Origin: Cryomorphaceae bacterium
GTDB lineage: Bacteria; Bacteroidota; Bacteroidia; Flavobacteriales; Schleiferiaceae
Length of the DNA stretch: 54,061 nt
Reading direction: 5' to 3'
Assembly (NCBI GenBank): GCA_020832345.1
Contig: JAFIEY010000110.1
Location: 1-54,061, forward strand
Shown: positions 1 to 54,061 of the stretch, piece by piece
Position numbering within the stretch: position 1 is the stretch's first letter
Layout: each line of letters starts with the position of its first letter
Notes under the pieces: model-generated
The model's database searches: none
Told to the model about the DNA's origin: nothing
Seen by the model: the letters and a program-made list of their open reading frames with translations, nothing else
Translations under genes and position numbers: made by a program

Positions 1-2
1 TA

Positions 3-110
3 AGAGTGGACAGCATTGAGGAACTAAAGGAAAGGATCTACTCGGGAATAGAACAATCAAACAAAGAACCCGTAGTGTTCAAGTGGAAATATAAAATGGA
101 AGAATCTTAA
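3..110 (+). CDS. C-terminal end of an IS transposase, probably IS630 type (partial)
   Basis: The reading frame is open from the window edge to a TAA at 108-110 and encodes about 35 residues, ending PVVFKWKYKMEES. Its ELKERIYSGIEQSN stretch and terminal FKWKYKM resemble my memory of the C-terminal end of IS630-family DDE transposases, which carry out cut-and-paste transposition. The catalytic part lies outside the window, so the family call is tentative. The right end of the element should lie between 110 and about 133, because the next frame begins to look like the neighbouring secreted protein there. Confidence 0.5.
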   Translation, partial: RVDSIEELKERIYSGIEQSNKEPVVFKWKYKMEES

Positions 111-154
111 AAGTCAACTTATTTTTAGAACGCTCTACTAGTTGGAGTCCGAGC

Positions 155-1657
155 ATGAATAGTACGGTCAACAGTATTCGGTCAAACAACAATACCTTAA
201 TTTTGGCTGGGTGTTTTTCTATATTTGAAAACAACAATCGCCCCGGATTAGCGCTTGTCGATGCAGTGTCCGGTAATCTTTCCCCCTTAAATCCAATGGG
301 AAACAATGTTGGCATCTGTGTAAAAGACGCACTTATTCACAACGGGAATTTATTTGTAACAGGGATTTTTAATGGTGTTTTTGCCAATCAAAACCGAAGA
401 AGTTTTGCTGCATTTGACTATCCTTCCGGTAACCTTCAACCCATTCATGTAAACTCCTATAATTCATCTATGGGGCATTCTTTATCCGTTTACAAGAACG
501 AGCTCATCATTGGTGGTATGTTTAGTCGTAGCACGCGAACATCGGGTGTCGTTCGGATTGACTTAAACACCGGAAATGAAATCCCACAAACCATTATCAA
601 CAATACCGTTTATGCACTGGAGTCATTTCAGGATAAAATAGCTATGGGTGGACTTTTTTTTATAATTGATGGTCAGCCTTGGAGAAACTTTGCCGTATTT
701 TCAGAATATTTTGTTTGGGAAGGCACGATTGACAGCAATTGGAACATCAGCGGAAATTGGACGACAAATGCTATCCCCACCCCAAACAGCAACATTATGC
801 TGTCTATGGAGGCGCTTAACGATTTACACCTCGATCAAAACCGAACTATTGGAATTCTCAACTTTAACTCTAGTGATGTAAAAGTTGATTTGGGAAATTA
901 TAACCTTACCGCAAATGAGGCTAATTTAAGTGGCAAACGAACATTTGTAAGAACATCGGGAAGCGGATTATTTAAACAAGCCACTGACCCGGGCGAAAAG
1001 AAGATTTTCCCTGTGGGCACTGAATATTACGCTCCCGTCGTTTTAAAAAACCGAAGTTCCATACCAAACACCTTTTCTATTAGGGCGATAGACTCCGTGT
1101 ACGGAATTCCCAACGATCAAATACAAAGCGAACACGTAAAATTATCCTGGGAAATACAAGCTGAGCACAGCATGGAAAACCATCCCGCCGATCTTCAATT
1201 TAAATGGACATTCACAAATGAAACGTCTAATTTTTCAAATGGAAAACTCCATCATTTTTACGGCGGGTTTTGGCGAGAAATTTATCCGATTGGACAACAT
1301 GCCGGTTTTAGGTTGCAGCAAAATAATTATCTTGGGAGAGGTGAATATTTTGCCCTTGTTGGGGAAGAAGGTGGAACTTTACATCATGAAAAATATAATC
1401 TTGATCAAAATCACGTATCATTATTCCCAAATCCCTCCAACGGAAATTTCGCCATTCGCATTTATTCTGAAAAAAATCAATCATCCAAAATATCCATTTT
1501 AAGTACCGATGGAAAATTGCACCATAAAGATTCCATCAGATTAAAAGAGGGTGAAAACGAAATGTTGTTTTCGGGAAAACCTTTGTCCCCGGGCATGTAC
1601 TTGGTTGTAATTGAAACGGCTGAAGGTGTGATTACCAAGCGAATCATCGTTCTTTAA
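155..1657 (+). CDS. N-terminally truncated secreted protein with T9SS type A sorting domain
   Basis: The 500-residue product has no signal peptide although it ends in a clear T9SS type A sorting domain (about residues 420-500, with LFPNPSNGNF and LSPGMYLVVI). Residues 1-190 look like beta-propeller repeats of the kind in large secreted cargo, and a WEGTIDSNWNISGNW segment near 190-205 is typical of T9SS proteins. The frame is open upstream of the ATG from 95, and codons from about 134 (TSWSPS) already read as the same repeat, so the ATG at 155 is internal. A transposase end lies just upstream. I infer that an insertion removed the promoter, signal peptide and first repeats, leaving a gene that is probably not exported. 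Confidence 0.75.
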   Translation: MNSTVNSIRSNNNTLILAGCFSIFENNNRPGLALVDAVSGNLSPLNPMGNNVGICVKDALIHNGNLFVTGIFNGVFANQNRRSFAAFDYPSGNLQPIHVNSYNSSMGHSLSVYKNELIIGGMFSRSTRTSGVVRIDLNTGNEIPQTIINNTVYALESFQDKIAMGGLFFIIDGQPWRNFAVFSEYFVWEGTIDSNWNISGNWTTNAIPTPNSNIMLSMEALNDLHLDQNRTIGILNFNSSDVKVDLGNYNLTANEANLSGKRTFVRTSGSGLFKQATDPGEKKIFPVGTEYYAPVVLKNRSSIPNTFSIRAIDSVYGIPNDQIQSEHVKLSWEIQAEHSMENHPADLQFKWTFTNETSNFSNGKLHHFYGGFWREIYPIGQHAGFRLQQNNYLGRGEYFALVGEEGGTLHHEKYNLDQNHVSLFPNPSNGNFAIRIYSEKNQSSKISILSTDGKLHHKDSIRLKEGENEMLFSGKPLSPGMYLVVIETAEGVITKRIIVL

Positions 1658-1788
1658 TCCCAAAAGGATATTTAGATTGAGGACGCTCCGTCCCTGCAAA
1701 ACACGATAAAAAAATTGACGATTTCGATTACGGCATGGTAATTGGAATTTATTAAGCGTTCACGGAATAACAATTAAAAACCACAACC

Positions 1789-2157
1789 ATGAAAAAGTTA
1801 ATTTTTGCACTTATAATCGGCGTATTTGGATTTGGAACGGCTTTCGCATTGCCCACGCACACTTTACAGCAAAAGGAGCGAAAAATGCAAAAAGAGGTTA
1901 TCGGAACCGACGAACTTCCCGAAAACATCCGGGAAAGGATTAATCAACGCGGACTTGAAGTTACCGAAGTTTTCGTTTTGAAAAACACGGAAGGTCAGGT
2001 ACGGTTCTTCAAAGTTAAAGGCACCGTTGACGGTGAAAACCGAGTTTGGAAATTTGATGAAGATGGAAACCGCATGACCATGAACCGCAAAGGAAAAAGA
2101 GGTAAGGGTCAAAGAGGTGGGGAGTATAAAAGGAAGCAATTCCAGCACAGAAAATAA
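1789..2157 (+). CDS. Small secreted PepSY-like protein with basic tail
   Basis: This is a 122-residue protein with an N-terminal signal peptide (MKKLIFALIIGVFGFGTAFA). The middle (residues 38-97) has the alternating pattern of Bacteroidota PepSY-like periplasmic domains: a short helix (ELPENIRERIN), then strands ending in WKFDEDGNRM. The last 25 residues are rich in Lys, Arg and Gly, which is unusual and could contact nucleic acid, lipopolysaccharide or another polyanion. It is monocistronic and followed by a strong terminator. The function is unknown; the PepSY resemblance is from pattern only. Confidence 0.7.
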   Translation: MKKLIFALIIGVFGFGTAFALPTHTLQQKERKMQKEVIGTDELPENIRERINQRGLEVTEVFVLKNTEGQVRFFKVKGTVDGENRVWKFDEDGNRMTMNRKGKRGKGQRGGEYKRKQFQHRK

Positions 2158-2180
2158 ATCTAACCCCGCTCACTTATACA

Positions 2181-2213
2181 AAAAAGCGTGACTGTTTTGG
2201 TCACGCTTTTTTT
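2181..2213 (+). terminator. Rho-independent terminator
   Basis: Perfect 8-bp stem AGCGTGAC (2185-2192) with GTCACGCT (2200-2207), a 7-base loop and a run of T after the stem; A residues upstream extend the stem. It follows the small secreted protein ending at 2157. Confidence 0.9.
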
Positions 2214-2265
2214 ATCCTCGAAGAATTACACTCGATGGTTTTTATTCGGCATTATTATGAAAGCA

Positions 2266-2790
2266 TTAGTTGCCCGAAATGCTAATTTCTCCATCGGTAA
2301 TTTCATGGTCCCTAAATTTACCTGCAAAGCTTGCTTCAAATTTACCAACACTGCGATTTGAAGGGCTATAGCCATTGACACTTGAGACATTCAATAAACA
2401 GTGATCAGACGCTTGAGCAGCTGCAAACATTGACTGAGAGGCAGCCGCATCTATCATAGTAAGTATTAATTTGGCTGGCTCAGTGCAGTCGTAAGTACCA
2501 GTAGCAGTAACACCAAATACGATGGATATATTATAATCACTGTTTGTTGATGTGGCATTTGCCAGGACATAACAGTTGTCATTCACTGTGCCATCACATT
2601 CGCCGTCATGGGGAATTTCCACATGGGTAATATCAAAATTTAATGGCTCACCGTCAAACGTAAAGGATACTGTCCCGCTGTGGGTGCCACTACCTGAACC
2701 GTTATCGTCATCGTCTTTTTCACAAGACAAAAACATAAGTGGCAAAATAAGGCCTAGCCCAATTGTCGAAAATCTCAAAAATCGTTTCAT
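2266..2790 (-). CDS. Surface-type lipoprotein, paralogue of the gene at 3017-3529
   Basis: The 174-residue product starts with a lipoprotein signal peptide (lipobox LMFLSC), and the acylated Cys is followed by EKDDDD, the type of charged run that in Bacteroidota acts as a lipoprotein export signal to the cell surface. The rest is predicted beta-rich (SGTVSFTFDGEPLNFDI) with several Cys. The next gene upstream on the same strand encodes a protein of the same plan (Cys, KKDDDD, SGKISYTFNGSNYSFDI), so the two are tandem paralogues. No known domain is recognised. A 55-bp mobile element lies in the gap between them. Confidence 0.8.
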   Translation of the reverse strand: MKRFLRFSTIGLGLILPLMFLSCEKDDDDNGSGSGTHSGTVSFTFDGEPLNFDITHVEIPHDGECDGTVNDNCYVLANATSTNSDYNISIVFGVTATGTYDCTEPAKLILTMIDAAASQSMFAAAQASDHCLLNVSSVNGYSPSNRSVGKFEASFAGKFRDHEITDGEISISGN

Positions 2791-2928
2791 AAATACATTT
2801 TTTTAAATTCATTTGCAAATGAACACATTAATGGACAAAAAACCAAATTAAAATGTATAAAGCTTGGTTTTCTTATCATCAATACCCCATATAAATTCAT
2901 GAAATTAAAAAAATGCGTCTTTATGGTT

Positions 2929-2983
2929 GAGCCTGCACCAAAAAGTAGCTTTCTGGCAAAATCATCCTTTTTGGAGTGGACTC
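2929..2983 (+). mobile_element. Miniature element, short form, copy S1 (55 bp)
   Basis: Ends GAGCCTGCACCAAAAAG and CTTTTTGGAGTGGACTC match the termini of the long elements at 7539, 28787 and 46193, with the centre missing. The left flank is atggtt, but the right flank (aagaca) does not repeat it, so this is the only copy without a visible 6-bp duplication. It lies between two paralogous lipoprotein genes. Confidence 0.8.
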
Positions 2984-3016
2984 AAGACAGGATCATTAGC
3001 GATTTTTAGGCTGGTG

Positions 3017-3529
3017 TTATTTTGCAAACGACGCTGTAATCTTGCCATTCTCAACCTTCTTCCCATCCTGGAGGGTGAGTTGAAAGGTTGCTTTTAATTC
3101 TCCCAAAGCGCCCTTATTCTTATCATCTCCGAATGTGGAAAAAACCAAATCCTTCACTGATTGTATTTCCAAAGTACATTCTGAACTGTTTACCGGAGTG
3201 AAGTTGATGCTACTTCCACCATCATACGGTATTGCGGAAAACGAAATAAACGCAGTTTCATCTGCACATGAAAAAGTACCTGCCTCATAGTGCCCAATAA
3301 CCAGAACTACTTGAGTGCTGCTATTTCCTGCATTAAAACGTAAACCGCCACCATTTTCATTATTGGGGATGCCAATATCATCAATATCAAACGAATAATT
3401 ACTACCATTAAAGGTGTAAGAAATTTTTCCGCTTATTTTCTCATCATCATCATCTTTTTTACATGAAGAAAAAATTAGGGGCATGGCGAGAAAAATCACC
3501 ATAGTGGAAATTTGTACAAATCGATTCAT
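3017..3529 (-). CDS. Surface-type lipoprotein, paralogue of the gene at 2266-2790
   Basis: The 170-residue lipoprotein has lipobox LIFSSC, and the Cys is followed by KKDDDD (LES-type surface export signal). A beta-rich body follows, starting SGKISYTFNGSNYSFDI, which parallels the start of its neighbour. Two further Cys (in FSCAD and SECTLE) lie at places comparable with Cys in the paralogue (YDCTE and DHCLLN), which suggests a conserved disulphide. The function is unknown. The pair probably arose by tandem duplication and has diverged strongly apart from the overall plan. Confidence 0.8.
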   Translation of the reverse strand: MNRFVQISTMVIFLAMPLIFSSCKKDDDDEKISGKISYTFNGSNYSFDIDDIGIPNNENGGGLRFNAGNSSTQVVLVIGHYEAGTFSCADETAFISFSAIPYDGGSSINFTPVNSSECTLEIQSVKDLVFSTFGDDKNKGALGELKATFQLTLQDGKKVENGKITASFAK

Positions 3530-3648
3530 AGTTGTATTTTTTAAAATTAAGACAGCAAATGAACACCTGGAAATTCAATTCAATGCTTGTGATTGTACCA
3601 ACTGACAATTTTCCATTCCAATGGATTATCAGAACGCACGAATGGTAA

Positions 3649-5766
3649 TTATGAAATCCGGCTCCAGGATTGATTATATTTACAATATCTAAGATAAAAT
3701 TCCCGGGTAGGTGCATTTTCCGGACTTCGCAATTCCGCATCTCTTTGCAACAACCGAATGGCATCTGCGCGGGCTTGACTGAGAATGCCGCCATCTTTTA
3801 CCAAATCGGCAATTTTAAACTGCAGGGATCCGCTTTGCTGAGTGCCCGTCATTTCACCCGGGCCACGAAGTCTGAGATCGACCTCGGAAATTTCAAAACC
3901 GTCATTGGTGCGCACCATGGTTTCCATGCGCGTGCGGGCTTCCTCTCCCAATCGGTAGCCGGTCATCAGAATACAGAAACTTTGTGATGCGCCACGACCA
4001 ACCCTACCCCGCAACTGGTGGAGTTGAGAAAGTCCAAATCGCTCGGCACTTTCGATGACCATCACTGAGGCATTGGGGACATTCACCCCAACTTCAATTA
4101 CAGTGGTGGCTACCATGATTTGCGTTTGTCCCTTTACAAATGCCTGCATCTCTGCTTCTTTTTCTTGCGCGGACAAATTGCCGTGTACTACAGATACGTG
4201 ATAATCCGGCTCGGGAAAAGCTCGCGTGATGCTTTCAAATCCACTGACCAAATCCTGGTAATCTTGTTTTGCAGATTCTTGAATGAGCGGATAAACAATA
4301 TATACCTGACGCCCCTCCGAAATTTGCTGTTTCAAAAATCCATTGAGCGCTAATCTTTTATTTTCTAAATAATGTAGCGTTTGGATGGGCTTCCTTCCGG
4401 GGGGCAGTTCATCGATGACGGATATATCTAAATCACCGTATAAGCTCATGGCCAAAGTCCGCGGTATGGGCGTTGCCGTCATGACCAGAATATGGGGTGG
4501 AATGGTATTTTTTTTCCACAACCGCGCCCGCTGGGCTACCCCAAAACGATGTTGTTCATCGATGACGGCCAAACCGAGATTCGCGAATTTCACCTTTTCC
4601 TCCAACAGTGCATGTGTGCCAACAATAATCGGTAATTCACCCGAGGATAAGTCCTCGTGCAGAATTTTCCGTTGCGACTGCGGGGTGCTCCCGGTGAGCA
4701 GCTCCACCCTCAATCCCATAGGATCGAGCAATTCCGATAGTCCGAGAAAATGTTGACGGGCCAGTATTTCCGTTGGTGCCATGAGGCAAGCTTGAAAACC
4801 CTCATCGATAACGAGCAGCATACTTAACAGGGCCACCATGGTTTTCCCCGATCCCACATCTCCTTGCAGCAATCGATTCATTTGGGCGCCACTGCCCATG
4901 TCTTTGCGAATTTCCTTGACCACGCGCTTTTGCGCCCCCGTAAGTTCAAAGGGCAAATGATTTTGGTAAAACGCATTAAACCTTTCGCCGACCCGGGCGA
5001 TGACATTGCCCTTTATTTGCGTTTGATTGATGCGTTTCTGCCGCACCATTCCGAGTTGAATAAAGAAAAACTCTTCGTATTTTAACCGGAATCTAGCCCT
5101 TTGTAAAGACTTTGAATCCCGAGGGAAATGTACTTGAAAGAGGGCTTCCGACCTGGGTACCAATCGCAAAACTTCGATGATTTCGGACGGTAAATTTTCG
5201 GGGATTACCCCTTTAAAATGCGGTAATAAAGCGCGAAACAAGCGGGCAATTCCCTTGCCGTTTAATCCCTTCGCGGTGAGCTTTTCTGTACTTGAATACA
5301 CGGGAAATAAAGTGCCAAATTCACTTTTGGTGGCGGTTTCAAGCGGCTCGAGTTCCGGGTGAACAATATTCCAAGCGCCGTTATACAATTGCGGTTTTCC
5401 GTAAAGAATATACGCTGTGTTGACCTTGAGTATTTTTTTGATATTGGCCACAGACTTAAACCAAATCAAGTCAATATTTTGTTGGCCATCGGAAAATTTA
5501 CCCACCAATCGTCTGCTATTTTTTTGACCAACGACCTCGTTGAGTAAAATGAGCTTGCCCTTAATTTGTACTTCCCCCGGCGCTTGGGAAATTTCACTGA
5601 TTTGATAAAACTTAGACCTGTCAACATATCGAAAAGGAAAATGAAAGAGTAAATCGCCAAAAGATGCAATACCCAATTCCGACCGAAGGAGCGCCCCCCG
5701 GCTCGGTCCCACACCCTTGAGATACTCTATGGGTGTTTTGGCAACTTTATCATATTCATCAAACAT
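3649..5766 (-). CDS. recG: ATP-dependent DNA helicase RecG
   Basis: RecG remodels stalled forks and branched DNA in the cytoplasm. The 705-residue length is normal for the family. An N-terminal helix-hairpin-type start (PIEYLKGVGPSRG) and an OB-fold wedge domain (about 60-150) precede a superfamily 2 helicase core: Walker A GDVGSGKT (302-309), APTEILA, DEQH box (403-406), TATPIPRT (430-437) and the arginine-finger region QLRGRVGRG. The C-terminal RLRGPGEMTGTQQSG motif is characteristic of RecG. It is transcribed alone from a good promoter 22 bases upstream of the start. Confidence 0.96.
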   Translation of the reverse strand: MFDEYDKVAKTPIEYLKGVGPSRGALLRSELGIASFGDLLFHFPFRYVDRSKFYQISEISQAPGEVQIKGKLILLNEVVGQKNSRRLVGKFSDGQQNIDLIWFKSVANIKKILKVNTAYILYGKPQLYNGAWNIVHPELEPLETATKSEFGTLFPVYSSTEKLTAKGLNGKGIARLFRALLPHFKGVIPENLPSEIIEVLRLVPRSEALFQVHFPRDSKSLQRARFRLKYEEFFFIQLGMVRQKRINQTQIKGNVIARVGERFNAFYQNHLPFELTGAQKRVVKEIRKDMGSGAQMNRLLQGDVGSGKTMVALLSMLLVIDEGFQACLMAPTEILARQHFLGLSELLDPMGLRVELLTGSTPQSQRKILHEDLSSGELPIIVGTHALLEEKVKFANLGLAVIDEQHRFGVAQRARLWKKNTIPPHILVMTATPIPRTLAMSLYGDLDISVIDELPPGRKPIQTLHYLENKRLALNGFLKQQISEGRQVYIVYPLIQESAKQDYQDLVSGFESITRAFPEPDYHVSVVHGNLSAQEKEAEMQAFVKGQTQIMVATTVIEVGVNVPNASVMVIESAERFGLSQLHQLRGRVGRGASQSFCILMTGYRLGEEARTRMETMVRTNDGFEISEVDLRLRGPGEMTGTQQSGSLQFKIADLVKDGGILSQARADAIRLLQRDAELRSPENAPTREFYLRYCKYNQSWSRIS

Positions 5767-5787
5767 TTTTCAGATAAAAGGTAGGGG

Positions 5788-5817
5788 CAAACTTACGAAA
5801 CAAAAAAATTCCACAAA
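5788..5817 (-). promoter_or_regulatory. recG promoter, Bacteroidota type
   Basis: On the minus strand, TTTG (5814-5817), an 18-base spacer and TAAGTTTG (5788-5795) match the -33 and -7 boxes used by the Bacteroidota primary sigma factor. The recG ATG follows 21 bases downstream. This is the best two-box promoter seen in the window. Confidence 0.65.
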
Positions 5818-5858
5818 CAAAAAAAAACCCTCAACGCGATGATTTCACACGTTGAGGG
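5809..5858 (-). terminator. Rho-independent terminator of the small membrane-protein gene
   Basis: Perfect 9-bp stem CCCTCAACG (5828-5836) with CGTTGAGGG (5850-5858). In minus-strand reading the stem is followed by a run of seven or more T, so it terminates transcription arriving from the gene at 5923-6102, just ahead of the recG promoter. Confidence 0.85.
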
Positions 5859-5922
5859 GAATATATCTATTCAAAGTCCGCAAGCGAAACTTCAGCTCCA
5901 AGTTTTCAAACCCAAAATCAGG

Positions 5923-6102
5923 TTAGGCCGCCTCTTCTTCTTCTTTGTGGCCAATCATCTTATAGGCCAATTTGGGATTAACTTTCTCCAGACCAACCAA
6001 CGTTAGCCAATATCCGACAAACAGAGAAAGAAAAATCAACATAGAAAATCCCATTCCAAAAATAATGAGAAATGCGAACCAACCAAGTGTATATGACAAC
6101 AT
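5923..6102 (-). CDS. Small membrane protein, 59 residues
   Basis: Reading the minus strand from an ATG at 6102 to a TAA at 5923 gives a 59-residue protein. Residues 5-40 are one or two hydrophobic helices (FAFLIIFGMGFSMLIFLSLF then VGYWLTLVGL), followed by a polar tail with KVNPKLAYKMIGHKEEEEAA. It is followed at a suitable distance by a perfect terminator stem, which supports it being an expressed monocistronic gene. The family is not recognised and the function is unknown. The acidic Glu run at the C-terminus would face the cytoplasm if the N-terminus is outside. Confidence 0.7.
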   Translation of the reverse strand: MLSYTLGWFAFLIIFGMGFSMLIFLSLFVGYWLTLVGLEKVNPKLAYKMIGHKEEEEAA

Positions 6103-6173
6103 AATACTGCGTGTTTTTAATGAGCGGCTAAATTACGGCAGAAACCCCAAATCCAAAATCTTTCCTGAAAATT

Positions 6174-6220
6174 TTGTCATGTCATTTTTTATGACTAAAA
6201 TGCAGTCGTTTTAATGACAA
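6174..6220. promoter_or_regulatory. Nested inverted repeats upstream of the dinB unit (possible operator)
   Basis: TTGTCAT (6174-6180) pairs with ATGACAA (6214-6220), and inside it GTCAT (6181-6185) pairs with ATGAC (6191-6195) across five T. The GTCAT unit therefore occurs in both orientations around the likely promoter of the small ORF and dinB. This arrangement suits a dimeric repressor or an A/T-rich regulatory hairpin; the regulator is unknown. Confidence 0.4.
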
Positions 6221-6225
6221 AAAAT

Positions 6226-6396
6226 ATGGCAAAAATAATTTCTCCTTTAAAGACGAGATCCGTGTCGGCAGCTTCCGGCAAGAAAATCAAAGCGATACTT
6301 ACCGGGCGATACTTACACGAAATCACCCCAATTGCGGCAAAAACAGAACGCGGCAGCGTAAAGTGGTACATCGTAAGGTCCACCTCTATTGTGTAA
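6226..6396 (+). CDS. Possible small basic protein ahead of dinB
   Basis: An open frame (from ATG 6226, or 6214 in the same frame) encodes 56-60 residues, Lys/Arg-rich in the first half and ending YIVRSTSIV. Its stop lies five bases before the dinB ATG, the spacing of an operon. I do not recognise the product. Codon use looks acceptable but the ORF is short enough to be chance. It could also be a leader peptide for dinB. Confidence 0.35.
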   Translation: MAKIISPLKTRSVSAASGKKIKAILTGRYLHEITPIAAKTERGSVKWYIVRSTSIV

Positions 6397-6400
6397 TGCC

Positions 6401-7525
6401 ATGCGATGTATCGTTCATCTCGACCTTGACAGTTTTTTTGTTTCGGTGGAGCGATTGGCAACACCCGAACTTCAACATCGTCCGGTATTGATTGGCGGTG
6501 GTGACCGAGGCGTGGTGGCATCTTGCAGCTACGAGGCCCGGAAATTCGGTGTTCATTCGGCCATGCCCATGAAGCTGGCCCGGCAGTTGTGTCCCGAAGC
6601 CATCGTTATTCGCGGCGACATGGAGCGATACAGTAAGTACTCCCGCCTGGTGACCGACATCATTGCCGACAGCGCACCGATGTATGAAAAAAGTTCCATC
6701 GATGAGTTTTACCTCGACATAACAGGCATGGATCGTTTTTTGGGCGCGGGCAAGTGGGCGGCGGAATTGCGAAAACGCATCATTGTGGAGAGCGGACTTC
6801 CCATTTCCATGGGCATATCCATCAACAAAACCGTGGCCAAAATCGCAACCGGAGAGGCCAAACCGAGCGGTCACCTCAGTGTAGAATCCGGAAGTGAGAA
6901 GCCTTTTCTGGCGCCATTGCCGGTCAAGCGGATTCCAATGATTGGCCCCAAAACCGAACAATCACTTTACCGCATGGGTGTAAGACGCATTCTCACTTTG
7001 CAAGAAATGCCGCCCGAAGTGCTGGCGCAGGTTTTCGGAAAATCGGGTATTTCAATTTGGAAAAAAGCCAACGGAATAGACAACAGTAAAGTTGAACCCT
7101 ATACCGAGCGAAAACAAATTTCCAGCGAAAAAACCTTTGAGCAAGATAGTATGGACATTGATTTTATCCGCAGGAATTTGATTGAAATGACTTCGGATTT
7201 GGCTGCCAAACTCCGCAGGGAAGGAAAACTTACCGGCTGCGTTAGGGTGAAAATTCGATACGCCAACTTCGATACCCATACCCGGCAAACCAACATTCCT
7301 TACACCTCGCTCGACCACCATCTTATTCCGCAGGTTAAATCGCTTTTCGACAAACTCTACCAGCGGCGAATGCGCATTCGATTGGTGGGCGTTTCACTCA
7401 CCTCTCTTATTCGCGGGCATTACCAAATCAACCTATTTGACGACACCAGCCAAATTCAATTGTACCAAGCGCTGGATAAAATGAACAATCGGTGGGGGAA
7501 ATCTGTAGTACGAAGGGGGGCTTAG
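6401..7525 (+). CDS. dinB: DNA polymerase IV (Y family)
   Basis: This is the error-prone translesion polymerase that extends mismatched or lesion-blocked ends. The 374-residue protein shows the palm motif HLDLDSFFVSVE (metal-binding Asp residues), SSIDEFYLD with the catalytic Asp-Glu pair, and the GISINKTVAKIA segment of the family. The C-terminal QINLFDD fits a beta-clamp-binding pentapeptide (QxxLF). The frame is open upstream to a TTG at 6389, but the ATG at 6401 gives the normal family N-terminus MRCIVHLDLD. Inverted repeats upstream may serve damage-responsive control; no obvious LexA box was seen. Confidence 0.95.
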   Translation: MRCIVHLDLDSFFVSVERLATPELQHRPVLIGGGDRGVVASCSYEARKFGVHSAMPMKLARQLCPEAIVIRGDMERYSKYSRLVTDIIADSAPMYEKSSIDEFYLDITGMDRFLGAGKWAAELRKRIIVESGLPISMGISINKTVAKIATGEAKPSGHLSVESGSEKPFLAPLPVKRIPMIGPKTEQSLYRMGVRRILTLQEMPPEVLAQVFGKSGISIWKKANGIDNSKVEPYTERKQISSEKTFEQDSMDIDFIRRNLIEMTSDLAAKLRREGKLTGCVRVKIRYANFDTHTRQTNIPYTSLDHHLIPQVKSLFDKLYQRRMRIRLVGVSLTSLIRGHYQINLFDDTSQIQLYQALDKMNNRWGKSVVRRGA

Positions 7526-7538
7526 AAATTTAAAATAT

Positions 7539-7680
7539 GAGTCTGCTCCAAAAAGTCTCTTTCTGCCAAAATCTTCCTTGTCGATAGACTTTTGAATCAT
7601 CACTAACAGTTGGTTAGCTCCAGTTCAAAAACCCCCTCCGCGTCAATTTTGATTGAAATCATCCTTTTTGGAGTGGACTC
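7539..7680 (+). mobile_element. Miniature element, long form, copy L1 (142 bp)
   Basis: It begins GAGTCTGCTCCAAAAAG and ends CTTTTTGGAGTGGACTC, with the perfect 6-bp duplication aaatat on both sides (7533-7538 and 7681-7686). Internally TTTTGAA pairs with TTCAAAA and CTAAC pairs with GTTAG, giving nested stems inside the terminal inverted repeat. No coding capacity. It lies downstream of dinB. Confidence 0.9.
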
Positions 7681-8030
7681 AAATATAAATGGAAAAACGA
7701 GAAATAATTGGAAGTACAGCGTTTTCTTGCAGATATTATTTACCTTAAGAAAAAATAATTTTAATTTTTCTTAAAATAATTTAATTAATTTTTTATCTTT
7801 ACCCCGTTTTAAACATGATCATTAACACTTTTATTAAAACCAACCACTTATGAACCAAATCTATTTTTAAAACTGCAATCTTTCTATACTTGTAGGAAAA
7901 CCACACACACGAAAGAATCCTAATAAAAACACTGGTCTTTACAAAAAAACAAACACCTGCCAAATGGTGCATATACCATCTTATTTCAATCAAATGGTTC
8001 AACCACCAGAAAGCTTTTAATCCTTAACCG
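7681..8030. other. AT-rich intergenic region
   Basis: 350 bases without a convincing gene. It holds an A/T-only inverted repeat, TTAAGAAAAA (7745-7754) with TTTTTCTTAA (7765-7774), followed by a very AT-rich tract that probably contains the promoter of the secreted protein at 8031. The short minus-strand ORF within it has no recognisable features. Confidence 0.5.
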
Positions 8031-9545
8031 ATGATAAAAATCCGGCATATCATATTATTATGCCTATTGTCCGCATCAAATGTTTGGGGCCAGAATCTTT
8101 TTCAGGACCCCACATTTGATTCGGTACAATATTCACCGGGATTGGTTGTTCCAGCAGGGCACTGCCCACCTGCAAATATTAATGGATATAGCCAATATGG
8201 TTGGGAATACTGGAATAATGGGACAATGGGCTTTTATCACCAGTGCAACAAAAACTACCACACTACAAGGTTTCCTCAAACAGACACTTTTTTTGCCCCC
8301 GGAAACCAATGGATGCCCATGCCAAAAAGGGGCTTGGGTTATTCCGGTTTTAGAAATTTCACTTATTCTCCAAACGGTGTTTTTCCAAGTTTGTCATGGA
8401 GTATTAATCAATCTATACCCTTTAATGGCTTAGATTCAGGTGAAGTTTATATTCTCGAATTTTATTACCGAAACCACCCGCTTGCTGGTTTTCACAATCG
8501 ACACGCTTCTGTATTTTTCTCCTTTGACTCCAGTAATTATTTTTTCAATAACGTTAAATATTTTGACATTCTTTTAGACTCAAACCCTCCCGATGATTTC
8601 TGGAAACATTTAAAAGTAGATTTTGTCGCTCAGGGTAAAGAGAATTTCTTTATTCTGGGTAATCCCGACGGAAACCTTTCGCATACTTCTTCTGTAGCCA
8701 ATTCCGTTCCTCAATCACAATTGCCACGTGGATACGGTAACACTCATAATGCTATTTGGAGTCGAGCTGCTTGGTTAATTGATGACATCCACCTTTACAA
8801 AGCTTCGGACACATTGTTTTCTGTACATATTGGTCGTGATACCATATTGTGCTACCACGATACATTAATTTTAACCGCAACTCCAGCGGGTTTTAAACTA
8901 GAGGATACAATAACAACCTGGTTGTGGAATACCGGACACACAACTGAAAATATATCGGTTACCGAACCCGGTATTTATAGTGTAGAAGTTACCATCAATC
9001 AAACTTATAAAGCTTACGATACCATTTTAGTAGAATTTGAGCCGTTTCCGGTTTGGCCGCCACCATTCAATAGAGTTTTGGTTATTTGTAAAGAAAGTTT
9101 TAACCATGAGAAGGTTGTCGGCCCATTTCTTACCCGCGGAGGAAATTATTATTGGAGCAGTGGAGATAACGAACAAAGCGCCTATTTTATAGAACCCGGC
9201 TTTTATAGCCTAAGAGTCATAACACCATGTTATGACCAATCCAGGGATTTTGAGATAGTCAACAGATTTTGCATGGATATAGAACCATATATACCTTCTG
9301 CATTTACGCCATTTGGTAAAAACCCCCAATGGATTATAGGTGGTATTGAAAAAAACACAGAAGTGCAAGTTTATAACCGTTGGGGTCAACGTGTATTTTA
9401 CAGCGATAACTACCTCGACAATTGGTGGGATGGCACTTATAATGGAAAACCTGTGCCTTCGGGTATTTACACATACAGAATCGTAGCGCATTACGAAGGC
9501 AGGAATCCTATAATGAAAACCGGAACGGTAAGTATCATTTGGTGA
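8031..9545 (+). CDS. Secreted protein with gliding motility-associated (T9SS type B) C-terminal domain
   Basis: The 504-residue protein has a signal peptide (MIKIRHIILLCLLSASNVWG) and an N-terminal beta-sandwich-like region (about 22-260) of the type found in Bacteroidota surface proteins starting with NLFQDPTFD. One or two Ig/PKD-like modules follow (about 265-405, with ILCYHDTLILTA and TWLWNTGHTTENISV). The last 85 residues match the CHU_C/type B sorting domain: PYIPSAFTP, VYNRWGQRVF, WWDGTYNGKPVPSGIYTYRI. Such proteins cross the outer membrane by T9SS and are usually anchored to the surface rather than released like type A cargo. It is a single-gene unit, and the ligand is unknown. Confidence 0.9.
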   Translation: MIKIRHIILLCLLSASNVWGQNLFQDPTFDSVQYSPGLVVPAGHCPPANINGYSQYGWEYWNNGTMGFYHQCNKNYHTTRFPQTDTFFAPGNQWMPMPKRGLGYSGFRNFTYSPNGVFPSLSWSINQSIPFNGLDSGEVYILEFYYRNHPLAGFHNRHASVFFSFDSSNYFFNNVKYFDILLDSNPPDDFWKHLKVDFVAQGKENFFILGNPDGNLSHTSSVANSVPQSQLPRGYGNTHNAIWSRAAWLIDDIHLYKASDTLFSVHIGRDTILCYHDTLILTATPAGFKLEDTITTWLWNTGHTTENISVTEPGIYSVEVTINQTYKAYDTILVEFEPFPVWPPPFNRVLVICKESFNHEKVVGPFLTRGGNYYWSSGDNEQSAYFIEPGFYSLRVITPCYDQSRDFEIVNRFCMDIEPYIPSAFTPFGKNPQWIIGGIEKNTEVQVYNRWGQRVFYSDNYLDNWWDGTYNGKPVPSGIYTYRIVAHYEGRNPIMKTGTVSIIW

Positions 9546-9584
9546 AAGATAGAGCAATCAATTTAAACATCCTTACAAAATGAT

Positions 9585-10688
9585 TTACCCAAAATACACC
9601 TCTCCCCAGGCTTTAGCTAAAATCTTGGTTTCAAATTGTTTTCGGTGAGATTCTCCATGTTTTATCAAGCGGTTTCGCAAATCATCATTTGAGGCGAGCG
9701 AGCGGAAAGCGCTTTCCAATTCATTTATATCAAGCGGATTGACATAAATTGCGCCTTCCCCTCCGGCTTCCTGCAAACAAGGAGAATTTCCCGCCAAAAC
9801 AGGAATGCCTGAAAACAACGCTTCAATTACCGGAATGCCAAAACCCTCCGATTGTGAGGGATAAGCGAGAAATTTTGCATTGCGATATAGTGTAACCAGT
9901 TCGGCCATGTCCGGTCGCTCAAAAAACAACAACCCCCGTGAAGTAAGCGTCTGAACCAACGATTGAAATTGCTGAAGATACCGAGTTTGTTTTCCTACCA
10001 CCACTAGGGGCAAAGTCCCCACGCGTTGAACTACTTCGAGTAACTCGCCGAGGTGTTTTCGCTCCTCGATGGTGCCTACATATAGTGCAAATTTTTTGGG
10101 AAGGTGGAGCGGCATTGCAGGGAGGTTTGCCCCTAGATCGCGAAAAAGCGGATGACAACTCTGGTAAATCACCTTTATTTTTTCGGGATTGATATTGTAA
10201 AAAGTGACTAAATCATCTGCGGTTTCCCGGGAAATGGCCACCACAACATCCGCTGCTCTTGCGGCGTGCTTTACCTTTCTACGGTGGATTAACTTATCGG
10301 CACGTGCGTACCATCGCGGGTATTTTTCAAAAATTAAGTCATGCACGGTGACGATCTTTTTTCCCGACCAATTCCCTATTCCGGCGGGCAGTGAGGCCGA
10401 CAAACCATGAAAAATATCGGGCTGGTCGTTTTTTCTCCAGGTACGCACCACGCCAAAACTTCGCCACCACGAAGGGGAAATGGCACTTAATCCCCGGCCC
10501 GGAAGTATGATTTTGCTGTTGGCCCAATCGAGGGCAAAATTTTGAAAATCTGAATCCACCTTGGGCGTGTAAAGCCACAAGGCAGTATCCGGAAAAAATT
10601 CGTGACAAAGACGCAAGTGATCCCGGGCGTAATTGCCCAGACCGGAAGCGTTATTAAACGCGCGTTTTGCGTCAAAGCCAATGATCAT
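9585..10688 (-). CDS. Glycosyltransferase, GT4/GT1 superfamily
   Basis: This is a GT-B fold retaining glycosyltransferase of 367 residues. The N-terminal half shows IGFDAKRAFNNASGLGNYAR, typical of mannosyl/rhamnosyl transferases, and VTVHDLIFEKYP. The C-terminal half has YVGTIEERKH and the nucleotide-sugar E-x7-E region SEGFGIPVIEAL. It probably transfers a hexose onto a cell-surface glycan; donor and acceptor cannot be told. It starts nine bases after the dapD stop, so both are read from the dapD promoter. Confidence 0.88.
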   Translation of the reverse strand: MIIGFDAKRAFNNASGLGNYARDHLRLCHEFFPDTALWLYTPKVDSDFQNFALDWANSKIILPGRGLSAISPSWWRSFGVVRTWRKNDQPDIFHGLSASLPAGIGNWSGKKIVTVHDLIFEKYPRWYARADKLIHRRKVKHAARAADVVVAISRETADDLVTFYNINPEKIKVIYQSCHPLFRDLGANLPAMPLHLPKKFALYVGTIEERKHLGELLEVVQRVGTLPLVVVGKQTRYLQQFQSLVQTLTSRGLLFFERPDMAELVTLYRNAKFLAYPSQSEGFGIPVIEALFSGIPVLAGNSPCLQEAGGEGAIYVNPLDINELESAFRSLASNDDLRNRLIKHGESHRKQFETKILAKAWGEVYFG

Positions 10689-10697
10689 AGCGCAGGA

Positions 10698-11516
10698 TTA
10701 AGCGCTTACATTATATTGTCGAAGGGCATCGTTGAGCGAGGTCTTTTTGTCTGTACTCTCCTTGCGCTTACCAATAATTAGTGCGCAACTCACACTAAAA
10801 TCGCCGGCGGGGAATGATTTGACATAACTTCCGGGAATAACCACAGAGCGGGCGGGAATTCTACCTTTGTACTCCACCGGTTCTTCTCCGCTTACATCGA
10901 TGATTTTTGTGGAAGCCGTCAACACCACATTGGCGCCCAAAACCGCTTCTTTTTCTACGCGAACACCCTCCACTACAATGCATCGTGAACCCACAAAAAC
11001 ATTGTCTTCAATAATCACGGGCGCTGCCTGTACCGGCTCCAATACACCGCCAATTCCAACACCTCCGGACAAATGCACATTTCTGCCAATTTGGGCACAA
11101 CTTCCCACGGTGGCCCAAGTATCTACCATGGTGCCGCTATCTACATACGCTCCGATATTGACATAAGAAGGCATCATAATCACATCGCGATTGACAAAGG
11201 CACCATAGCGGGCAATGGCATGTGGTACAACGCGAACACCTGCTGCCGCGTAATTAGATTTCAAAGGAATTTTATCGTGAAATTCAAATGGCCCCACCTT
11301 TACGGTTTCCATTTCAGAAATAGGGAAAAATAATATGACGGCTTTTTTGACCCACTCGCTCACTTTCCATCCATTTTCGGTGGGTTCCGCCACCCTCAGC
11401 TTGCCCGTATCCAAGGCATCCATCACCGATTTGATGGCGTCACGAGTAAAGGATTCCTGAAGCTTTTCGCGGTTTGCCCAAGCTTGTTCAATTACGGGTT
11501 GCAAATTATCGTACAT
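10698..11516 (-). CDS. dapD: 2,3,4,5-tetrahydropyridine-2,6-dicarboxylate N-succinyltransferase
   Basis: DapD succinylates tetrahydrodipicolinate in the succinylase branch of diaminopimelate/lysine synthesis, supplying peptidoglycan precursor. The 272-residue length is standard. An N-terminal helical region is followed by a left-handed beta-helix of hexapeptide repeats (GAYVDSGTMVDTWATVGSCA onward, IGGVLEPVQAAPVIIEDN) and the family end RSVVIPGSYVKSFPAGDFSV. It heads a two-gene unit with the glycosyltransferase and has a TAnnTTTG box 28 bases upstream. Confidence 0.95.
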   Translation of the reverse strand: MYDNLQPVIEQAWANREKLQESFTRDAIKSVMDALDTGKLRVAEPTENGWKVSEWVKKAVILFFPISEMETVKVGPFEFHDKIPLKSNYAAAGVRVVPHAIARYGAFVNRDVIMMPSYVNIGAYVDSGTMVDTWATVGSCAQIGRNVHLSGGVGIGGVLEPVQAAPVIIEDNVFVGSRCIVVEGVRVEKEAVLGANVVLTASTKIIDVSGEEPVEYKGRIPARSVVIPGSYVKSFPAGDFSVSCALIIGKRKESTDKKTSLNDALRQYNVSA

Positions 11517-11543
11517 GACTTTTGAATCGTTTTAAATTGGCTG

Positions 11544-11551
11544 CAAACCTA
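11544..11551 (-). promoter_or_regulatory. dapD promoter -7 box
   Basis: TAGGTTTG on the minus strand, an exact TAnnTTTG match 27 bases upstream of the dapD ATG. No clear -33 TTG at the usual distance. Confidence 0.5.
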
Positions 11552-11580
11552 CGAACTACGCACGGAAAAGCCTCGATCTT

Positions 11581-11820
11581 TCACGCATCATACCAATGCG
11601 AACGACGACCCATTCGCAGATAAAAACGAACCCGCTTAAAAAAGAGCAAAACCAGATAAAGGATGATCGGGGAGCCAAAAGTTAGAAAAGATGTATATAG
11701 AAAATACAAGCGAACTTTGCCTGCGGGAATGCCAACTATATCGCCAATGCGACTGCAAACCTCAAAACCAAAGCGCTCAAAATAGTCCCGAATGCGATGT
11801 ATCAATACCGGTGATTCCAT
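11581..11820 (-). CDS. PspC domain-like membrane protein
   Basis: Starting at the ATG at 11820, the protein has 79 residues. Residues 20-65 fit a PspC-like module: CSRIGDIVGIPAGKVRLYF followed by a hydrophobic helix (LTFGSPIILYLVLLFF) and a basic tail RVRFYLRMGRR. PspC modules occur in envelope-stress regulators, but this minimal form has no other domain and its role is unknown. The frame stays open upstream to 11976, but that extension reads through a mobile element and is not real. Confidence 0.75.
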   Translation of the reverse strand: MESPVLIHRIRDYFERFGFEVCSRIGDIVGIPAGKVRLYFLYTSFLTFGSPIILYLVLLFFKRVRFYLRMGRRSHWYDA

Positions 11821-11897
11821 GGCGTGAAGATGCGAACTTTTTTTTAATTTGGCAAATTTCCGAAAAAAAATAAAATCCGTGGTAAATTTTAACACCT

Positions 11898-11952
11898 GGG
11901 TCCACTCCAAAAAGAAAGATTTCGGCAGAAAGGGATTATTTGCAGCAGATTT
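11898..11952 (-). mobile_element. Miniature element, short form, copy S2 (55 bp, reverse orientation)
   Basis: It starts GGGTCCACTCCAAAAAG and ends TGCAGCAGATTT, a degraded end. The flanks acacct and atacct match at five of six positions, a decayed 6-bp duplication. It lies in the divergent region between the PspC-like gene and the T9SS gene at 11966, with its end one base from the latter's promoter box. Confidence 0.8.
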
Positions 11953-11953
11953 A

Positions 11954-11961
11954 TACCTTTG
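11954..11961 (+). promoter_or_regulatory. Promoter -7 box of the T9SS gene at 11966
   Basis: TACCTTTG, an exact TAnnTTTG match only four bases before the ATG. A start point at the usual distance would give a leaderless or nearly leaderless mRNA. The box abuts mobile copy S2. Confidence 0.55.
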
Positions 11962-11965
11962 TATA

Positions 11966-13222
11966 ATGAATCGCAACCTTACATTTTTGATTCTCTCTCT
12001 GCCTAGTTTTCTTTTTGCCCAATGGGTTCAGATTCCTTCGCCAACAGCAAATGATTTAGATAATCTCTATTTTATAAATGATACGGTGGGATTTGCCGGA
12101 TATGGAAATTCAGAAATTGTAACTTATGATGGCGGGAGAAGCTGGAGTTATAATTCAGGTTTCACAAATCTGGTAAAGGCCTGTTATCTCGATTCTCTAA
12201 ATGGATTTGGGATTACCCAAAACGCCATATATCAAACCAATGACGGTGGTGTTAATTGGTTTGACATAAGTGACTCCTTAAAAATTAACCTATTCTCCAC
12301 ACTCAATTGCGTCAATGGTGAAGTTTTTGTCGTTGGAAACAAAGGGCTTCAGGATACCGGATATTGGTATGTAACCAGTGATATAGGAATTACTTGGGAA
12401 TTACGGTATATGACTGACTCCATGCTTTATGGGGAAGCACAGTTTTTGGATAACCAAAATATTTTTTCCTTTAGTGCTTCCGGTCATGGTTCTCAAGGGA
12501 ATTTAATGTATCATTTTAACAGATCAATGGATGGTGGATATTCCTGGGATACTTATAGTTTTTCGCCTGGTATTTCTTCCAGCTATTTGATCTATTGTAA
12601 TGATTATGATACGTGTGCATTTGCTCAAATTTCTTCTCACTGGGGACAATTTAGTTTTGGTATCGATCGCTTTATATTTTCGACCAAGGCAAGTTCTCCG
12701 TTACACTCGGAACAAGGAAAAGGATTGCACTTTTTAGAAGGGGGGCATCAGACTTTGTTTGCCGGTGAAACAGACTTTCTAATTGTTTCGCCCGATCGAG
12801 GTGTAACTTGGTTTAATCAGAACATTTCATTTCTTACGGGTTTTCAAAAGTCATTGTATAAATGTCATGTTTTTTCCGATAGTTCAGCCATTATAACAGG
12901 TGGAAACGGGTCCATTATTTTTACTGAAAATTTCGGTTTGGGGTTAGTAGATTACAATACAAAATCCCCGTCATTTTCCGTATTTCCCAATCCGGCTAAT
13001 GATCATCAGGACATCAGCGTAACGGGACTCACACCCGGCACCACGTGCAAAATCGAACTTTTTGATCTTCGCGGAAAAAAAGCAAAGGAGGTTTTTGCCG
13101 GCAATTCGCCAGACAATACCCTGAACATTCGCGTCAACCTAAGTGACCTCGCAGCGGGGACTTATGTCTATCGGGTGCAGACCGAGGAAGGGGTAACAAG
13201 AAGGAAGGTTGTGGTGAATTGA
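11966..13222 (+). CDS. Secreted YCF48/sialidase-like beta-propeller protein, T9SS type A
   Basis: From the ATG at 11966 the protein has 418 residues, starting with a signal peptide (MNRNLTFLILSLPSFLFAQ). Residues 20-330 contain repeated blades with Asp-box-like motifs (TYDGGRSWSYN, TNDGGVNWFDIS, MDGGYSWDTYS, SPDRGVTWFNQ), as in YCF48- and sialidase-type propellers. The last 80 residues are a T9SS type A sorting domain (FSVFPNPANDHQDISV, LSDLAAGTYVYRV). The longer ORF from 11849 reads through a mobile element, so its first 39 codons are not native. The gene is bracketed by two 55-bp elements in the same orientation. Confidence 0.9.
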   Translation: MNRNLTFLILSLPSFLFAQWVQIPSPTANDLDNLYFINDTVGFAGYGNSEIVTYDGGRSWSYNSGFTNLVKACYLDSLNGFGITQNAIYQTNDGGVNWFDISDSLKINLFSTLNCVNGEVFVVGNKGLQDTGYWYVTSDIGITWELRYMTDSMLYGEAQFLDNQNIFSFSASGHGSQGNLMYHFNRSMDGGYSWDTYSFSPGISSSYLIYCNDYDTCAFAQISSHWGQFSFGIDRFIFSTKASSPLHSEQGKGLHFLEGGHQTLFAGETDFLIVSPDRGVTWFNQNISFLTGFQKSLYKCHVFSDSSAIITGGNGSIIFTENFGLGLVDYNTKSPSFSVFPNPANDHQDISVTGLTPGTTCKIELFDLRGKKAKEVFAGNSPDNTLNIRVNLSDLAAGTYVYRVQTEEGVTRRKVVVN

Positions 13223-13235
13223 GAAAATGAAGTAT

Positions 13236-13290
13236 GGGTCCACTCCAAAAAGATAGATTTCGGCAGAAAGGGACTTTTTGCAGCAGACTC
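13236..13290 (-). mobile_element. Miniature element, short form, copy S3 (55 bp, reverse orientation)
   Basis: GGGTCCACTCCAAAAAG to GCAGCAGACTC, with the perfect 6-bp duplication aagtat on both sides (13230-13235 and 13291-13296). This shows that the 55-bp form was itself an inserted unit, or became short after insertion without loss of the ends. It lies between convergent genes. Confidence 0.85.
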
Positions 13291-13326
13291 AAGTATTAAT
13301 GTTATTCGAGGCGAGCGGGTCGGTGA

Positions 13327-13926
13327 TTAAATAAAAATTTGACCTTCGTCTTCCCTTCCGAAAACCTGCCCACATCCTTGGACAAAACACATGGCAGAAA
13401 CCAAGGCCAGCAAAGCATCTAAATGATGCCAGGATATAATTTCTTTGGCACAAACCCGAATACCTGGATGCATGCTATCCATCACCTTTTCGGCACAAAG
13501 TCGAAGGGCCAGTTTATTTCCCTTATACCCCAATTTCTGCAAATCGTATTTGGTGGACTGTGCCTTAGGGTAGGTTTCTCGCACTTCAATGCCCAATTTT
13601 TCGCACTCGTCTTTAATGCGAATCGCCCGGGCGGTAAGACCACCTAAAAACATTGGCGACATGGCCTTGAGTTCTTTGTCGGCATGTCTGAAATTATAGC
13701 AATCACAGTTTTTGATCCCGGCATATCGTCCGGGAAGGGAAAGCGGGGCGTCGATGAAAATCACTTCGGGACTATAGTGTTTTACGGCGTTTAATATAAA
13801 TGTATCGGCATCCACGCCCTTGTCCACATCCAGAAAATCAATCCGCATATCTTTAAAAATAGCAATGACCGTGTTTCCGGAGAGTTTGCTTCCGAAGTCA
13901 ATTCCAAAAATAATCTTATCCTGCAT
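13327..13926 (-). CDS. DUF429 family protein (predicted RNase H-like nuclease)
   Basis: The 199-residue protein starts IIFGIDFGSKLSGNTVIAI, the ribonuclease H-like fold pattern with a first acidic residue, followed by VIFIDAPLSLPG and a late WHHLDALLALVSA block. These are the conserved blocks of DUF429. Members are predicted to be nucleases, but activity and substrate are not established. The start codon overlaps the end of the SRPBCC gene by 11 bases, indicating translational coupling. Confidence 0.82.
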   Translation of the reverse strand: MQDKIIFGIDFGSKLSGNTVIAIFKDMRIDFLDVDKGVDADTFILNAVKHYSPEVIFIDAPLSLPGRYAGIKNCDCYNFRHADKELKAMSPMFLGGLTARAIRIKDECEKLGIEVRETYPKAQSTKYDLQKLGYKGNKLALRLCAEKVMDSMHPGIRVCAKEIISWHHLDALLALVSAMCFVQGCGQVFGREDEGQIFI

Positions 13927-14389
13927 CTATATTTGTCTTCACACCAAACAACAATTCAACTTTTTCTTTTCTAAAGGCAAAAATGGCTTTAATTTTTGGT
14001 TTAACCAAAACTGAATGAAATAAAGCGCCAAATTTTCCCAACGGCAATTTATAAGAAATGATATCGGTAATGGTCGTCCCGCCATTTTCTGCAGCAAAAT
14101 GATGTTCGTGATGCCACATCGCGAAGGGGCCGAAGCGCTGTTCATCCACAAAATACCGAAGCGGCTCAAGGTGAGAAATTTCCGTAATCCAGTTTAATTT
14201 AATACCGGCTATCGGTCTAACCTTATGATGAATCATCATTCCGGCATACATGGTATCAGGCATTTCATTTACCGTCTCAAATCCCATTTCTGACGGTGTA
14301 ATTTTCTGCAAATTTTTTGGCTGGGAAAAGAAGTTCCACACCGTTTCCAGTGGTTCTGCGACCCAAACACTATCCTTTTGTTGAAACAT
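13916..14389 (-). CDS. SRPBCC (START-like) family protein
   Basis: This is a 157-residue protein with the ligand-binding SRPBCC helix-grip pattern: ETVWNFFSQPKNLQKITPSEMGFE near the N-terminus, LNWITEISHLEPLRYFVDEQ in the middle and FGPFAMWHHEHHF. The family binds hydrophobic small molecules or acts as cyclases; the ligand here is unknown. The ATG at 14389 gives the usual family start (FQQKDSVWVAEPLE); the frame is open 12 codons further. It is cotranscribed with the DUF429 gene, with overlapping ends. Confidence 0.82.
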   Translation of the reverse strand: MFQQKDSVWVAEPLETVWNFFSQPKNLQKITPSEMGFETVNEMPDTMYAGMMIHHKVRPIAGIKLNWITEISHLEPLRYFVDEQRFGPFAMWHHEHHFAAENGGTTITDIISYKLPLGKFGALFHSVLVKPKIKAIFAFRKEKVELLFGVKTNIDAG

Positions 14390-14491
14390 ACCTATATCGT
14401 TAGTTCTAGTGTAACACATATTCAAAGTCAGGTGTTCAAAAATACTTGAAGTAAAATTGCGACAATAGAGAAAAAATCCAAAATAATTTGT

Positions 14492-14499
14492 TTACTTTG
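14492..14499 (+). promoter_or_regulatory. Probable ftsX promoter -7 box
   Basis: TTACTTTG ends four bases before the ftsX ATG. It is close to TAnnTTTG but one base short in spacing. Its position resembles other promoter boxes in this window. Confidence 0.4.
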
Positions 14500-14503
14500 C
14501 ATC

Positions 14504-15382
14504 ATGGCAAGAAAATTCGACCAATTCAATAAACGAAGGCTAAAATCATCCTATTTCGGGGTGGTTATGAGTATTTCCATGGTTTTATTTGTTTTGGGTT
14601 TTTTGGCCGTTTTGCTCTACAATGCGGATAACATCTCCCGCAGTGTAAAAGAAAATTTCAGTCTCACGGTGTTAATTCAGCCGGAGGCTAACGAAATGAA
14701 GGTTCGCCAATACCAAAAAATGGTGGCCGGATTGGAGGGTGTTCGCAAAACGGAGTTTATATCCAAAGAGGAAGCTGCCGAAGTTTTGAAAAAAGAATTA
14801 GACGAAGATTTCCTTCAGTATCTGGGCACCAACCCGCTCACGGACGCCATCGACATTTGGCTGGAAGCTGAATATTTAGAAATGGGATATTTAGAAAACC
14901 TAAAAGTTCGCATTGCTGACGACATGGTGGTTCAAGAAATTTTAATAGACGAAGACCTGGCAGAGATGGTTTACAGCAATCTGCGCCGGATTAGCATTTT
15001 TTTGTTGAGCGCGGCATTGGTACTTTCCCTTATCAGTTTTTTCCTCATCAACAACAGCATCCAGCTGGCGATTTACTCTCGCCGATTTATCATAAAAACC
15101 ATGCAACTTGTGGGGGCTACCAGAGGCTTTATCCGCAGACCATTTTTGCTAACCGGGAGCATCCACGGGTTAATCGGCGGCATTGTTGCCAGTATCTTTT
15201 TAGCCCTTGCACTTTTGTATCTCAACACTTGGATACCTGACTTAAACCTACAAAATCAAATTAAGGTGTTAAGTATTATCCCGCTGATTTTAATAATTTT
15301 AGGTGTGCTTATTTCCCGATTTTGTACTTACTTTGCGGTGCGGAAGTATCTCAACCTGAAAACCGACCAACTATACTATTAA
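14504..15382 (+). CDS. ftsX: Cell division ABC-type permease FtsX
   Basis: FtsX with FtsE links the divisome to peptidoglycan hydrolase activation. The 292-residue protein has a cytoplasmic start, TM1 (about 21-42), a periplasmic domain of about 130 residues, then three TM helices (about 165-190, 220-245, 255-275), the FtsX/MacB topology. Typical segments are VQEILIDEDLAEMVYSNLRR and IKTMQLVGATRGFIRRPFL (coupling-helix region). ftsE is not adjacent. It heads a unit with DUF3098 and uppP, an order known from Bacteroidota. Confidence 0.93.
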   Translation: MARKFDQFNKRRLKSSYFGVVMSISMVLFVLGFLAVLLYNADNISRSVKENFSLTVLIQPEANEMKVRQYQKMVAGLEGVRKTEFISKEEAAEVLKKELDEDFLQYLGTNPLTDAIDIWLEAEYLEMGYLENLKVRIADDMVVQEILIDEDLAEMVYSNLRRISIFLLSAALVLSLISFFLINNSIQLAIYSRRFIIKTMQLVGATRGFIRRPFLLTGSIHGLIGGIVASIFLALALLYLNTWIPDLNLQNQIKVLSIIPLILIILGVLISRFCTYFAVRKYLNLKTDQLYY

Positions 15383-15397
15383 CAACCCCTTAATGCT

Positions 15398-15646
15398 ATG
15401 AGCAATCAAAATCCCGACAACACCTTCGTGTTTGGTAAAAAAAACTACATCATCGTCCTTATTGGATTGGTGTTAATCTTTTTTGGTTATCTGTTAATGA
15501 GCGGTGGCGGTTCCGATGACCCCAACGTTTTTAACCCCGAGATTTTCAACTTCCAACGCATACGTCTGGCACCAACCCTAATTATTTTAGGATTTATTGT
15601 GCAACTTTTTGCTATTTTTTCCCCGGCTAATTCGGAGGATGCATGA
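15398..15646 (+). CDS. DUF3098 family membrane protein
   Basis: The 82-residue protein has two transmembrane helices (about residues 17-35 and 58-76) joined by a loop with FNPEIFNFQRIRLAPT, the signature of DUF3098. The function is unknown. Its constant place between ftsX and uppP in Bacteroidota suggests an envelope or division role. It starts 15 bases after ftsX, and its end overlaps the uppP start by four bases. Confidence 0.88.
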   Translation: MSNQNPDNTFVFGKKNYIIVLIGLVLIFFGYLLMSGGGSDDPNVFNPEIFNFQRIRLAPTLIILGFIVQLFAIFSPANSEDA

Positions 15647-16446
15647 GTTTACTTGACGCGATTATACTGGGCATCATTCAGGGGCTCAGTGAATTTTTAC
15701 CCGTTTCGAGTAGCGGTCACATCGAATTGGGGAAGGCTATTTTAGGGGAAACTGATTTGGGAAAAGATAGTCTTCTTTTCACTGTCGTTGTTCACGGGGC
15801 AACAGCCCTCAGTACCGTCGTTGTATTCCGAAAAGACATCATCGAAATTTTCGCTGGGTTATCGCTTCGGAAAATGACCGATTCTAATAAGTTTGCCCTG
15901 GCCGTGATTATTTCTATGGTACCGGCAGCCATTGTGGGACTTGCATTGGAAGATCAATTTGAAAAATACTTTAACGGTAACATCCTCTTGGTTGGGAGTA
16001 TGTTGTTTATCACAGGATTATTATTGTTTTTGGCCGATAGGGCGAAGAAGACCGACAAATCGGTGAAAAAAAGTCACGCACTTATTATCGGAATATCACA
16101 GGCCATCGCCATACTCCCCGGTATATCTCGAAGCGGTGCCACCATTTCAACATCGGTTCTTTTGGGAATTGATCGGGAAAAGGCAGCGCGGTTTTCCTTC
16201 CTTATGGTTATCCCTTTGATTCTGGGTAAAATGCTATTGGACACCCGCAGTATGATTAAAGGCGATGTAGGCAACGAAACGATTTCCCTTTTTGCCCTAA
16301 CAGCCGGCTTTATCGCTGCATTTATCGTGGGTATCTTTGCCTGTCGCTGGATGATCACCATTGTAAAAAAGGCCAATTTGAAATACTTCGCCTATTACTG
16401 CTTTGCCGTTGGTTCTCTGTCATTGCTTTACGTGATGACGACCTAG
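15643..16446 (+). CDS. uppP: Undecaprenyl-diphosphatase
   Basis: UppP (BacA) dephosphorylates undecaprenyl pyrophosphate to recycle the lipid carrier of peptidoglycan and O-antigen synthesis; overexpression gives bacitracin resistance. The 267-residue protein carries both family motifs: GLSEFLPVSSSGH (residues 14-26) and PGISRSGATIS, in a protein of about eight membrane helices. Translational coupling to DUF3098 is evident from the four-base overlap. Confidence 0.95.
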   Translation: MSLLDAIILGIIQGLSEFLPVSSSGHIELGKAILGETDLGKDSLLFTVVVHGATALSTVVVFRKDIIEIFAGLSLRKMTDSNKFALAVIISMVPAAIVGLALEDQFEKYFNGNILLVGSMLFITGLLLFLADRAKKTDKSVKKSHALIIGISQAIAILPGISRSGATISTSVLLGIDREKAARFSFLMVIPLILGKMLLDTRSMIKGDVGNETISLFALTAGFIAAFIVGIFACRWMITIVKKANLKYFAYYCFAVGSLSLLYVMTT

Positions 16447-16468
16447 TGGCTTTATGAACAAGCTCAAA

Positions 16469-17632
16469 TTAAAGGTTGATCTTCACAAATTCAAGCCAGG
16501 ATTTTATCGAGGTTACACTAATATTTACCTCCACAGGATAGGTATCTGATTCGGGTGTGATAATAAAATTATTTTTGGTTTTTAGGTAGGAAATGACATT
16601 ACTAAATCCTTTGGATAAAGTTGGGGCATTGCTCCATTTAATTTCAGCAGCGACAATTGGTGTTTCATTTTTGGTAATCACAATATCGGCCTCCGCGCCT
16701 TCGTGCGTGCGAAAAAACCACAAATTGTATCCTTCAGGTAAAACAGATTGGGTCTGATTTATCACAAAACCTTCCCATGAAAGTCCGATTTGAGGATGCA
16801 ATAAAACAGATTGAAAATTCTCTAATCCAAACAGCGCGTGGTATAATCCTGAGTCAGCAATATACACTTTTGGACTTTTCACCAATCGCTTTTTGACATT
16901 GGTAAACCAAGGATTTAAAACGGTAATAATATATGACTGCTCCATATAATTGATGCATTTGCGTACAGTTGGCCTGCTTACACCGAGTGCATTTGAGATG
17001 TTTTCAATATTGAGCAACTGACCCTGAGCGTGTGCAATCAGATGTAAAAGTTTTCTTGTAATCACATTACTGGTTCCCAAACCCAAAAGCGGCAATTCTC
17101 TCTCGGTGTATGTGTTAATAAAATTCACCCGCCATCTCAAACTTAAAATATCAGTTTTCTTGAGTAGCGTTTCGGGAAAACCACCGCGAACAAACAGGGT
17201 TTTCCAATCCACCTTGTGACCAATTTCGAGTAAGCTAAACGGGTACATTCTCAAATATGCAACGCGTCCGGCAAGTGATTCTGAGCTGTCCCTAAGCAAT
17301 TTGGGTGAAGCAGAACCCAGAAGGATATAACGTCCCGGTACTCGGTTTCGATCAATTAGTGCGCGAAGGACCGGGAAAATTTCTGGTTTATGATGAATCT
17401 CATCAAGAATAACACAATCACTTTTTAAAGCCTCTAAAAAAAGCGTCGGATTTTGCAGCTTAGCTAAGTCTTCAGGAAATTCCAAATCCAAATAGTGCGT
17501 GGATTTTTTATTCAAACTTACGATTGACTTTGCCAAAGTTGTTTTGCCAACTTGACGAGGTCCGGTTAAAACTACGGCGGGAACATCGTCCAAATAATCT
17601 AATAATTGGCCAAAAGCATGTCTGTTTTTCAT
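16469..17632 (-). CDS. AAA ATPase with DUF4143 C-terminal domain
   Basis: The 387-residue protein has an AAA_14 domain with Walker A GPRQVGKTT (24-32), Walker B VILDEIH (74-80) and sensor GSASPKLL. A winged-helix-like segment follows (NISNALGVSRPTVRKCINYM). The C-terminal DUF4143 region has EADIVI then AAEIKWS, the D...ExK spacing of PD-(D/E)XK nuclease folds. Such proteins are patchily distributed and often found alone, and their biological role is not settled. It is monocistronic. Its upstream region contains about 2.5 tandem copies of a 53-bp hairpin unit, which could bind its own winged-helix domain; that is inference. Confidence 0.9.
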   Translation of the reverse strand: MKNRHAFGQLLDYLDDVPAVVLTGPRQVGKTTLAKSIVSLNKKSTHYLDLEFPEDLAKLQNPTLFLEALKSDCVILDEIHHKPEIFPVLRALIDRNRVPGRYILLGSASPKLLRDSSESLAGRVAYLRMYPFSLLEIGHKVDWKTLFVRGGFPETLLKKTDILSLRWRVNFINTYTERELPLLGLGTSNVITRKLLHLIAHAQGQLLNIENISNALGVSRPTVRKCINYMEQSYIITVLNPWFTNVKKRLVKSPKVYIADSGLYHALFGLENFQSVLLHPQIGLSWEGFVINQTQSVLPEGYNLWFFRTHEGAEADIVITKNETPIVAAEIKWSNAPTLSKGFSNVISYLKTKNNFIITPESDTYPVEVNISVTSIKSWLEFVKINL

Positions 17633-17670
17633 AATAGCCTATTTTTCAATGCAAAAATAACACACATATC

Positions 17671-17815
17671 TCGAAATTTGAAAAATAAAGTTCCGATTTT
17701 CGGGGTAAAAAAATAAAACTACCCTGAAATTCGGAAGTTTTAGTTCCGATTTTCGGGGTAAAAAAATAAAATTACCCTGAAATTTGGAAGTTATAGTTCC
17801 GATTTTTGGGGTAAA
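17671..17815. repeat. Tandem 53-bp hairpin repeats upstream of the DUF4143 ATPase
   Basis: Units start TTCCGAT at 17691, 17744 and 17797, an exact period of 53. In each complete unit, TTCCGATTTTCGGGGTA is followed, after an A-rich loop, by TACCCTGAAATTCGGAA, so each unit is an imperfect inverted repeat. A partial unit precedes (17671-17690) and the last is incomplete. The array fills most of the 307-base gap between the ATPase start (17632) and the TPR gene (17940). Confidence 0.9.
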
Positions 17816-17939
17816 AAGTGGGTTTATATTGAAATTTCACAGACTCACTAATAATGCTCGTTAAATCAAAATATACCACCATTACGTATTTCGTCGGTAT
17901 ATATCTTTTGGCAAATCATACATTCGTCAAAAAAAGCGC

Positions 17940-19118
17940 ATGCGGTTTTTATACTTCGGTTTTTTTTTATTTCCCATCTTGGTTTGCGGGCAATCTCGTA
18001 TAGACTCGCTTTCGCATGCGGATGATTTAGTGCAATCCAAGCAATACGAAACCGCTTTTAGTTGGTTGGAATCCATGGATCCTAAAAATGCCCAACCGGA
18101 AATTATTTTGCGGAAAACGCATCTGGCCCTGCATTGCCATGTTGCAACGGCATTGCACCAAATGTTTGCCTTCGTCGATATTGACCCAAATGACGATATA
18201 GAAAATTATCGGGGCGTTTCGGGATCTTTCACATTTTTTCAATTCCCGATCAAACAATTGCTCAATAAATTACACCTACAACAACCTTATGATTTGGAAC
18301 TCACTCAGGCCTTGGTCGAGTTATATTATCAGGCATCTACACATTACGGGGCTTTTTGGCAAGGCGAAGATGTATATGATAACCTGCAAAAACACTTGAA
18401 AGCCTATCACAAACTTCGGGGCGGTGGAAATGCAGAAAGCTATTACCGAATAGGTGTTTCACATTTAGCCAAAAAAGATTACGCCTCGGCAGAAGAAAAT
18501 TTTCGCGTTTCCCTGATGATGGATAGCTCATCTGAAAATGCCGCTGCATATTTTAACCTCGCATTTACCTATATGGAGATGGGAAATATCGAAAACACCA
18601 TCCACTTCGCAAAAAAAGCCTTTTACAAATTTACTGAACGCGCCTACAAAGCAGATGCAGCTAGAATTCTGGGGGATATGTTCACCCAAAAAAAGGACAA
18701 AAACCAGGCACAAACGTATTATGAAGCTTCTCTGAATTTGGATCCGGGAAACTATTTTACCCTGCTTCCATTATTAAAAATTTACGTCGGTAAGCAACAT
18801 CCTGAATCGCAACGTTTGTGTTTGGTGTTCTTTGAACTCGACCCAACCAACCCGACCATATATGACGAACTAGTATCCATTTTTGAGAAATACCATCAAA
18901 AAGAAGAATTGGTGCAGTTTTTTCAAAATCAAATATCCAACTACGAGGACCACCAAATTTTGGGAAATCTACATTTTCATATTGGAAAATTGCAAATGGA
19001 TGCGGATAAAATCGCGGCCCGTCACCATTTCCTCGAAGCCAGAAACCAATTTGAACAAATCTACGAAAACGGTCATGGCGTTTTTGCGGTAGTGGATGCC
19101 GCTTTAAAACTTTTATAA
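17940..19118 (+). CDS. Secreted/periplasmic tetratricopeptide repeat protein
   Basis: The 392-residue protein has a short signal peptide (MRFLYFGFFLFPILVCG). TPR-like helices run through it, clearest at about 160-270: YYRIGVSHLAKKDYASAEEN, AAAYFNLAFTYMEMGNIENT and ARILGDMFTQKKDKNQAQTY. No enzymatic domain is seen. It is probably a scaffold for protein contacts in the periplasm. It reads alone; the methyltransferase downstream has its own promoter box. Confidence 0.82.
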   Translation: MRFLYFGFFLFPILVCGQSRIDSLSHADDLVQSKQYETAFSWLESMDPKNAQPEIILRKTHLALHCHVATALHQMFAFVDIDPNDDIENYRGVSGSFTFFQFPIKQLLNKLHLQQPYDLELTQALVELYYQASTHYGAFWQGEDVYDNLQKHLKAYHKLRGGGNAESYYRIGVSHLAKKDYASAEENFRVSLMMDSSSENAAAYFNLAFTYMEMGNIENTIHFAKKAFYKFTERAYKADAARILGDMFTQKKDKNQAQTYYEASLNLDPGNYFTLLPLLKIYVGKQHPESQRLCLVFFELDPTNPTIYDELVSIFEKYHQKEELVQFFQNQISNYEDHQILGNLHFHIGKLQMDADKIAARHHFLEARNQFEQIYENGHGVFAVVDAALKLL

Positions 19119-19187
19119 ACACAAAGGTACGAAATGAATTCCTCGTTATTGTGCTTTTGGTCACCCACCAAATCCCTTGTAAAAAAC

Positions 19188-19195
19188 TACCTTTG
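19188..19195 (+). promoter_or_regulatory. Promoter -7 box of the methyltransferase gene
   Basis: TACCTTTG, an exact TAnnTTTG match 14 bases before the ATG at 19210. No -33 box at standard spacing. Confidence 0.55.
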
Positions 19196-19209
19196 CAAGA
19201 AAATTACAA

Positions 19210-19839
19210 ATGGAATTCCTCGACCGCAAAACCCACTGGGAAAACATATATCAAACCAAAAACACGCTGGAAGTTAGTTGGTTTCAAAAACACCCAAAAA
19301 CCTCAATCAATCTGATAGGAACCGGAAATGAAACCAAAAAAATCATCGATGTGGGGGGAGGTGACAGTCACCTTGTGGATCACCTACTCAAATTAGGATT
19401 TCAGGATATTACCGTTTTGGACATTTCAAAAAAGGCCATCGAATCCGCAAAAAAGCGACTTGGAGAAAAGGCCGAAAAAGTAAAATGGATCGTTTCGGAC
19501 ATCACTAATTTTATCCCCACTGAAAAATATGACATCTGGCACGATCGCGCTGCCTTCCACTTTCTAACGGATGAATCAGAAATCAAAAAATACATTCAAA
19601 CCGTTCAGTCCAGCATCAATCCCGGAGGAACAGTCATCATGGGTACTTTCTCCACCGCTGGCCCCACCAAGTGCAGTGGTATTGAAATAAAACAATACAC
19701 CCCGGATTCACTAACTGAAAGATTTACGCCTTTTTTCAATTTGGACAAGCACTTGACCGAAGACCACAAAACGCCTTCTGGCAAAACCCAGAATTTTGTT
19801 TTTTGTCGGTTTACCCGTTTGATGGAGGATGTTGAGTAA
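19210..19839 (+). CDS. Class I SAM-dependent methyltransferase
   Basis: The 209-residue protein has a Rossmann-like methyltransferase fold. Motif I is IIDVGGGDSHLVDHL (residues 46-60), with an acidic end of strand 2 (TVLDISKKAIESAKK), motif II around WIVSDIT, and a substrate-side segment IWHDRAAFHFLTDE. The start THWENIYQTKNTLEVSWFQ is typical of a small subgroup related to thiopurine/tellurite-type methyltransferases. The substrate cannot be deduced. It converges on the patatin gene with only three bases between stops. Confidence 0.85.
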   Translation: MEFLDRKTHWENIYQTKNTLEVSWFQKHPKTSINLIGTGNETKKIIDVGGGDSHLVDHLLKLGFQDITVLDISKKAIESAKKRLGEKAEKVKWIVSDITNFIPTEKYDIWHDRAAFHFLTDESEIKKYIQTVQSSINPGGTVIMGTFSTAGPTKCSGIEIKQYTPDSLTERFTPFFNLDKHLTEDHKTPSGKTQNFVFCRFTRLMEDVE

Positions 19840-19842
19840 AAA

Positions 19843-20991
19843 CTATTTGGCGTAAGTGGGGCCTATTTCCACCAATTTTTCAATCCAATGATCCAATGAC
19901 CACTCACCATTGGAAGGTGCATTAGCCGCTTCAATGGTTCGTCTTCCGGCTTCTTTCAAATTGGCGATATTTTCAGGAGAAGCATCTGCCATGTCCTTTT
20001 CGTAAAGCGGTGTTACATCAGTGTCAAAACCGCGCAATTCTCCGGGCACATCAATCCTTTTGTAATTTTTATGCATATCATCTCCCAGGGTTTCAAACAA
20101 TAAGCGCAGTTGATAATTTACCGTATCCTGTGCGCCGTCCATCATAATGGTAGGTATTGATTTTGCCCAGGAAATAACGCCCCAATTATTTGCACTGCTT
20201 TTATTTTCACTATTGTCCTTTTGGGCACCCGTTCCCAAAGATAAAATCATCATCTCGCTGGCTTTGGGATTTTCTATTTTTAATTCTTTGAAGTCTGTAG
20301 TTCTGGCCTCTGCGTATGCACACATGGCCGGGTTATTGGCAAAAACACCACCGTCTAGATTTACCATTTTCAACTTTTTATAGGGGTGCTCGGGGTAATT
20401 CTCAATTTTGGCCGGCGGAAAGTACGTGGGTGCAGCCGAAGTTGAACGCGCAACATCCCGCAATAAATAACGTCTTTTTTTCGCTTTCTCCTCGTTTTGT
20501 TCATGACTATTAAAGAAAACCGTGCTTTGATCCTTCAAATTAAAAGTGGTAATGATGCACGGTTTCATCAAATCGTGGAAATATAGTTCCTTAAAGTATT
20601 TTTTAAACAGGAACTCAATTTGTTTTGGATTATAATCTGTGGCATTAAACAATTGCCTTATTCCGAAAAACGATCTACGCTTGGAGTCATTAAAAATCGA
20701 ATAGCCATGTTTTTCATAAAGCTTTAGAGCTTTAGTTGCGGGATACATGCTACTCGGGCCATCGGGTTCATTTTTATTATTGGGCAATAAATACATACAA
20801 CCCAAAATGCCACCTGTACTTGTGCCTACAACCATATCGAAGTAATCCGAAATTCGGGCGTTTTTGTTTTTTGAAAATTCCTGAATCTTCTCTTCGATAT
20901 GAACCATCACCATTGCGGGAATGATGCCTCGAATTCCACCTCCATCCAGACTCAAGATGCGGACTTTTTTGTTGCTTTTTTCGTTTGACAT
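19843..20991 (-). CDS. Patatin-like phospholipase
   Basis: The 382-residue acyl hydrolase has the complete patatin catalytic set: oxyanion-hole motif SLDGGGIRG (residues 17-25), nucleophile elbow GTSTGG with the catalytic Ser, and the Asp of the NLDGGVFANNP block. This is the soluble plant-patatin/iPLA2-like type with no membrane or beta-barrel domain, so probably cytoplasmic and acting on phospholipid acyl chains. The ATG at 20991 is preferred to 21018 because it fits the family start. It lies 65 bases downstream of the MSEP-CTERM gene on the same strand and may share its transcript. Confidence 0.9.
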   Translation of the reverse strand: MSNEKSNKKVRILSLDGGGIRGIIPAMVMVHIEEKIQEFSKNKNARISDYFDMVVGTSTGGILGCMYLLPNNKNEPDGPSSMYPATKALKLYEKHGYSIFNDSKRRSFFGIRQLFNATDYNPKQIEFLFKKYFKELYFHDLMKPCIITTFNLKDQSTVFFNSHEQNEEKAKKRRYLLRDVARSTSAAPTYFPPAKIENYPEHPYKKLKMVNLDGGVFANNPAMCAYAEARTTDFKELKIENPKASEMMILSLGTGAQKDNSENKSSANNWGVISWAKSIPTIMMDGAQDTVNYQLRLLFETLGDDMHKNYKRIDVPGELRGFDTDVTPLYEKDMADASPENIANLKEAGRRTIEAANAPSNGEWSLDHWIEKLVEIGPTYAK

Positions 20992-21056
20992 GGCTTTGCA
21001 GTTTAAAATTTTCCGCAAGCTATCAAAATTTTACAAATATTTAAGCCCCTTTTGTA

Positions 21057-23819
21057 TTATCTTATTGTTTTAATGTACAAACGGTAGCTCAACCAAAATA
21101 AACCGCAAATAATTAAAAGCCAAAAAATACCCTTGGGTTCAGACATGCCCATCAATTGATCACTTACATCAAATCTGGCATCACCCTTTAATACTTCCGC
21201 TTGTTTTCGCGCCAACATTTCGCGTTGCGCATCGGTTTCCACCACAATAAATGCCGTTACGGGTGTCAAAACTCCGGCAAAAAAACTTTGCTGTACCAAT
21301 GGAAGCCAATACGAATCGTAGTTTTTCGGATTAATTACGCGTTGTTTGTGCGCCGATTGCAATACCATACCGTTCCCCCAGAAATCAGTGGAATCGGTCA
21401 GTGCCCAATCCGGTTCATGATTTAAAAAATACACCTCATCGCTTTCATCATCGCGTAACCAGGTCGTGAGAGCGCTCCTTCCCGGCCAGGCAACTACCTC
21501 GCGCAAGCCTGGGAAGTTGGGACTTTTTTCGCACAGCGATTTAGACCACAACCGTCGCGGATAAAGCGTACCATCCGGCTTCATTTCAAAATAATAATCC
21601 CCATCCGGATAGGTAAATCGAAAATCATCAAAATCATCGGGAATGATGGCGTATTTCATACTATCAGAAACCACGACCATGACCGGAACCCGTTCCTCCT
21701 TTGCTGCAATAGAATTTCGCAAAACTTGCTCTATGGCGCGTTCCAGGAAAAAAGCACCCTCAGACATGCGACCGTTTAATGCATTCCAATTTTCCGAATA
21801 CTTAAAATTTCTCCCCACCGAACCAGCCATTGTAACCACAGCATCTTCGGCCAAATCCGGATGTCGGGATATCAACTGCTGTATTTGATTTCGGCGAAAT
21901 TCACTAAGGGGAATGGTCGCATCAATAATAAAATGAAAGTAGGGTCTGCGTTGCAAACGATCTCCTATTTGTTTGTCACTTCCGGTGACCAAACCGCACA
22001 CGCCTTCCATTTCCCAACTTTTTGGGGTTTCGGTCGGTTCACCTAAAGTAAACGACCAGTCATCAATGGTAAATTGCACGGGATTTCGGTGTACAAGTTC
22101 AAATCCGGTTTTACGGGTTTCGTTATCTGAAAATGGAAACACCCTAAATTCTAGTGCATTACCCCGACTGTAAAACAACAATCCCGGATCTCGCTTTTGC
22201 ACATTCCGAATAAGCGAATATATCCAAATCGCAGACTTCTTTTCCACCAATTGTCCTTTTTCTATAGTGCCAAAAACATCCAAATAATAATCGCTGACAA
22301 AACATCCTTCTGGAAGTTGAAATCGGGTGGAATATTCCGCGAGATTGGATTGCGAATGATTGGTAATTTCCAGATCAATTTGACTTACCCAGCTACTGCG
22401 ATTTTCATCGTAATAACTTTCCGCTTTGGCTTCACTTATAATTACCAAATTGGAAACAGAAGAAGATGAGGTAACTGTTGGGGATTTTTGCACGCCCAAA
22501 AACACCTGCTCTAAAAGGTCGATATTCTCATTGGACAAAGTCATTCGGTCAAAAACCAACCACTGGTAGAACCCCGATATAAATGGTACGGTTTCTTCTA
22601 AAAAATCCATATTCCTTAAACTCCTTCGGTTGTTTAATCTTGCATATTTTATAGAGGATCGCAAAATTTTTGCATTCACCGAATAATCGACCCCTGGATC
22701 GGGTGTGTGGAGATAGGTCAGGGCCGTATTGAGATTGGCGCGTTGCATTAACCCGTAAACCGTCACCGTAGTAGGCAAAATCAAAAAAGTTACAATCAAA
22801 CCGGCAAATAAAAAGGATTTTCCGTAATGGTCTTTCAAATATTTAAAATCGCGCATCAGACTTTTAAAATGAATGGCAGCAACGACCAGTGGTGTAAGCA
22901 TTAATATGCCTATGCCCAGAAAAATAATTAACACAATAGAGATGGGGAAGAATGGAAAAAACACCAGAAAAAAGTAGGCCGAAAATGCAAAAGTGAAACC
23001 CTTTCCCAAAAAGATAAGCAATCGCATAAAGGGAGCATCCATTCGCGGAAGGGAAAGCAGAATTCCGTTTAGAATTGCGAGGGCAAAAAAGCTGAAATGC
23101 GAGAAGTCTCCAAAAACGCTCATCTCAAGGGAAAGAATAAGTCCAAAAAGCGGTAAAACCAAAGTAATAATTGCCGTGGAAATCCAGCTTTCCATTACGT
23201 TGTGTTTGGCTCGAAAAAGCATCCAATTGGAAAAATATATCAGAAAAAAGAGTAAAATGCTGACGCCTAATACCACGGAAACAAGATAAACATATTTCAG
23301 TGATTCAAAATAAATGAATAACTCGAAAAAATTCAATACAATATATGCCATGATGAATATAACCACCCCGGCAAGGAAAAAATATCCCATTCTCGTCTCC
23401 AGCCATTTGGGAAGAATCTCAATCAGGCAAACCATTCCGTAGAAAACACCAATGCCTAAAAAAGTGAAAACAATTAATACCGGACTCATGACAAACATCC
23501 AGCTGGGCAAATTCATCGTCAAAACATTATCGATAAATAAAAAGAAGAATAACACGATGACCAAACAATACAGAATGTGCAGTAAAACAAACCCCTTTTG
23601 AATCAAATGTTTTTTGTACAAACACCACAAGCTATAAAACAAAGTTGCCACCAAATGAAAAGCAATGGCTCCAAAGTAAAACATGAACATAGTTTGTTCC
23701 TTGTCGCTAATTTGGGTTTTTAACAACTGAAAATCATAGTGCCCTAGGATTAACATAATGGCCAGGGGTAATGAAATAAACAGAATGGCAAAGAGGGGAT
23801 TACGTGCGCTATTTGTCAT
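21057..23819 (-). CDS. MSEP-CTERM sorting-domain protein with VIT-like domain, exosortase K substrate
   Basis: This is a 920-residue membrane protein. Residues 1-360 hold about ten transmembrane helices. Residues about 440-600 look like a VIT domain (AKAESYYDENRSSWVSQIDL, LPEGCFVSDYYLDV). A VWA-like region follows (YFHFIIDATIPLSEFRRNQI) whose MIDAS motif is degenerate. The C-terminus is a sorting tag: Met-Ser-Glu-Pro (892-895), a hydrophobic helix and a basic end (YRLYIKTIR). This architecture matches the MSEP-CTERM family, known as the dedicated target of exosortase K, which is encoded three bases upstream here. The tag is presumably cut near MSEP and the protein transferred to an unknown acceptor. 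Confidence 0.88.
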   Translation of the reverse strand: MTNSARNPLFAILFISLPLAIMLILGHYDFQLLKTQISDKEQTMFMFYFGAIAFHLVATLFYSLWCLYKKHLIQKGFVLLHILYCLVIVLFFFLFIDNVLTMNLPSWMFVMSPVLIVFTFLGIGVFYGMVCLIEILPKWLETRMGYFFLAGVVIFIMAYIVLNFFELFIYFESLKYVYLVSVVLGVSILLFFLIYFSNWMLFRAKHNVMESWISTAIITLVLPLFGLILSLEMSVFGDFSHFSFFALAILNGILLSLPRMDAPFMRLLIFLGKGFTFAFSAYFFLVFFPFFPISIVLIIFLGIGILMLTPLVVAAIHFKSLMRDFKYLKDHYGKSFLFAGLIVTFLILPTTVTVYGLMQRANLNTALTYLHTPDPGVDYSVNAKILRSSIKYARLNNRRSLRNMDFLEETVPFISGFYQWLVFDRMTLSNENIDLLEQVFLGVQKSPTVTSSSSVSNLVIISEAKAESYYDENRSSWVSQIDLEITNHSQSNLAEYSTRFQLPEGCFVSDYYLDVFGTIEKGQLVEKKSAIWIYSLIRNVQKRDPGLLFYSRGNALEFRVFPFSDNETRKTGFELVHRNPVQFTIDDWSFTLGEPTETPKSWEMEGVCGLVTGSDKQIGDRLQRRPYFHFIIDATIPLSEFRRNQIQQLISRHPDLAEDAVVTMAGSVGRNFKYSENWNALNGRMSEGAFFLERAIEQVLRNSIAAKEERVPVMVVVSDSMKYAIIPDDFDDFRFTYPDGDYYFEMKPDGTLYPRRLWSKSLCEKSPNFPGLREVVAWPGRSALTTWLRDDESDEVYFLNHEPDWALTDSTDFWGNGMVLQSAHKQRVINPKNYDSYWLPLVQQSFFAGVLTPVTAFIVVETDAQREMLARKQAEVLKGDARFDVSDQLMGMSEPKGIFWLLIICGLFWLSYRLYIKTIR

Positions 23820-23822
23820 GAC

Positions 23823-24374
23823 TTATCGAAGTTTTATTTGAGACATGGAAAGAGAAGCATACTTTTTTATGAGGTAAAAACCAGCGAGAAATAAAGCAAT
23901 GGCGGAGAGAAAAACCGCGTTGCCTACCCACTCATGTAGTCGATAATGGGGGCCTGCGGGCAAAATACCATTGCCCCAAACCTGCACATAAATGGAAACC
24001 ATAATCCGCAAAGTATTTATCCCAACGGCAAAAAGAAAAGCCCAGAGGGGAATGAAGTAAAACACCAAAAAGCGCTGGTGTCTAAACAAAATAGACATGA
24101 AGGCGATGGACAACATAAAAAAAGACAAACCCGAACAGCTTTCGTTCAAAACCACCATTAGTTCTGGAAACACAAAACCAGAATCCACGACCATTTCGGT
24201 AGCAAAAAACTTCTGAATAAAAGATGCAGTCGGGTGAAGCAAGAGCGGGTGGAAGTGGGTAGAAAAGACATATACACAAAAGGTAACCGCGCTCATGGCG
24301 ACAAAGCGAAAGGCAGTTTTTCCGAAAATCATCCGGAAAATTTTGTCCAATGAAGTTTGGCTATCGGTTTGCAA
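23823..24374 (-). CDS. xrtK: Exosortase K
   Basis: Exosortases are integral membrane cysteine transpeptidases that process PEP-CTERM-like tags. The 183-residue protein has about five hydrophobic helices and the three exosortase catalytic residues in proper order: Cys80 in NESCSGLSFF, Arg123 in GINTLRIMV and His147 in HEWVGNAVF. Its small size and its neighbour with an MSEP tag identify type K. The gene is first in a unit with the substrate gene, with a three-base gap. A NusG-like gene diverges from it across a 255-base gap. Confidence 0.88.
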   Translation of the reverse strand: MQTDSQTSLDKIFRMIFGKTAFRFVAMSAVTFCVYVFSTHFHPLLLHPTASFIQKFFATEMVVDSGFVFPELMVVLNESCSGLSFFMLSIAFMSILFRHQRFLVFYFIPLWAFLFAVGINTLRIMVSIYVQVWGNGILPAGPHYRLHEWVGNAVFLSAIALFLAGFYLIKKYASLSMSQIKLR

Positions 24375-24580
24375 GTAGCATTTAAAATTTTCGACCTAAC
24401 ATGAATTTGGCTTTTTTAAAAAACCAAGAACCTATAAATCACATAAATTCCGGTAAGCATGACAAAAACCTGCCGATGCCTTTTAAAAACTCAAAACAAG
24501 CGTAAAATATTGCCTCAAAGATAGAAGCGAATTTTAAGAATAATTACGACAACAGCTATGATTTTTTATAAAGTTCATTG

Positions 24581-24588
24581 TTACTTTG
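24581..24588 (+). promoter_or_regulatory. Possible promoter -7 box of the NusG-like gene
   Basis: TTACTTTG, 41 bases before the ATG at 24630. It is one spacer base short of TAnnTTTG but of the same form as the box before ftsX. Confidence 0.35.
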
Positions 24589-24629
24589 CCATTCTCTTAC
24601 ACTACACTATTCACAGCAAACGAAATTTA

Positions 24630-25136
24630 ATGAACTGGTACGTCATTTATACAAAACCTCGGGCGGAAAAGAAAACGGCCGATTTATTGGAAAGACGGGG
24701 TATTGAGACCTATTGTCCGGTACAACGACAGCTCAGGCAATGGAGCGATCGGAAGAAATGGGTGGAAATGGTCGTGATTCCGTCTTATGTATTTGTGCGA
24801 TGCGAGGAAAACCAAAGACACCGAGTAATAAACGAACCCGGCGTATTAAACTTTGTCTATTGGCTGGGAAAGCCCGCCTTGGTTCGCGATGAAGAGCTCA
24901 AGCGGCTTCAAGATTTCTTGCAAGAATACAACAACCACGAAATTTCTTATGAAGAATTAAAACCCGGAACAAAAATCCGGGTAGAAGGCGGCCCCATGGA
25001 CAGCAAAACGGGTGTGGTGGTAAAGGTGTCAAAAACCAAGGCGCGTATAGAATTCCATGGAATGGGGATGGCGTTTATTGCCACCATCAAGCGCTCACAG
25101 GTTAAAAAAGAAAAAGAATCTGCCGAAAATCAATAA
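24630..25136 (+). CDS. NusG-family antiterminator, UpxY/RfaH-like
   Basis: The 168-residue NusG paralogue has an N-terminal NGN domain (MNWYVIYTKPRAEKKTADLL to about residue 100) and a C-terminal KOW domain (PGTKIRVEGGPMDSKTGVVV). NGN-KOW factors of this length in Bacteroidota (UpxY type) let RNA polymerase pass through long polysaccharide operons. Here no such operon follows: the next gene is convergent and overlaps the stop by seven bases. It would have to act in trans, or be a relic. The ATG at 24630 gives the normal family start; the longer frame from 24558 is unlikely. Confidence 0.88.
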   Translation: MNWYVIYTKPRAEKKTADLLERRGIETYCPVQRQLRQWSDRKKWVEMVVIPSYVFVRCEENQRHRVINEPGVLNFVYWLGKPALVRDEELKRLQDFLQEYNNHEISYEELKPGTKIRVEGGPMDSKTGVVVKVSKTKARIEFHGMGMAFIATIKRSQVKKEKESAENQ

Positions 25137-25555
25137 TACTTTAAGGCGACAGAAACCACAGTTTTAGGCGCTTCCCCTACCGTAAATTTCGCATCATCGA
25201 AGGCTGGCGGACGCAATCCTTTTGGCAGCGCATTATTGGAAAATCCAAAACCCTCTTTGGGAACACCCACAAAATTCTTGTCCATTTCCAAATTCTCATT
25301 TTCATCGTCCACCACACTTAGGGCGTAATTTCCTGGTCGGTTGATGGGAATTTTTACCCGCATCACGCCGTTATCAATGTTTTCTTTGGGAAAAGTGAAA
25401 TAATCTTTTGGTTCATAAGGAAACCCCTCGGATGTATTGTACAGCGAAATCAACATTTGACCCTTATCGTTTCTCACATTGTGAATTTCCACCTCGATAC
25501 TGTTCTCCGAAGTAGAAAAAAGAATTTGCAAAAAAAGAAAGACACTAAATACCAT
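25130..25555 (-). CDS. DUF2141 family secreted protein
   Basis: The 141-residue protein has a hydrophobic N-terminal signal (MVFSVFLFLQILFS). A beta-sandwich follows, with the DUF2141 pattern VEIHNVRNDKGQMLISLYN, INRPGNYALSVVDDENENLEMD and GVPKEGFGFSNNA. The family is common in Bacteroidota and of unknown role, often predicted to be periplasmic or secreted. It is monocistronic, and its last codons overlap the convergent NusG-like gene. Confidence 0.88.
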   Translation of the reverse strand: MVFSVFLFLQILFSTSENSIEVEIHNVRNDKGQMLISLYNTSEGFPYEPKDYFTFPKENIDNGVMRVKIPINRPGNYALSVVDDENENLEMDKNFVGVPKEGFGFSNNALPKGLRPPAFDDAKFTVGEAPKTVVSVALKYY

Positions 25556-25681
25556 TTGTCAAAAATTTTGTTTTAAAGTGCGAAGATATTGGGTAAACAA
25601 CTAGTGAAACGTTAGGTTTAGCTTTGTGTTCTTAATGTTTTCGCAAACTTCATGCTAAATTTGCTAGAGGGTAGAGGGTGA

Positions 25682-26554
25682 TTATTGTATTATAGATTTC
25701 AAATCATGTGGCTCAATCCACTCCAGTTGTTCTTTGTTTCTAAACCACGTCAATTGTCGTTTGGCGTATCTTCTAGTGTTTTGTTTGATATTTTCAATGG
25801 CCGCCTGCCGGGTACATTTTCCGTCGAAAAATTCAAAAAACTCAGCGTACCCAACCGTTTTTAGGGCGGTGTGAAACCGAAATTTTTCCACAGATCGCAC
25901 CTCTTCTTCCAGTCCATTCGCCACCATTTCATCAACTCTCATGTTGATTCGCCGATACAACTCCTCCCGAGGCCAGTTTATGCCATACATCTTCACGGGA
26001 TACGGTATGGAAATGAATTTATTTTTTCGAAAAGATGAAAACGGTTTGCCCGAAGCCATGTAAACTTCCAGGGCTCGTATTAATCGCATGTGGTTTTGTT
26101 GGTCCACTTGCTGAAAGTATTCGGGGTCTGCAATTGAAACCTCCTTTTGCAACCAGATCAGCCCCTTCTCCTGATAGGCTATATTTACTGCTTCCCGGAC
26201 ATCCACAGGCACAGCAGGTATTTCGTCCATACCTCTCAGCATCGCCGACAAATACAAGCCACTGCCCCCTACAGCTACGATGTCTTTTTTAGTGGAAAAG
26301 TAGTCTTTCAGAAACACCCTGGCATCTCTCGCAAAAGCCCCGGCGCTATATTCATTTTGTATGGATTTATTTCCCACAAAATGATGGGGAATGGATTGCA
26401 TTTCATCCGGAGTTGGCGCGGCAGTACCGATGGGAATTTCACGGAAAAACTGTCGGGCATCAAAGGAGATAATCTCAGCATTTTTGGCTTTCGCCAGTGC
26501 AATGGCCAAACCTGTTTTTCCCGAGGCCGTTGGTCCGGCCACTACCCAAATCAT
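25682..26554 (-). CDS. miaA: tRNA dimethylallyltransferase
   Basis: MiaA transfers a dimethylallyl group to A37 of tRNAs that read UNN codons. The 290-residue protein shows the P-loop GPTASGKTGLA (residues 7-17), the catalytic DARQFFREIPIGTAAP segment, the HHFVG region and the late RRYAKRQLTWFRN motif of the family. Its ATG overlaps the stop of the upstream ABC permease (TAATG), so it is the third gene of an ABC-ATPase/permease/miaA operon. Confidence 0.95.
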   Translation of the reverse strand: MIWVVAGPTASGKTGLAIALAKAKNAEIISFDARQFFREIPIGTAAPTPDEMQSIPHHFVGNKSIQNEYSAGAFARDARVFLKDYFSTKKDIVAVGGSGLYLSAMLRGMDEIPAVPVDVREAVNIAYQEKGLIWLQKEVSIADPEYFQQVDQQNHMRLIRALEVYMASGKPFSSFRKNKFISIPYPVKMYGINWPREELYRRINMRVDEMVANGLEEEVRSVEKFRFHTALKTVGYAEFFEFFDGKCTRQAAIENIKQNTRRYAKRQLTWFRNKEQLEWIEPHDLKSIIQ

Positions 26555-27342
26555 TACAAGTCACTTTTGACAAACAACCTCCAGGAAACCCCGACAAATA
26601 CTGCGATACTGATTAAAGAAACCAGAAAGGCTTGTAACGGAAAGTTTCCAATAAATTCCTCAATATTCAAAAGCACTTGTACATTATCCTGAAGCGGAAA
26701 GGTCACCAAATTTCGACTTGAAGATATGGGCAAAAAAGGCTTTAAAGATTTAATTGACAAACCCAAAATAGGCTCAACGATAAAGGCGTACAATAGCAAT
26801 AAAACCACACTTAATCCCGATTTGCGGGTAAGTTGCACCAACAGAAAACCGAGGGAAAACAACACCAAAAACTCAATGCCCCAGAGCAGTGGATAATACC
26901 AAAACTCGCGGTTTACCCTTTCCAAAACAACATTCGTGTGGGTGAGCAATACCACCGATAAAAAATAAATAAGTGCGATATGAAACACCACAAAAATAGC
27001 GGTTGTCATCCATTTGCCGGAAAACGATTCCAACCGACTCATGCCTTCCATCACCTGTCTTCGATGCATTTTGTATCGAAAATCCAATGCCACGTAAAGC
27101 AATAGCACGATTACAGAAAAGTATTTAAAGATTCCGGCCAAAAAACTCAGGGTTTCCAAAATAAAGCCCGGATTGAAGAGGCCAAAACCATCAACATTAA
27201 AATCTTGCTGATCCGGAATGGTTACCCATTTGGAAAAATTCATCGCCACTACGACGTAAAAAAACACATTAACGAGCAAAAGAATTGGGAAAATTGGATA
27301 CCCTCGGAGTTTAATCCCTTCAATGGAAAGTATTTTTTGCAT
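26554..27342 (-). CDS. ABC-2 type transporter permease
   Basis: The 262-residue membrane protein has about six transmembrane helices (near 18-38, 60-82, 105-130, 145-170, 175-195 and 235-255) and no nucleotide-binding motif. It follows the ATPase gene directly: its ATG at 27342 is one base past the ATPase stop (TAA at 27344-27346), so coupling fixes this start rather than 27381. Together they form an ABC-2 exporter; the substrate is unknown. Confidence 0.83.
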   Translation of the reverse strand: MQKILSIEGIKLRGYPIFPILLLVNVFFYVVVAMNFSKWVTIPDQQDFNVDGFGLFNPGFILETLSFLAGIFKYFSVIVLLLYVALDFRYKMHRRQVMEGMSRLESFSGKWMTTAIFVVFHIALIYFLSVVLLTHTNVVLERVNREFWYYPLLWGIEFLVLFSLGFLLVQLTRKSGLSVVLLLLYAFIVEPILGLSIKSLKPFLPISSSRNLVTFPLQDNVQVLLNIEEFIGNFPLQAFLVSLISIAVFVGVSWRLFVKSDL

Positions 27343-27343
27343 T

Positions 27344-28237
27344 TTATCTGGTTTTTTCAATAAACAATTTTTCAACACCATCTCGCAGTGGAACCAAGTG
27401 TTTTAACACAATACCCTTGTTAAACAAAAACGTATTAAGCGCCACCGCATCGCCGGGCAATTGTACTTCCACGTGCAGAAAATCCTCTTGAATTTCCGCA
27501 TGGATAAGAAAAGGCCAATCCTTCATCGTTTTGTGCAAATCGGCAATCGATACATTTGCAGCCACCTGATAGCGCACAGCGTCTCCGCTTTTCTCCGTAT
27601 CGTTGAGTACCGAGAAATCGACAAGTTGCCCCTTTTTAAAAATGGCCAAATGCGTGCATACCTTTTCGATTTCGTCGAGGATATGACTGGAAATAATAAC
27701 CGTGACCCCTTCTAGTGCGAGGCGTTTAATAAGGTTTCTCAATTCAAAAATACCTTCGGGATCGATGCCATTAAGAGGTTCGTCGAGCACTAAAACCTTT
27801 GGATTGCCCAACAGCGCACTTCCGAGTGCAAGTCGCTGCTTCATCCCAAGCGAGAAATTCCCGGCATTAACATCGGCCACGTGATCGAGTCCAACTTGTT
27901 GGAGAACTCGCCGACATTCTGCCTCATCGGCATTTTTTATCACCGCCGACATTTTAAGGTTTTGCATGGCGGTAAGTTTTGGGAGAAAAATTGGGGCTTC
28001 TAAAATACCGCCTACCTCACCGGGTAAGAATTTTTCACCACCATTAAACCACGAAAAATTACCTTCGGTGGGGTGGATAATGCCCAAAAGAATTCCTAAA
28101 AAGGTAGTTTTACCCGAGCCATTTGGCCCTAAAACACCCAGTACAGACCCCGTTGGGACATTCAAGGACACCTTTTGCAGCGCCCAAATATTCCCGTATT
28201 TCTTGGAAAGCGCATCGGTTTGAAGAATATTTTCCAT
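27344..28237 (-). CDS. ABC transporter ATP-binding protein
   Basis: The 297-residue ATPase has Walker A GPNGSGKTTFLG, signature FSLGMKQRLALG, Walker B VLVLDEPLNGID and a switch His in ISSHILDEIE. The C-terminal 80 residues are a regulatory-type extension seen in ABC-2 exporters (CcmA/NatA-like). It is the first gene of the ATPase-permease-miaA unit. Bacitracin-, lantibiotic- or sodium-export-type systems are possible roles, but no substrate evidence is present. Confidence 0.92.
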   Translation of the reverse strand: MENILQTDALSKKYGNIWALQKVSLNVPTGSVLGVLGPNGSGKTTFLGILLGIIHPTEGNFSWFNGGEKFLPGEVGGILEAPIFLPKLTAMQNLKMSAVIKNADEAECRRVLQQVGLDHVADVNAGNFSLGMKQRLALGSALLGNPKVLVLDEPLNGIDPEGIFELRNLIKRLALEGVTVIISSHILDEIEKVCTHLAIFKKGQLVDFSVLNDTEKSGDAVRYQVAANVSIADLHKTMKDWPFLIHAEIQEDFLHVEVQLPGDAVALNTFLFNKGIVLKHLVPLRDGVEKLFIEKTR

Positions 28238-28335
28238 AACACACTTTGAGGATTAAAAAAGTTTGTTTATATTTAGTCCCATTTTCAAATGACTTGAAGA
28301 CCGGTAAAAAAGTATAATTTTAAAACGACAAACTT

Positions 28336-28635
28336 ATGGAAAATATACAACCTATTGTTGCCAATGAGATAGAAAAAGAGCGCATCAATCAATTAAAGTT
28401 TCCCGACCACAAAGTCCTGACCAAATCGGAAGACATAAAAAGACTTCAAAACGCCCTACATCAAGCGACCAGTCTCGGTAATTTAAGCAAGCATAAGGTG
28501 CAGATATACTTTGAAGACAGCGAGGGATTAAAGTGTGTAAACACGACTGTATGGGCCATTACGGAGCACAACATCATGTTAAAAAGCGGCATGTCCATCC
28601 CAATTCATCGAATTCACGACGTCAAATTATTGTAA
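28336..28635 (+). CDS. Conserved small protein of unknown function
   Basis: The 99-residue protein has a helical N-terminal half (IEKERINQLKFPDHKVLTKS, then IKRLQNALHQATSLGNLSKH). The beta-rich C-terminal half, KVQIYFEDSEGLKCVNTTVW and IPIHRIHDVKL, suggests a small five-stranded barrel of Sm/SH3 type. I recall similar proteins widely in flavobacteria without assigned function. It is cytoplasmic and monocistronic, followed by two consecutive hairpins. Confidence 0.7.
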   Translation: MENIQPIVANEIEKERINQLKFPDHKVLTKSEDIKRLQNALHQATSLGNLSKHKVQIYFEDSEGLKCVNTTVWAITEHNIMLKSGMSIPIHRIHDVKLL

Positions 28636-28639
28636 TTTG

Positions 28640-28737
28640 AAACCAATTTGCAGATTGGTTTATATTTCTCCCCACGACACAGGTCTTGCCACCGACCCCC
28701 CCCCTTCCCGGCGAGTTGTGTTTTGGGGAGATTTTTT
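28640..28737 (+). terminator. Double hairpin ending in a terminator
   Basis: The first hairpin is AAACCAAT paired with ATTGGTTT (about 28640-28661). The second has a long stem built from CTCCCC (28668-28673) with GGGGAG (28725-28730) plus inner ACACA/TGTGT pairing, followed by seven T (28732-28738). The 35-base loop includes a run of nine C. The second is a clear intrinsic terminator; the large G/C-rich loop is unusual for a simple terminator. Confidence 0.75.
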
Positions 28738-28786
28738 TGTGAGTAATTATATGACTGATAAAGTGATAACTTGTAATCATAATATT

Positions 28787-28910
28787 GAGTCTGCTCTAAA
28801 AAGTCCTTTTCTGCCAAAATCTTCCTTGTCGATAGACTTTTGAATTCTTACTTGCTCCGGTTCAAAAATACCTAGATTTTGATTGAAATTATCCTTTTTA
28901 GAGTGGACTC
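28787..28910 (+). mobile_element. Miniature element, long form, copy L2 (124 bp)
   Basis: GAGTCTGCTCTAAAAAG to CTTTTTAGAGTGGACTC, with both ends carrying a compensating change (C to T and G to A) that keeps the terminal pairing. Perfect 6-bp duplication aatatt (28781-28786 and 28911-28916). It lacks the CTAAC/GTTAG inner stem of the other long copies through an internal loss of about 14 bases. Confidence 0.9.
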
Positions 28911-28923
28911 AATATTTAAAAAC

Positions 28924-28958
28924 AAAAAAAACCACAATCCCGAAAGAATGTGGTTTTT
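28924..28958 (-). terminator. Rho-independent terminator of atpDC
   Basis: Stem AAAAACCACA with TGTGGTTTTT (28949-28958); in minus-strand reading it ends in a long T run. It follows the atpC stop at 29011 and could also work on the opposite strand. Confidence 0.8.
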
Positions 28959-29010
28959 AATAAAATGGCGATAAGCGCTTAGAAATACGAATTTCCGATT
29001 TGGGAAAATC

Positions 29011-29286
29011 TTAGTCTGCCAATAACGACAAGGTGTTGTTTTTTACCTCAACAACGCCGCCTTTGATCTCAATTGATAGGTGGTTTCCTTCGAGGTTGAC
29101 TCTCCATTCTTCACTTAGGCTGTTTTTTTCGGCAATCTCCAGAACCACGATACCGGCAGTCAATGTGGAAATGATGGGTGCGTGGTTGTCGAGTACCTGA
29201 AATAATCCTTCTGATCCGGGCAATTGGACTGCTACGGCCTCACCGGAAAACAGTTTTTTCTCTGGAGATATGATATCTACACGCAT
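29011..29286 (-). CDS. atpC: F0F1 ATP synthase subunit epsilon
   Basis: This is the 91-residue short form of the epsilon subunit, covering the N-terminal beta-sandwich that binds gamma and the c-ring: MRVDIISPEKKLFSGEAV, then LPGSEGLFQVLDNHAPIIST. The C-terminal regulatory helix pair is absent, as is common in Bacteroidota, so latent inhibition of ATPase by that domain is not expected. It is cotranscribed with atpD, with 64 bases between them holding a G/C hairpin. The other atp genes are not in the window, a split usual for this phylum. Confidence 0.93.
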   Translation of the reverse strand: MRVDIISPEKKLFSGEAVAVQLPGSEGLFQVLDNHAPIISTLTAGIVVLEIAEKNSLSEEWRVNLEGNHLSIEIKGGVVEVKNNTLSLLAD

Positions 29287-29307
29287 GGTGATTACGTATT
29301 ATAAAAC

Positions 29308-29333
29308 GGCATCGGGGGGAAACCCCCAACGCC
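29308..29333 (-). promoter_or_regulatory. Intercistronic hairpin between atpD and atpC
   Basis: GGCATCGGGGGG pairs imperfectly with CCCCCAACGCC (29308-29333 as read on the plus strand). On the minus strand it is followed by GTTTTAT, only a weak T-tract. It may partly terminate or stabilise the mRNA and so adjust the beta:epsilon ratio. Confidence 0.55.
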
Positions 29334-29350
29334 TGTTTTTGTTGCTAAAT

Positions 29351-30916
<1,566 letters not shown>

Positions 30917-31112
30917 TCAACCAAAGAAATGAGAAAAATTTTGGATTTTTTTTCAAATGCAAATTGCGTGTTTTAAAATGCTGTTTGTCAAATTTTTAAC
31001 CTAAAAATGCTTTGTCAATTACACGTGATAAAAAGGGAAGATTTCAACGGGGCTGATGTGGAACGCTTCCATCGCAAGTATTTTACAGGTGGTGGGAAAC
31101 TTTCTCCGGTTG

Positions 31113-31120
31113 TACTTTTG
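31113..31120 (+). promoter_or_regulatory. Promoter -7 box of the gene at 31128
   Basis: TACTTTTG, an exact TAnnTTTG match seven bases before the ATG at 31128, which suggests a very short or absent leader. Confidence 0.5.
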
Positions 31121-31127
31121 CCCCATT

Positions 31128-31466
31128 ATGATTGAGTCTCTTTTAACCTCCATAGTGGCCGTTTTGCTACTGGTACTTTTTATCCTTTATGCATATAAAG
31201 TTGCCCAACACTACGCCTTACTCCACTTGAAAAAATATCGTAAATTACCCGATAACCCTTGGGCGTGCTGGAAATCTGGGGCAAATAAATCGCTGCGAAA
31301 TGAAGCACTTTTGTTGTATCCGCTTTTTTTTCCTGTGGATTTTGACGACAACGACAGCGAAGCAATAAGAACCCAAAAATCGGGGATAAAACGCATCAAT
31401 ATTCTAATCTATTGGGTACTAATTGTTGTACTTTTAGTGGGGATTTACGTGAGCAAATCACAATAA
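31128..31466 (+). CDS. Small membrane protein of unknown function
   Basis: From the ATG at 31128 the protein has 112 residues: an N-terminal membrane helix (residues 3-24), a polar centre with KYRKLPDNPWACWKSGANKS and FFPVDFDDNDSEAI, and a C-terminal membrane helix (about 91-109). The centre would face the cytoplasm in a hairpin topology. No family recognised. The frame is open 24 codons upstream, but the promoter box lies inside that extension. It precedes the CCA-adding-type gene by six bases and is probably cotranscribed. Confidence 0.7.
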   Translation: MIESLLTSIVAVLLLVLFILYAYKVAQHYALLHLKKYRKLPDNPWACWKSGANKSLRNEALLLYPLFFPVDFDDNDSEAIRTQKSGIKRINILIYWVLIVVLLVGIYVSKSQ

Positions 31467-31472
31467 ACGGAT

Positions 31473-32891
31473 ATGGAAGGGAAAGACATCGTGAGTGGGG
31501 ATATTTTTAAGCGCATTGGAGAAGCTGCGGATGACTTGGGATATGAGGCGTACGTGGTGGGAGGATATGTGCGGGATCATCTTTTGGGCCGACCACTGCC
31601 CAATGATATTGATGTGGTTGCAGTGGGTAGTGGAATTGAACTCGCCCAAAACCTCTCCAATCGTCTGCCAAAAAAACCAAAGGTGACGATCTTTAAACGT
31701 TTTGGAACCGCCATGTTGCGGCACAATAATATCGAACTGGAATTTGTGGGTGCCCGAAGGGAATCATACAACGCCGATAGTCGAAAACCCGTAGTGGAAG
31801 ATGGGACTTTGGAAGACGACCAACGCCGTAGAGATTTCACCATCAATGCCCTGGCAGTTCGGGTAAATGCCCTTGGATTTGGGACTTTAATTGATCCCTT
31901 CGACGGTATTAAAGATTTGGAGCGAGAGATCATTCGAACCCCGCTAGATCCGGACATTACTTTTTCTGATGACCCATTGAGAATGATGCGTGCCGTGCGT
32001 TTTGCCGCGCAATTAAAATTTACCATTCACCCAAAAACCCTTGCCGCCATTCGCAAAAATGCAAACCGGTTGTCCATTGTTTCTGTTGAACGGATCATGA
32101 CGGAATTTAATAAAATCATGACGACAAAAAAACCATCGGTGGGTCTTGCGCTCTTATTCGAAACCGACCTGATGCACCAGTTTTTACCAGAAATTGTTGC
32201 TCTGCAGGGCGTGGAAGAAGTGGAGGGACATCTGCATAAGGACAATTTTTACCACACCTTGGAGGTGGTGGATAACATTAGTAAAAATACGGAAAATCTA
32301 TGGCTGCGCTGGGCTGCCTTACTTCACGATATTGGAAAACCCGTAGTGAAAAAGTTTGATCCCAAGGTGGGATGGACTTTTCACGGACACGAATTTTTGG
32401 GGGGAAAAATGGTCAATCAGGTTTTTCGACGATTAAAATTACCACTGGGAGCGACCAGCAAATACGTAAAGAAAATGGTCGCGATGAGCAGTCGTCCTAC
32501 CGCCCTTACCAACGAGAACGTAACCGACTCCGCCGTTCGTCGTTTACTCTTTGATGCCGGCGACGATATCGATGATTTAATGATTTTGGTAGAGGCCGAT
32601 ATCACCACCAAAAACGAAAGAAGAAAGAGAAGGTATCTGAATAATTTTCAAGAGGTTAGACAGCGATTGGAAAAAGTTGAAGCCGAGGATAAACTCAGAA
32701 ACTGGCAACCACCCATCAGTGGGGAGGAAATCATGAAAGTATTTGACTTGCCCCCTGGCAGGGAAGTTGGTTTGATTAAAACGGCCATTAAAGAAGCCAT
32801 TTTGGAAGGGAAAATCCACAATGATTTCGATGCTGCTTATGCCTACATGATGAAAGAGGGAGAGGCGATTTTAAGGGATCAGGGGGTGTGA
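31473..32891 (+). CDS. CCA tRNA nucleotidyltransferase / poly(A) polymerase family with HD domain
   Basis: The 472-residue class II nucleotidyltransferase has GGYVRDHLLGRPLPNDIDVV with the DxD metal site, the RRDFTINALA motif and LRMMRAVRFAAQL, typical of tRNA CCA-adding enzymes. An HD phosphohydrolase-type domain follows (ALLHDIGKP, with HEFLGG). It adds or repairs the tRNA 3'-CCA. The HD domain may give phosphatase or phosphodiesterase activity. CCA-adding and poly(A)-adding members cannot be separated by eye. Confidence 0.92.
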   Translation: MEGKDIVSGDIFKRIGEAADDLGYEAYVVGGYVRDHLLGRPLPNDIDVVAVGSGIELAQNLSNRLPKKPKVTIFKRFGTAMLRHNNIELEFVGARRESYNADSRKPVVEDGTLEDDQRRRDFTINALAVRVNALGFGTLIDPFDGIKDLEREIIRTPLDPDITFSDDPLRMMRAVRFAAQLKFTIHPKTLAAIRKNANRLSIVSVERIMTEFNKIMTTKKPSVGLALLFETDLMHQFLPEIVALQGVEEVEGHLHKDNFYHTLEVVDNISKNTENLWLRWAALLHDIGKPVVKKFDPKVGWTFHGHEFLGGKMVNQVFRRLKLPLGATSKYVKKMVAMSSRPTALTNENVTDSAVRRLLFDAGDDIDDLMILVEADITTKNERRKRRYLNNFQEVRQRLEKVEAEDKLRNWQPPISGEEIMKVFDLPPGREVGLIKTAIKEAILEGKIHNDFDAAYAYMMKEGEAILRDQGV

Positions 32892-32897
32892 TTTTTT

Positions 32898-33728
32898 TTA
32901 AAAGTTATAACCTAATCTGACACCAATAAGCAATGAGGCCAAGTTGTCGATTCGGGTTTGCATTACCCTTGGGCGATCTAAATCATCAGGATTATCAGTG
33001 CCCCCCGAAAACTCAAAAGATGATTCTCTGGTGTTTAAATCATTGATTCGGTTTTCATCATTTACAGAAAATGCGGCAACGTACGACTTATTAAATTTGG
33101 TGTTCACACTTCTAAAATGAAAAAACCAGGCGGCAATTATTCCGTTGTAAACCTCGTATTCTCTGCCAAATTCTAGCCAATAACCATAAGCAGACTGATC
33201 ATATTGTGCAGTTAGTTCACTTTCAAATATATTCCCGTTTGTTTCATAGGTATTTTCAATGTTCAATTTTTCATTTCGGTTAATTAATGCCGCACCCACA
33301 GATACAAACATAGTGGTTCTTTTTTCGGGCGTAAACCTATATCCAATATTTAAACCGTATTCGAGGTGTGATATACTTCTATTGTAAAAGGTTTGACCGG
33401 ATTGAATTGGGCCTTTAAAAATGCTGCTTATATGGGAAACGGAAAAATGACAATAAAAGTGATCCCCCAAACTGCTGCCACCTTGCAAATTAAATCCTGA
33501 ATTTAATGCAGCTTCTTGTGATGCTAAGAAAATCCCTCTCGAGGTTATTTGTTGTGGATGAAGGGCTAACTGAGCATAATGGTTGGTATAATTTAATACG
33601 TCATTCCCCTTTACGTCTATTCCAAAAAGATAATTGGCTCGAATTTCCGGACGAAAATTTTGTGCTTTACCGGTGAAACCGCAAAAAAGTATGACTATAA
33701 ACAGAGATTTAGAAATTCCGGAGATCAT
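32898..33728 (-). CDS. Predicted outer-membrane beta-barrel protein
   Basis: The 276-residue protein has a signal peptide (MISGISKSLFIVILFCGFTGKAQ). Alternating amphipathic strands follow (EYGLNIGYRFTPEKRTTMFV, AYGYWLEFGREYEVYNG), and the terminal aromatic strand SLLIGVRLGYNF is the usual outer-membrane insertion signal. It is the last gene of a three-gene unit after a TonB-dependent receptor and a DUF4249 lipoprotein, so it may take part in the same uptake or surface function. No known family recognised. Confidence 0.75.
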   Translation of the reverse strand: MISGISKSLFIVILFCGFTGKAQNFRPEIRANYLFGIDVKGNDVLNYTNHYAQLALHPQQITSRGIFLASQEAALNSGFNLQGGSSLGDHFYCHFSVSHISSIFKGPIQSGQTFYNRSISHLEYGLNIGYRFTPEKRTTMFVSVGAALINRNEKLNIENTYETNGNIFESELTAQYDQSAYGYWLEFGREYEVYNGIIAAWFFHFRSVNTKFNKSYVAAFSVNDENRINDLNTRESSFEFSGGTDNPDDLDRPRVMQTRIDNLASLLIGVRLGYNF

Positions 33729-33739
33729 AATAAAAAAAA

Positions 33740-34732
33740 TTAAAATTCAACAATTGCGCCCCACTTTGCTCGTCCAATTCCACCGACAATTCCAGTTCCA
33801 TTTTTTACGTTGGAATACGTTGTGGGCGGTTCAATAAACGGATCATAAAAGTTGCTTGAGTTTAGGTCATCAAGTTGCATTACATATTTATATAGAGGCT
33901 CCGACATCACATCTACAATTGTAATCATAGAATCGATACTATGTCCTGAGGCTTGAGATATAATTAAGTTTTTAAATTGAAAGCTGCTGTTTTCCAAATC
34001 ATCGTAATCTAAACTTAAAACGAAATATTCTCTTGAAATAATATTTATTTGAAAAGCTTCATTATAAATAGTATAGTTAGTGTGTAAAGCCTTATAACAA
34101 TTAGATTGCACGGTTCTTGCGCATGTCCAAACCTCACTAAATACGTGAGGAAAAAAACGCTTGGTTGTACTTGGCCCAAATGTAGCTTCACAATGGCGAA
34201 TAAGCGCTTTTCGATTACTTGGGTCAATAGAGTCCCATTCATCAATAATATTGAGTACAGCAGCTTCGGGAATTATCGTTTCCCCGTGTAATACTATATC
34301 ATCTTTCAGCGTGGCTCTAATCTCATACGACTTGCCCTCTTGAATAAAATGTGTGCCTATATAGCATTTTTTCTGGTCATCCCATGGAAGTATTTCAATG
34401 AAATTCCCATCTTCATATATTTCAACTTCCGCATTGCTTATGTCGATAAATTGAAAATTTCTAGGTTTCGTTTTTGAAGCTGATTCGTGTAGGTAAACCT
34501 CTACAATTTCACCAGAAATCAAAAGGGTATTAAGAACAGGAACTTTTTCTTCAAAAACATCTTCCAGTTCTTTTTTCACACAAGAAATGAAACCAAAAAT
34601 AACAAGAAAAAGTAGTGAAATTTGTTTGTGAAACAACCTCTTATCCCAAATTTTTTTGAAAAGAACAACCAAAAGTGGATGCCTCATAAGTGCAGGCAAT
34701 TCGATTGTTGTAATATTTGCATTTTTGTCCAT
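33740..34732 (-). CDS. DUF4249 family lipoprotein
   Basis: The 330-residue protein has a lipoprotein signal ending ISLLFLVIFGFISC; the mature start VKKELEDVFEEKVPVLNTLL and later NAEVEIYEDGNFIEIL and GKSYEIRATLKDD match the DUF4249 pattern. Members sit beside TonB-dependent receptors and are thought to be their surface or periplasmic partners. The long polar N-terminus before the signal peptide (about 35 residues) suggests that a later ATG, for example at 34687, may be used. It begins three bases after the receptor gene. Confidence 0.83.
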   Translation of the reverse strand: MDKNANITTIELPALMRHPLLVVLFKKIWDKRLFHKQISLLFLVIFGFISCVKKELEDVFEEKVPVLNTLLISGEIVEVYLHESASKTKPRNFQFIDISNAEVEIYEDGNFIEILPWDDQKKCYIGTHFIQEGKSYEIRATLKDDIVLHGETIIPEAAVLNIIDEWDSIDPSNRKALIRHCEATFGPSTTKRFFPHVFSEVWTCARTVQSNCYKALHTNYTIYNEAFQINIISREYFVLSLDYDDLENSSFQFKNLIISQASGHSIDSMITIVDVMSEPLYKYVMQLDDLNSSNFYDPFIEPPTTYSNVKNGTGIVGGIGRAKWGAIVEF

Positions 34733-34735
34733 GAC

Positions 34736-37057
34736 TTAAAACTTTAAAGTGTATGAGAAGGAAGGCACAAATAAAAAGCTGCTAAACATCTGCAATTTGT
34801 AGGAATCATCTTGAAGAAAGCCTCTGGTGTAATCAATATAAAAAGGATTTGCCCTGAAATATACATTGTACAAATCGACATTAAATTGATGGGTAATTTT
34901 TTTTCGTTTTTTAGACCAGTCAAAACCGATACTTAATACGTGAAAATCGGGCATTTGGTAACCGTTTTTTTGTGAGATATAATCTATGCTCTGGGGAGAT
35001 CTTAAGTTAAAAAGGCTGGGATGAACCGGGATTTTTTGGAAGGCGATTTGGTACGGCAATCCGGAGCCATAGGTGAATCCGGAGTTTATGTTAAATCTTT
35101 TGTTTACACGCGCTGTTAAATACACACTCAAATTATGTTGTCGTAAGAAATCTTGTGGAAAGGGTAATCCCATGTTTAATGAGTCGGTTTGTCTCGTACT
35201 ATTCATTAAAGCATACGAAACCATGCCGTTAAAAACCCCGAATGAAAATGACGTAAAAAACTCTAAACCATACGTTTCGGCCACAGCACGAAAAAGTGAT
35301 TCCTCGGGTTCATCGGTGGATAAAAACATGGATAAACCTTCTCGTCTCACCACAACGTTGTCAATGGGTCTGTAATATCCCTCAATCCCTATCTGCCATT
35401 TTGTATTTACATTATATCGAGTTCCTACATTATACATTTTCGAAACAGAAACCGGTAAATCTCCACCTGCATTTACCCACATATCAGCAGGCATTTGTAT
35501 TCGCGAAAACCGAATATGGTGCAAAGCCTGGTTACTCATCCCCCATCCTGCAAAAATGTTTAATTTTTTATTTGGCGAATAATCTACCGTTGTACGTGGC
35601 ATTAAAAATGTGTTTTGGGTATTTCTAATTTCAGGATAATGCATGAGATTTACCCCAACAGATAATGACAATACATCGGAAATATGATATTTGTCCTCCA
35701 TATAAGCGGTATATTCACTCAAAATCCTGTTTCCGATTTTATTATTTATGAAAATATTTTCTTCTCCCGTATTTTCATTTACAGCCTTTCTAAAAACATA
35801 CGGCATCAATAATCGATTCTGTGCAAGTGCAAAACCATAAGTTAGCTGGTGTTTACCCTTCCACGTTTGTCCATCTACACCTATACCAAAATTCTCAAAA
35901 GCATTGTCGAATTCAGTTATGAAGTTGTATATTTCATTTGAACCAAAATCTTCTTGCGGGAAATCTTCAAAGATTTTGTAATCATATCGCGAAAAATACA
36001 ACTTGGTGGTGATTTGGGTAGATGCATTTAGGGTGTGAAGCCAGCGTATTGAAGCCGTTGAATTTCCCCATATATTTTCGGCCTTTCCATCACTGGAGGC
36101 ACCTGATGCAAGGGACGAATACGCAACATCACGGTTAAAATATGAGGATATAATAAGCAAATTCTTTTTGCTTAACCTGTGTTGATACTTAAACATGTAA
36201 TCTGCCATATTGCTGGTAATGAAATCATCATTATTCATAAATGGTTTGGCCAACATGTCAACGTATGACCGCCTGGCAGAAAAGTGAAATGAAGATTTAC
36301 CTTTCACTAAGGGGCCTTCCAGACGAATTTTACTCATGATTAATCCCACACCAAGTTCACCGTGAAATTCATTCATGTTGCCTTCCTTTAAGCTGACATC
36401 CAAAAATCCGCCCACCCGGCCATTGTATTTTGCTGGTGCAACCCCGGGATATAAATCCGCGGATTTTACAACACTTGGATTAATCGCAGCAAATAATCCG
36501 TAAAAATGACTTAGATTAAAAAGTGGAATCCCGTCAACCATTACTAATGTGTGACCTAAGTCAGCTCCACGAACATGAATGTCAGAGGAAAACTCAGATC
36601 CCATCGTAACTTGAGGCATGAGTTGCAAACTTCTGAAGATGTCTTTTTCGCCAAATATAGTTGGGGTCTTTTGAATAAGTTCTTCGCCAATTTGAACTCG
36701 ATTGTTCTGAACTTCAACCATTCGTTTTACAGAAACCACATCAACAGAACCTAACTCTGTTCCGGCTTTAACTTGTATAATATGGATTGGTCGGATAATG
36801 GTATTTTGAGAAATTGTAAGGCAGGTATCAGCTAGATTGACATGGGATAGGCATATTTTTACACTATCACTTGCCGAAAATGAAATTGAAAAATATCCAT
36901 AATTGTCTGTAATCAGGGTTTTGCCCTGCGTTAAAACCCGGCAAAAGCCCAGTCCTTCTCCATCAAAGGCATTTATCACTTGAAATTTGACCTGATTTTG
37001 CCCACAAATTGACAAACTCGAAAGTAACAAGAACCACAAGAGTAACCGTTTATTCAT
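34736..37057 (-). CDS. TonB-dependent outer-membrane receptor
   Basis: The 773-residue receptor has a signal peptide (MNKRLLLWFLLLSSLSICG), an N-terminal carboxypeptidase-regulatory-like domain (about 20-100), a plug domain (about 115-230: PTIFGEKDIFRSLQLMPQV, DIHVRGADLGHTLVMVDGIP) and a C-terminal 22-strand barrel ending in YTLKF. It imports a ligand using TonB energy. The partner is DUF4249, not SusD, so this is not a classical polysaccharide-utilisation pair; small siderophore, metal or peptide ligands are possible. A perfect 11-bp inverted repeat lies in its leader. Confidence 0.92.
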   Translation of the reverse strand: MNKRLLLWFLLLSSLSICGQNQVKFQVINAFDGEGLGFCRVLTQGKTLITDNYGYFSISFSASDSVKICLSHVNLADTCLTISQNTIIRPIHIIQVKAGTELGSVDVVSVKRMVEVQNNRVQIGEELIQKTPTIFGEKDIFRSLQLMPQVTMGSEFSSDIHVRGADLGHTLVMVDGIPLFNLSHFYGLFAAINPSVVKSADLYPGVAPAKYNGRVGGFLDVSLKEGNMNEFHGELGVGLIMSKIRLEGPLVKGKSSFHFSARRSYVDMLAKPFMNNDDFITSNMADYMFKYQHRLSKKNLLIISSYFNRDVAYSSLASGASSDGKAENIWGNSTASIRWLHTLNASTQITTKLYFSRYDYKIFEDFPQEDFGSNEIYNFITEFDNAFENFGIGVDGQTWKGKHQLTYGFALAQNRLLMPYVFRKAVNENTGEENIFINNKIGNRILSEYTAYMEDKYHISDVLSLSVGVNLMHYPEIRNTQNTFLMPRTTVDYSPNKKLNIFAGWGMSNQALHHIRFSRIQMPADMWVNAGGDLPVSVSKMYNVGTRYNVNTKWQIGIEGYYRPIDNVVVRREGLSMFLSTDEPEESLFRAVAETYGLEFFTSFSFGVFNGMVSYALMNSTRQTDSLNMGLPFPQDFLRQHNLSVYLTARVNKRFNINSGFTYGSGLPYQIAFQKIPVHPSLFNLRSPQSIDYISQKNGYQMPDFHVLSIGFDWSKKRKKITHQFNVDLYNVYFRANPFYIDYTRGFLQDDSYKLQMFSSFLFVPSFSYTLKF

Positions 37058-37077
37058 GCAAATTGGTTAAATAAAAT

Positions 37078-37112
37078 AAGCAAAGTGACCGACAGTTGCA
37101 ATCACTTTGCTT
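37078..37112 (-). promoter_or_regulatory. Perfect inverted repeat in the receptor operon leader
   Basis: AAGCAAAGTGA (37078-37088) pairs perfectly with TCACTTTGCTT (37102-37112) across 13 bases, 20 bases upstream of the TonB-dependent receptor ATG. No T-run follows on either strand, so a repressor operator or translational control hairpin is more likely than a terminator. Confidence 0.6.
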
Positions 37113-37128
37113 TCCTGAAAAATTATTA

Positions 37129-37260
37129 TCATGAAAGAATTAATTTCCCCTCAAAAATGGATTCTAATTCTGATTTCTGGTATTCGTTAAATACTTTGTA
37201 AATATACACACCATTTGATAAATTGAAGGCTGAATTGTAAAAATAAATCAAACCAATCAT
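37129..37260 (-). pseudogene. Fragment of a T9SS type A sorting domain
   Basis: A 43-codon frame with the ending FNLSNGVYIYKVFNEYQKSE then FEGKLILS is the last part of a T9SS type A sorting domain, without any cargo domain or signal peptide. Its ATG overlaps the truB stop (TGATG), so it could be translated by coupling. I infer a remnant of a deleted secreted-protein gene joined to truB. Confidence 0.7.
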
Positions 37261-37943
37261 CACACTTCCCATGCCTTCAATTCCACCGAATCTTTAACAT
37301 CATACGACCCGATTTTTTCCCGGCGTAAATTGTAGAGATAACCACCGCATTTGGCCATTTTACCAAAATCGTGGGCGGCAGAACGGATATAGGTGCCCTT
37401 GCTGCAATGTATGCGAAAATGTACCAAGGGCAATTCTACCCCGGTAATCAAAAATTCGTGAATTGTGACCTCACGGGGTTTTATCTCCATTGAATCGTCT
37501 CCTTTTCGAGCAGAATCATAGAGCTTTTTGCCATCCACTTTTATGGCCGAAAAAGCTGGTGGAACTTGCTCGATATTTCCCGTATAGCGATTGGCAAATG
37601 ATTGCAGCTCATCCAGAAAAAAGTTGGGAACAGGCTGGTGATTTTCTTCGGGCATCTCCCGGTCAAAACAGGGTGTGGTGGCGCCCAACTTTATAGTTCC
37701 GGTATAAACCTTATCCAATCCTGTAAATCCGGGAATTTCTTTGGTCTTTTTTCCGGTAAGTAAAATAAGTAATCCGGTGGCCAGAGGATCTAAGGTCCCC
37801 GAATGACCGACTTTTATCTTTTTTAAATTGTACTTTTTGCGTATTTCGTAACGCACTTTCTTTACGACCCCAAAGGAAGTAATCCCGTAAGGTTTATCGA
37901 TGAGCAATATTTGACCTTCGGTATAAGGGTTTGATTCTTCCAT
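37260..37943 (-). CDS. truB: tRNA pseudouridine(55) synthase TruB
   Basis: TruB makes pseudouridine 55 in the T-loop of tRNAs. The 227-residue protein has the catalytic motif GHSGTLDPLATGLL with the active Asp, the LLIDKPYGITSFGVVKKVR start and the KGTYIRSAAHDFG block. It is slightly short, lacking a C-terminal PUA extension as in other Bacteroidota. In many Bacteroidota truB follows ftsX-DUF3098-uppP; here it is about 21 kb away, behind a T9SS gene on the other strand. Confidence 0.94.
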   Translation of the reverse strand: MEESNPYTEGQILLIDKPYGITSFGVVKKVRYEIRKKYNLKKIKVGHSGTLDPLATGLLILLTGKKTKEIPGFTGLDKVYTGTIKLGATTPCFDREMPEENHQPVPNFFLDELQSFANRYTGNIEQVPPAFSAIKVDGKKLYDSARKGDDSMEIKPREVTIHEFLITGVELPLVHFRIHCSKGTYIRSAAHDFGKMAKCGGYLYNLRREKIGSYDVKDSVELKAWEV

Positions 37944-37966
37944 TCGACAAAAATAGGCAACACGCC

Positions 37967-39625
37967 TTACATTTTGCCATCATCAACAATGGTCAGTTTT
38001 TTTCTTTCTACCTGCCCGGTCAATTGATTTTCTGCCAAAATAATGTAGTTGCCAGAAGCCAGTTTTCCGTTGTCAATGGTGGTTTCGCCGGAAATATTTT
38101 GCTCAAATACACAATGGCCAACCATGTTGTAAATTCGAACTACGTGTGGTTCATCCGTTAGCGAAATGGTAAAAGTGCCTCCATTGGGATTGGGGAAAAT
38201 ACTGATTTTAGATGTTTCAAAGTTCTTAGTTGATATAATAGGACAATCGATGGACTGCAAAACAAAGGTGTAATACGTAGATGTTTCTATTCCGCATGGA
38301 TTCACCAAGGTATTGCCGTCAAATCCTGTACGGACAGTTCCGAGAAAGTCTCCGTTTTGGGGAAGAGAGGTTTGCAATTCAAGTGTGATGTGCTGAGTAA
38401 AACCCGGACCATCGCAATGGGGATCAACACTGATAATGGGCACCAAAACCGTATCCGGGGAAAGCAGTCTAAATTCGGTACCATTTGTGGCCACTGACCA
38501 GCAATGAATAGGCTGATTAAAATACAAGTCGATTTCGGTGGACAAGCACTCGTATTCCACTGTGGCAAATGCAAAACCAAAACCGCCACCGGGAACCAAT
38601 ACAGTATCAGAATTTGGCACCTCATTGGGGTTGTTCATCCTGCTGATTATGTCGATGGGATAAAATTCAGTAGGATGCTCATCGTGGTCGAGTTTTGGGC
38701 CATTCATCATTCCGCTATTGCTACAATTACCGGCAATAACTAACAAACTTTCCACATAACTTGAGCCAACTTGCACATAGGTATTTAACCGACTAATCCA
38801 TCGAAAATCCTTAAGGATCATCACGTACTGAAAGTTCCCGCTTACTCCGGTAGATTGAAACTGAATAATTCCGTTATGGGAAACATGTACGCCATTAGAG
38901 TTTGCCGGAAAGGGCTGTTTTTCTGTATAATCCGGGTCAAAAATCATCGGTTCTCCGGGGCCGCTACAAGGCCCGTTTAATGCGGTTTTTAAATGGTATT
39001 GAATGGAGTCTCCATCCTTGTCGAAGGCTGTGTGGTAAACATTGATATCTCGGTTGGTGCAAAAGTGAAAAGGGCCCCGCATGGCACTGATGGAAGGCGA
39101 TGAATTTTCTCCCTCTACGGAGTTGTTTAAAGTAGCCTCCAAATAATTGGTAGAACCTCCTTGGCCATTGTTAGTATAGTTACTAATATGCGTAACGCCT
39201 ATTCGACAGCAAACCATGGCATGACTAAAAATAAAATCGGAACAGGTGCCACCCAAAGTTACATCACCTGTATAGACATGTTCAAACAAAGTTGTATAGC
39301 TGGAATCCATTGACTCAACACACTCAAATTCACTAGTCATAACATTCCCAGTTATAGGTGTCGTTTGTGTCACTGTAACTGTTTGATTTGGAATGCAAGA
39401 TGACCGAACACAAACTTGATAGCTATTTCCTATATTTAGCGTTGTGTATCTTGTCGTACGCATCAGGGTGAGCTTTATTCGGTAATGATACGGAATGCTG
39501 GTAGAGTCACCTATGTATTCATAACTGAGTGTACCCCCAACAAGATGGGCAGATTTTACAGGATTCGCAAAAACAAAAAGTGCGAAAACACAGCAAATTT
39601 TAATTGAAGTAAAAAAATTACTCAT
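37967..39625 (-). CDS. Large secreted protein with T9SS type A sorting domain
   Basis: From the ATG at 39625 the protein has 552 residues: a signal peptide (MSNFFTSIKICCVFALFVFA), then a domain starting AHLVGGTLSYEYIGDST that recurs at the start of many Bacteroidota surface proteins. A Cys-rich beta body follows (about 60-460) and then a T9SS type A tail (ISIFPNPNGGTFTISL, VRIYNMVGHCVFEQ, LASGNYIILAENQ). The about 80-residue tail is cleaved on export. The function of the N-terminal domain is not known to me. It lies 23 bases upstream of truB on the same strand. Confidence 0.88.
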   Translation of the reverse strand: MSNFFTSIKICCVFALFVFANPVKSAHLVGGTLSYEYIGDSTSIPYHYRIKLTLMRTTRYTTLNIGNSYQVCVRSSCIPNQTVTVTQTTPITGNVMTSEFECVESMDSSYTTLFEHVYTGDVTLGGTCSDFIFSHAMVCCRIGVTHISNYTNNGQGGSTNYLEATLNNSVEGENSSPSISAMRGPFHFCTNRDINVYHTAFDKDGDSIQYHLKTALNGPCSGPGEPMIFDPDYTEKQPFPANSNGVHVSHNGIIQFQSTGVSGNFQYVMILKDFRWISRLNTYVQVGSSYVESLLVIAGNCSNSGMMNGPKLDHDEHPTEFYPIDIISRMNNPNEVPNSDTVLVPGGGFGFAFATVEYECLSTEIDLYFNQPIHCWSVATNGTEFRLLSPDTVLVPIISVDPHCDGPGFTQHITLELQTSLPQNGDFLGTVRTGFDGNTLVNPCGIETSTYYTFVLQSIDCPIISTKNFETSKISIFPNPNGGTFTISLTDEPHVVRIYNMVGHCVFEQNISGETTIDNGKLASGNYIILAENQLTGQVERKKLTIVDDGKM

Positions 39626-39785
39626 GGCAGTTTGGTTTAGCATAGAAGTATTCGGCCTCAAATGTAACTAAAATTTACAATTTAAGTCAATTCAAAACTG
39701 TAAACGGGCTAAATTTTTATTTAACGACAATGTTTATGAATTTTAGATATGGCAAGAATGCAAAAAAAAATCACAATCTATGGTT

Positions 39786-39920
39786 GAGTCCACTCTAAAA
39801 AGGATGATTTCAATCAAAATCTAGGGATTTTTGAACCGGATCTAACCAGCTGTTAGTGAGGATTCAAAAATATGCCGACAAGGAAGATTTTGGCAGAAAG
39901 GGACTTTTTAGAGCAGACTC
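39786..39920 (-). mobile_element. Miniature element, long form, copy L3 (135 bp, reverse orientation)
   Basis: GAGTCCACTCTAAAAAG to CTTTTTAGAGCAGACTC, with the perfect 6-bp duplication atggtt on both sides (39780-39785 and 39921-39926). TTTTTGAA/TTCAAAAA and CTAAC/GTTAG stems are intact. It fills the divergent promoter region between a T9SS gene (39625) and the mutase gene (39973); the rest of this 347-base gap (39626-39785) is AT-rich with nothing recognisable. Confidence 0.92.
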
Positions 39921-39944
39921 ATGGTTTTCTCCCTATTCTCTGCA

Positions 39945-39952
39945 TACCTTTG
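39945..39952 (+). promoter_or_regulatory. Promoter -7 box of the mutase small-subunit gene
   Basis: TACCTTTG, an exact TAnnTTTG match 20 bases before the ATG and 24 bases after element L3. The -33 region therefore falls next to the inserted element. Confidence 0.55.
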
Positions 39953-39972
39953 TCGTGCATAAAACTGTTTGT

Positions 39973-41139
39973 ATGAACGTGAAACTAGACTTTTCCGCAT
40001 TTTCACCCTTAAATAGCAAAGATTGGGAAGCTAAAATTTGCAAGGAAACTGGGGTGTCAAATATCGAAGATCTCCGTGTTGAGATGCTGGATGGACTTTC
40101 GTTTTCACCGCTTCACACCGGGGTGGAAAACGATAATGGCGGACATTGGTTTCGGCCAAAAGGCGACTGGACAGTTGTGCATTATCAAGCGGAAACCCGC
40201 GAGGAGAAAAAAGCCAATATAAATATAATCAAAGCTTTGGAAGGCGGTGCAAACGGCTTATTTGTAGAAGTTGATAAGTCTATTCAATGGTCTGTTTTGC
40301 TAAACAATATTGAATTGTCGTACATTCAACTCTTTGTTTCTGCAAATGATCATTTGGCCATTAATAACTTAAGGTTATACCTTTCGGAAAATTACCAAAA
40401 CAAAAATAACGAAATCTATATTCTGAAAACCGATGAAAAATTTGAGGATTTTACAAAAACAATAGGCATAGACGGACGTGCCCTTGCCAATGCTTTCGTG
40501 CCTGCGCACAAGTCCATCGGCATTATGTTGGCCCACAGCTATCAGGCCATACTAGACGGTTATAAGCCCAAAGATTTATGGTTCTTATTGGGTACTACCG
40601 GCGATTACTTTGTCGATATTGCGCAGGTTCGCGCATTGCGGGCGCTCTTTTCATTTTTGCTTGAGCAAATTGAAGAAAGTGATTTACAAACCTATATTTA
40701 TACCGAAAGTATTACGGCCAATAAAAGTCCGGAAGACGAATACACCAACATGCTTCGCAATACAACTGAAGGCATGGGTGCTGTGGTTGGTGGAACAGAT
40801 GCTTTGTGTTTACATCCCCATAATGTGCTTACAGAAACCGATGATCCTTTTGGCCAACGTATTGCACGCAACACACAACTTGTTCTTCAATACGAGGCGC
40901 ATATAAACAAATCTGTGGATCCTGCTGCGGGTAGTTATTTTTTAGAAAACCTATCCCACAGCATTGCGAAGTCCGCATGGGAGTTTTTTAAAATCATCGA
41001 AGGAAAGGGCGGGATTGTGGAATACGAAAAAAGTGGTGCATTAACTCATTTGATGGAACAATATCAAAAAAGAAATGCCGAGGATATTGCGGCAAAGAAA
41101 ATCAAACGCATCGGGGTAAACGTTTATCAAAAACCTTGA
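39973..41139 (+). CDS. Methylmalonyl-CoA mutase small (beta) subunit
   Basis: The 388-residue protein has the mutase TIM-barrel pattern: a start with FSPLNSKDWEAKICKETG, LAHSYQAILDGYKPK, EYTNMLRNTTEGMGAVVGGT and the family block DPAAGSYFLENL. No cobalamin-binding domain (DxHxxG) is present, so this is the non-catalytic small subunit that pairs with a B12-binding large subunit to interconvert methylmalonyl-CoA and succinyl-CoA. The large-subunit gene is not adjacent, although the two are usually neighbours. The frame is open upstream to 39856 through mobile element L3; the native start is 39973. Confidence 0.87.
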   Translation: MNVKLDFSAFSPLNSKDWEAKICKETGVSNIEDLRVEMLDGLSFSPLHTGVENDNGGHWFRPKGDWTVVHYQAETREEKKANINIIKALEGGANGLFVEVDKSIQWSVLLNNIELSYIQLFVSANDHLAINNLRLYLSENYQNKNNEIYILKTDEKFEDFTKTIGIDGRALANAFVPAHKSIGIMLAHSYQAILDGYKPKDLWFLLGTTGDYFVDIAQVRALRALFSFLLEQIEESDLQTYIYTESITANKSPEDEYTNMLRNTTEGMGAVVGGTDALCLHPHNVLTETDDPFGQRIARNTQLVLQYEAHINKSVDPAAGSYFLENLSHSIAKSAWEFFKIIEGKGGIVEYEKSGALTHLMEQYQKRNAEDIAAKKIKRIGVNVYQKP

Positions 41140-41197
41140 GTTTACCAGCCGGACTGAGGCCAAAGTTTAATACTAAACCACAACTATTGTTTGCAAA

Positions 41198-41680
41198 TTA
41201 ATTGCTCAATTCACAGGAATGAAAAATGGAAGTTACTAATTCCTGTTGATTTCCTAGGGCATTTTCCGTTCTCATACTCAAGCTAATTGGCTGATTTAAC
41301 ACAATATGTGATGTGTCCCTAATATGAAGTCTGGAAGAGTGTTTAAGTAAATTTTTACTGATTAATATTTGGCGCTCAACAGATCCTTGAGTGGAATAAT
41401 CATACATATATATGTCCTGATCAAAATCTTCAAAAGGCATGGTGTATATACCGTAATCAAAGTGAATTTCTAACGGACTATTACCCACCAAATATCCAAC
41501 ATAGGAATCAATACCGTTCTTTTCAACCAGCTTAAAATTTTCAGGTACTTCAAGCGTGAAAACACCAATCTTAATAGACTTTAGTTCATTACTATCTGGT
41601 TCAAATCCTTCTTCTTTACTACAGCTAAGTAAAAGCGCTACCATTAAAACCGAGGGTAATACAAATGAAAAATTTTTCAT
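41198..41680 (-). CDS. Lipoprotein of unknown function
   Basis: The 160-residue lipoprotein has lipobox ALLLSC; the Cys is followed by SKEEGFEPD, an acidic run of LES type, so surface exposure is plausible. The body contains KIGVFTLEVPENFKLVEKNG, resembling small proteins that bind a surface partner, with no catalytic motif. It converges on the mutase gene and is monocistronic. Family not recognised. Confidence 0.72.
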   Translation of the reverse strand: MKNFSFVLPSVLMVALLLSCSKEEGFEPDSNELKSIKIGVFTLEVPENFKLVEKNGIDSYVGYLVGNSPLEIHFDYGIYTMPFEDFDQDIYMYDYSTQGSVERQILISKNLLKHSSRLHIRDTSHIVLNQPISLSMRTENALGNQQELVTSIFHSCELSN

Positions 41681-41833
41681 ATAAAGAATTTTTTGTTCGC
41701 AGTCGATTCGTCCTTGAAGACTTTTTAATCCTAAAACAAGGTTTCTAAATTGCTAATATAATGCAAAAATATTTAACACGAATATATGGTTGATGATTTT
41801 TCCCAAAATTACTTCAACCCTTTTTCAAAAAAA

Positions 41834-42616
41834 TTAAATATTTGTTTTCTTTGCCTTTTGCCAAAGCTCCTCCATTTGCTCCAAATCTAAGTCGTACAAA
41901 TTCTTTTCTAAAGACTCTGCCTGTTTTTCCATAGACTGAAAACGGGAAATGAATTTCTTGTTGGTTCGTTCGAGTGCCGATTCCGGATTGATTCCGGCCA
42001 GACGAGCATAGTTGATAAGAGAAAATAAGATGTCACCAAACTCATCCTCGAGGCTTTCGGGACTGCCGTTGTGTTGTTCAACTTCAAATTCCGCCAATTC
42101 CTCCTTCACCTTTTGCCATGCGAGATCGGGTTTTTCCCAGTCAAAACCAACACCACGGGCTTTTTCCTGCATGCGAAAAGCCTTTACCAAAGCGGGCAAA
42201 GATTTTGGCACCCCATCGAGCACGGAACGGTTTTGTCGATTTCCGAGTTTTATCTTTTCCCAGTTTGCCTTGACTTCCTCTTCCGTTTCGGCCTGTACAT
42301 CCCCGTAAATATGTGGATGCCGTTCAACCAATTTATCGCAGACGGCATTGAGCACATCGCCCATGTCAAAGACGCCTTTTTCGGAGGCAATTTTGGCGTA
42401 AAAAACCATGTGAAGGGTAAGGTCACCAAGTTCTTTTTTTATCTCCTCCAAATCATTATCGAGGATGGCATCCGCCAATTCGTATGTTTCCTCAATGGTA
42501 AGGTGGCGCAAACTCTCCAAGGTTTGTTTGCGATCCCACGGACATTTTTCACGAAGGTCGTCCATGGTGGTAAGCAATCGGTCGAAAGCCTGGAGAATTT
42601 GCGCTCTATTATTCAT
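41834..42616 (-). CDS. mazG: Nucleoside triphosphate pyrophosphohydrolase MazG
   Basis: MazG hydrolyses (d)NTPs, and ppGpp in some species, to monophosphates, cleaning aberrant nucleotides. The 260-residue protein contains two MazG domains: the first with LTIEETYELADAIL and ELGDLTLHMVFYA, the second with ELAEFEVE and EDEFGDILFSLINYA, each with the EExxE...ExxD metal-binding pattern. It is the last gene of the def/TPR/DUF5606/mazG run, five bases after DUF5606. Confidence 0.95.
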   Translation of the reverse strand: MNNRAQILQAFDRLLTTMDDLREKCPWDRKQTLESLRHLTIEETYELADAILDNDLEEIKKELGDLTLHMVFYAKIASEKGVFDMGDVLNAVCDKLVERHPHIYGDVQAETEEEVKANWEKIKLGNRQNRSVLDGVPKSLPALVKAFRMQEKARGVGFDWEKPDLAWQKVKEELAEFEVEQHNGSPESLEDEFGDILFSLINYARLAGINPESALERTNKKFISRFQSMEKQAESLEKNLYDLDLEQMEELWQKAKKTNI

Positions 42617-42621
42617 GGGGA

Positions 42622-43083
42622 TTACTGATCTTCTTTTTCTTCCATTTCCTTCATCTTGGCCTCCATTTCCTCGCGTTCTTTTTTAATGGTTTCAAAAAAT
42701 TCAGAATTGATAATTCCTTTATCCAAAAGCAAATTATACCATTGAAGCAATTTTTTTAAATCACTAAAATATACCCGATCCATATCGCGCTCGGGTAGAA
42801 TAACATCAAAGAAAGCCTCTATTTCACCTTTATCTGCTTTGTGGCTAATTGCCTCAGGTCCGCCTTCACGGGTAAACATTCGCTCAAACACTTCTGAAAG
42901 GGGGAGTTCCTCTTCTAAAGTGTACATGGCAACATCGCCGAGCGACATGACTGCCTGACGGGAGGATATTGAAGTTTTTTTGCCATCGACCAACGATTCG
43001 GCAATTACGTTATTTTTCCCACTGGCTTTCAATTCAAATAAGCCGGGTTTTCCACTAACATGGAGAATGTCGCGTAAAGTCAT
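42622..43083 (-). CDS. DUF5606 family protein
   Basis: The 153-residue cytoplasmic protein starts MTLRDILHVSGKPGLFELKA, the conserved DUF5606 start, with VAESLVDGKKTSI-like and MYTLEEELPLSEVFE blocks and a charged coiled-coil tail (EREEMEAKMKEMEEKE). The function is unknown. Its steady place between def and mazG in Bacteroidota suggests a role in translation or nucleotide quality control. Confidence 0.88.
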   Translation of the reverse strand: MTLRDILHVSGKPGLFELKASGKNNVIAESLVDGKKTSISSRQAVMSLGDVAMYTLEEELPLSEVFERMFTREGGPEAISHKADKGEIEAFFDVILPERDMDRVYFSDLKKLLQWYNLLLDKGIINSEFFETIKKEREEMEAKMKEMEEKEDQ

Positions 43084-43090
43084 ACTGTGT

Positions 43091-43621
43091 TTATTTATTT
43101 TGTTCGATTTCCTTGAGCCACTGATTTACTTTTTCCAGATCATCAGCAGTATCGCGAGCGAGTGTAAGGAGGTCTGCGGCATCATTGGCCAATTCGTGTG
43201 AGGGATAGCGAACCAAAAATTCTTCCCAGGTTTTTGCCGCCATTTCTTTGTCGTTCCACCGGTTTTCATAAATCAAACCCTTATAAAAAACCGCATGTGG
43301 TGCCTTTTCGTGTTTTGGAAATTTTATACTCAATCGCTGGAAGTATTCCATGGCTTCATCCTCCCTGTCAGGCAAATTATACGCTACCTCTCCGGCTTTA
43401 AACAAAATTTCCGCATCCAGGCCTTTTTGCATTTCACTTCGATAAGCGGAAAGGAGTTCCTTCCCCAAATCAACATCTAAGTTTTGAGAAGAAAAAGCTT
43501 CCTTCTCCAGAGCTTTTAAGTTCTTGTCTTCCTCTACAGTCGACTGCTGACAGGCAAAAAGCAGTAATGCGAGGGCAGGTGCCATCCTTCTAAATCCTTT
43601 CATAAAAAATAATTTATTCAT
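43091..43621 (-). CDS. TPR-containing lipoprotein
   Basis: The 176-residue protein has a lipobox (ALLLFAC) and TPR-like repeats (LFKAGEVAYNLPDREDEAME, AVFYKGLIYENRWNDKEMAA, FLVRYPSHELANDAADLL). The repeat layout is similar to BamD/YfiO-type outer-membrane lipoproteins but shorter. Translation may begin at the internal Met at 43603. It lies two bases after def and seven before DUF5606. Confidence 0.78.
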   Translation of the reverse strand: MNKLFFMKGFRRMAPALALLLFACQQSTVEEDKNLKALEKEAFSSQNLDVDLGKELLSAYRSEMQKGLDAEILFKAGEVAYNLPDREDEAMEYFQRLSIKFPKHEKAPHAVFYKGLIYENRWNDKEMAAKTWEEFLVRYPSHELANDAADLLTLARDTADDLEKVNQWLKEIEQNK

Positions 43622-43623
43622 CT

Positions 43624-44193
43624 TTATACCAATGGAAATTTCATTCGGTATTTTACCGATATTTTTCCTTTACTGATTTGATTCAGTCGAGATTTCAACA
43701 TTCGTTTTCGCAGTGGTGAAAGGTAATCGGTAAATAATATGCCTTCGATATGGTCGTATTCGTGCTGAATGATTCGTGCTGCCAAACCGTCGAAAGTTTC
43801 CGTTTTCTCTTCAAAATTCTCGTTCCAATATTTTAAGGTGATGCTTTCTTGTCGAAACACATCTTCTCGCACTTCAGGAATACTTAGGCAGCCTTCATTA
43901 AACGCCCATTCGTCACCTTCCTCCTCAAGTTTTTCTGCATTGATAAAAACCCGTTTAAAGTCCTTGAGCTTCTCATATTCTTCATCGTCTTCCTCGGCAA
44001 AAGGCATCGCATCGACGATAAATAGTCGAATGGATTTTCCGATTTGTGGTGCTGCTAAACCGACCCCAGCTGCATTATACATGGTCTCAAACATGTTTTC
44101 AATCAATATGTTCAAATCTGGATATTCCGGGCTGATATCCACCGCTTTTTTCTTTAAAACCGGATCTCCGTAAGCTACAATAGGTAATAACAT
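43624..44193 (-). CDS. def: Peptide deformylase
   Basis: Def removes the N-formyl group from nascent proteins. The 189-residue metalloenzyme has all three motifs: GVGLAAPQIG (residues 42-51), EGCLSIPE with the metal-binding Cys, and HEYDHIEG (HExxH). The internal insertion EEDDEEYEKLKDFKR is acidic and common in this phylum. It carries its own promoter box 19 bases upstream and a minisatellite between it and ruvX. Confidence 0.95.
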   Translation of the reverse strand: MLLPIVAYGDPVLKKKAVDISPEYPDLNILIENMFETMYNAAGVGLAAPQIGKSIRLFIVDAMPFAEEDDEEYEKLKDFKRVFINAEKLEEEGDEWAFNEGCLSIPEVREDVFRQESITLKYWNENFEEKTETFDGLAARIIQHEYDHIEGILFTDYLSPLRKRMLKSRLNQISKGKISVKYRMKFPLV

Positions 44194-44211
44194 TCAGATG
44201 ATAAATTTGTG

Positions 44212-44219
44212 CAAAGGTA
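44212..44219 (-). promoter_or_regulatory. def promoter -7 box
   Basis: TACCTTTG on the minus strand, an exact TAnnTTTG match 18 bases before the def ATG. The tandem repeats begin 31 bases further upstream. Confidence 0.55.
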
Positions 44220-44250
44220 CATAGTCTTTGCAAGAAAAAGCCATAATACT

Positions 44251-44383
44251 CACTGATTGTCTATTTTAATAGGTGTTCATGAGATCGCTGCGCTTAGTTA
44301 CGCACTGATTGTCTATTTTAATAGGTCTTCATGAGATCGCTGCGCTTAGTTACGCACTGATTGTCTATTTTAATAGGTGTTCA
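44251..44383. repeat. 52-bp tandem repeat (minisatellite), 2.6 copies
   Basis: Units begin CACTGATTGT at 44251, 44303 and 44355, an exact 52-base period, with only one base difference (GTGTTC or GTCTTC) among the copies. Each unit contains the palindrome CTATTTTAATAG. The array occupies the gap between the ruvX stop and the def promoter, two bases from the stop codon. Confidence 0.95.
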
Positions 44384-44384
44384 A

Positions 44385-44798
44385 TTATGCTTTTTTTTCG
44401 AGATATTGTTGCAAAATAATGGTTGCGCTAATCATGTCAATATTTCCCTTATCCCGGCGATCCTTCTTTTTGCTGCCAGCGGCAATCATGCTTTCCATCG
44501 CCATTTTTGAGGTAAATCTTTCGTCCTCGCGAACCACCTCAATTTCGGGAAATTTCTTTTTAAACTTGTCAATAAAACCGAGAATTTCCCTTTCAATGGG
44601 ATTTGCTGCGCCGGATAGCGACAAAGATTCTCCAACCACAAGCACATCAACTTTTTCCTTTTGGCAATATTCTTCGATAAAGTTCAATACCTTTGCCGCC
44701 GGAACTGTGGTAAGTCCACTGGCGATAATGCGCATGGGGTCTGTCTCGGCAATGCCGCAGCGTTTATGTCCATAATCGATGGCGAGTATTCTTCCCAT
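44385..44798 (-). CDS. ruvX: Putative pre-16S rRNA nuclease / Holliday junction resolvase-like YqgF
   Basis: YqgF (RuvX) is an RNase H-fold enzyme that matures the 5' end of 16S rRNA. The 137-residue protein starts GRILAIDYGHKRCGIAETDP with the first catalytic Asp, has VVGESLSLSG and VVREDERFTSKMA with the Glu, and ends with the KKDRRDKGNIDMISATIIL block carrying the last Asp. The ATG at 44798 is preferred to 44819. It stands upstream of def but is separated by the minisatellite. Confidence 0.93.
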   Translation of the reverse strand: MGRILAIDYGHKRCGIAETDPMRIIASGLTTVPAAKVLNFIEEYCQKEKVDVLVVGESLSLSGAANPIEREILGFIDKFKKKFPEIEVVREDERFTSKMAMESMIAAGSKKKDRRDKGNIDMISATIILQQYLEKKA

Positions 44799-44833
44799 GC
44801 CGCGAAGATAACAGTACAAAACCTATACACTGT

Positions 44834-45628
44834 ATGCGATTTTTATTTTTGGTGATTTTTATTTTTGGTTTACAATTACTGGGAGTTGCACAAATATTGA
44901 ATATTGAAAAAAATCAGTTGGATAAAGATACGTTGGATTTCACCTCCCTAAATGTTGGTGTCAATTTTTCGCTTTTCAATCGCAGTGCCGCATCTGATGA
45001 ACCCGTCAACCTTTTGGGATTTAACAACAAAATCAATTTCATTCACAAACGCGGAAATCATGCACTCATTTTTATCAACCAAATCGATTATTTGCGCATC
45101 AACGAAAATCCATGGCTAAATACCGGATTCTCTCATTTTCGGGGTCACTTTTGGCGACCTAAAAAACGAAGTCTTGAGGTTTATACCCAACATTCTTATG
45201 ACAATTTCCGGCGATTAAATCCGCGTATTCTCGTTGGGACAAATATGCGTGTCCGATTGGTTCGTAATAAAAAAATTACCCTAAACTACGGTATAGGAAC
45301 CATGTACGAATGGGAGCGCTGGGAACACCCACATGATCTCGAAAACATCGATGTGCAATTTATCAAAATCAACACTTACTTTACCTTCCGGGCTGCCATT
45401 AATGACAATTTGGATTACAACGGCACACTATATTACCAAGTTGGCTATGACCCAAAAATAAACAACTTTAGAAACAGGGTGTTTCACACTTCAAATATCA
45501 TCACAAAAGTCACCAAACGACTGAGTCTAAACCTTTCATTTGAAATTCAATATGAAGATAGACCCATCATTCCCATTACACCACTAATTTTTAGTATAAG
45601 AAATGGGCTTATATTCTCGTTTGACTAA
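44834..45628 (+). CDS. DUF481-like outer-membrane protein
   Basis: The 264-residue protein has a signal peptide (MRFLFLVIFIFGLQLLGVAQ). Regular amphipathic strands such as HALIFINQIDYLRINENPWL and LNYGIGTMYEWERWEHP, and the end IRNGLIFSFD, fit an outer-membrane barrel of DUF481 type (salt-induced outer-membrane protein). It is divergent from ruvX with 35 bases between starts and is monocistronic. The role is unknown. Confidence 0.78.
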   Translation: MRFLFLVIFIFGLQLLGVAQILNIEKNQLDKDTLDFTSLNVGVNFSLFNRSAASDEPVNLLGFNNKINFIHKRGNHALIFINQIDYLRINENPWLNTGFSHFRGHFWRPKKRSLEVYTQHSYDNFRRLNPRILVGTNMRVRLVRNKKITLNYGIGTMYEWERWEHPHDLENIDVQFIKINTYFTFRAAINDNLDYNGTLYYQVGYDPKINNFRNRVFHTSNIITKVTKRLSLNLSFEIQYEDRPIIPITPLIFSIRNGLIFSFD

Positions 45629-45708
45629 ATTGGCTTTGCGTGAAAATCTCATTGAACTGGAAACTCGAGGTTTTGTAAAGTGCAAAAAAAATAATCTAAT
45701 CCAAAACT

Positions 45709-46182
45709 ATGAATTTATTTTCCTTTATCATCACCCTCGACGATGAACGCAATACCGTTTTGCGTCAAATAATAGTGGAAGGACAGCTTTCTCTTTTTGA
45801 TTTTCACCAAAAAATTGTGAAGGCTTTTGAGCTCGATCCCGGCGAAATGGCCTCTTTTTACCATGTGGAAGGCGAATGGGAAACCACCGAAGAAATCCCC
45901 ATGGAACCCTTTGATGAAAAGAGCGGGCAACGCAGCATGATGAATACCACGGTGGAAGATGTTTTTCACAACCACCAACGCATGGTTTATGTGTATGACT
46001 TCCTGTACCTATGGACTTTTTTCGTAGAAAAGGTAAAATTGGCAGACGACATTTCTACGCCCGGTGTGGTTGTATCTGTGGGCACACTACCGCAAAATGC
46101 CCCGGACAAATCCTTCGAAACCTTGGAGTTTCCCGAGGATGAGGATGTTGATCCGGAGGACGATGACTATTCAATATATTGA
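45709..46182 (+). CDS. pRiA4b ORF-3-like protein
   Basis: The 157-residue protein starts FSFIITLDDERNTVLRQIIV with LSLFDFHQKIVKAFELDPGE, then VEDVFHNHQRMVYVYDF, the pattern of pRiA4b ORF-3/IS1096 TnpR-like proteins. The acidic end (EDEDVDPEDDDYSIY) is typical of the Bacteroidota branch. The family is linked to plasmids and transposons elsewhere, but here it stands alone, and its function is unknown. Element L4 follows 10 bases after the stop. Confidence 0.8.
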   Translation: MNLFSFIITLDDERNTVLRQIIVEGQLSLFDFHQKIVKAFELDPGEMASFYHVEGEWETTEEIPMEPFDEKSGQRSMMNTTVEDVFHNHQRMVYVYDFLYLWTFFVEKVKLADDISTPGVVVSVGTLPQNAPDKSFETLEFPEDEDVDPEDDDYSIY

Positions 46183-46192
46183 AATCATTATT

Positions 46193-46329
46193 GAGTCTGC
46201 TCCAAAAAAGTCCCTTTCTGCCAAAATCTTCCTTGTCGGTAGATTTTTGAATTTTCACTAACAAATGGTTAGCTCCGGCTCAAAAATCCCCTCGATTTTG
46301 ATTGAAATCATCCTTTTTGGAGTGGACTC
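46193..46329 (+). mobile_element. Miniature element, long form, copy L4 (137 bp)
   Basis: GAGTCTGCTCCAAAAAA to CTTTTTGGAGTGGACTC, with the perfect 6-bp duplication attatt on both sides (46187-46192 and 46330-46335). TTTTTGA/TCAAAAA and CTAAC/GTTAG inner stems are present, the latter with loop AAATG in place of AGTTG (L1) or AGCTG (L3). Confidence 0.92.
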
Positions 46330-46359
46330 ATTATTGCTTTCAAGGAATGTCCGAAAATT

Positions 46360-46722
46360 CTAATCTTTAGACTCCGGCGCACCGTCGTTCGCCCAAGCGA
46401 TGAGTTTATCAATAGTGCAGTTATCTAATTTTCCGGTAGGTGGCATCGATTGCGCATTGGATTCGGGCATGGTGATACGAGTTTCCATCACACCGCTTAG
46501 CGCTACATCGCGTATGTTTTCGTATTGACGAAAGTCGCCGTATGTGCTGGAGTTATGGCAACCTGAAATGGCACAATTCGCATCGACTATGGGCTTGATG
46601 TCGTCCACATAGGTCAGGTTTTCAGTTTCGCAATTACCATTACCATTTCCGTTGTCGTCATCGTCTTTGGAGCAAAACGTCATGGTGATGGGTATCAGCA
46701 AAAAGAGTATTGATTTTTTCAT
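46360..46722 (-). CDS. Cytochrome c-like lipoprotein with CX4CH motif
   Basis: The 120-residue lipoprotein has lipobox MTFC, and the Cys is followed by SKDDDD (LES-type). A cytochrome c-like fold follows: YVDDIKPIVDANCAISGCHN, then MPPTGKLDNCTIDKLIAWAN. The heme-attachment motif is C-A-I-S-G-C-H, four residues between the Cys instead of two. An axial Met is plausible in ITMPES or SMPPTG. It starts 13 bases after the CotH gene and is probably cotranscribed. Heme binding is inferred. Confidence 0.75.
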   Translation of the reverse strand: MKKSILFLLIPITMTFCSKDDDDNGNGNGNCETENLTYVDDIKPIVDANCAISGCHNSSTYGDFRQYENIRDVALSGVMETRITMPESNAQSMPPTGKLDNCTIDKLIAWANDGAPESKD

Positions 46723-46735
46723 TGTGAATTTTAGT

Positions 46736-49084
46736 TTATTGTTTGATTATTTTCGTTCGCAATACGGCATCCCTGCCCTGAAGGGTCAAAACATAAGGGC
46801 CAGGTGGAAAGTTTTCCATTTCGGAAATTAGAAGAATCAATTCGTGCTTTTCAACAAATTGATTAAAATGGTAAACCACTTGTCCCACCGGATTTGTGAT
46901 GTAAATTCTAATCCGTTGATAGGCATCTAACTTCAAGCCCAAAGTTACAACATTATCGGTTGGGTTGGGGAAGATTTTCATTTTTAGGTCTTCCTGCTCA
47001 AACCTTTCATCTTTTTGACTTTTATCGCATTCAAACGATGCCATAAAATCGTCTTCCAAATCAAATCTATTCATAAAAAACTCGCGAATATAGCAGGGGC
47101 GTCTGTCGAAAAACTCCTTGATAACTGAGACGTGGTAAAACCAAACCGACATATCTGTAATGGGATATCCCCAACGGTCAATTTGATGCGGCATTACATC
47201 CCGGTAATTGGCAACCATGGAATCCAGTAGAGATTTAAGAATTTTGGGATGGAATTGGGTTGCCATTAGCTCTTCCATCCGATTGAGAAACTGATTGCGG
47301 AATTTTTCATTCTCCAAAGACTTCCGAAATAATAAGGTGGACCAAGGCGGATTAGGCCATCCCGGACCATCAGTTGCCAAAGCGTGTTCCAGTGTGTTTC
47401 TTTCAAAAATTCTAAAAGAGCCATCACTGTCAAAAACGATGTTTCGATAAAGTCCATTATTTTTATTTCGCCAAATCATTCGGTTATTTCCCGGCCAATC
47501 ATGAACGCCGGAGTACACCCGAAAACACAAATAATCGATTAAATTATCTATGTCCAATTGATTGCCCAACCATGCATAACCGGTATCCGTATCCAGGGTG
47601 GACGTATTTTTAAGTGTATTTACCAGATTTTGCCATGGCGGATCGTTTGAAAAGTCAATTGGCCGACTAATCACCACATCATTTTTGGGTACTCCGGTAT
47701 ATTGTTCAATAAATTCCTCATCAATGCGGTTGCGAACATTGATAACCCCCCAAAACTCTCCATTGACAAAGTGAATTATTGGGCGCACGTCCTGTGCTTC
47801 CATACCCATTTTTCTAGCAATAATGGAGGCCAGCGCGTCTCCGAATAATGCCTCATTAAATCCTTGTCCGCTATTTCTAAACAGTATGCGATTATAAGTG
47901 TTGTTTCCACCAAAAAAGTCGTAATTTATTCTTGAAGGGCCATAAATACTTCGGGGATAAAGTCGTAAGCTCTTCATGGGAAGTGTTCTGCTCGCCATAC
48001 CGTGAATTCTGACACCAAGGTTTTGCTGAAAGGCCATGTCACCATTGGGTTCAAAAAACGCCATATTCACTTCCCGCTCCCATCTACGACCTCTTTCGTG
48101 ATAATTTCCGGTTCCCCATGGCCAGGGAGTCTCGGGGTTATCTGCGTGGACTTTTCCCGGAACGTAAATGCCTCGTTCAAATCCAAAAAAGCCATCGGGA
48201 TCGGTAATAATAGAGGCTACACCCAAATTGTGGTCGGGGGCATTTTTTTGTAAAAAATAATGACGAAATACCACGGGTGTGCAAGGTTTGCCGTCACAGA
48301 ATCCCCTAGCCGAAAAAATGCGACCCATTTTTTGCATGGAACGCGGCGGTTTCCAAACATATTCTTCCAATGTTGTTGGCGGATTGGTGGGAATTTTTGC
48401 CAGATGAAAACTGTCAGGTGGAAATAGCCAAAGTGCACCATCATATTTATAATCAGTGGTGGAGGGAATAGTGCCATCAAGGGTATAGTAAAATTCAATT
48501 CCCGGTTTGGATCCGGAAATTTCAACCCGCAAAGAATCTGTGGGAAAAAAGCCCGAAAATGGCCATGCGAAAATATCCTCATTGAGGGGGAAATAGGGAT
48601 TTGCTCCCTGATTGGTTTTTCCGGGTGTAGCCTCGGCAAATGCCACGAGGGAATCACCGCCATCGATGGCACGACCAAAGCTGTGATCGTAGGGTAAAGC
48701 GGGAAAATTAATCGTATCAATATTTCCAAATCCACTAAAAAAGAGCCTTCGCATATCGTCACGAAGTTCAAAATTTGCGTGGATATACGAATTCCCAATA
48801 CGGTTTTTCCCAGAACATAAAACAAGCAAAAAATCACCGGGAAAAAGAATGGTATCCGGAAGAGGGTATTTCAATAAATCATTTGCTGCTGGAGACAAAT
48901 AAAAACCATTGAGAGAAATGGCCGTAGCGGTAGGGTTGTAAAACTCAACCCAGTTGGGGAAATCACCATCTTCGTCCTCAACACTTTGAAATGCTACATG
49001 GCTAACCTCATTGATCACGAGGCTTTGCTGTCCTTTTGCAAAAAAAGACACAAGCATTAACACCAAAAAAATCTTTGTCCGCAT
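46736..49084 (-). CDS. Secreted CotH/lamin-tail protein with T9SS type A sorting domain
   Basis: From the ATG at 49084 the protein has 782 residues: signal peptide (MRTKIFLVLMLVSFFAKGQ), a lamin-tail domain (about 20-130, SLVINEVSHVAFQSVEDEDG), a chitobiase-like module with GIEFYYTLDGTIPSTT, a CotH kinase domain (about 300-640, MKSLRLYPRS, INVRNRIDEEF, VFDSDGSF) and a T9SS tail (MKIFPNPTDNVVTLGL). CotH kinases phosphorylate surface proteins in spores; the extracellular role here is unknown. It precedes the cytochrome-like lipoprotein in the same unit. Confidence 0.9.
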   Translation of the reverse strand: MRTKIFLVLMLVSFFAKGQQSLVINEVSHVAFQSVEDEDGDFPNWVEFYNPTATAISLNGFYLSPAANDLLKYPLPDTILFPGDFLLVLCSGKNRIGNSYIHANFELRDDMRRLFFSGFGNIDTINFPALPYDHSFGRAIDGGDSLVAFAEATPGKTNQGANPYFPLNEDIFAWPFSGFFPTDSLRVEISGSKPGIEFYYTLDGTIPSTTDYKYDGALWLFPPDSFHLAKIPTNPPTTLEEYVWKPPRSMQKMGRIFSARGFCDGKPCTPVVFRHYFLQKNAPDHNLGVASIITDPDGFFGFERGIYVPGKVHADNPETPWPWGTGNYHERGRRWEREVNMAFFEPNGDMAFQQNLGVRIHGMASRTLPMKSLRLYPRSIYGPSRINYDFFGGNNTYNRILFRNSGQGFNEALFGDALASIIARKMGMEAQDVRPIIHFVNGEFWGVINVRNRIDEEFIEQYTGVPKNDVVISRPIDFSNDPPWQNLVNTLKNTSTLDTDTGYAWLGNQLDIDNLIDYLCFRVYSGVHDWPGNNRMIWRNKNNGLYRNIVFDSDGSFRIFERNTLEHALATDGPGWPNPPWSTLLFRKSLENEKFRNQFLNRMEELMATQFHPKILKSLLDSMVANYRDVMPHQIDRWGYPITDMSVWFYHVSVIKEFFDRRPCYIREFFMNRFDLEDDFMASFECDKSQKDERFEQEDLKMKIFPNPTDNVVTLGLKLDAYQRIRIYITNPVGQVVYHFNQFVEKHELILLISEMENFPPGPYVLTLQGRDAVLRTKIIKQ

Positions 49085-49104
49085 ATATTCAATGAATCGA
49101 CTTA

Positions 49105-49112
49105 CAAAGGTA
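49105..49112 (-). promoter_or_regulatory. Promoter -7 box of the CotH gene
   Basis: TACCTTTG on the minus strand, an exact TAnnTTTG match 20 bases before the ATG at 49084. Confidence 0.55.
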
Positions 49113-49140
49113 AGCACTGGAAGGAATATGTGTTTATTTG

Positions 49141-49190
49141 TTTTTTTTCCGGGAATTGGGGTTGGGTGCGGTTTGGATTGTGGATGTTAT
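49141..49190. repeat. Dispersed G-rich repeat, copy 1
   Basis: T8 followed by CCGGGAATTGGGGTTGGGTG and then CGGTTTGGAT. The same order of blocks recurs at 54001-54040 at the end of the window with few differences. Both copies lie just upstream of minus-strand genes (CotH and uvrA). Confidence 0.7.
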
Positions 49191-49260
49191 TTGCGGGGTC
49201 GGAGGTCGGGGGTTGGTTTCGGGATATATATAGTGCAAGGTAGGTGTCTTTGCTCCTTAC

Positions 49261-49422
49261 CCCCAGGTTAAAACCTGGGGCAATTATTTCGGTCGCTCCT
49301 ACGGAGCTAGTAGGTGCGTGCGTGTTTGTGGCGTTGTTATAATCATCAACACCCCTACGGGGTTGATTCGTTTAGTTGGGGTGTCGTTTTGTTATAATTA
49401 TCAACATCCCTACGGGGTTGAT
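49261..49422. repeat. Cluster of REP-like palindromes
   Basis: A 20-base perfect palindrome with CCCCAGGTT arms (49261-49280) is followed by GCTCC-TAC-GGAGC (49295-49307) and two direct copies, 55 bases apart, of a unit containing ATCAAC, CCCTACGGG and GTTGAT (49336-49367 and 49391-49422). This mix of T/G-spaced palindromes resembles REP sequences of Bacteroidota, which can be moved by REP-associated tyrosine transposases. No such transposase is in the window. Confidence 0.8.
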
Positions 49423-49445
49423 CCTGTATGTTTTGATTGATAAAA

Positions 49446-49738
49446 AAACGACGACCAAATGGTTTCGGTCTCACGAAACTTCCACGAATACCGAAACCCG
49501 TTCGTCGTCCACATTGTCAATTAAAAAAGTCCCTATTACCTGAATGTTTACAGAACAAAAAAAACCACGAACCAAATGATTCCAGTTTCTCAAAACCTCT
49601 ACAAATACCGAAAAAGGTTCGGTCTAAAAACGACTAAACACCTAAACGACTCAACGACTAAACCTTAACACCATTGCACAAAAAATCACGGTCTCACGAA
49701 ACCCCAACGAGTACCGAAAATGGTTCGGTCTCCATCAC
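49446..49738. repeat. Three imperfect copies of a CGGTCTCACGAAAC repeat
   Basis: Copy A (49447-49509) has nested inverted repeats ACGACGA/TCGTCGT and TTTCGGT/ACCGAAA. Copy B (about 49571-49625) and copy C (about 49688-49733) keep the ACCGAAA and GGTTCGGTCT parts. Spacing is 106-117 bases. No coding frame is conserved across them. The array separates CotH from the MbnP-like gene. Confidence 0.75.
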
Positions 49739-50526
49739 TATTCCTTCACTCTAACCTCAATTGATTCCGACATTAAATCTGCGATTTTTCTATCTAAATC
49801 GGCGCGGCGCATGTTGGTGGAATAGACTTCTTGGGGAACCTGGATGCTTTCCATGAGGTGCTCGAGGTTGAAGGCTATTTCTATTTTACTGAGATCTAGT
49901 CCGGTGATGTCGTAGGTAAGTGGGCCGCGGCGGTTTTCGGTGTACCCGATGTGCCAGGAAAAATTCATGTCCATGGCGGTGCTCGGCGGATGGTCGTGGT
50001 TGGTAGGGCCTTCGATTCGACCTAAAATATATCCGTCGTCCCAGTTCCACCACATGGAAGGGACTTTTGGTCCCAGTGGATGTTCAAGTGAGAAGTCAAC
50101 TGGTTGCATGCCTTTGTTGATGGCATGACGAAGTCCAAATGCCAAAACGAGGGTTTCGTATTCTTTTTTTGCGGGCACTTCGCCCATGGAAATGCGGTGT
50201 GAACCTTCGCGCATGAGCACGACATCTTTGAGTAGGGTGGTATCACCGTCGGTGTCAACCAGGGCAAATTCAGAAAGATAGACTTGGGGAAATTCAAAGA
50301 TAAAGGGGCGTCCTTCGCTTGTGTGGAATGTTTTTTCTTGTTCGTCGTTGATGACCAATTCGTTTCCCCAGCGGAATGCGAAGTCGAAGGCGACGGCCAT
50401 TTTTTCTACTTTCCCGTTTCCATTTCCATTTTTTCCGTTGGATTCATCGTCGTTTCCGCAGCTGCTTAAAAAGACACTTATGGTGAAAATGAATGCAACG
50501 GCGGTAATGGTATTTAGATACTTCAT
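49738..50526 (-). CDS. MbnP-like lipoprotein
   Basis: From the ATG at 50526 the protein has 262 residues: lipoprotein signal (lipobox FLSSC) followed by GNDDESNGKN, then an MbnP-type domain, AFDFAFRWGNELVINDEQE, YLSEFALVDTDGDTT, VPSMWWNWDDGYILGRIEG and LTYDITG. MbnP proteins bind copper or act with di-heme MbnH partners; the paired Trp in MWWNW is a family mark. No MbnH gene is near. The frame is open 94 codons upstream, but that extension lies in a G+C-rich non-coding island. Confidence 0.82.
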   Translation of the reverse strand: MKYLNTITAVAFIFTISVFLSSCGNDDESNGKNGNGNGKVEKMAVAFDFAFRWGNELVINDEQEKTFHTSEGRPFIFEFPQVYLSEFALVDTDGDTTLLKDVVLMREGSHRISMGEVPAKKEYETLVLAFGLRHAINKGMQPVDFSLEHPLGPKVPSMWWNWDDGYILGRIEGPTNHDHPPSTAMDMNFSWHIGYTENRRGPLTYDITGLDLSKIEIAFNLEHLMESIQVPQEVYSTNMRRADLDRKIADLMSESIEVRVKE

Positions 50527-50543
50527 GAATTTTGATGTTTTGA

Positions 50544-50551
50544 CAAAGATA
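50544..50551 (-). promoter_or_regulatory. Promoter -7 box of the MbnP-like gene
   Basis: TATCTTTG on the minus strand, an exact TAnnTTTG match 17 bases before the ATG at 50526. It confirms that the coding start is 50526. Confidence 0.6.
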
Positions 50552-50584
50552 CGTTGTTTGTGGGGATTTTTTATGACGGATGGC

Positions 50585-50800
50585 AACTTTGACCTGGGCG
50601 GTTCTCGCGCAAGGGACGGAAGCGGCAGCCCGGTGGTTTTGGGGCTGTACTGCGGCGTGGGCGGCGGAGGCTGTGACGTTAGGAGCAGACCCCGTACGCA
50701 CCGCCGCAGTAGGCCACGAAATCGCCGGCTATAGCGGACGGCCCGGTGACGCCCCTCTGGGATGTTTGTTGTAAGCCCATCTAGCAATATGGGGCGGCAT
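50585..50800. other. G+C-rich, stem-forming island (possible structured RNA or repeat)
   Basis: About 215 bases far richer in G+C than the rest of the window. Perfect stems are TACTGCGGCG (50648-50657) with CGCCGCAGTA (50702-50711) and CAGCCC (50626-50631) with GGGCTG (50642-50647), stacked next to each other. The part reading GCGCAAGGGACGGAAGCGGC resembles, from memory, a class of dispersed G+C-rich elements in Bacteroidota. No protein family is seen in any frame. Confidence 0.6.
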
Positions 50801-50812
50801 GCGTCCAAAATA

Positions 50813-51130
50813 GTGGCTGTCTATAAAGTCCGATGACTGCGTTATGCTCACCTAAAATTAAGGTCATTTACTTTAGTAAACTCACTGAATTTCCCCGATA
50901 TTAATTGGGGTCGCAAGCCTTGTCCTCGAACTTTCTAGCCTAGCCACTTACACTTTATGGACGGACACTTTTTCGTGGCTGTCTATAAAGTCCGATGACT
51001 GCGTTATGCTCACCTAAAATTAAGGTCATTTACTTTAGTAAACTCACTGAATTTCCCCGATATTAATCGGGGTCGCAAGCCTTGTCCTCGAACTTTCTAG
51101 CCTAGCCACTTACACTTTATGGACGGACAC
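50813..51130. mobile_element. Tandem pair of a 156-bp non-coding element
   Basis: Copies 50813-50968 and 50975-51130 differ at a single base and are separated by TTTTTC. Each begins GTGGCTGTCTATAAAGTCC and ends with the imperfect inverse of it (reverse complement GTGTCCGTCCATAAAGTG). Inside are TTTAC/GTAAA and CCCCGAT/AT(T or C)GGGG stems; the one difference keeps pairing possible in the latter. The ends are IS-like, perhaps IS256-like, but no transposase is present. The pair ends three bases beyond the uvrA stop codon. Confidence 0.85.
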
Positions 51131-51133
51131 TAT

Positions 51134-53935
51134 TTAGACGGAGATTTTGGTTAATTTGGGTAATACAAACTCCCGCGTTGCCGACCGTTCGCAATTTGCG
51201 ATACCTTCTACAGAACCTTGATATACGATTTCGCCGCCGCGGTCGCCGCCTTCTGGACCCATGTCGATGATCCAATCGGCGTTTTTGATGACATCGGGAT
51301 GGTGTTCGATGATGATGAGGGTATGGCCGCGTGCGATGAGGGCGTTGAAACTATGCATGAGTTTTTCGATGTCGTGGAAGTGAAGTCCGGTGGTGGGTTC
51401 ATCAAATATGTACAAATCTTTGCCGTGGTTTAGACTTTTTGACAAAAACAGGGCGAGTTTGACGCGTTGGGCTTCGCCGCCGGAGAGGGTATTGGACGAT
51501 TGTCCAAGTTTGACGTAGTCCAATCCGACGTCGAAAAGTGGTTGGAGATTTTTAGCGATTTTGTCTTGTCCGTGTTTTTGGAAAAAGTCGATGGCTTCCC
51601 GCACGTCCATTTCGAGGATATCGGAAATGCTTTTGTCGTGGAAGGTGACTTCGAGGATTTCTTTTTTGAATCGTTTGCCTTCACATTCTTCGCATTTGAG
51701 GTGTACATCGGCCATGAATTGCATGCTGATGGTTACGGTACCCTCGCCTTCACAGGCATCGCAGCGTCCGCCGGCGACGTTGAAGGAGAAGTGCTTGGGT
51801 TTGTAACCGCGAATGCCGGAAAGTTTTTCCCTTGCGTATAGGTTTCGGATGTCGTCGTAAATTTTGAGATAAGTAACCGGATTGGATCGGGAGGATTTGC
51901 CGATGGGATTTTGATCGACAAATTCGAGGTTTTGAATGTTGTGGAAGGGTCCGGTAATTTCATCGTGTTTGCCCGGTCGGTCGCCATGTCCCATGATTTT
52001 TCGCATGAGGGCGGGATAGAGGACTTTGTTGACGAGGGTGGATTTTCCGGAGCCGGAAACGCCAGTTACAACGGTCATGGCATTGAGGGGAAAAGCGGCG
52101 TCCACGTCTTTTAGGTTGTTTTCGGAGGCACCTTTGACATTGATGAAGGCGGTGGTTGGCCGACGGGTTTCGGGTAGGGTAATTTCCCGTTCGCCGCGAA
52201 GGTAGGCGCCGGTCAAACTGGTTTGGTTTTTCAACAGATCGGCCATGGTACCTTGAAATATAATTTCACCGCCGAGCTGTCCAGCCCCGGGGCCGATATC
52301 GACGATCATATCAGAGGCCCGCATCATTTCTTCGTCGTGCTCGACAACGATGACGGTGTTGCCGAGTTTTTTTAGTCCTTTGATGACCTGGATCAACCGG
52401 TCGGTATCTTTGGGGTGTAAGCCAATACTGGGTTCGTCGAGGATATACATGGATCCGACGAGGCTACTGCCCAGGGAGGTTGCGAGGTTGATGCGTTGGG
52501 ATTCTCCGCCGGAGAGGGTGTTGGCACCGCGGTTTAGGGTTAGGTAACCGAGGCCTACTTCTTCGATGTATTGCAGTCGGTTTGTGATTTCGGTGAGCAA
52601 TCGCTTGGCGATGGCCAATTCGTTTTCGGATAGTGTGAGTTTGTCAAACCAGTTTCGCAATTTATATACGGGTAAAACGGAAAGGTCGGTGATGCTTTTG
52701 CCGTGGACTTTTACAAATTCGGCTTCTTTGCGCAGTCGTTTGCCGTCGCATTCGTGGCAGCGTGTTTTGCCCCGGTATCTGCTGAGCATGACCCGGTATT
52801 GAATTTTGTAGCTTTTGGTTTCGAGGTATTCGAAGAATTGATCGATGCCTTTGACTTTTCCGCGTCCTTTCCACAAAAGTTTTTTCTCTTCCTCGGTGAG
52901 TTCGCGGTAAGGCCGATGGATGGGGAAGTTAAACTGTTGGACATCCCGGATAAACCGCTCGCGCCACACGGACATTTTTTCTCCGCGCCAGGGCACAACG
53001 GCGTTGTCATATACGGAAAGTTTGGGATTTGCCACGACCAGATCTTCGTCGAACCCGATGACGGAGCCGAAACCCTCGCAAACGGGGCAGGCGCCAAAGG
53101 GGTTGTTGTAGCTGAAAAAGTGTATGGTGGGTTCGTTGAAGTGGATGCCGTCTGCTTCGAAGACATTGGAGAAATCGAGTTGTTTTTTTTCTTCGGGTAA
53201 AATGATGCTGCAATGTCCTTTGCCTTCGAAAAAGGCCATTTGGATGGAATCTGCCAGTCGGTTGATGTTTTCTTCCTCTTGGGAAGCAACCGCCCGATCG
53301 ACGATGACCATCCATTTTTTTATGATTTTGAGGGAGGGTGGATTTTCGAGGGTATCTTCTACGCGGATGGTTTCTCCTTTGTCGGTATATAATCTGCTGT
53401 AGCCTTGTTGTTGAAGCACATCGAGCATGGAGGCCGGGGTGCGATTTTCCCAAGTCGGACGGTAACACACCATAAGTTTTGTGCCTTCGGTGAGATTTTT
53501 TACGGCTCGAATGACATCATCTACTTGGTGGGCTTGTACTTTTTCCCCGCTGATGGGCGAATAGGTTATTCCGATTCTCGCGTACAGTACCCGAAGGTAG
53601 TCATACACTTCGGTAACTGTGCCTACAGTGGAGCGCGGATTTCGTGAGTTTACTTTTTGTTGGATGGCGATGGCCGGGGCGACTCCTTTGATATAAGTGA
53701 CTTCGGGTTTTTCCAATTTGCCCATAAACTGTCTGGCATAAGAGGAAAGGCTTTCTACATATCGGCGTTGTCCTTCGGCGTATAAAGTATCGAAAGCCAG
53801 GGAGGATTTCCCACTGCCACTAAGTCCTGTGATGGTAATTAGCTGATTTCTGGGCAGTGCCAGGTCAATATTTTTAAGATTATGTACCCGTGCCCCTTTG
53901 ATAAGGATATGAGTTTTGGGAGATAATTCGTCCAT
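51134..53935 (-). CDS. uvrA: Excinuclease ABC subunit A
   Basis: UvrA is the damage-recognising ATPase of nucleotide excision repair. From the ATG at 53935 it has 933 residues with two ABC modules: Walker A GLSGSGKSS and GVSGSGKST, signatures LSGGESQRINLA and LSGGEAQRVKLA, and Walker B motifs YILDEPSIGLH and YIFDEPTTGLH. Zinc-finger Cys pairs are CPVC/CHEC and CDAC/CEEC. The 5' end and a promoter box are inside the window, so the gene is complete. The tandem 156-bp element may supply its 3' end. Confidence 0.97.
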   Translation of the reverse strand: MDELSPKTHILIKGARVHNLKNIDLALPRNQLITITGLSGSGKSSLAFDTLYAEGQRRYVESLSSYARQFMGKLEKPEVTYIKGVAPAIAIQQKVNSRNPRSTVGTVTEVYDYLRVLYARIGITYSPISGEKVQAHQVDDVIRAVKNLTEGTKLMVCYRPTWENRTPASMLDVLQQQGYSRLYTDKGETIRVEDTLENPPSLKIIKKWMVIVDRAVASQEEENINRLADSIQMAFFEGKGHCSIILPEEKKQLDFSNVFEADGIHFNEPTIHFFSYNNPFGACPVCEGFGSVIGFDEDLVVANPKLSVYDNAVVPWRGEKMSVWRERFIRDVQQFNFPIHRPYRELTEEEKKLLWKGRGKVKGIDQFFEYLETKSYKIQYRVMLSRYRGKTRCHECDGKRLRKEAEFVKVHGKSITDLSVLPVYKLRNWFDKLTLSENELAIAKRLLTEITNRLQYIEEVGLGYLTLNRGANTLSGGESQRINLATSLGSSLVGSMYILDEPSIGLHPKDTDRLIQVIKGLKKLGNTVIVVEHDEEMMRASDMIVDIGPGAGQLGGEIIFQGTMADLLKNQTSLTGAYLRGEREITLPETRRPTTAFINVKGASENNLKDVDAAFPLNAMTVVTGVSGSGKSTLVNKVLYPALMRKIMGHGDRPGKHDEITGPFHNIQNLEFVDQNPIGKSSRSNPVTYLKIYDDIRNLYAREKLSGIRGYKPKHFSFNVAGGRCDACEGEGTVTISMQFMADVHLKCEECEGKRFKKEILEVTFHDKSISDILEMDVREAIDFFQKHGQDKIAKNLQPLFDVGLDYVKLGQSSNTLSGGEAQRVKLALFLSKSLNHGKDLYIFDEPTTGLHFHDIEKLMHSFNALIARGHTLIIIEHHPDVIKNADWIIDMGPEGGDRGGEIVYQGSVEGIANCERSATREFVLPKLTKISV

Positions 53936-53954
53936 GAGCAATTTAGTAAAACGG

Positions 53955-53962
53955 CAAAAATA
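53955..53962 (-). promoter_or_regulatory. uvrA promoter -7 box
   Basis: TATTTTTG on the minus strand, an exact TAnnTTTG match 19 bases before the uvrA ATG; the same octamer stands before atpD. Confidence 0.55.
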
Positions 53963-54000
53963 CAAATATAGTTAGAGGTAACGTGTGGGGAGGGGAATAG

Positions 54001-54061
54001 TTTTTTTTGGGGAATTGGGTTGGGCGCGGTTTGGATGCCGAATGTATGTTGGGTAGGTTTA
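54001..54061. repeat. Dispersed G-rich repeat, copy 2
   Basis: T8 followed by GGGGAATTGGGTTGGGCG and CGGTTTGGAT, matching 49141-49190. It runs to the window edge, so its full length is not visible. Confidence 0.65.

Follow-up and report, generated by a model that had tools for sequence, protein, structure and literature searches.

Does an exosortase gene that lies beside the gene of a single tagged protein form a dedicated system with it, and what would such an enzyme do to its partner? The question is raised by a locus in a 54,061-nucleotide stretch of DNA (the window, at its full length), where the exosortase gene and the gene of a 920-aa protein were both called on the minus strand (Table 1). 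The first-pass annotation had read the two genes as a one-substrate system of an already known kind. Both reading frames and the 3-base gap between them were confirmed, as was the kind of pairing, which is that of NCBIfam TIGR04287 (exosortase K, XrtK) with TIGR04286 (MSEP-CTERM). We consider it probable that the pair is a dedicated exosortase system, in which XrtK acts on the adjoining MSEP protein and joins the C-terminus of that protein to an envelope acceptor.

Table 1. Positions of the exosortase, its partner and their features in the window.
Feature	Position	Strand	Basis
xrtK, exosortase K	23823..24374	-	183 aa from TTG start; TIGR04287 40.4 bits, TIGR04178 30.8
Presumed catalytic Cys80 codon	24135..24137	-	C in 77/77 XrtK rows
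Arg123 codon	24006..24008	-	R in 77/77 XrtK rows
His147 codon	23934..23936	-	H in 77/77 XrtK rows
MSEP-CTERM protein gene, sole predicted XrtK substrate	21057..23819	-	920 aa; TIGR04286 680.9 bits
Membrane domain, residues 1-371, 11 predicted helices, N-terminus predicted inside	22707..23819	-	AlphaFold2 models; loop charges
VIT domain, residues about 457-596	22032..22451	-	PF08487 at 480-570; span from predicted model
vWA-like domain, residues about 621-790, incomplete MIDAS	21450..21959	-	VIA-align to BON1; DxSxS rows
C-terminal tag: MSEP motif, helix, basic tail, residues 892-920	21060..21146	-	family conservation; tag profile 35 bits
MSEP motif within tag	21135-21146	-	residues from 892

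The exosortase and its partner

TIGR04287 was the top-scoring exosortase family for the window enzyme, although its score stayed under the curated cut-off of 55, while the score against the exosortase/archaeosortase family TIGR04178 was above its cut-off of 23. In an alignment of 77 XrtK rows, with the window row counted in, the Cys-Arg-His set picked out in the first-pass annotation was complete in the window enzyme and identical in every row, and P48, G82 and G151 were also retained. Several near-invariant positions were changed in the window, for example K78 to E, N84 to S and L159 to I; at position 159 the window alone differed from the other 76 rows. In an exosortase tree, 27 selected XrtK rows, including the long row of the window, split from five others with an SH-aLRT of 96 and a bootstrap of 85 that is rough and not settled; XrtN adjoined XrtK in this tree, from which XrtX rows were left out. 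The window XrtK and its partner were both on very long branches in the protein trees. By its sequence, the window enzyme is a divergent XrtK, and the pair shares with the described XrtK/MSEP-CTERM system its proteins, gene order, tag and Cys-Arg-His set, differing in the score of the enzyme.

The partner is a clear member of the MSEP-CTERM family, matching TIGR04286 over residues 6-911 (cut-off 150 bits). The MSEP tag, helix and basic tail noted previously were located at its C-terminus, and in a 78-row family alignment the tag residues were M in 78, E in 77 and P in 78 rows; the tag region of the window carries a one-residue insertion. The Pfam VIT match was barely above its cut-off (26.7 against 26.5 bits), and VIT, at E up to 0.1, was the only domain found in five of the five family members scanned, with no signalling domain in any of them. 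The MIDAS of the window reads D-A-T-I-P, an incomplete DxSxS. This degenerate metal site, which had been singled out earlier, is real in the window but not special to it, as the third Ser is present in only 6 of the 78 family rows. Promoter-like (12 against 12.5 expected) and terminator-like (8 against 6.5 expected) matches were at chance level.

One enzyme, one tag, and a change of tag

Among 80 related loci, 76 had an XrtK gene upstream of the MSEP-CTERM gene and in the same orientation. The 74 gene pairs that were measured were all at most 290 bases apart, 62 of them at -40 to +20, and the commonest arrangement was a 17-base overlap. In a class-wide sample of eight more genomes, the MSEP tag was accompanied by an adjoining XrtK in all eight. 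Four of the 80 loci had no XrtK match, and three of these (L033, L034 and L111) start at or near a contig end. Locus L112, with the tag MTAP, was dropped as a true exception, a 120-bit XrtK being found on another contig of its genome.

The claim that the enzyme has one substrate was upheld by a search for further MSEP tags, which had been proposed as a check. In seven of eight XrtK genomes, the tag profile gave a single strong match (E ≤ 7.1e-8), which was the partner; the profile misses some divergent tags, so that a strongly divergent second tag could escape it, and in the eighth genome it missed the divergent MDEP-type tag of the partner itself, making the test blind there. In the genome of the window, the single match at E 7.1e-8 was followed by a next best of 0.30, with no other MSEP-tagged protein found by this profile, and two XrtK-less genomes gave no match below E 0.49.

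Relatives in a family taken as Hymenobacteraceae bear on the same point. Twelve proteins there carry PID-type tails on the same body, in genomes with XrtX (12/12) and no XrtK (0/12), whereas the four MSEP-tagged relatives in that family come from genomes with XrtK (4/4), two of which also have XrtX; one further copy is broken. Eight of the twelve tails passed the PID_CTERM cut-off of 26, three scored 25.2, 19.7 and 18.4, and one gave no match. A branch with an SH-aLRT of 98 sets all twelve apart from the MSEP-tagged relatives around them. On the evidence of this tree, the body was re-tagged once, from MSEP to PID type, within this Hymenobacteraceae-like family, and because the tree has a single event, the switch counts once, not twelve times, as a natural experiment. 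The partnership of XrtK and the MSEP tag is therefore supported, at the level of sequence, by relatives that are without the enzyme, bear the tag of another enzyme and lack the tag that names the MSEP-CTERM family. They also offer a ready test of specificity, with one body, an MSEP or PID tag, and XrtK or XrtX. The pairing, the one tag per genome and the tracking of the enzyme by the tag are thus supported by computation.

Two other exosortase systems are close to this one. The XrtX/PID-CTERM system (NF046081, NF046080) shares the PID-type tails found on the same body in the 12 XrtX genomes, but each of the two XrtX genomes examined has several tagged frames, most of them short, and in the 12 switched genomes XrtX is on a different contig from the MSEP-type gene. 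The XrtN/VIT protein system (TIGR04476, TIGR04477) shares an adjoining exosortase and a homologous VIT protein, the 920-aa protein scoring 58.9 bits against TIGR04477; judged from two loci scoring above the XrtN cut-off, it differs by a VPEP-type tag, an exosortase of about 420-440 aa and an exosortase gene that comes after the substrate.

Tag switching among VIT/vWA proteins is already published for other sorting systems. According to the available part of PMC3237569, VIT/vWA bodies tagged with GlyGly-CTERM, PEP-CTERM or LPXTG shift among such systems, the LPXTG-tagged ones have a dedicated sortase encoded alongside, and a signal peptide is invariably present in PEP-CTERM and LPXTG proteins. 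The MSEP-CTERM protein differs from all of these in its enzyme, its tag and its predicted 11-helix domain. In our literature search, which had most subscription journals outside it, there was no exosortase K, MSEP-CTERM, XrtK with exosortase, or PID-CTERM. What is added here is the re-tagging, the 11-helix topology, the heavy-chain-like fold and the recurrent envelope genes.

Predicted topology and fold of the partner

The AlphaFold2 models had a pLDDT of 84.7 at full length and 89.3 for the membrane domain alone. With membrane segments picked by hand, the six loops predicted to lie inside averaged 2.0-3.4 Lys and Arg residues over 73 rows, and the five outer loops 0.0-1.3. Model and loop charges, which support the topology computationally, predict 11 membrane helices as a better fit than the ten counted in the first-pass annotation. 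On this predicted topology, the 11 helices speak against the N-terminal signal peptide of PEP-CTERM-type export, and removal of the tag should leave the protein in the inner membrane, held by its 11-helix domain. Foldseek with the membrane domain alone found nothing better than E 2.0, its best VIA Z (8.2) was inside the range expected for helical bundles, and the family profile had no match among PDB chain sequences at E up to 0.1.

In the predicted model, the vWA-like part aligned to BON1 with a VIA-align Z of 9.5 and an rmsd of 3.3 over 145 residues. Only three chains were found by Foldseek at E < 0.001, all of them inter-alpha-inhibitor heavy chain 1 (E 6e-7). The superposition was loose, with an rmsd of 9.7 over 299 residues and a Z of 9.2, little higher than the 7 to 8 reached by models without clear relatives. 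The VIT/vWA part is thus predicted, again from computation, to resemble heavy chain 1 (PDB 6fpy, 6fpz) in its VIT plus vWA arrangement, a likeness of predicted fold only at 9% sequence identity. Heavy chain 1 differs in being secreted, in an animal, and in having a functional MIDAS; the MSEP-CTERM protein is predicted to be polytopic, and its MIDAS is incomplete. In the accessible parts of PMC7170535 and PMC4661386, heavy chains are described as having a C-terminal pro-domain cut off and their C-terminal Asp esterified to chondroitin sulfate, and as being subsequently transferred to hyaluronan.

Possible fates of the processed protein

For cleavage, its point, the acceptor and the function of the product, we infer the following course. 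XrtK would recognise the MSEP tag on the product of the adjoining gene, the genome search giving no other target, on a substrate ordered as 11 helices, periplasmic VIT/vWA ectodomain, conserved helix and tag. An attack by Cys80 close to the Glu-Pro of MSEP would then take off the final helix with the basic tail, and an envelope acceptor would receive the new C-terminus. The product would be retained in the inner membrane and not at the cell surface, with its periplasmic C-terminus freed or tethered. No exosortase acceptor is named in the accessible parts of the literature searched; one enzyme, one substrate and predicted retention in the inner membrane would make this close to the simplest system for seeking one. 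Given the analogy with the similarly folded heavy chain, our preferred acceptor is a glycan or lipid of the envelope, bound covalently, with a role for the product in cell-envelope homeostasis; the specific bond that the fold match suggests is an ester at the new C-terminus. A wider and rather unlikely version is that XrtK ties the periplasmic C-terminus of its 11-helix inner-membrane substrate to a glycan or lipid of the envelope, much as a heavy chain is tied to hyaluronan, and that exosortases K, N and X adopt the VIT/vWA body by exchange of tags. If true, this would be a sorting enzyme that exports nothing from the membrane and instead links the inner membrane to the envelope.

Another, somewhat less improbable reading is that XrtK only cuts, and that, no covalent acceptor being involved, loss of the helix matures or releases the periplasmic domain for movement or oligomerisation. 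No second anchor would be needed, since the predicted 11-helix anchor already retains the protein, and no neighbour family accompanies the pair in all loci. However, the available part of the exosortase literature proposes a possible covalent linkage (PMC12188702), and the similarly folded heavy chains, in the same partial sources as above, end in a glycan ester. The pair could also be decaying in its own genome, with a divergent XrtK of low activity and a drifting substrate, as the low family score, the long branches, the altered near-invariant positions and the insertion in the tag region could suggest; both reading frames are intact, however, and P48, C80, G82, R123, H147 and G151 are kept, and we consider decay improbable.

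The surroundings of the pair bear on two further proposals. A patatin lipase gene on the same strand was earlier thought to act on the lipid setting of the product, and its spacing was confirmed (ATG 65 bases downstream of the MSEP gene; 38 bases from an alternative TTG start). When its conservation was checked as proposed, the stretches retrieved around 80 related loci, none of them from a close relative, contained no patatin-like ORF (E up to 1e-3); in 74 of them the sequence continued for 1300 bases or more past the MSEP gene. The protein resembles CBASS-type phospholipase effectors. The proposed lipid role is thus unsupported, and the patatin was rejected as a partner, a third component of this kind being very improbable. 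A regulated switch, in which the protein senses the state of the envelope, perhaps with CreD-type partners, and tag removal toggles it, is as doubtful as the wider hyaluronan-like version above. In its favour, 24 of the 80 loci, as a raw count, have members of a recurrent set of envelope genes (HTH_34 regulator, CreD or DUF4153, DUF1361), and the five commonest neighbour families all share the strand of the pair. These neighbours are, however, absent from 56 of the 80 loci and from the window, in a set where only 48 loci have 6 kb on both sides, and the Pfam scan of five members, as above, showed VIT only. The recurrent CreD, HTH_34 and DUF1361 surroundings also count in favour of the attachment reading, and they point to envelope upkeep over surface display. 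The commonest neighbour family occurs in 21 of the 80 loci, and Coq4-like, DUF2809 and DUF218 neighbours were seen in nine, six and five of them, respectively.

The XrtK and MSEP-CTERM pair

The first-pass annotation had recognised the two genes as a pair of exosortase K (XrtK) and MSEP-CTERM protein, and this identification was right, with the caveat that the XrtK of the window is divergent. The 920-residue protein scored 680.9 bits against NCBIfam TIGR04286 (MSEP-CTERM, cut-off 150), and the 183-residue protein scored 40.4 bits against TIGR04287 (exosortase K), below the cut-off of 55, and 30.8 bits against the general TIGR04178 (cut-off 23). A tree built from 27 XrtK rows and 5 others put the enzyme of the window on the XrtK side (85/96 support, the bootstrap being rough), with XrtN as the neighbouring group. 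The genes are 3 bases apart (see table), and the only Pfam match in the pair was a VIT domain at residues 480-570 of the larger protein.

Features of the window and of fetched loci (L numbers)
Feature	Location	Strand	Description
xrtK ORF	window 23823-24374	minus	183 aa, TTG start
MSEP-CTERM protein ORF	window 21057-23819	minus	920 aa, ATG start
Patatin-like gene	window 19843-21018	minus	phospholipase resembling CBASS effectors
PDC-S01 match	window 16469-17632	minus	PADLOC candidate defence family, 279.6 bits
UpxY-family antiterminator	window 24558-25136	plus	divergent from xrtK
PID-CTERM mini-protein	L113:1402-1590	plus	own genome
PID-CTERM mini-protein	L114:1486-1686	minus	own genome
PID-CTERM mini-protein	L115:1372-1578	plus	own genome
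XrtN systems	L008 and L010 with L125 and L122		VPEP-tagged VIT protein, then XrtN

The pairing is well supported across genomes. A scan of named genomes gave 177 relatives of the MSEP-CTERM protein, from which the best 80 were retained; 76 of these 80 loci had XrtK upstream on the same strand. Three of the other four start at or near contig ends, and for the fourth (L112) a 120-bit XrtK was found on a different contig of the same genome. All 74 measured pairs (L068 and L105 were left out as incomplete) were within 290 bases, 62 of them spaced by -40 to +20, and a 17-base overlap was the commonest arrangement. P48, C80, G82, R123, H147 and G151 were invariant in 77 XrtK rows including that of the window, which was the sole deviating row at position 159. 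In the partner alignment (78 of 81 rows, L068, L105 and L111 being dropped as incomplete), M892 and P895 of the tag were present in 78/78 and E894 in 77/78, and E861, Q865 and Q873 of the helix preceding the tag were each present in 78/78. TIGR04286 was over its cut-off in 5/395 phylum genomes, 10/395 class genomes and 17/120 genomes of family f10 (overlapping samples); XrtK was over its cut-off in 3/395 phylum genomes, that of the window, being below it, not among them.

The proposal that the enzyme serves one substrate was supported when an MSEP-tag profile, built from 58 of 78 distinct tags collected, was run on 10 genomes. In 7 of 8 XrtK genomes there was exactly one strong match, the partner itself (E 5.4e-17 to 7.1e-8), with the runner-up at E 0.05 or worse. 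The eighth (G137) is uninformative on substrate number because the profile misses its partner's own tag, which reads MDEP. Two XrtK-less genomes gave nothing below E 0.49 with the profile.

Predicted topology and processing

AlphaFold2 (73 rows) gave a mean pLDDT of 84.7 and pTM of 0.83 for the whole MSEP-CTERM protein, and 89.3 and 0.83 for residues 1-400. Eleven membrane helices are predicted up to residue 371, a count from our reading of the model with short pieces merged or omitted; a structure search with this domain gave no informative match. Mean Lys+Arg (73 rows) was 2.0-3.4 for the six loops on the predicted inner side and 0.0-1.3 for the five on the predicted outer side, which agrees with a topology that has the N-terminus inside and the ectodomain in the periplasm. 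With the tag helix counted, the tail is predicted to end inside, like other sorting tags. As the eleven helices are predicted ahead of the ectodomain, this anchor should remain after tag removal, in contrast to PEP-CTERM proteins, for which a signal peptide is described as always present in a 2011 paper (PMC3237569).

At E below 0.001 Foldseek matched only inter-alpha-inhibitor heavy chain 1, in three chains (E 6e-7). VIA-align, in which models without clear relatives typically reach Z 7 to 8, placed heavy chain 1 at Z 9.2 (299 residues; a loose fit, rmsd 9.7) and BON1, aligned with the vWA part, at Z 9.5 (145 residues, rmsd 3.3). Heavy chains shed a C-terminal pro-domain, and their C-terminal Asp is ester-joined to chondroitin sulfate and then to hyaluronan (PMC7170535, PMC4661386). 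The degenerate vWA metal site remarked on previously is present, but is a feature of the family: in 78 rows, D633 was found in 77, S or T at position 635 in 73, D719 in 61 and the third Ser in 6.

Most likely, this is a dedicated transpeptidase-like system which would act on one inner-membrane protein. Cutting would occur at MSEP, as family membership and the change of tag with enzyme suggest, and the new C-terminus could be transferred to a glycan or lipid, based on the fold and on proposals in the exosortase literature (PMC12188702). Weak points of this reading are the divergence of the window's own XrtK and the single evolutionary event behind the change of tag.

Probable tag exchange and possible further sorting channels

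In genome G166, a TIGR04286 protein without adjoining XrtK ended in a PID-CTERM tag (28.9 bits against a cut-off of 26), the tag kind of the XrtX system. Its family, f10, is taken as Hymenobacteraceae since two of its bodies (proteins without the tag) are identical to Hymenobacter norwichensis and H. actinosclerus proteins. The 17 f10 proteins comprised 4 MSEP-tagged with XrtK adjacent, 12 PID-type without adjacent XrtK and 1 broken. By whole-genome search, XrtK was present in 4/4, 0/12 and 0/1 of these genomes, respectively, and XrtX in 2/4, 12/12 and 1/1. The PID_CTERM cut-off was passed by 8 of the 12 PID-type tails (L005, L154, L159-L164); the four weaker tails (L156, 25.2 bits; L158, 18.4; L166, 19.7; L165, no match) have a PLDDY variant in common. 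The broken MSEP-type gene (L167, G445) lies in a genome with two XrtX, where no XrtK was found.

In a quick tree of 34 bodies, tags excluded, a branch with SH-aLRT 98 set the 12 PID-tailed bodies apart, with MSEP-tagged relatives around them; the pattern looks like a single tag exchange, kept through two genus codes. Eight further class-sample genomes all had the MSEP tag with adjacent XrtK, one protein being split between frames in its assembly. Genome G163 has both XrtK and XrtX; its partner retains MSEP, and a PID tag scoring above the cut-off is present on six other frames.

The XrtN system provides a third version beside such a body, a homologous VIT protein that ends in a VPEP tag and has XrtN encoded after it. 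The one VIT protein scored gave 861.6 bits to TIGR04477, and XrtN scored 327.7 and 337.0 bits at two loci (cut-off 200). L009 has a VPEP tag as in L008 and L010. Tag exchange among VIT/vWA proteins has been published for GlyGly-CTERM, PEP-CTERM and LPXTG (PMC3237569), and our literature searches listed no XrtK-to-XrtX case.

The genome holding the window also encodes XrtF (134.9 bits, cut-off 90), the only other exosortase found there, and three PID-CTERM mini-proteins of 62-68 residues, laid out by eye as signal peptide, short Pro-rich stretch and tag. There may therefore be two separate sorting channels in this genome, with the mini-proteins as candidate XrtF substrates; XrtF substrates were left open in a 2024 F. 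johnsoniae paper (PMC10936215). A second XrtF genome (G289; 225.4 bits) has a similar 70-residue protein at 18.8 bits, under the PID cut-off of 26.

Gene neighbourhood

A recurrent envelope gene set surrounds xrtK-MSEP, with members in at least 24 of the 80 loci (within L038-L111) and two or more in 21; the 24 is a lower bound because only 48 loci extend 6 kb in both directions. With Pfam names taken from one or two members each, the set comprises an HTH_34 regulator (21 loci), an unnamed membrane protein (20), CreD (12), DUF4153 (11), DUF1361 (11), Coq4-like (9), DUF2809/VanZ (6) and DUF218 (5). All members of the first five families were encoded on the same strand as the pair, and CreD and DUF4153 occurred together in no single fetched locus. 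The window holds no member of this set.

The patatin lipase downstream had been suggested as a possible helper, and its conservation beside the pair was not upheld: the fetched sequence of the 80 related loci, which in 74 cases extends 1300 bases or more past the MSEP gene, yielded no patatin-like gene. The window protein scored 167.8 bits against NF041079 (cut-off 200) and up to 218.9 against PADLOC phospholipase effector models. On the other side of the pair, the UpxY-family antiterminator scored 151.5 bits (cut-off 100), and the next gene after it, on the opposite strand, encodes a DUF2141 protein.
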